A stretch of DNA of 22,570 nt, from the IMG/VR virus record IMGVR_UViG_3300032050_015732, positions 1-22,570 of that record; one strand, given 5' to 3'. The notes under the pieces are model-generated. The model had not been told where the DNA came from. It saw only the letters and a program-made list of their open reading frames with translations, and ran no database searches. This stretch comes from a virus. Position numbers and translations under genes: made by a program. Positions 1 to 22,570 of the stretch are shown piece after piece (within the stretch, counting starts at the first letter, position 1; the number at the start of each line of letters is the position of its first letter).

Positions 1-2
1 TC

Positions 3-1253
3 CGATCCCTGGTGGGGCGCGAGCGCAACAGCCTGCGCCGCTCGGCCCGCGTGCGCGAGGCCCATGCCGCCCTGCAACTGAAAACGGCCCTGCGGCTGCA
101 GGAGATCGGCCAGCTGATCCTCGAGGCTCACGACCAGCGCAATGGCAACCGCTTCCGCGGCCTCGATCAGGCCGAGCGCTTGGCGATGCCGCAACCGGTG
201 GTGCAGTGGGAGATCCCTGGCTGCATCCCGCGCCGCGACCTCTCGATCGTGGGCGGCCGGGCCAAGGTGGGCAAGACCCGGCTGGTGCATGCCCTGGCCC
301 GCTGCCTGCTCTGCGCCGAGGACTTCCTGGGCTTCGGGGCGCCGGAGGAACCGCGGCCGGTGATCCTGGTGACCGATGACCAGGGCGATGGCGACACCGC
401 CCAGATGCTGCAGCAGCTGGGGATCTGGGATCACCCGTTGCTGCTCTGGTCACGCCGGTTCCGGGCCACGGAGGCCAACCTCGATGCCCTGCTGGCCTGC
501 CTGGCCGAGCACCCTGGAGCGGTGGTGATCCTCGATTCGCTTCGCTCGATCACCCGCAGCTGCTGCTTTGGGGAGAACGACCCGGAGATGGGGTCGCTGA
601 TCTACGACCTCAAGCACCAGATCACCGATGCCGGCGGCACCTTGCTGCTGATCCACCACTGCAACAAGGCCAACGACACCACCGGCACCGAGGCCCTCTC
701 AGGCCACAACGCCATCGCCGGTGCCGCCAACACGATCCTCACCCTCCACTACCTGGCCAAGGGCAATCGGCTGATCAAGGATTCACCCCAGCGCCGCCTG
801 GTGCGCGAGGCTCGCTCCGGCCCACCCGCCGATCTGGTGGTGGCGATCGATGGCAACAGCGGCGCCTTTGCCCGGCTGGGCACCTACGACGATCTGCAGG
901 AGCAGCAGGAACAGGAGAGCGATCTGGATCGCGCCGGCCAGCGGGTGCGCAAGGCCAGCGAGAAGCAGAAGGAGGCCCTGCGTTATCTCCAGGCCCTGCA
1001 CACCAACGGTCTGGCCGGGGTGGGCCTGCTTGAGCTGCTGCAGGCCATTGACCTGGCGCCGGCGGAAGCACGGCTGATGAGAGATCTCGAGGCTGAGGCC
1101 CTGAGCGCCTACAAAACCCTCGGTCGGTTTCTCGGGAAGCTCGACGGCTTGGTGACAACCACCCGCGTCTCAACCGGCAGCCAGAGCTACTACCTGCGTT
1201 ACGGGCTCAGCGGATCCGGTGCGGAATGGCTGGCGCGTGAGTTCGAACTCTAG
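3..1253 (+). CDS. RepA/DnaB-like replicative ATPase, 5' end outside window
   Basis: The frame is open to the left edge, so the gene probably starts upstream; the first in-window start is GTG at 12, and residue numbers count from it. The protein has a RecA-fold core: Walker A GRAKVGKT at 82-89, an acidic VTDDQGD strand at 120-126, Walker B VVILDS at 171-176, and a LLLIHHCNK sensor-like strand at 211-219. This is the arrangement of plasmid RepA-type hexameric helicases and DnaB/RadA-like ATPases. The C-terminal 100 residues look like a helical/winged region, possibly DNA-binding. In phage and plasmid modules such proteins unwind the origin and are often fused to a primase domain, which would lie upstream of the window. 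A repeat array of origin type follows directly. The ATPase fold is secure; the exact replicative role is inferred from family and position. Confidence 0.8.
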   Translation, partial: RSLVGRERNSLRRSARVREAHAALQLKTALRLQEIGQLILEAHDQRNGNRFRGLDQAERLAMPQPVVQWEIPGCIPRRDLSIVGGRAKVGKTRLVHALARCLLCAEDFLGFGAPEEPRPVILVTDDQGDGDTAQMLQQLGIWDHPLLLWSRRFRATEANLDALLACLAEHPGAVVILDSLRSITRSCCFGENDPEMGSLIYDLKHQITDAGGTLLLIHHCNKANDTTGTEALSGHNAIAGAANTILTLHYLAKGNRLIKDSPQRRLVREARSGPPADLVVAIDGNSGAFARLGTYDDLQEQQEQESDLDRAGQRVRKASEKQKEALRYLQALHTNGLAGVGLLELLQAIDLAPAEARLMRDLEAEALSAYKTLGRFLGKLDGLVTTTRVSTGSQSYYLRYGLSGSGAEWLAREFEL

Positions 1254-1257
1254 GGAT

Positions 1258-1597
1258 GGAAACTTCGGATTCTTGTGGAGCCCTTCCAGGGCAGTCGTTC
1301 CGGCGCTTCATGGCAGCTGGAAACAACCTGGAAACCTGTGATTCTTTGAGGCCCTGCCTGCCCCGCAGTGGCGCTGTTGCCCTGTTTCTCCAGCGCAAAA
1401 GAGGGCTGGAAACTTCGGAAACTTCGAAACCCACTCCAGCGCAGATGTTCTCACGCCTCGTAGCAGGTGGAAACGATCTGGAAACTTGTGAATCCGTTGC
1501 GCCGCAGGGGTTCCACAAGAATCACAAAGTTTCACTCGTCCTGGATCCTCTCAGACCCGCTGCGCTGCAACGGGTTCTAAAGAATCACAAGTTTTTA
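1258..1597. repeat. Iteron-like repeat array, possible replication origin
   Basis: Between the replication ATPase and the nuclease gene, a motif close to GGAAACTTGTGATTCTT occurs six times. Forward copies start near 1258, 1330, 1408 and 1480; inverted copies lie near 1513-1533 and 1579-1597. The copy at 1408 is degenerate, with GGAAACTTC repeated. At 1319 and 1469 an extra GGAAAC sits 11 bp before the main copy, one helical turn. The region is less GC-rich than the flanking genes. Iterons beside a Rep gene are the classic layout of plasmid and phage origins, but a regulatory array would look similar. Open reading frames crossing it merely translate the repeats. Confidence 0.6.
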
Positions 1598-1620
1598 GTG
1601 CTTCACGTGAGGCTCTGGTG

Positions 1621-2325
1621 ATGGTGCAGCGCACGACCATCAGCCCGCTCACCATCTCGGCCGGCCCCTGGCTCAAGCCGATCCCAGGCCTGCGGCGCAG
1701 GGACCCGGAGCACCGCTACTGGCTGGGGGGTCACCTGTTCGCTGTGTCCGTCACCGGCGTGGTCGGCTCAGCCAAGAGCGACTGGGCGATGGCCCGCATC
1801 GAGGCCACCCGCCACGTCTGGGAGCCGAGGGGCCACACCGTGCACCTGGCGCTGGAGGCCCTGCTGCACAGCCGCTTCCATCCCCTGCCCCAGCAACGCC
1901 AGCTGGCCAGCCGGCAGCTGGAGAACCTGCGCTCTGGCGACTACCGGGACTGGATCGAGCCGCTGCTGGCCCACCCTCACTGGCGACAGGTGACGGTGAT
2001 CGCCTCCGAGCGGCCCACCTGCTGCCTGATCCGCAACCTGGCCGGCACATACGACACCGGCTACATCCAGCACGCCAGCGGCCTGCGGGTGCTTGCTGAC
2101 CTCAAGACCCTCTCGCGCCCCGGCTCGGGCAGCTACTGCACCCGCGCCCAGCTGGGTGGCTACATGGCACTGGAAGCCACCTGGGGCGTTGAGTACGACG
2201 CCGGCCAGACGGTCTGGGCCCGGCCGGGGGAGACCCGCTTCTCGCCGCTGTATTCCCGCGAGGAATGCCTGGCGGCCTGGGCAGCGGCCTGGGCGAACTA
2301 CGTGAGTAAGCACCGGCCGTGGTGA
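1621..2325 (+). CDS. RecB/Cas4-like PD-(D/E)XK exonuclease
   Basis: The start is taken as ATG 1621; an in-frame GTG lies one codon earlier, and residue numbers count from that GTG. The motif order fits the RecB-like branch of the PD-(D/E)XK superfamily: His76 in a GHTVHLALE helix, Asp146 in GTYDTG, the D-x-K pair Asp161/Lys163 in ADLKT, and the Gln178-xxx-Tyr182 motif in QLGGY that is typical of RecB, AddB and Cas4 nucleases. About 234 aa is a usual size for a single-domain phage exonuclease. It probably processes DNA ends for recombination or replication together with the neighbouring ATPase. It lies at the head of a run of closely spaced genes ending in the terminase. Whether it pairs with an annealing protein is not known; none is visible nearby. 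Confidence 0.75.
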   Translation: MVQRTTISPLTISAGPWLKPIPGLRRRDPEHRYWLGGHLFAVSVTGVVGSAKSDWAMARIEATRHVWEPRGHTVHLALEALLHSRFHPLPQQRQLASRQLENLRSGDYRDWIEPLLAHPHWRQVTVIASERPTCCLIRNLAGTYDTGYIQHASGLRVLADLKTLSRPGSGSYCTRAQLGGYMALEATWGVEYDAGQTVWARPGETRFSPLYSREECLAAWAAAWANYVSKHRPW

Positions 2326-2331
2326 CCCACT

Positions 2332-2353
2332 GTCCGATCCAATGTGTTCGGAC
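2332..2353. promoter_or_regulatory. Inverted repeat, operator or weak terminator
   Basis: GTCCGA at 2332-2337 and TCGGAC at 2348-2353 form a perfect 6-bp inverted repeat with a 10-nt spacer, just after the nuclease stop codon. A TATGCT hexamer resembling a -10 box follows at 2365-2370. With no T-tract after it, an operator near a promoter for the 2422 gene is as likely as a terminator. Confidence 0.35.
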
Positions 2354-2421
2354 TATCGAGCCACTATGCTTAGTCGCAGGTCGCTTGCCTGCGCCTCGTT
2401 GCTCCTTCGCTGGCTCAGTTG

Positions 2422-2769
2422 ATGACTGCCACCACCGCCAGCTCTGCTCCTCAGGCTGGCGCCGCCCTCGACGCGCTGCTCGATCGCATCACGGTCCTCA
2501 AGCTGCAGCAGAAGTCGACAGAGGTCGAACTCTCCCCGCTGCTGGAGCAGCTCAGCGTTGCCCTGGAGGCCGGCGAGCTGGATGCCACCTTCTCCCACAA
2601 CGGCTACAGCTTTTCTTGGTCGGCCGGACGCACCAGCTACGCCTACCCCGAGCCGCTGCAACAGCAGGAACAGGCCCTCAAGGAGGCCCAGCGGCTGGCG
2701 GTTGCCGCCGGCGTCGCCACGGAGAAGCACGGCAAGGCGTTCTGGACGATCAAGCCGGGCCGGAGCTGA
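2422..2769 (+). CDS. Small unknown protein of the replication/recombination block
   Basis: ATG 2422 is preferred over an in-frame TTG three bases upstream. The 115-aa product has a helical, Glu/Leu/Gln-rich first half (about 15-55), a short aromatic stretch around SHNGYSFSWSAGRTSYAYP (about 58-76) and a second helix rich in Gln and Ala. I recognise no catalytic motif or known family. The next gene begins at the base after its stop codon, so the two are probably co-transcribed and translationally coupled. Its place between two nuclease-like genes suggests a role in DNA processing, perhaps as a Gp157-like accessory protein, but this rests on position alone. Confidence 0.65.
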   Translation: MTATTASSAPQAGAALDALLDRITVLKLQQKSTEVELSPLLEQLSVALEAGELDATFSHNGYSFSWSAGRTSYAYPEPLQQQEQALKEAQRLAVAAGVATEKHGKAFWTIKPGRS

Positions 2770-3132
2770 ATGATGGCCAATCCCCAGAAGCGCAAAGGGG
2801 ATGCGGCCGAGCGGGAAGCGGGCCAGCTGCTGAGCGATCTGTTGGGCCTCGTGGTGCGGCGCAAGCTCGGCGCCGGCCGCACCACCACAGCCGGCGGTGA
2901 CACCGGCGACCTCGATGGGGTGCCCGCCCACGTGATCCAGGTGGCCAGCTGGGCCAACACCGCCGCCGCGGCCCGTCTCAAGCCAGAGGAGGCCGCCCTG
3001 CAGGCCGAGCATGCCGCCGTGCCGTTCGCGGCGACGTTGGTGCGCTTTCGCGGCGGCACCTGGCGGGTGGTGCTCACCCCTGAGCAGTGGGCCGCCTATG
3101 TGCGGCTGATCCTGCGGGAGGGCCTGCTGTGA
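2770..3132 (+). CDS. Resolvase-like PD-(D/E)XK protein with altered active site
   Basis: This 120-aa protein has the outline of a phage Holliday-junction-resolvase-like nuclease: a basic N-terminus (NPQKRKGDAAEREAGQLLSD, with Glu15), a GDTGDLDG strand holding Asp47, and a following beta strand at about 55-60. In active enzymes that strand reads E-x-K; here it reads Gln57-Val-Ala59, so the usual catalytic Glu and Lys are absent. The C-terminus (VRFRGGTWRVVLTPEQWAAY) is a beta hairpin plus helix. The start ATG 2770 directly follows the previous stop. The gene overlaps the terminase small subunit by 4 bp. It may bind DNA without cutting, or use different residues. The fold call is moderately sure, the activity is not. 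Confidence 0.6.
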   Translation: MMANPQKRKGDAAEREAGQLLSDLLGLVVRRKLGAGRTTTAGGDTGDLDGVPAHVIQVASWANTAAAARLKPEEAALQAEHAAVPFAATLVRFRGGTWRVVLTPEQWAAYVRLILREGLL

Positions 3133-3677
3133 GCCGCCGTGCCTCAGCCAAGCCAGCCGGCAGCGGCGAACCCCAGACCCCGGATGTGGATCAGGCGTTG
3201 CTGGAGGAGCTGCGCCAGGCGCCACCCAAGCAGGATGCCGATGGGCAGCCCGCCTGGCCGGCGGCGGATCCCAGCCGGCCGGTGGGCAAGGGCAACCCGC
3301 CGCGGGGGCGCCGCAGCCAGACACACAAACCCCGCGCCACCCATATGGAGGTAGAGACGCGTATTGCTGAGGCGCAGCTGTGGATCGCCCAGCGGCTGCC
3401 ATTGGCACAGATCAGGGAAAAAGCAGCCCAGAACTGGGGAATCACCAACATCAAAACGATCAGCCGCTACCTGGCCCTGGCGCGGCAGCGGATGGTGGAG
3501 GAGCTGATCTCCGACCGGCGCCGCCACCAGGCTGAGCAGATCTTTGCGCTGAACGACTGTGCCCGCCGGGCGATGGACGCCGAGCAGTTCAACGCCGCCG
3601 TCGGCGCCTTCCGGGTGATTGCTGAGATCGGCGGTCTGCTGCGGGCACCGATCAAGCCCCCCGAGGCGAAAAGCTGA
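3129..3677 (+). CDS. Terminase small subunit-like DNA-binding protein
   Basis: The start is taken as GTG 3129, overlapping the previous stop; longer versions would run through the upstream gene. The 182-aa protein has a proline-rich, basic, probably disordered N-terminus (1-72), a helix-turn-helix-like region (about 76-118, RIAEAQLWIAQRLPLAQI to TISRYLALARQRMVEEL) and a C-terminal helical segment (about 128-172) that could mediate oligomerisation. Small terminase subunits recognise the packaging site and load the large subunit; they are poorly conserved in sequence, so the call rests on the helix-turn-helix and on position: its stop codon overlaps the start of the large subunit (TGATG at 3675-3679). 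Confidence 0.65.
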   Translation: MSRRASAKPAGSGEPQTPDVDQALLEELRQAPPKQDADGQPAWPAADPSRPVGKGNPPRGRRSQTHKPRATHMEVETRIAEAQLWIAQRLPLAQIREKAAQNWGITNIKTISRYLALARQRMVEELISDRRRHQAEQIFALNDCARRAMDAEQFNAAVGAFRVIAEIGGLLRAPIKPPEAKS

Positions 3678-5314
3678 TGGCGGGTTTGCTGCTGGATCCA
3701 GCCTTCGACCTTTGGGGAGATGCCGGCCTGCTTGGTGCTCCCGATCCAGGCCGCCAGCAGAACGGACCCCAGGCCCCGCAGGCCTTCCGTGATTTCATCG
3801 TGGCCGCTTATCCCGGCTACGCCTTCCACACCTGGGCCGAACGCCTGATTGCCCTGCTGCAGCGCGTGGCTGATGGCGAGCTCAACCGCTTGATCGTTTG
3901 CTGCCCCCCGCGGCTGGGCAAATCACTGCTCGTCTCCAAGCTGTTCCCGGCCTACTGGGTGAGCCGCTACCCCACGCGGTTCTGCGCCATCGCCTCCTAT
4001 TCGGCCGAGCTGGCCTACGCCCATAGCCGTGAGGCACGGCATTACTACCGCGCTGTCGGCCATCCCCTCTCCAAGGACTCCACCGCCGTTGGCAACTGGC
4101 TCACCCCCGAGCGCGGTGGCTGCATCGCCGCCGGCGTGCGCGGGCCGTTCACCGGCAAGGGCTACGCGCTGGGGATCATCGATGACCCCTACAAGGGTCC
4201 AGAAGATGCCAACTCCGCCGGCCAACGCCAGAAGCTGATCGAGTGGTTCCAGTCCGTCTGGCTCACCCGCGCTGAACCGGCACCACATGGGCGCTCGCGA
4301 TGGGGCTTTTCAGGCGCGGCCCAGGTGGTGGTGCTGACCCGCTGGCACCAGGACGATTTGATCGGCTGGCTGCTGGAGCAGGAGAGCGGCGACGCTCCGC
4401 AGCAGTGGCAGGTGCTTAACCTGCCGGCGATTGCGGAACCGCCCCAGCAGCAGATCAAGTTCCCGGCCAGCTGCACCATCGAGCCGGACTGGCGCAAGCC
4501 CGGTGAGCCGCTCTGCCCCGAGCGGTTTCCCCTGCTGGAGCTGGAGCAGATCCGCATCCGCGCCGGCAGTTACTGGTGGAACGCGCTGTACCAGCAGCGC
4601 CCCTCACCGGCGGAGGGTCTGCTGTTTCAACGCGACTGGATCCGCACCATTGCGGGCACCGTTTCTCCAGACGGCCGGGCGGCGCAACGCCCCTTTGCGG
4701 CGGTGGTGCTCAGTTGCGATCTGAGTTTCAAGGGGGGAGCGGAGAACGACTACTGCGGCTTCTGCCTCCTCGGCCTACTGCCGGATCAGGAGGCCCGCCA
4801 CCCGTTGGCCCAGGCCCTGGCACGGGGTGAACAGCTCCACCCCAGTGCTGCCCGCGCGAGCTCACCGGCCGAACCGCAGAGAGACGACAAACACCGGATC
4901 GAGGTGATCTGCAGCCAGCACCACCGGCTCGACCTGCCGGGGGTGATCAACTTCCTCGCTCAGACCTTGGCGTCTCTGGGCAAGGGCCTGAGCCCTGATG
5001 CCGTGCTGATCGAGGACGCCGCCAATGGCCCAGCCGTCTGCCAGTTGCTGCAGCGCCAGATCCCTGGCCTGATTGCTGTGCGGCCCAACGGCAGCAAGGT
5101 GAGCCGCGCCCATGCCGTGGCCCCGTTGCTGGAGGCCGGCCAGCTGGCGTTTCGCAGCGGCAACGAGGCCCTGATCAGCGAGTTGCTGGGTTTTCCCAAC
5201 GGGGCCCATGACGACCTGGTGGATGCCTTCTGCCAGGGCGTGATCTGGCTGCAGAGCCAGCACTGGCGCAGCCAGGGCAAGGCCACGCCACGGCCGCTGC
5301 TGTTTTCCCGCTGA
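3677..5314 (+). CDS. terL: Terminase large subunit
   Basis: All landmark motifs of a phage DNA-packaging motor are visible in this 545-aa protein. The N-terminal ATPase has Walker A PPRLGKS at 77-83, Walker B GIIDDP at 167-171 and the coupling motif TRWHQDD at 221-227. The C-terminal RNase H-like nuclease has Asp348 in LSCDLSFKGG, Asp447 in IEDAANG and the Asp512-Asp513 pair in HDDLVDA. This is the Terminase_6 type of about 500-550 aa, so it appears full length and intact. It translocates DNA into the prohead and cuts the concatemer. The sequence EDANSAGQRQKLIEWFQSVW is also typical of the family. Its start overlaps the small-subunit stop, and the portal gene follows once the sigma gene and the insert are skipped. 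Confidence 0.96.
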   Translation: MAGLLLDPAFDLWGDAGLLGAPDPGRQQNGPQAPQAFRDFIVAAYPGYAFHTWAERLIALLQRVADGELNRLIVCCPPRLGKSLLVSKLFPAYWVSRYPTRFCAIASYSAELAYAHSREARHYYRAVGHPLSKDSTAVGNWLTPERGGCIAAGVRGPFTGKGYALGIIDDPYKGPEDANSAGQRQKLIEWFQSVWLTRAEPAPHGRSRWGFSGAAQVVVLTRWHQDDLIGWLLEQESGDAPQQWQVLNLPAIAEPPQQQIKFPASCTIEPDWRKPGEPLCPERFPLLELEQIRIRAGSYWWNALYQQRPSPAEGLLFQRDWIRTIAGTVSPDGRAAQRPFAAVVLSCDLSFKGGAENDYCGFCLLGLLPDQEARHPLAQALARGEQLHPSAARASSPAEPQRDDKHRIEVICSQHHRLDLPGVINFLAQTLASLGKGLSPDAVLIEDAANGPAVCQLLQRQIPGLIAVRPNGSKVSRAHAVAPLLEAGQLAFRSGNEALISELLGFPNGAHDDLVDAFCQGVIWLQSQHWRSQGKATPRPLLFSR

Positions 5315-5335
5315 GGGGCATCCCCCCTGTTTTTG

Positions 5336-5884
5336 ATGAGCCCCCCACCACACGCCCACCGCCCCAGGCCCCAGCAGGCCACCGCTCGCGTGACGACATC
5401 AGGACGTGCTCGCGGGCCATTGCGCTCACCCCACGCCGCCGCTGATGCCCTGGTGGTGGAGCACCTGCCCTTTGCCGCGAAGGTGGCCGCCAACTACGCC
5501 CGCCGCACTGGTCATCCCAAGGAAGATCTGGAGCAGCTGGCGGCGATCGGGTTGATCAAAGCCTCACGCCGCTACGACATCCACCGCCCGGGCCGCAGCC
5601 CCAACCATTTCATCGCCTACGCCAGGCCCTTTGTGAACGGCGAGATCACTCATTACCTGCGTGACAAGGGCTTTCTGATCTCGGTGCCGGGCCGCTGGCG
5701 CGAATTGCATGCCCGCGGGCAGAAGCTCCTGCGTCAGGGCGTTCCAGCCAATCAGATCCCAGCACAACTGGGGCTGAGCGTCGAGCGCTGGTTAGAGATC
5801 TCTTCGGCTTGCTCGGTGCGGGTGGTCACGATTGCGGTTGGTCAGGTTGAGGAATCTTTGGGGTTAGAGATACCCTTGAGATAG
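5336..5884 (+). CDS. Sigma-70-like protein, regions 2 and 3 only
   Basis: ATG 5336 is chosen over an in-frame TTG just before it. After a basic, proline-rich leader (1-37) the 182-aa protein shows sigma region 2: EHLPFAAKVAANYARR, then EDLEQLAAIGLIKASRRYD (64-81) and FIAYARPFVNGEITHYLRD (92-110), the core-binding and -10-recognising helices. Region 3 follows (ISVPGRWRELHARGQKLL, then a helix-turn-helix at 136-156). No region 4 for -35 binding exists. From about 5830 base composition shifts toward AT, so the C-terminus may have been lost or rewritten when the adjacent insert arrived. It probably directs late transcription of the element. A naturally short phage sigma is an alternative to truncation. 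Confidence 0.75.
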   Translation: MSPPPHAHRPRPQQATARVTTSGRARGPLRSPHAAADALVVEHLPFAAKVAANYARRTGHPKEDLEQLAAIGLIKASRRYDIHRPGRSPNHFIAYARPFVNGEITHYLRDKGFLISVPGRWRELHARGQKLLRQGVPANQIPAQLGLSVERWLEISSACSVRVVTIAVGQVEESLGLEIPLR

Positions 5885-5899
5885 AGGGGAGGGTGAAAT

Positions 5900-5984
5900 G
5901 TCCAGTGGCATCTTAAACGAAGAACATTTTTTAGACCGCAAAAGTGTGAAGCGGGTCAAATTTTGGCGCAACGTGCCATTGGAC
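5900..5984. repeat. Imperfect inverted repeat at the edge of the AT-rich insert
   Basis: GTCCAGTGGCA at 5900-5910 and TGCCATTGGAC at 5974-5984 pair at 10 of 11 positions. They frame an AT-rich 63-bp stretch between the convergent sigma and ATPase genes. It could be a bidirectional terminator or the remnant of a mobile-element end. No matching copy was found by eye on the other side of the insert (7522-7742). Confidence 0.35.
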
Positions 5985-5997
5985 GCCATGCGCTAGT

Positions 5998-7521
5998 TCA
6001 TGGGTTCGCCTGAATAAAGTCGCGCATGTCTTCAATTGACTGCCTTAGCTCTGCATCGTTAAACCTTCGGTTATGAGTGTTTTCGGGGTGATGAATTTGA
6101 TGTCGGATGTATTCTGTTAACACCACTTCCTTTTGGATAGTCCTGCCATCTCGACTTGACTGGTTGTAGCGCATGGTTGTTTTACCCGCCCGGTAAGCAG
6201 TCAACAGGCCTTGCTCCTCGATGTAGCCATATAGCTCGTTATGATATTCAAATGATGATTCATCGAACGCGGCAAAATTTACTTCATTTAGACTGGGGTA
6301 TGGAAGCTCTCTTGCGACCACACGTTTTATGTCTGACGCCGCCTGTCCACCAATCAACAGCAGGTTTTCAAATTTAAGCTGTTTGACGACTTCTGGGCTA
6401 TGTGTAGTGAGCAGGATTTGCGTATGACTCACCTGAGACAATGAAATCAGCGACTGAATCAGTGCCCGCTGAAGGTCTGGATGTTGTGACGTCTCTGGCT
6501 CTTCTATTGCGTATACGACACTGGGGAGCGATGCCTCGCGCTGTCGGCGCTCAGCTTCGGCTCGAAAGAAACTGATTAGAACCAATCGCTTGACTCCACT
6601 ACCCCGCTTGTTAATCGGAATATCGTTGTCTCCGGTTATGGCTACGCTCTTGAATACATCAGACCACTTAAGTGATGAGGAATCTGGGATTTGAGGGTTC
6701 AGCGATGACGCAACTGCAGGGTTTAGTTCATTGAGCTTCAACAATGTCTGGGCAGCAACCTGATCAAGGCGATTTTTAACGGTATTTGCGATTCTGCCAA
6801 GTTCAGCCTGGATGCAGGGGTCGCACAGAATTTCCTTCACTGCCAAGCGCATTGGGTCTTGGACTTCGTTGTCACTATCGCTATTTTTTCGGTCGGCTTG
6901 GAACAAGGAGTAAAGCGGCATATATGATTTCAACTGATCCCAGATATTTTTCGCATCAATCTTCCCGACTTCGATATCGATTTCCTGAAGCCTCAGGGTT
7001 TTATGGGCGCCCCAGATGGACTTTCGAATCTCCGAGTTCTTTGTCTTGTCATTGCAGTCAATCGAGAGCTCATTAAGAAGTTCCTTCAACTCCGCCTGCT
7101 TCTTTAAAAGCAAGTCAGCGCAGCCTCTCGCGGTCGGGTGATTGGCCCTGATAAAAACCTTTTCTTTGCCAGCTTTTGGGTACCTTTTAATTAGCTTGAG
7201 AGTTCCTTGCGAAGTGGTTAGGTACTCATCCGAAAGCGTTGTCTGGTTAGTTGCGTCAATTATTATTGAGCTTGGTAGTTCCTCAAACTCAACCCAGATC
7301 TCGATGTCTTCGTCTCCAGCCGCCAAATTGCTCTTGCTAATATCCTCCCTGTCAAGTTTTACACAGCCTTTCCCTTCATTAAAGAAAATGTCCAACGCCT
7401 CCAGGATCGTAGACTTTCCTACGTCGTTCTTGCCCACAAGGACTAACAAATCGGAAGACTCAATCTGGACATGATCAGCATAGCCCCGAAAACCCTTGAT
7501 GCCGATGTTTTTTATTTTCAT
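5998..7521 (-). CDS. OLD/SMC-like AAA ATPase with HEPN-like C-terminus, putative defence
   Basis: This 507-aa protein begins with an ABC/SMC-type ATPase half: MKIKNIGIKGFRGY, then Walker A GKNDVGKS at 30-37. The second half of the ATPase has a signature-like KRGSGVKRLVLIS at 305-317, Walker B SVVYAIEEPET at 334-343 and the H-loop TTHS at 372-375. That is the AAA15/OLD arrangement. I see no Toprim nuclease domain. Instead residues 420-505 form a separate helical domain with TEYIRHQIHHPEN, containing Arg473-x4-His478, the motif of HEPN ribonucleases; this assignment is an inference. Such ATPase-RNase fusions often act in abortive phage defence. The gene is clearly AT-richer than its neighbours and points against them, which suggests recent acquisition as cargo. 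The ATPase part is very sure, the nuclease part tentative. Confidence 0.8.
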   Translation of the reverse strand: MKIKNIGIKGFRGYADHVQIESSDLLVLVGKNDVGKSTILEALDIFFNEGKGCVKLDREDISKSNLAAGDEDIEIWVEFEELPSSIIIDATNQTTLSDEYLTTSQGTLKLIKRYPKAGKEKVFIRANHPTARGCADLLLKKQAELKELLNELSIDCNDKTKNSEIRKSIWGAHKTLRLQEIDIEVGKIDAKNIWDQLKSYMPLYSLFQADRKNSDSDNEVQDPMRLAVKEILCDPCIQAELGRIANTVKNRLDQVAAQTLLKLNELNPAVASSLNPQIPDSSSLKWSDVFKSVAITGDNDIPINKRGSGVKRLVLISFFRAEAERRQREASLPSVVYAIEEPETSQHPDLQRALIQSLISLSQVSHTQILLTTHSPEVVKQLKFENLLLIGGQAASDIKRVVARELPYPSLNEVNFAAFDESSFEYHNELYGYIEEQGLLTAYRAGKTTMRYNQSSRDGRTIQKEVVLTEYIRHQIHHPENTHNRRFNDAELRQSIEDMRDFIQANP

Positions 7522-7742
7522 GTTGCTCTATTTGATGTACTGGCAGTTGTTCTATGGTGGATCAAGCTTCATTTTAGACGGTTTCAGATAACTACGCCAA
7601 TGGCTCTCGTCTCTGTCTGGTAAACAGTCTTTCCAAGTTCTTCATGGGCACTGCATGGTTCTGATGACAGTGCTTTCCGGTGGACCCTCCGTAAACCGTA
7701 GGAGTCATCGACGGATCTGAGAACCAGCTTTCTATCGATTTA

Positions 7743-9173
7743 TTGCCACGCCGGCAAAAGCAGGCAGCGCCGACTATCGCTGTGCCGCCTGCGACCGCAC
7801 CAGAACCGCCCCTATGGCCTCTTCACCCCACGCTGGGGGCACTGCTCCCCCGCCTGGACCTGATCCAGGACTGCTGGGACCTCCTCGCAGGACGCAAGGA
7901 GCTCTACCTCCCCCGGGGTGAACGGGAGCCAGAGATCGCCTACCGACGACGGCTGGAGGCGGCTCTGCCTTCCGGCTTCTTTCGCGATGCCCTGCGTACC
8001 TTCGCGGGGATGCTGGCCTCCAGCCACTGGCGTGAGCTGCCGGCATCGCTGCAGGCGGTGATCAGTGATGTGGATGGACGCGGCACCGACCTTGGCGTGT
8101 TCCTCGAACGGGCCGACGTGCTGGTGCTCCGCGATGGGGCAGCACTGATCGGCGTGCTGCCACCGCAGCACCTTTGGCCCAGTGAGGGCGACCGCCAGCA
8201 GGCGCTACGCCGTGGCGATCGCCTCTCGCTGCCGCGTCTTGCTCTTCTGGAGCGGCGCGACGTCCTGAACTGGCACCTGCCAGGCCCCCAGTCCCTGCCG
8301 GATGCGGTCAGCTTCCGGCTGCCGAACCCCAAGGCCCAGGACGCGCCCCTGGAGGCGGATCGACCACAGCATCCGTGGCTCTACGGCTCCTTTGCCCTCG
8401 ATGGCGAGGGGATGAGCATCGAGACCATCGAGCTGGTGGCGGACCCGCAGGCCCCATCAGGCTGGCGACCGCAACGCACGAGATTGCAGTACTACCGGGG
8501 CATCAGCCAGCTGCCGTTGATTTGGTACGCCAGTGATGGCGCTGCCTTTGGCGAGGGCGATCTGCCTCATCTGGGTCTGGCGCATCAGTACCTCAACCAC
8601 TTCCGCTGCCAGAGCGACTACCAGGAGCTGCTGTACCGAACAGCCCTGCCGGTGGGTGTACGTACAGGGGTCGTCGGCCCCATGGGCAGTGGCACCAGCG
8701 AGCCGGTGGTGCTGGGCCCCAACAGCGTGATCGATCTGCCCGACGGGGCCAGCTTCCAGTTCGTGGAAATCCAGGCCCGCTCCCTGGCCGAGCACCGCGC
8801 TTGGCTGGAATCCCTCGACCAGGGCATGCGTCGTGACGCCCTGATCCCATCAGGCGCCCAAGGGGCGCCACGCACCGCCACCGAGATCTCTCTGGCGGCA
8901 TCCCAGGCCTATGCGCTGCTGCAGAGCCAGGCGATCCAGAAGGCCTCGATGTTCTCCTCTCTGCTGCAGCACTGGTGCGCAATCACCGGTGAACCAGTTC
9001 CCGTGCAGCAGGGTCCGGCGTTGCTGGTTGAGATCAGCCCGTTGGCCCCAGCATCCAAGCCGCAACCCACCGTTGCTGAAATTCTGCAGCTGCATGAGCG
9101 CGGCATCGTCAGCGAGCAGGCTCTGCGGCAATGGCTGGGGGATTTGGCCGGTGTGGCGCCGGCTTCTGCATGA
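7743..9173 (+). CDS. Portal protein, DUF4055-like
   Basis: The 476-aa protein resembles DUF4055-type phage portal proteins: a conserved N-terminal segment IQDCWDLLAGRKELYLPRGE (41-60) followed by AYRRRLEAALPSGFFRDALRTFAGML, a beta-rich middle, and a helical C-terminal part with EHRAWLESLDQGMRRDALIPSG and ATEISLAASQAYALLQSQA, matching portal stem/crown helices. The portal is the dodecameric ring through which the terminase pumps DNA. The start is uncertain: TTG 7743 has no clear ribosome site, and the coding-like composition begins right at the end of the AT-rich insert, so the original start may have been displaced. GTG 7782 is an alternative. It overlaps the next gene by 4 bp (ATGA). Confidence 0.8.
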   Translation: MPRRQKQAAPTIAVPPATAPEPPLWPLHPTLGALLPRLDLIQDCWDLLAGRKELYLPRGEREPEIAYRRRLEAALPSGFFRDALRTFAGMLASSHWRELPASLQAVISDVDGRGTDLGVFLERADVLVLRDGAALIGVLPPQHLWPSEGDRQQALRRGDRLSLPRLALLERRDVLNWHLPGPQSLPDAVSFRLPNPKAQDAPLEADRPQHPWLYGSFALDGEGMSIETIELVADPQAPSGWRPQRTRLQYYRGISQLPLIWYASDGAAFGEGDLPHLGLAHQYLNHFRCQSDYQELLYRTALPVGVRTGVVGPMGSGTSEPVVLGPNSVIDLPDGASFQFVEIQARSLAEHRAWLESLDQGMRRDALIPSGAQGAPRTATEISLAASQAYALLQSQAIQKASMFSSLLQHWCAITGEPVPVQQGPALLVEISPLAPASKPQPTVAEILQLHERGIVSEQALRQWLGDLAGVAPASA

Positions 9174-9697
9174 CCATCAGCAGCAATGCATTGAGCCCCT
9201 CAAGTGGTGGGACGTGGCAACAGCAAGACCAAGAGGCCATTCGCCAATGCCTGGCGCTGCCCGCCACCGTTCCCTGCCTGGATGCCATCGGCCGGGCGAT
9301 GGCAGATCTGCTGCGCCAACACCCGGCCGGGGTGTTGAGTGCCCGGGCCCTGCTGGATGCGGTGGCCCTAATCGATCAACAGCTGCTGAATGGTGGCTGC
9401 GAGCAGGAGCAGGCGATCCAGAAGCGCAGCCACTCGGGACCGATTGCCGGCTCGGTGGCCGCAGCTGGTGATGCACCCCTGCAGAAAGCAGATGTGATCG
9501 CCTACGACACAGCGCTGCTGCGCGAAGAAAGCGAGACCACTTACGCCAGCCCCAGTTCGCCCGCGATGGCCCTGCTGCGCCAGCGGCGCCGCTACGCCGA
9601 GCAGCTGCTGTTGCTCCTGCCTGCGCTCAACAGCTGGATGCAGTTCACCGCCGAGGCCGCAGGGCTGCTGGGAACCACGCCGATGCTGCGGGGTTGA
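9170..9697 (+). CDS. Unknown head-module protein
   Basis: ATG 9170 overlaps the portal stop codon, the typical translational coupling of this operon; longer upstream starts would run inside the portal gene. The 175-aa product is largely helical. It contains CLDAIGRAMADLLRQHPAGVLSA in the first half and a C-terminal SPAMALLRQRRRYAEQLLLLLPALNSWMQF helix with a hydrophobic run too short and polar-flanked for a confident membrane segment. No known family is recognised. By position it could be a head-completion, connector or minor capsid protein. The gene after it starts 3 bp downstream. Confidence 0.65.
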   Translation: MTISSNALSPSSGGTWQQQDQEAIRQCLALPATVPCLDAIGRAMADLLRQHPAGVLSARALLDAVALIDQQLLNGGCEQEQAIQKRSHSGPIAGSVAAAGDAPLQKADVIAYDTALLREESETTYASPSSPAMALLRQRRRYAEQLLLLLPALNSWMQFTAEAAGLLGTTPMLRG

Positions 9698-9700
9698 GCG

Positions 9701-10267
9701 GTGACCACCAGCCCCAGACGTTTCACCAGCGGCCAACATCCGCAGGCAGCAGGGACCTGGCCAGCAACGCCGCTGCAGCCGTTCGCCAATGCACGCCTGC
9801 TGCTGGCGGAGAACGCCATCCCAGGGGACACCACCTCAGCGGTGGTGGCGGCGCACGTGCTCGAGTGCTTCTTGAGCCGGCAGCGCTACATCTCGGCCAA
9901 GGAGAACGGCCCCGGGGTCGACACAGGCGACTTCACCTACAGCGGCATGATCTGCCGTGCCGACCGCCTGCCGCCCCATCCAGGCGCCATCTGGCTGAGC
10001 AGCACCTTGAGCTGGCAGCAGAACGGCCGCCGCGTGGCCACCACTGGCAGCACCGTGGTGGCGCCGTGTGAGGGATTGATCTGGCTGGGCGATCTCAGCC
10101 TGCTCAACGCTGCGGGCGCTGCTGATGTGGATCCCTATGCCCAGCACACCGCCTTTGTGGTGCTGGAGTTCGGCGCCCACTACGGCTCCGGCGGCATCGG
10201 TGCCATGGTGCAGCCGCTGATCGGCGAGCGGGTGTTCGGGACGCTCAAGCCAAATCGACTCATCTGA
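9701..10267 (+). CDS. Unknown structural-module protein
   Basis: GTG 9701 starts 3 bp after the previous stop. The 188-aa protein is not recognised. Its C-terminal two thirds alternate short hydrophobic strands with Gly, Asp and Ser turns (for example GAIWLSSTLSWQQNGRRVATTGSTVV at about 104-129 and AFVVLEFGAHYGSGG near 150-165), which suggests a beta-rich fold such as a decoration, tail-connector or receptor-binding protein. No signal peptide or membrane segment is visible. It lies between the portal-linked gene and the scaffold gene and is probably in the same transcript. Confidence 0.65.
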   Translation: MTTSPRRFTSGQHPQAAGTWPATPLQPFANARLLLAENAIPGDTTSAVVAAHVLECFLSRQRYISAKENGPGVDTGDFTYSGMICRADRLPPHPGAIWLSSTLSWQQNGRRVATTGSTVVAPCEGLIWLGDLSLLNAAGAADVDPYAQHTAFVVLEFGAHYGSGGIGAMVQPLIGERVFGTLKPNRLI

Positions 10268-10337
10268 TTTCTGCCTCGGCAACAGGGGATGGCAGCGCCG
10301 CGATGGGCTGCCGATCCACTGACAGCCGAGACGGGTC

Positions 10338-11198
10338 ATGGCCACTGCTTCCGCAACCCCCATCACCAGCACCACCCGCAGCGGAGGTGATGGCAACGAA
10401 CTCCTGGACCTCCAGGGCCCTGAGACCAGCGAGCAGGACAGCACGCAGGCCGAGCACAGCACCGGCTCGGATGCGGCAACCACTGCCAATGAATCCACCC
10501 AGGGATCCAGCGGCGATGGCCTCAGCGAGGCCCTCAAGGCCGAGCGCCGCCGCAGCAACAACCTTGAAAAGGAGCTGCGCGGGCTGCGGCAGCAGCTGAC
10601 CCGCTTCTCGGAGATCAATCCCGAGGAGTACGCCCGTCTGCAGGAGGCCGAACGCCAAAAGCAGCACCTCGAGCAGCAGCTGGAGCTGCGGGAGCGCCAG
10701 ATGGAGGAGGCCGCCGCCAAACGGGTGGCCGCCGTCAGTGCTGAACGCGACGCTGCCCATGAGCGGGTGCAGGAGCTGCGCAAGGAGCGACTGCTGGAGC
10801 GGGCCTTCTCAGAAGCTGAGGGCCGCACCGGCGGCGACGGGCGCGGCACCTTCTTTCAGGTGTTCCGCTCCATGCTGTGGGACTGCTTCCGGCTGGGCAA
10901 TGGCAAAGACGGCGGCGATGTGCTCGAACCCCTCGACGGCCATGGCCAGCCACTGCTCGGCGACGACGGCCGGCCGATGACCACAGCCGACTACCTCGAT
11001 CAGCTGCGCATCCACCCCGTGTATGGCTTTCTCTTCCAGCAGCGCGGCGCCATGGGCACGGGCGCTTTGCCCGCGGGCACTGCAGCCGGCAGCCTTGGCT
11101 CCAGCGGTTTTGGGGAGGTGATCAATCCGCAGGCGATGAGCGCCAGTGAGCTCTACCGGGCTGGCTTTGTCAGCAATGGCCGCATGGCCCGGCACTGA
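10338..11198 (+). CDS. Capsid scaffolding protein
   Basis: The 286-aa protein has a low-complexity, Ser/Thr/Asp-rich N-terminus (1-60), a long charged coiled coil (about 65-155, rich in Glu, Arg and Gln, including LKAERRRSNNLEKELRGLRQQ) and a more compact C-terminal part with TFFQVFRSMLWDCF and TTADYLDQLRIHPVYGFLF. An acidic flexible start plus coiled coil is the hallmark of phage scaffold proteins, which guide capsid assembly and then leave the prohead. Scaffold genes normally sit directly before the major capsid gene; here about 3.9 kb of unrelated genes separate them. Start ATG 10338 follows a 70-bp gap that may hold a promoter. The assignment rests on architecture and position. Confidence 0.75.
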   Translation: MATASATPITSTTRSGGDGNELLDLQGPETSEQDSTQAEHSTGSDAATTANESTQGSSGDGLSEALKAERRRSNNLEKELRGLRQQLTRFSEINPEEYARLQEAERQKQHLEQQLELRERQMEEAAAKRVAAVSAERDAAHERVQELRKERLLERAFSEAEGRTGGDGRGTFFQVFRSMLWDCFRLGNGKDGGDVLEPLDGHGQPLLGDDGRPMTTADYLDQLRIHPVYGFLFQQRGAMGTGALPAGTAAGSLGSSGFGEVINPQAMSASELYRAGFVSNGRMARH

Positions 11199-11259
11199 AC
11201 GCTTCTGCCGGCCGTTCCTACGGTGCCATCACCAAGGGGGTCGCCCCAGACAGCAAGCG

Positions 11260-12144
11260 ATGGCCAGGCAAGAACAGCGGTTGGCTGCCAACGTTCCTGG
11301 GCCCTTCTATGTCGACAGCACCTGCATCGACTGCGGCACCTGCTGGCAGTTCGATCCGCTGCACTACGCCCCGACCGGCAGCAGTTCGCGGGTGCAGCGC
11401 CAACCGGATGGCGCTGCCGAACTGCGGCAGGCACTGCTTGCCTTGCAGGCCTGCCCGGTGGCTGCGATCGGAACCAGCCGTGAACTGTTGGCTCAGATGC
11501 CCATGGATGGCTTTCCGGTTCTGATCACGCGCCATGCAGCTGGGGACGTCTACTACTGCGGTTGGGCATCACGGCGCAGCTTTGGTGCCAGCAGCTGGTT
11601 GGTGGTGCGACCTGACGGCAACGTGCTGATTGATGTGCCGCGCTGGAGTGCACTCCTCGCCCGGCGCATCAAGGATTTGGGCGGTCTGCAGCGCATCGTG
11701 CTGACGCACCGCGATGACGTGGCCGATCACGCGCGCTGGGCCCGGGCATTCGGAGCCGAACGCTGGATCCACGCGGCCGACGCCGATGCCGCCCCCCAGG
11801 CCGAGCATCAGCTGAGCGGCAGCGATGCCCTGCACCTGGATGCGGACCTGCAGTTGATCCCCACTCCTGGTCACACAGCTGGCTCGATGGTGGCGGTGCT
11901 TGGAGGGTGCGAACAGGTGCTGTTCAGCGGCGATCACCTCTGGTGGAACCCGGCGCATCAAGCGATCGTGGCTTCCAAGACGTATTGCTGGTGGAACTGG
12001 AGTGCGCAGCTGCGCTCCGTCGAGCGGCTGCTGGATCTCGATGTGGCCTGGCTGCTGCCTGGTCATGGCCATCAGCATCAGTTCACGCCCGGCCAGTGGC
12101 GAGCGTCCTTGGAGCAGACGCTGGCGTACGCCGCTGCGCAGTGA
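11260..12144 (+). CDS. Ferredoxin-like / metallo-beta-lactamase fold hydrolase
   Basis: ATG 11260 is chosen because the protein signature begins there; a longer reading would overlap the scaffold gene. The 294-aa protein starts with a small [4Fe-4S] ferredoxin-like domain: Cys22, Cys25 and Cys28 (CIDCGTC) with Cys65-Pro66 as the fourth ligand. A metallo-beta-lactamase domain follows, with THRDDVADH at 149-157 in place of the common HxHxDH, GHTAGS at 204-209, SGDH at 223-226 and GHG at 268-270. This fusion is known from cyanobacteria and plastid-bearing eukaryotes; its substrate is unknown to me. It looks intact. A host-type metabolic gene between scaffold and capsid genes is unusual and implies cargo capture or rearrangement. 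Confidence 0.85.
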   Translation: MARQEQRLAANVPGPFYVDSTCIDCGTCWQFDPLHYAPTGSSSRVQRQPDGAAELRQALLALQACPVAAIGTSRELLAQMPMDGFPVLITRHAAGDVYYCGWASRRSFGASSWLVVRPDGNVLIDVPRWSALLARRIKDLGGLQRIVLTHRDDVADHARWARAFGAERWIHAADADAAPQAEHQLSGSDALHLDADLQLIPTPGHTAGSMVAVLGGCEQVLFSGDHLWWNPAHQAIVASKTYCWWNWSAQLRSVERLLDLDVAWLLPGHGHQHQFTPGQWRASLEQTLAYAAAQ

Positions 12145-12153
12145 AGAGCAAGC

Positions 12154-12177
12154 AAAAAGGCCCGGCAAGGCCGGGCC
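12154..12177 (-). terminator. Rho-independent terminator for the 12192 gene
   Basis: GGCCCGGC and GCCGGGCC form an 8-bp perfect stem at 12159-12177. On the minus strand it is followed by a run of five Ts (the A-run at 12154-12158), the standard intrinsic terminator layout. It lies between two convergent genes and could also slow transcripts of the hydrolase gene coming from the other side. Confidence 0.8.
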
Positions 12178-12191
12178 AGGAGGCCGCAGCC

Positions 12192-12407
12192 TCAAAGCAC
12201 CGAGACGGTGCCGAGGCGCTTGGCGGCCAGCTTGCGGGCCAGCTGATGGGCCAGCTCAGCTGGAATGAAACGCGGCTTCTTCACGGGCTTGCCGCGGCGG
12301 CCATAGAAGACCGTGACGCGCTCAGCAGCAGCGACCTTGAGCCCAGCTGGATAGCTGTGCAGCACCAGCTGACGGATCGGACAGGCCAGAGGAGCAGAGG
12401 AGGCCAT
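12192..12407 (-). CDS. Small basic protein, paralogue of the 21861 gene
   Basis: ATG 12407 begins a 71-aa protein of unknown function. It shares a clear pattern with the 72-aa product of 21861-22079: CPIR, then a His within a few residues, a VxVFYxRRG / LRVLFLDREG strand, and PxFxPxE(L/V)AxxLA near the end. The shared pattern and equal size indicate a common ancestor. The predicted fold is a short beta sheet plus a C-terminal helix; the basic charge suggests nucleic-acid or protein binding, but I know no function. A strong terminator follows. Upstream it has the same nested inverted-repeat leader as its paralogue, at nearly the same distance from the start codon. Confidence 0.7.
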   Translation of the reverse strand: MASSAPLACPIRQLVLHSYPAGLKVAAAERVTVFYGRRGKPVKKPRFIPAELAHQLARKLAAKRLGTVSVL

Positions 12408-12456
12408 GGGATAGAGGCGAGGAACACCTGTCCCATCGCCCCGGACGACACGCCGT

Positions 12457-12495
12457 GGCAAGGGTCGGCGTAGCCGACTCGCGTCAGCCCTTGCC
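12457..12495 (-). promoter_or_regulatory. Nested inverted-repeat leader element A
   Basis: GGCAAGGG at 12457-12464 pairs with CCCTTGCC at 12488-12495, enclosing a second perfect hairpin TCGGC-gta-GCCGA at 12465-12477. The near arm lies 49 nt before the start codon at 12407. Similar structures precede the genes starting at 21103 and 22079. Another hairpin, CAGGGC-gaa-GCCCTG, lies a little further upstream. Confidence 0.5.
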
Positions 12496-12625
12496 AGGGC
12501 GGGGCGAGCAGGGCGAAGCCCTGCGCTCCGGGGCAGTGCTGGTGCTTCCTAGCCGACCCCATGGCCGGACGGCTGCCGGGGCCTGGTTGAGACAGCAGCC
12601 GCAACACCGGCTGTAGAACGTGGCG

Positions 12626-13300
12626 ATGACGGCTCCTGAGAACGCCTACAGCCAGCGCTACACCGATGCCCTGGGCTGGGCCGCTGAGCTGCACCGCGGT
12701 CAGCGTCGCAAGGGCAAGCCGGTTCCCTACATCGCCCACCTCATTGCCGTGAGTGCTCTGGTGTGGGAAGACGGCGGCAGCGAAAACCAGGCGATTGCGG
12801 CTCTGCTGCACGACGCCATAGAGGATGCGGGTCAGAGCCAGGCCTCGATTGCCGCACGCTTTGGCGAGGAGGTGGCCGCGATCGTGGTGGACTGCACCGA
12901 CACAGCTGGCCCCGTGGAGCCCGGCGCCGAAAAGGAACCCTGGCTGCTGCGCAAGACCCGCTATCTCGCCTCGCTGGAGGAGAAGCCGCAGACCTCTTTG
13001 CTGGTGACGGCAGCCGACAAGGCCCACAACGCCCGCGACCTGGTGCTCGATGCCCGCAGCCACCCTGGTGGCTGGGAGCGTTTCACGGCGGGGCTGGAGG
13101 GCAGCGCCTGGTATCTGCTGCGCGTTCAGCAGGCCCTGAGCCATCGCTTGCCGGAGAGTCGCTCCACCGCCCTACTGGCAGAAGCTGTGCAAGAACTGCT
13201 GAGCAGCGAGCCCTACCGGCGCCTGGTGCCCCATGGCATCGCTCCGGCGGTGTGGGCCGCCAGCTACCTGGAGCGGCCAGAGGCCCATCCCCAGCCTTGA
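12626..13300 (+). CDS. SpoT/MESH1-like HD phosphohydrolase
   Basis: The 224-aa protein has the HD fold of RelA/SpoT-type (p)ppGpp hydrolases. His38 is in YIAHLIAVSAL, the His62-Asp63 pair is in ALLHDAIEDAG, the helix SIAARFGEEVAAIVVDCTD follows, and Asp131 with Asn135 are in AADKAHNARDLV. These are the metal and substrate positions of the family. No synthetase, TGS or ACT domain is present, so it resembles small alarmone hydrolases. ATG 12626 is chosen; GTG 12620 is an in-frame alternative. In a phage-like element such an enzyme might lower the stress alarmone during production of particles, but it could equally be a stray host gene. The substrate is inferred from family resemblance only. Confidence 0.85.
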   Translation: MTAPENAYSQRYTDALGWAAELHRGQRRKGKPVPYIAHLIAVSALVWEDGGSENQAIAALLHDAIEDAGQSQASIAARFGEEVAAIVVDCTDTAGPVEPGAEKEPWLLRKTRYLASLEEKPQTSLLVTAADKAHNARDLVLDARSHPGGWERFTAGLEGSAWYLLRVQQALSHRLPESRSTALLAEAVQELLSSEPYRRLVPHGIAPAVWAASYLERPEAHPQP

Positions 13301-13339
13301 ACGTCCTGAAGCCGTTCTCAGCGCTGCGGCCAGACTGGT

Positions 13340-13597
13340 TCAGTTGTCTGGATCGCGGCGCCGGGCACTGACGATGCTGCCGCCACCGAGCAAGGCCAGG
13401 CTGGTTCCAACCGCCGCCTCAAAGGTCTGCTGCAGGTTCTCGGCGTAGCTGCTGCACACCGGGCCAAGCCGCCGCTGCATACCAAGCCAAAAGCAACCGC
13501 CCAGGCCAGCGGCATAGAGCGCGAACTGGGCGATGAACACCCCAGCCACTGCCCGCAATAGGAAGCGCTCGCGATCAAATCCTTCCCCACCAGCCAT
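13340..13597 (-). CDS. Holin-like small membrane protein
   Basis: The 85-aa protein has a short charged N-terminus (MAGGEGFDRERFLLR), a first hydrophobic segment at about 12-40 (rich in Ala, Val, Phe and Gly), a polar loop with QRRLGPVCSSYAENLQQ, a second shorter hydrophobic segment at about 60-77 and a charged tail ending RRRDPDN. Size, two membrane spans and charged tail fit class II holins. It lies 17 bp downstream of the peptidase gene on the same strand, as expected of a lysis pair. The sequence itself matches no holin family that I recognise, so the call depends on context. A generic membrane protein remains possible. Confidence 0.6.
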   Translation of the reverse strand: MAGGEGFDRERFLLRAVAGVFIAQFALYAAGLGGCFWLGMQRRLGPVCSSYAENLQQTFEAAVGTSLALLGGGSIVSARRRDPDN

Positions 13598-13614
13598 GGC
13601 TGTGCTCCTTGGGG

Positions 13615-14379
13615 TCAGGGATGGCAGGTGAGCAGCCAGCCGGTGCCGGGGCCATCGGCCTGCCAGCGCGGCAGCCAGTTCTTCCAGCTGTAGTGCTGCC
13701 CTGCTCCATTGGTGTTGGCGGTGTAGCCGCCATGGACCAGGTCGGCCTCACCGTTGGGGTCGTTGTGGATGGCGACTGTCTCGGTGAAACCGATCACCAC
13801 GCTCCAGTGACCGCCGCCGCTGGGTGCAGAAGCGGGGCCGTGGTGCAGCCAGCCCACTGCGACCGGTCGCCCCAGGTTGATCTGTTCCTCCAGCGTTGCG
13901 CGCTGGCCGTTGGTGGCGAAGTGGGCGGTCAGCCCCAGGGATCGCAACGCCGCCAACTGAGCTTCTGCCGAGGTGGTGTCGCCATAGCGGGCACGGATGA
14001 CGTTGTAGGCGTCATCGCCACTGACCTTGCCCCAGAAGCGGGCGAGCATGGCGCAGCTGCTGGAGAAGCACTCGCGGTAGCCAGTGCCTGAAGCGTTGTC
14101 GTTCTGGTTCTCCCAGGCCACCGGCAGCGGATTGGCATGGGCCGGGGCCGGCGGCGCCGAGGAGAAGGTCTGCCGCCAGGGGGCTGTCTCGGTGAGGACC
14201 TGTGGATCGGCCGCCATGACCGCCAGCCGCAACTGCTCGATGCCGTCCAGTTGCTGAGGCTGAGCCTTCCAGTGGTCCCAGAACTGACGCCAGCGCTCAG
14301 CGCTGAACGGCGCCTGGTCACCAGGCGCGACGGCAGCAGGGGTAGTCGCGTGGATAGCCGTTGTGGGCGTTGTCGTCAT
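13615..14379 (-). CDS. C39-like cysteine peptidase, probable endolysin
   Basis: The 254-aa protein carries a papain-fold C39-like domain at about 85-250. Cys104 in YRECFSSSCAML is the likely nucleophile, His191 in GGGHWSVVIGF the general base and Asp207 in HNDPNG the third residue; GRPVAVGWLHHGP at 170-182 is also typical of this group. Residues 1-80 are a low-complexity start and a helical segment with no signal peptide. Proteins of this type occur in phages, where I infer they cut peptide bonds in the cell wall at lysis. The holin-like gene follows 17 bp downstream. The pair points opposite to the structural operon, so it needs its own promoter, probably in 14380-14443. Confidence 0.75.
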   Translation of the reverse strand: MTTTPTTAIHATTPAAVAPGDQAPFSAERWRQFWDHWKAQPQQLDGIEQLRLAVMAADPQVLTETAPWRQTFSSAPPAPAHANPLPVAWENQNDNASGTGYRECFSSSCAMLARFWGKVSGDDAYNVIRARYGDTTSAEAQLAALRSLGLTAHFATNGQRATLEEQINLGRPVAVGWLHHGPASAPSGGGHWSVVIGFTETVAIHNDPNGEADLVHGGYTANTNGAGQHYSWKNWLPRWQADGPGTGWLLTCHP

Positions 14380-14443
14380 GACAGCAGCACAGATACCCGC
14401 TGTTGCCGACGGCTTACGCCCTCACGCCGACGATGTGATCGGA

Positions 14444-14977
14444 CTAGAGATCCTGCTGCTTTTCGTTGGTAACAAAGCCGATTGTTCGCTTCGGCTTCTC
14501 CTCTGTTATTTCGACAGTGGTGCAAAGAAGCTGAATGGATGCCTGGTGAGCAAGAAACATGCAAACAGTGCCGTCAAATCCAAGCGTGCCCTCAATCCTG
14601 ACACAATGAAAGCTTTCGGCGGTCATCCGCCGAACTTGCACGATCTGTCCGTTCGGCAAAAACGCTATTACGGCGGGCTGATATTTTTTCGAAGATTCGT
14701 CGGCCGTGGCATCTAATTCCTTTCTCCACAGGGCAACTGTTGCTGCCATGCTTTCAACGATCGCTTCGGAGGACTGATAAGAATTTGCCTCCTGGGGCGT
14801 TGGAATCCTGGGTGGCCTCAAAGCTTCGATATCAATTCGAGCGGGCTGCGAGGCCACACCTGCGAGAGGCGAGCTGAAACCTGCGCTTATTCGCTCCATC
14901 GTCCTGATGTTGTCCACCGCATCTTTCAAAGGGCTCTCAGAAAGAAACTTTTTTAGAAAATCTCGCGAGTCGGGCAT
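14444..14977 (-). CDS. Unknown AT-rich orphan protein
   Basis: The 177-aa product is not recognised. The first 45 residues are helical and amphipathic (PDSRDFLKKFLSESPLKDAV), followed by a proline-rich linker (about 50-64) and a C-terminal beta-rich half (KYQPAVIAFLPNGQIVQVRRM; ESFHCVRIEGTLGFDGTVCMFLAHQASIQLLC). No signal peptide or membrane span is seen. Base composition and codon use are clearly AT-richer than the flanking genes, as with the ATPase gene at 5998-7521, which suggests separate acquisition. A TAGAAT hexamer on the minus strand at 14999-15004, about 22 bp before the start, could be a -10 box. A defence or superinfection-exclusion role would fit the position but has no sequence support. 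Confidence 0.65.
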   Translation of the reverse strand: MPDSRDFLKKFLSESPLKDAVDNIRTMERISAGFSSPLAGVASQPARIDIEALRPPRIPTPQEANSYQSSEAIVESMAATVALWRKELDATADESSKKYQPAVIAFLPNGQIVQVRRMTAESFHCVRIEGTLGFDGTVCMFLAHQASIQLLCTTVEITEEKPKRTIGFVTNEKQQDL

Positions 14978-15049
14978 GATTTTATTGGAACTCGCTAAAT
15001 TCTAGCCAGAACTATTTATTTCTCTGATCGGACCCCTGCGGAGTCACCG

Positions 15050-15098
15050 TGCCGAAACGGCTCGGCAATAGCCCCTGACATCACTGGGGCCTGGCCCC
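15050..15098 (+). promoter_or_regulatory. Hairpin cluster in the capsid gene leader
   Basis: Three inverted repeats precede the capsid start: TGCCGA/TCGGCA (15050-15067), GCCCC/GGGGC (15071-15090) and GGGGCC-t-GGCCCC (15086-15098). The last two share bases and exclude each other. The final hairpin ends 9 nt before the ATG, where a ribosome-binding site would be expected and none is seen. Translational control or a processed leader is possible. Confidence 0.4.
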
Positions 15099-15107
15099 AC
15101 CTGTGCC

Positions 15108-16037
15108 ATGGGCCTCACCCTGATCGAGGCAGCCAAATACGAGCACCGGCTTGAGCACCTCGCTGTGCTCAAGACCTTCTCGGAGGGCGAACTGCTCGCC
15201 CGGCTGCCGTTCATGAACATCGCCGGCAGCGGCCTCTTCTATTCCGCCGAGCAGGAACTGCCCTCGGTGGGCTTCCGCGCCGTGAACGAGGGCTACACCC
15301 AGAGCTACGGCGTGGTGGATCAGCGCGCAGAAGCGGTGCACCTCTTTGGTGGTGACGTGGATGTGGACCGCTCGATCGTGGACCTGATGGGCCCGGAGGC
15401 CCGCGCCAGCCAGATCGAGATGAAGGTGCGCTCGATGCGGTTGACGCTGGAGGCGACCGTGATCAACGGCGACACCGCCAGCAACCCCCGCGCCTTCGAC
15501 GGCTTGAGCAAGCGCCTGCCGCCCGGCAACCCAATGGCGATCAACAACGCCACCGGTGCCATCCCCGGTGCACCGCTGAACTTCGATCGGCTTGATGAGC
15601 TGATCGATTCGGTGAATGCCTACGGCGGCAGCAAGGTGCTGGTGATGAGCAAGGCGATGCGCCGCCAGCTAAATGCCCTCGCCCGCGCCTCCATCGGCGG
15701 TGGTGTGTACCAGACCAGCACCAACTCCTACGGGATGACGGTGCACCGCTACCAGGACTGCGACATCTTGACGGTGGACCGCGATGCCCAGGGCGTCGAG
15801 GTGATGGGCTACGACGAGGCGGGCGGCACCAGCTCGATCTACTGCTGCACCTTTGGCGATCAGGGCGTGACCGGTCTGCAAGGTCCGTTCCAGGGGCGCT
15901 ACGGCATCTCGGTGCGGGACCTGGGCGAGGTGCCCGATGCCCCGGTGTTCCGCACCCGCGTCGATTGGTACGTCGGCTTTGCCGTGCTGCAGCCCCGCGC
16001 CGCCGGCCGACTGTTCAACATCACCCCCGCTGCCTGA
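15108..16037 (+). CDS. Major capsid protein, HK97-fold type
   Basis: The 309-aa protein has the size and segment order of HK97-fold coat proteins without a long N-terminal delta domain. An initial helical arm (MGLTLIEAAKYEHRLEHLAVLK) is followed by an E-loop-like beta region (LPFMNIAGSGLFYSAEQELPSVGFRAVNEG), a P-domain spine with helix RASQIEMKVRSMRLTLEATVINGD (about 99-122) and an A-domain with SKVLVMSKAMRRQLNAL and HRYQDCDILTVDRDAQG. The phrase INGDTASNPRAFDGLSKRL is characteristic of phage coat proteins. It forms the shell that the terminase fills with DNA. It heads a tight run of six genes to 18795. No protease gene accompanies it, so assembly would depend on the scaffold protein alone. 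Confidence 0.85.
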   Translation: MGLTLIEAAKYEHRLEHLAVLKTFSEGELLARLPFMNIAGSGLFYSAEQELPSVGFRAVNEGYTQSYGVVDQRAEAVHLFGGDVDVDRSIVDLMGPEARASQIEMKVRSMRLTLEATVINGDTASNPRAFDGLSKRLPPGNPMAINNATGAIPGAPLNFDRLDELIDSVNAYGGSKVLVMSKAMRRQLNALARASIGGGVYQTSTNSYGMTVHRYQDCDILTVDRDAQGVEVMGYDEAGGTSSIYCCTFGDQGVTGLQGPFQGRYGISVRDLGEVPDAPVFRTRVDWYVGFAVLQPRAAGRLFNITPAA

Positions 16038-16040
16038 GCC

Positions 16041-16478
16041 ATGGCCCTCACAAACGGCAACCCCTTGATCGATGCGGAGACCACCCTGGTGGGCTGGACC
16101 AACCGCAGCGCCATCCGCAACAGCGAGCACACCTTCCTCTCCGGTGAGGAGGTGCTGCTCAACACCAAGCTCGATGCAGCCTCCCGCTTCTCGCTGGTGG
16201 CCTCCCATCCCGGCGCGCCTGCCGCGGTGGAGGTGGAGCTGCTGCTAGCACCGGTGCTGCGCGATGGCACCACCGGCAGCTGGATCAGTGCCATCCGCGT
16301 TGCCCTACCGGCAGAAGGGGGCCGGGTGGAGGCGTTCCTCTCCGGGCACGACATCCAGATTGCACCGGCGGATCTACCCAACCTCGACCTGCCGGCGGTG
16401 TGTTTTGCCAAGGCGCTCGTGACCCCGACCACCCCGGCGGGGATGCACGCGGGCCTGACGGCCACCATCGCGGCCTGA
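16041..16478 (+). CDS. Small virion protein next to the coat gene
   Basis: This 145-aa protein starts 3 bp after the coat gene and is probably co-translated with it. It is predicted to be mostly beta: AIRNSEHTFLSGEEVLLNTKLDAASRFSLVASHPG, then VEVELLLAPVLRDG and SWISAIRVALPAEG. It lacks membrane segments. Its position right after the coat gene is where phages usually encode a decoration protein or a head-tail connector, but I recognise no family. Ala, Leu and Pro content is high, as in neighbouring genes. Confidence 0.7.
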   Translation: MALTNGNPLIDAETTLVGWTNRSAIRNSEHTFLSGEEVLLNTKLDAASRFSLVASHPGAPAAVEVELLLAPVLRDGTTGSWISAIRVALPAEGGRVEAFLSGHDIQIAPADLPNLDLPAVCFAKALVTPTTPAGMHAGLTATIAA

Positions 16479-16482
16479 GCCC

Positions 16483-16905
16483 ATGGCCCGCAAACGCTCC
16501 ACCAGCCCTGCAGAGGAACCGGCAGCCGAGGCACTGCCAGCGCAGCCCACGGCGATCGAGCTGCCACCCGCCGCCGCAACCCGCCACGACCTGGTGGATC
16601 CCACCGTGCCGGCCGGCCTGGTGCGGATCAGCAACGGCAGCGGTGAGCGCTTCATCTGGCCAGTGCACCTAGGCGGCTGGCAGCAGCAGGGCTGGACCCT
16701 GATCGCTGCCGCCACCGGTGTTCAGATCACGCCGATGCCACCTGCCCAAGCAGCCCTGATCGAGGCACCGCAGACCGCAGCAACGCCAGAGCTGAGCACA
16801 GTTGACGCAACCCCAGACGTCGCTGAAACCGAGTTGACACCTAATTGGGAGCTGGAGACCAGCGCCACAGACGAGGCGTTGCTGCTCGACGACCCACTGC
16901 TCTGA
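16483..16905 (+). CDS. Small structural-module protein with W-QQGW motif
   Basis: The 140-aa product has a low-complexity Ala/Pro/Glu start (1-40), a short folded core at about 45-72 (GLVRISNGSGERFIWPVHLG, then GWQQQGW) and an acidic, probably disordered tail ending LLLDDPLL. The core pattern recurs near the N-terminus of the next protein (ESVWVPPVEVPRWEQQGYR), so the two share a small domain. No catalytic features are seen. It is probably a virion or assembly component; nothing more specific can be supported. Start ATG 16483 lies 4 bp after the previous stop. Confidence 0.65.
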   Translation: MARKRSTSPAEEPAAEALPAQPTAIELPPAAATRHDLVDPTVPAGLVRISNGSGERFIWPVHLGGWQQQGWTLIAAATGVQITPMPPAQAALIEAPQTAATPELSTVDATPDVAETELTPNWELETSATDEALLLDDPLL

Positions 16906-16908
16906 GGG

Positions 16909-17697
16909 GTGATCGCTTCCGTGCGCTCCTTTCTGCCCTCCCAAGCGAGCAGCACGGCAACCAGCCCGCAGCTGATTCGCCTGCTGCCACCCCTGGGCTG
17001 CCCGGGCGAGAGCGTGTGGGTGCCTCCCGTGGAGGTGCCTCGCTGGGAGCAGCAGGGCTACCGCCGCGCTCCCATTCCCGCTGCACCGCTGGAGTTGGCC
17101 TGGCTGCCGGATGCACCTGTGCCCCTGGACCCAGCTGGCAGCACCGCGGTGTTGCTGCTGCTCCAGGCCCGGCCACCACTGCCAACGGCGCTGACGCTGG
17201 ATTGGGGTGACGGCACCGTTGAAACCTGGCCCTGGCCAAGCGGCGACAACCTGCCACGGCTGCGCCATGCCTACGCCTGCGCCAAGGACTGGCATGTTTT
17301 GGCAGAACTGAGCGGCAGCGGCATCAGCGCCGAGCTGGCAGTGCATCTGCTGGGCTGCCCGATCTGGCCGCCACCGCCACCCCTGCCGCCGGGTGCGATT
17401 CAACCGCTGATCCCCGGCAGTGGCCTGCTGGGCCACCCGTTTGATGGCCGCCGCCGCGAGCAGTGGCAGCTGCAGCGATGGAGTGGCGGCACCAGCAGTG
17501 GCGGCGTACCCGCCAGCGATGGCTCCAGCATCCGCTTCCTGCGGGCCGATGGCCTCTGGGCCACCCCGCCGGGCAGTGGTGGCGGCACCCGCTGGTGGAG
17601 CGGCGATGGGCCACCCGGTGTGCTGCCTGATGCCCAAGCGGGCGACTTCTATCTCGACACCCGCAGCGGTGATCTCTACCAACTGGAGCTGAGCTGA
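16909..17697 (+). CDS. Probable virion fibre/adhesin protein with PKD-like domain
   Basis: GTG 16909 gives a 262-aa protein in three parts. The N-terminus (about 20-55) repeats the W-QQG core of the preceding gene. Residues 75-140 form a PKD-like beta sandwich with the DWGDGT motif at 98-103 and HAYACAKDWHVLAEL. A proline- and glycine-rich linker (150-205) leads to a C-terminal cap, FLRADGLWATPPG plus GDFYLDTRSGDLYQLELS (245-262), which closely matches the end of the collagen-like protein at 18235. Such linker-plus-cap layouts are typical of phage fibres. Its stop overlaps the next start. It is probably exposed on the particle and may bind cell-surface glycans, an inference from the PKD-like fold. 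Confidence 0.7.
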   Translation: MIASVRSFLPSQASSTATSPQLIRLLPPLGCPGESVWVPPVEVPRWEQQGYRRAPIPAAPLELAWLPDAPVPLDPAGSTAVLLLLQARPPLPTALTLDWGDGTVETWPWPSGDNLPRLRHAYACAKDWHVLAELSGSGISAELAVHLLGCPIWPPPPPLPPGAIQPLIPGSGLLGHPFDGRRREQWQLQRWSGGTSSGGVPASDGSSIRFLRADGLWATPPGSGGGTRWWSGDGPPGVLPDAQAGDFYLDTRSGDLYQLELS

Positions 17698-18164
17698 TGC
17701 CCTGGACCCACAGCACCAACCTCAAGGGGCCCTCGATGCTGCGGCTGGCGCGGCTACCGGCGGCGCTGAGCACCAGCTCCAGCACCAGCTGGCTCACGCT
17801 GTTCTCCACACCGCTGGCGGCGCAACAGGTGCTCTCCTTTGCGGCGGAGCTCTACTTCTCCAGCGGCGCCAACAACACCGGCCTGGTGACCACCCTCTCT
17901 GGCCCCGGTGGGCCGCAGGCGGTGCTCCACAACCTGGTGATCGGTGAATCGCTCACCACCTTCCGCAACCTCACCGCCAGCAGCTACGACACACCCCTGA
18001 TCGGCATCAGCTCCGCCGGCAGTTCGGTGCTCAGGGCCCAGGTGAGCGGCACGGTGGAGAACGGCTCCAACGCCGGCAACCTCAGCCTGCGTTTTCGCTC
18101 AGAGGTGGCCGGCACCGCGGTGACGGTGCTGCGCGGCTCCTGGTGGCAGGTGCTGCAGCACTGA
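17697..18164 (+). CDS. Beta-rich virion protein of unknown type
   Basis: ATG 17697 overlaps the preceding stop (TGATG). The 155-aa protein is rich in Ser, Thr, Leu and Gly and alternates short beta strands with turns: [56 protein letters not shown] and [34 protein letters not shown]. The ending resembles receptor-binding or beta-sandwich domains of fibre-associated proteins. It has no Cys and no membrane segment. It lies between two fibre-like genes, so a fibre or fibre-attachment role is plausible but unproven. Confidence 0.65.
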
Positions 18165-18211
18165 GCTGCACTCAGCCCAACTCACCAACGGCAATAGGGA
18201 GTGTTCTCTCT

Positions 18212-18223
18212 GGCCCTTGGGCC
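18212..18223 (+). promoter_or_regulatory. Hairpin just upstream of the collagen-like gene
   Basis: GGCCC-tt-GGGCC forms a perfect 5-bp stem ending 11 nt before ATG 18235. The capsid gene has a similar GC hairpin 9 nt before its start. Both genes lack a visible Shine-Dalgarno sequence, so the hairpin may influence initiation. Confidence 0.3.
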
Positions 18224-18234
18224 GCTGCTCTGCC

Positions 18235-18795
18235 ATGGCCTGGATTCCCTCCGGTTCGCTCAAGGGTCCGCACGGTGATCCCGGCCCGCAGGGACCCCAG
18301 GGGGTACAGGGCCAACCCGGTGCCGATGGCGCCCAGGGCGTGCAAGGCCCGCAGGGACCAACCGGGTTGCAGGGCGTCGCCGGTCCAGAAGGCCCCCAGG
18401 GCCTGCAGGGCATCCAGGGTGCTCCAGGTCTGGGCATCACCTTCAAGGGGCATGTGCCCACCGTGGCGGATCTGCCCGCCGATGCCGCCCAGGGCGATGC
18501 CTACATCGTGCAGGCGGATGACTCCTTCCGCGTCTGGGACGCCACCAGCAGCACCTGGGTGGATGGTGGCTCGATCCAGGGCCCCCAGGGCATCGCCGGC
18601 CCGCAGGGACCGCAAGGCCTGCAGGGAGAGCCCGGCCCCCAGGGCCTGCAGGGGGTGGAAGGCCCCAGTGGCCCCCAGGGCAACCGCGGCACCGGCTGGT
18701 TCACCGGCAGTGGCGCACCCACATCCGTGCCTGGATCTGTGCCGGGTGATCTGTATCTGGATCAGACCAGCGGCGATGTGTACGTGCTGAGCTGA
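18235..18795 (+). CDS. Collagen-like fibre protein
   Basis: The 186-aa protein has two Gly-X-Y collagen-type tracts, at 11-66 and about 116-152, with Pro/Gln-rich triplets such as [13 protein letters not shown]. Between them lies a small beta domain ([20 protein letters not shown] to [16 protein letters not shown], 66-114) of a sort common in phage tail fibres. The cap [33 protein letters not shown] (154-186) is shared with the 16909 product. Collagen-like phage proteins trimerise into rods and carry binding tips. ATG 18235 is chosen because the sequence before it does not look coding. A 20-bp exact DNA repeat occurs at 18391-18410 and 18634-18653. It ends the structural operon and is followed by a strong hairpin. 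Confidence 0.85.
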
Positions 18796-18796
18796 G

Positions 18797-18830
18797 GCCC
18801 GGCGCGGCGTGCTGATCACGCCCGCCGGGC
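18797..18830. terminator. Bidirectional hairpin terminator
   Basis: GCCCGGCG-GGCGTG and CACGCC-CGCCGGGC form a long GC stem with one bulge and a 5-nt loop, placed between the convergent genes ending at 18795 and 18841. No T-tract is present, but position and strength suggest it stops transcription from both sides. Confidence 0.65.
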
Positions 18831-18840
18831 CGGGATGGCC

Positions 18841-19161
18841 TCAGGCCAGCATCAGCCGCCGCTGCGCCTCGAGCTGAGAGCGCCGCAGCAGCTCCTGCTC
18901 GGCCAGCAGCCGCTCATCGAGCTCATCGATGCGGGCCAGGCACTGCTGGATTGCTGGAATCACCTCCTCCTCGAGCAGGGTGATCTCCTCTTCTCCATAG
19001 GGCTGCTCGATCCAGGTGCGCCGCAGCGCCAGCCCGCGCCGCCGCAGCAGAATCTCCTGCACGGAGCAGAGCGTGGATTCCAGCAGCAGGAACGGATCTT
19101 CCTCGGGCCGGCAGAACGGTGATTCCGCGGAAGCCGGGATGCCAGCAGAGCGTGTGGCCAT
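18841..19161 (-). CDS. Unknown helical protein
   Basis: This 106-aa protein is predicted to be almost wholly alpha-helical after residue 25: FLLLESTLCSVQEILLRRRGLALRR, then EEEITLLEEEVIPAIQQCLARIDELDERLLAEQELLRRSQLEAQRR, a strong coiled-coil pattern at about 57-102. No family is recognised. Start ATG 19161 is followed by MATRSAGIPA. Upstream is a nested inverted repeat (GATCGG at 19165 to CCGATC at 19201, enclosing CGCCG-agag-CGGCG), a possible operator or terminator. It could be a chaperone, tail-assembly or regulatory protein; sequence gives no preference. Confidence 0.6.
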   Translation of the reverse strand: MATRSAGIPASAESPFCRPEEDPFLLLESTLCSVQEILLRRRGLALRRTWIEQPYGEEEITLLEEEVIPAIQQCLARIDELDERLLAEQELLRRSQLEAQRRLMLA

Positions 19162-19164
19162 GAC

Positions 19165-19246
19165 GATCGGCGCCGAGAGCGGCGCAGCGACGGGACCGAT
19201 CCCAGCGGAGGCCCGACCGCAGGAGGGCCTCAGACTGGAGAGGCCC
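19165..19246. promoter_or_regulatory. Inverted repeats between the toxin and the 18841 gene
   Basis: Two structures lie in the gap: GATCGG/CCGATC (19165-19201) enclosing CGCCG-agag-CGGCG (19171-19184), and GGGCCTC/GAGGCCC (19225-19246). The second follows the toxin stop on the minus strand and may be its terminator; the first is directly before the start of the 18841 gene. Confidence 0.4.
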
Positions 19247-19271
19247 CGAGCCAGCCAGCTTCAGGGTCAGT

Positions 19272-19748
19272 TCAGGGCAGTCGATGCGTCAGTTGCTGCA
19301 GGCGTTCTGAGGCCTGTGTGGCTTCCTGCAAGAGCTGATCCCAGTCGTAGGGCGGATGGCCGCTGGCCAGCATCGACTGGAACACCCGGTAGGCATCGCT
19401 TTTGCTGCCATAGGCGCGCTTGGTGTCGGTGTCGTTGACCCAGCCCAACACGATCAGCCGTGAGCGGGTGTGAAACCGGAAGAACAAGCGGTACTGCTGA
19501 AAGAACTTGGCGCGTCGCCAGTGGCGATGCGCAGCGCCAAGGGTTGATCCCTGCTGAACCTCCTTGCGGCTGGGGTCCTGGGGGATGTCTTGGAGCATCA
19601 GGCGGGTGATGGCCGCCAGGCGTTTGCTGGCGTTTTTGCTGCCATAGCCCTGTGGATCCTTGGCGCGCAACGCCTCCACCTCAACGATCAACGCGTCCAG
19701 CTGATCCAGAAACAAGGGGTGCGCATAGATCGTCCATCCGTTGATCAC
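19272..19748 (-). CDS. yhaV: YhaV-type RNase toxin
   Basis: The 158-aa protein matches YhaV toxins of type II toxin-antitoxin systems in length and motifs: INGWTIYAHPLFLDQL at the N-terminus, AHRHWRRAKFFQQYRLFFRF (73-92) and LGWVNDTDTKRAYGSKSDAYRVFQ (101-124), the conserved RelE-like catalytic core with its Arg and Lys residues, then GHPPYDWDQLL. YhaV cuts mRNA, partly on ribosomes. The gene overlaps the antitoxin gene by 4 bp (ATGA), with the antitoxin first, the normal order for prlF-yhaV. It appears intact, so the module is probably active and may stabilise the element in the host. Confidence 0.92.
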   Translation of the reverse strand: MINGWTIYAHPLFLDQLDALIVEVEALRAKDPQGYGSKNASKRLAAITRLMLQDIPQDPSRKEVQQGSTLGAAHRHWRRAKFFQQYRLFFRFHTRSRLIVLGWVNDTDTKRAYGSKSDAYRVFQSMLASGHPPYDWDQLLQEATQASERLQQLTHRLP

Positions 19749-20116
19749 GCGTCGTCTGGCAGGGCTGCCTCCAGATCAACCTCGATGCCGCCCACCAGAT
19801 CCTGCAGCTGCTCAACCAGCTCGGCGCTGATGGGTTGCAGCCGCTCGGGATGGTTGGCGATGTCCTGCTCCAGCAGCGCCAGAAAGGGAGCCAGTGCCGG
19901 GTCGTCGTTGTCTGAATCTGCGCTGACCCGTTCCAGCACCACCTCACCGTTGGCGCGGAAGGCGTAGCGGATGCGGTCGCGCTTGCGCAAACCAAGAGCC
20001 CGCCGCACCGGTTGCGGCACGGTGGTTTGATAGCGATCCGTGAGCGCCGATTCCACCTCGTCCTGGGGGGTGCCCAGGGAGGCGCCAGCAACATCAGGAG
20101 TGGAAAGAGGAGCCAT
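19745..20116 (-). CDS. prlF: PrlF-type AbrB-fold antitoxin
   Basis: ATG 20116 gives a 123-aa protein with an AbrB/SpoVT swapped-hairpin DNA-binding domain at about 22-64 (SALTDRYQTTVPQPVRRALGL, then DRIRYAFRANGEVVLERV), typical of PrlF (SohA). The C-terminal part (75-123: FLALLEQDIANHPERLQPIS, then acidic ELVEQLQDLVGG) would bind and block the toxin. The toxin overlaps its end. AbrB-fold antitoxins repress their own operon, and a palindrome lies about 30 bp upstream of this start. Longer upstream reading is possible but would run through that operator. Confidence 0.88.
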   Translation of the reverse strand: MAPLSTPDVAGASLGTPQDEVESALTDRYQTTVPQPVRRALGLRKRDRIRYAFRANGEVVLERVSADSDNDDPALAPFLALLEQDIANHPERLQPISAELVEQLQDLVGGIEVDLEAALPDDA

Positions 20117-20146
20117 CAGGCCGCCCGCTGAACCTGACACCAAAGT

Positions 20147-20160
20147 AATGCAGGTGCATT
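20147..20160. promoter_or_regulatory. Palindromic operator candidate for the toxin-antitoxin operon
   Basis: AATGCAGGTGCATT is a perfect 6-bp inverted repeat with a 2-bp centre, 30 bp upstream of the antitoxin start. It lies in a slightly AT-richer stretch that also has a CTTTGG run. This is where a PrlF-type repressor would bind. A distantly similar ATGCA/TGCAT repeat occurs at 22461-22475. Confidence 0.5.
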
Positions 20161-20309
20161 GCCTTGGCGAGGTTGGCGGCTCTGCGCACACGCCTCGGCT
20201 CCTTCCGATGGTCGCTCCTGTGCCTTTGGTTGCGCGGTGTTGTCACCCTTTTCACTGGGGCAGCGGCTCAGTCAGATCAGGCTGGTGGCCTGCATTTTCA
20301 GCTCACGCC

Positions 20310-20447
20310 ATGCTCCGTATTCACGGCGACAGAAGCAGCCTCTTGGCAGCCCTGGCGGCCCACTGGGCCGAACAGCAACTGCAAATCCCGCCGTCGCTGC
20401 GGCCTGTGCTGCGGCCGATCCACCGCCAACCCAAGGGCCTGCGCTAA
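20310..20447 (+). CDS. Possible very small protein
   Basis: ATG 20310 to TAA encodes a 45-aa peptide, MLRIHGDRSSLLAALAAHWA followed by a basic, Pro/Arg-rich end. A helix about residues 8-24 is plausible. No known family and no clear ribosome-binding site is seen. It stands alone on the plus strand between minus-strand genes, so it may not be a gene. Confidence 0.3.
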   Translation: MLRIHGDRSSLLAALAAHWAEQQLQIPPSLRPVLRPIHRQPKGLR

Positions 20448-20473
20448 TGGAACAGGCCGGAGCTTCAGGGCCC

Positions 20474-21103
20474 TCAGCCCCCGCCGACCAGCTGCAGGCG
20501 CAGGGCTGCGATGGCCTTCTTCTGGGCACGCTGCACGGCCATGGCACTGATGCCCAGCTTGAGCCCAGCGGCCCGTAGCGAGAGACCCTCCAGCAGGGTG
20601 AGCCGCAACGCGGTGGCCTGGGCAGCAGGCAGCTGCTCGACCAGCTGCTCCAAGGCCAGCTCCTCAGCGCCAAAGCCTGAGGCCAGCTCGGCTGCAGGAG
20701 CTTCCAGCTGATCAAGCAAGGAGTTCTCGCCTTCCACCTGGACATCGAGGCTGACGTGGCCCAGCGGGCAGGTGCCCTTCTCGTGCTGCCGGCGGGAGAT
20801 GCGCACCAGCCGCACCCGATCGCGCAGGTGGTGCTGCAGCGCCCCGGTGATGCAGCGGCGCAGATAGGGCTCCGCCGGCTCGCCGGGCATGCAGCGCGGC
20901 ACCGAGCGCAGCAGGGCCTCTCGGGCCACCTGGATCAGATCATCCCGCTCCACCAGCGGAAACAGGCGCCGGGCGATGACGGAGGCGATGGCATCAGCCA
21001 GTGGCAGGTGCTGCAGCACCAGGGCATTGCGCGCAGCAAGGGATGCAGCCGGCAGGGCAGAGGCCTGCGGCTGGCGGCGGGACGGGGAAGCAAGGGCAGC
21101 CAT
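20474..21103 (-). CDS. Sigma-70 family factor, regions 2-4
   Basis: ATG 21103 is preferred: upstream in-frame sequence is poor coding and overlaps a leader structure. The 209-aa protein has region 2 (about 24-95, NALVLQHLPLADAIASVIAR, DDLIQVAREALLRSV, PYLRRCITGALQHHLRD), a short region 3 (VRISRRQHEKG) and region 4 (about 150-203, LVEQLPAAQATALRLTLLEGLSLRAAGLKLGISAMAVQRAQKKAIAALR), a helix-turn-helix for the -35 box. It is shorter than main sigma factors and lacks region 1. Compared with the sigma-like gene at 5336, this one retains region 4. It may control element genes in the right arm. The upstream leader resembles those of three small genes. Confidence 0.85.
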   Translation of the reverse strand: MAALASPSRRQPQASALPAASLAARNALVLQHLPLADAIASVIARRLFPLVERDDLIQVAREALLRSVPRCMPGEPAEPYLRRCITGALQHHLRDRVRLVRISRRQHEKGTCPLGHVSLDVQVEGENSLLDQLEAPAAELASGFGAEELALEQLVEQLPAAQATALRLTLLEGLSLRAAGLKLGISAMAVQRAQKKAIAALRLQLVGGG

Positions 21104-21152
21104 TGGCGGGACGGCACAGAACCCCACCCCCAACGGCCGGCCGGATCGCCGC

Positions 21153-21208
21153 GGCAAGGACGCCCCGCCGAGGCAGGGCCTCAAGGGGCGCCGGGCCTGA
21201 TCCTTGCC
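21153..21208 (-). promoter_or_regulatory. Nested inverted-repeat leader element C
   Basis: GGCAAGGA at 21153-21160 pairs with TCCTTGCC at 21201-21208; inside, CGCCCC (21161-21166) pairs with GGGGCG (21185-21190), and GAGGC with GCCTC (21170-21182). The near arm lies 49 nt before the sigma start at 21103, the same distance as element A from its gene. Confidence 0.5.
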
Positions 21209-21355
21209 ATGGCGTGAGGGCTGGCCAACGGGATGCGGTGGGTGTGCGCCGGCCCACTGGCGGACCATTCCCCTGACGCCGCAGGAGCCGGCGACGCCGC
21301 AGCTGCCCAACAGAAGCGTGCTCGGCATGGAAACCGCAACGGCCTGGCATCAACG

Positions 21356-21373
21356 AAAAGGGGCCGCAGCCCC
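21356..21373 (-). terminator. Rho-independent terminator for the 21380 gene
   Basis: GGGGC-tgcg-GCCCC read on the minus strand is followed by TTTTC (the A-run at 21356-21359), directly after the stop codon of the 21380-21607 gene. The layout is that of an intrinsic terminator with a short T-tract. Confidence 0.65.
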
Positions 21374-21379
21374 CAGCCC

Positions 21380-21607
21380 TCAGAAGGGCAACAGCGCCTC
21401 CAGCTCGGGATCAGCAGGCGGCTCAGGCTGCTCCGCCTGACGCTCGGTGAGCAGATCATCCAGCAGAGCTGCCAGCCGGATCAGCCCTCGGCACCAGCAC
21501 TCCTCTGAAAGCCAGAGCAGCAAGCCATCGCTGCTGGCCGAGAACTGCAGCCGGCGGGCGGCATGCAGGTGAACAGGGGTGTGAGCGGGAAGGCAAAGCG
21601 TGGCCAT
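21380..21607 (-). CDS. Small unknown protein
   Basis: ATG 21607 gives a 75-aa product: MATLCLPAHTPVHLHAARRL, then FSASSDGLLLWLSEECWCRGLIRLAALLDDLLTERQAEQPEP and an acidic end PELEALLPF. The middle is an amphipathic helix. No family is recognised. A clear terminator follows. The leader sequence just before its start (GGAGTCCTGCGC region) resembles those of the genes starting at 22079 and 21103, so these genes may be co-regulated. The N-terminus HTPVHLHAARRLQF followed by a strand and a Leu-rich helix has the same size and layout as the 21861 product, but sequence identity is too weak to claim homology. Confidence 0.6.
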   Translation of the reverse strand: MATLCLPAHTPVHLHAARRLQFSASSDGLLLWLSEECWCRGLIRLAALLDDLLTERQAEQPEPPADPELEALLPF

Positions 21608-21637
21608 GGCGGAACCAGCGCAGGACTCCACCTCCAA

Positions 21638-21742
21638 GCGGGGCGGGGTCAAGGACCCGCGCCATTCGCCTGATGTGCCGCGTCATGCGGCACCAACGTC
21701 AACAAGCCGCGGGCATGGCTCCGATCCTTGACGCCGCCCCGC
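21638..21742. repeat. Long inverted repeat with nested hairpins
   Basis: An 18-bp arm, GCGGGGCGGGGTCAAGGA at 21638-21655, pairs at 17 of 18 bases with TCCTTGACGCCGCCCCGC at 21725-21742. Between them lies a perfect hairpin, GTGCCGC-gtcat-GCGGCAC, at 21675-21693. It sits upstream of the gene starting at 21607 and contains the CAAGGA/TCCTTG core also present in leader element C. Confidence 0.6.
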
Positions 21743-21860
21743 ACCATGAAGAGGCCTGCGCGGCTGCAGTTCCAGGATTCAGCGGTGTGGAGGCCCAACG
21801 TGATCGAACGCTGGGCATGGCAAGGACCCGAGGAAACCCTCAGCGCACCCGCACCTCGGC

Positions 21861-22079
21861 CTAGGGACCGAGCACCCGCTGCTGGTTGGCAGCCAGGATC
21901 AGCGCCACCTCGCGGGGCACGAAGTGCGGCTGGGCGGAGATGTGCCCCTCGCGATCGAGGAAGAGCACCCGCAGCAGCTGGCCGGCGGTGCCCAGCAGGT
22001 GAACGGAAACAAAGCGGATCGGGCACTGGCGCTCGATCGGCCCGTGGCCTGGCTGAGCGGGGCAGAGAGGGCGAGCCAT
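21861..22079 (-). CDS. Small protein, paralogue of the 12192 gene
   Basis: ATG 22079 gives a 72-aa protein, MARPLCPAQPGHGPIERQ then CPIRFVSVHLLGTAGQLLRVLF, LDREGHISAQPHFVPREVAL and ILAANQQRVLGP. It aligns with the 71-aa product of 12192-12407 through CPIR, the nearby His, the VLFxDREG strand and PxFVPxEVAxxLA. Function is unknown. A longer reading frame continues upstream to 22568, but it crosses the leader element and has no coding character. The gene is separated from other genes by gaps and seems to be its own transcription unit. Confidence 0.65.
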   Translation of the reverse strand: MARPLCPAQPGHGPIERQCPIRFVSVHLLGTAGQLLRVLFLDREGHISAQPHFVPREVALILAANQQRVLGP

Positions 22080-22130
22080 GGCAGGAATGGCGAACGACAC
22101 CACCGCTGCGCCCCGGTGAAGCCAGCGCGG

Positions 22131-22177
22131 CGCAGGGGTCGCGTAACGCAGTGGAGCGACTCGCTTCAGCCCTTGCG
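22131..22177 (-). promoter_or_regulatory. Nested inverted-repeat leader element B
   Basis: CGCAGGGG at 22131-22138 pairs with CCCTTGCG at 22170-22177 (7 of 8, the exception being a G-T pair), enclosing TCGC/GCGA. It shares with element A the strings GGGTCG, CGACTCGC and TCAGCCCTTGC. The outer pair differs between the two elements but stays complementary. An overlapping hairpin, CTTGCGC-ggc-GCGCAAG, lies at 22172-22188. The near arm is 51 nt before the start at 22079. Confidence 0.5.
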
Positions 22178-22570
22178 CGGCGCGCAAGCCGGGGCAGACC
22201 GGGTGGCGTGATCGCCAGACCTCAGGGGCGCCTCCCCGTTTCGCTTCCCGGAGGATCAGCTCTCCAGGAGGGACTGGCTGGTGGAGGATGCACCTATCGG
22301 CAGCGGCCGCCAGGTGCACTGGGCCACGACCTGGCTGGACCAAGGCGGATTCGGTATGGGCTGGCGTTGTTGCTGTGAGGGTCTGTGAACCTCCGCTGGC
22401 CGTCGCAGCTCCCGGCGTCAGCGCCAAAGCCCCAGTGCTGCAGGGCATCGCCGCAGGCGTATGCAATTTCTGCATTGTTCTCTGAGCCGATGTGGTCTGG
22501 GGCAGGGTGCGGCACGAGGCAGGATTGTCTCTGAATGGCCAGCCGCATGGTTTTTCTACCCCCCACAACC
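22178..22570. other. Right-end stretch without a convincing gene
   Basis: About 390 bp. On the plus strand a short frame from GTG 22281 to 22388 reads GRQVHWATTWLDQGGFGMGW before a Cys-rich end and could be the tail of a decayed gene. On the minus strand a frame from about 22548 lacks coding-like composition. An ATGCA-atttc-TGCAT repeat is at 22461-22475. Nothing else is seen. Confidence 0.4.

Follow-up and report, generated by a model that had tools for sequence, protein, structure and literature searches.

How does a metabolic gene come to stand inside the head-assembly cluster of a phage-like element, where its close relatives have a small phage gene? The question is raised by an IMG/VR virus record, the whole of which (22,570 bases; the window) was analysed here. 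It is best read as a piece of an element of freshwater Cyanobium/Synechococcus that encodes a capsid and resembles a prophage or a satellite. The gene (11260–12144, plus strand) encodes a protein of 294 amino acids, in which a 4Fe-4S ferredoxin domain is fused to a metallo-beta-lactamase domain (Fd-MBL).

Gene order and the Fd-MBL protein

The plus strand of the window carries the genes of the large terminase (TerL; 3677–5314; phrog_38, 1.4e-87), the portal protein (7743–9173; phrog_145, 1.4e-32), the head scaffolding protein (10338–11198; phrog_206, 1.1e-16) and the major capsid protein (15108–16037; phrog_212, 3e-70). Open reading frames, Pfam and PHROG matches agree in placing Fd-MBL between the scaffold and capsid genes on the same strand, as originally predicted. 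That description was incomplete, in that five further open reading frames separate Fd-MBL from the capsid gene; they lie on both strands, and either have relatives in other copies of the element or are of gene size. The nearest is s89m (12192–12461, minus strand), a small conserved gene with tblastn matches in many loci and no family in Pfam or NCBIfam. It is followed by a RelA/SpoT-type HD_4 phosphohydrolase gene (12620–13300, plus strand; Pfam HD_4, 4.8e-19), the product of which is possibly a small alarmone hydrolase, and by the small gene s85m (13340–13597, minus strand), which has tblastn matches in other loci and no family in Pfam. An endolysin-like, C39-type peptidase gene (13615–14379, minus strand; phrog_10051 endolysin, 1.7e-73) and a 177-residue open reading frame with no match in Pfam, PHROG, NCBIfam or PADLOC (14444–14977, minus strand) complete the series.

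Fd-MBL starts 61 nt past the scaffold stop codon on the same strand, and hence the two genes are likely co-transcribed; no terminator was called between them, and a promoter scan of the window called none. A terminator-like hairpin with an 8-pair all-GC stem and a TTTTT run (12159–12177, minus strand) would serve s89m. The hairpin is kept in the alignment of relatives, though the scan that called it found 5 sites in the window against 3.2 in shuffled sequence, which makes it only suggestive. Elsewhere in the window, an ATPase gene of lower GC content (about 47%; 5998–7521, minus strand) lies between a sigma-like gene and the portal gene. Its top PADLOC match is AriA (4.7e-73) and it also resembles Old/GajA, which makes it a candidate defence gene at another variable spot. 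A YhaV-PrlF toxin-antitoxin pair (19272–20191, minus strand) and a sigma-70-type gene (20474–21328, minus strand) were seen towards the right end.

The Fd-MBL reading frame (294 codons) is open and intact between the ATG at 11260 and the stop at 12144, and both domains exceed the curated Pfam cut-offs (Fer4_13, 5.9e-16; Lactamase_B, 6.4e-9). This ATG is the likely start, because the majority of the aligned orthologues share these first residues (MAR); two of 13 begin later. An upstream GTG at 11146 was ruled out for the same reason. In an alignment of 36 of the 37 extracted orthologues, from which a broken one (L124) was excluded, the cysteines C22, C25, C28 and C65 are invariant, as are H150, D152, D153, D156, H157, H205, D225 and H269. 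The canonical metal motif of classical metallo-beta-lactamase (MBL) hydrolases is HxHxDH, and all 36 rows have HRDDVADH where it is expected. Hence, the claim that all expected ligands are intact holds for the protein's own family and fails for the textbook hydrolases. With both domains in one protein, the four cysteines and HRDDVADH, the protein belongs with the picocyanobacterial Fer4_13–MBL fusions; it lacks the HxHxDH of zinc hydrolases of the glyoxalase II or beta-lactamase type, and it falls far under the cut-offs of the curated NCBIfam MBL models (e.g. 26 of 201 bits for GloB).

Two more distant, plasmid-borne relatives have lost the third cysteine and H157 while retaining HRDDV; their gene neighbours gave no functional clue. 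Searches against solved structures returned weak matches only, such as 2p97 (E 0.0047 in one search and 1e-5 in another), and a structure prediction from two sequences was disregarded at a mean pLDDT of 33. As a guess from the sequence, the ferredoxin fusion and the HRDDVADH motif would fit a metalloenzyme with a redox link, and not a zinc hydrolase of the classical kind. Flavodiiron proteins carry out redox chemistry at a carboxylate-rich site, and by analogy the carboxylate-rich site beside the ferredoxin domain suggests, again as a guess, similar chemistry here.

The scaffold–capsid slot and its cassettes

Scaffold and capsid genes had been expected to be almost always adjacent, so that Fd-MBL might mark a structural cluster that was broken up. 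Related loci were collected by a capsid protein search of IMG/VR (33 loci) and by a search of one-genome-per-species contigs with a 10-sequence capsid alignment, from which the best 80 of 81 were used, all titled cyanobacterial. Altogether, 115 records were examined (the window and L002–L115). In 62 of them the search located a scaffold gene that precedes the capsid gene and shares its strand; it found none in that position in the other 53, where contigs end or the gene is too divergent or located elsewhere. In all 62 ordered loci the two genes are 1211–9432 bp apart, with or without Fd-MBL, and therefore Fd-MBL was rejected as the cause of the separation. Adjacency was confirmed for the cyanophage PSS2 (gap of about 190 bp; capsid protein 45% identical), but it does not describe this element family, and the idea of a broken cluster is not supported. 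Every related locus examined with both genes in order has extra, variable DNA at the site. The best explanation is that the interval is a long-standing variable slot, bordered on the left by the scaffold gene, and scaffold–capsid adjacency is thus an unsafe rule for declaring a cluster broken.

The gap is usual in this family, and Fd-MBL is the unusual passenger. The 62 slots comprise 56 distinct interval sequences, one of which holds Fd-MBL. Three marker genes were looked for behind the scaffold; the closest one was s94 in 28 loci, s128 in 23 and Fd-MBL in three, and eight loci had none. The three Fd-MBL rows (window, L002 and L024) are a single sequence. In eight of the s128 loci, s128 stands 560–677 bp behind the scaffold. 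The HD_4 gene is present in 10 of the 62 slots (8 distinct). Other cargo in the slot includes DoxX, PemK, PIN, Fic and S24 proteins, a PDC-M18 pair and YccF. The DoxX-family membrane protein was seen in nine loci, one of which was scanned (e.g. L062, 7568–7966, minus strand), and the PDC-M18A/B pair (L019, 6294–7957, minus strand) is a candidate defence pair.

The junctions of the Fd-MBL segment can be placed by comparison with the closest relatives (L038, L072, L004, L037 and L007), to which the window is homologous up to 11201–11202 and again from 12152. The flanks are 89–95% identical on both sides, with one block of L037 at 99%; between them lies s94 in the five relatives and Fd-MBL in the window. 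The scaffold tail codons from about 11157 resemble those of Cyanobium sp. FGCU6 (see below) and not those of the s94-type relatives. Hence, the exchanged cassette spans approximately 11157–12152 (plus strand; left edge imprecise), and comprises the final scaffold codons, the 61-nt spacer and Fd-MBL, about 1 kb, in place of s94. Conserved DNA resumes on the right at the hairpin and s89m, which closes the first part of the slot. A change of scaffold tail goes with a change of the gene behind it: the scaffold ends in FVSNGRMARH before Fd-MBL, in FALNGRSPRS before s94 in the closest relatives and in FAVNGRGARR before s128 in many loci. There is tail variation inside the s94 group and inside the s128 group as well, so that part of this co-variation is plain lineage. 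The simplest reading would be recombination between two element copies, guided on the left by the conserved scaffold 3' end and on the right by the conserved terminator/s89m stretch; in the lineage of the window, such an exchange would have placed a different scaffold tail and Fd-MBL where s94 stood.

The element itself was characterized from joined stretches of four genomes, which share one common gene order. In the one copy scanned against PHROGs (G004), an integrase, a regulator, a single-stranded DNA-binding protein, a helicase and a primase are followed by TerL, sigma, portal, scaffold, slot, capsid and a collagen-like fibre, with TerL, portal, scaffold and capsid assigned by similarity to the window. 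This fibre is the only tail-type gene that PHROGs recognised, several small element genes being without a family. The scaffold, capsid, gp087 and lysozyme of PSS2 match element records (lysozyme gp098 in 36), whereas its fibre, tail, tape-measure and baseplate proteins match none. The 25 element-bearing genomes have between one and seven capsid matches each, some of them fragments. The element is possibly satellite-like. Seven full-length capsid matches of this family were seen in Cyanobium Cruz-8D1 (G008). Synechococcus SynAce01 (NZ_CP018091.1; L100 and L109) has two capsid genes, neither at the two prophage loci given in the accessible part of its genome paper (PMC6337551). A BrxL-like gene (5e-275) lies a few kb behind the fibre gene in L194 (9675–11699, minus strand; G004:C9:29675-31699), and with the large genes beyond it probably indicates a BREX system, inside the element or close to it.

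Origin of the gene and rival explanations

Some match to Fd-MBL is present in 148 of 201 genomes from the family of G001; 63 of the 148, among the matches listed, reach E ≤1e-60 (some partial), and those beyond are weak MBL paralogues. By comparison of these sequences, the orthologues are patchy, single-copy picocyanobacterial genes. A true orthologue is present in 10 of the 25 element-bearing genomes (one with stops), and the other 15 have none or a weak paralogue only; among 19 further genome handles, two of which belong to the 25, there was a strong match in two more (one partial) and one broken copy. No conserved host neighbour emerged over 25 orthologue loci. The commonest neighbour at chromosomal loci is an integron-integrase-type gene (8 of 25), the only one scanned being at 8499–9485 on the minus strand of L144 (TIGR02249, 2.4e-137). 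Capsid-cluster genes were absent from nine of the first 10 orthologue stretches, all but FGCU6, and from 36 short orthologue loci, with a single weak s85m-like match, beside L164, as the exception. No match was found in 50,697 phage records. IMG/VR holds one other contig with the gene, identical to the window and perhaps from the same sample, and a literature search covering titles and abstract openings, with subscription papers mostly beyond reach, returned nothing on this element family or on phage-borne Fd-MBL.

The second case is that of the isolate Cyanobium sp. FGCU6, and only these two are independent. Its Fd-MBL is 91% identical to that of the window. Ahead of it lies what is left of a scaffold gene, interrupted by stops and frame changes and with the C-terminal end retained; s89m and then YccF lie downstream. 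The block of scaffold end, spacer, Fd-MBL and s89m is 82% identical to window positions 10881–12239. About 9 kb separate this copy from an open capsid gene upstream, and it lies past the fibre gene, flanked by p18841 and a sigma-factor gene; it is thus outside the scaffold–capsid slot and at a distance from the intact scaffold, and appears to belong to another copy of the element. A host locus holding the only orthologue amid conserved host neighbours would have spoken against a carried gene; the FGCU6 copy is the only orthologue of its genome, but its neighbours are element genes. YccF was tried as synteny shared by FGCU6 and FGCU52, and was dismissed since it also occurs in element loci, inside the slot in L054 and beside s89m in L061; therefore, YccF may itself be cargo. 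A tree of 36 rows, which does not place the donor, joins the window and FGCU6 (100/99) among chromosomal orthologues; the two element-associated copies thus form a clade of their own. The dN/dS between the two is 0.157, similar to TerL (0.144), demonstrating purifying selection over the entire split and not only over time within the element. Pairs of TerL, portal, scaffold, HD and capsid genes gave about 0.08–0.14, excluding an out-of-frame scaffold comparison with L037.

The reading as a host-type gene on a phage-like carrier is borne out by a gene that is intact, constrained and on the same strand directly behind the scaffold. We consider it probable that Fd-MBL is cargo, like a moron or auxiliary metabolic gene (AMG), and that cassette exchange moves it in an element of prophage or satellite type. 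Its ancestor would be a picocyanobacterial gene that is single-copy and patchily retained, and it would supply a gene missing from most of the element-bearing hosts examined. We infer this direction of transfer, as well as any expression and benefit of the gene. Counted against the cargo reading are its rarity, the position of the FGCU6 copy outside the slot and the genome of L036. The contig of L036 is 95–100% identical to the window from the capsid gene to the sigma factor; its fragmented metagenome-assembled genome has no Fd-MBL match, the slot region lying outside the sequence covered.

An erroneous join of a host piece to a viral contig, which might be suspected since the window and its one identical contig are both metagenome-derived, is highly improbable, because the isolate FGCU6 has the same join of scaffold end, spacer and Fd-MBL on a 348-kb contig; moreover, the right border runs seamlessly into conserved element DNA. 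It is also quite improbable that the element is an eroding, defective prophage beside whose surviving scaffold ordinary host DNA was brought by rearrangement. The decayed scaffold fragment in FGCU6 is what such a history would leave, the other orthologue loci examined are, with few exceptions, chromosomal and without capsid-cluster genes, and PSS2-like relic prophages are described for marine Synechococcus in the accessible text of PMC2784084. Yet TerL, portal, scaffold, capsid and Fd-MBL are all open in the window, the element gene pairs are constrained, the exchange is exact at the borders of the slot, which conserved element genes flank left and right, and the same scaffold-end/Fd-MBL join occurs in two genomes.

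Expression of Fd-MBL along with the late operon, as an auxiliary metabolic gene, is plausible, as had been suggested. A rival reading, in which the element transcribes it with the scaffold to aid infection or assembly, e.g. as redox support in the lytic phase, appears unlikely. It would account for the shared strand, the 61-nt distance free of a called terminator and the scaffold tail that varies with the next gene; a cassette junction alone, however, would give such co-variation, FGCU6 keeps Fd-MBL apart from its intact scaffold, and orthologues are present in genomes and loci without element genes. A broader form of the cargo reading is offered tentatively, as a possibility that we hold somewhat doubtful. 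It supposes widespread, multi-copy, capsid-encoding, tail-less satellites of freshwater picocyanobacteria with an exchangeable cargo socket behind the scaffold, between copies of which cassettes including the scaffold C-terminal tail are swapped; Fd-MBL would be a ferredoxin-linked, carboxylate-rich, possibly di-iron redox enzyme so delivered. If the exchange reading is true, it would provide a concrete route by which metabolic and defence genes move among picocyanobacteria.

Comparison with known systems

The chromosomal Fer4_13–MBL genes (e.g. FGCU52 and L117) encode the same domains, four cysteines and HRDDVADH at 59–75% identity to the window in the loci aligned, and differ in lying at loci without capsid-cluster genes. 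Morons and AMGs are familiar cargo of prophages and cyanophages. Fd-MBL is like them in being an intact host-type gene among virion genes, outside the core of its relatives, on a virus-like carrier and missing from related copies, with the FGCU6 copy apparently elsewhere in its own element. It is unlike them in standing where a small gene otherwise adjoins the 3' end of the scaffold, and in having come in together with the tail codons of the scaffold. The siphovirus PSS2 resembles the element in its capsid, scaffold and lysozyme, and differs in its short scaffold–capsid gap and its full tail module. With its own integrase, replication, packaging and capsid genes in the G004 copy and no recognised tail module, the element is similar in gene content to the capsid-forming PICIs (cf-PICIs) as described in the accessible part of PMC10690885. 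It also resembles the tycheposons of Prochlorococcus (named in PMC10187409), which are likewise cargo-carrying, integrating elements of picocyanobacteria.
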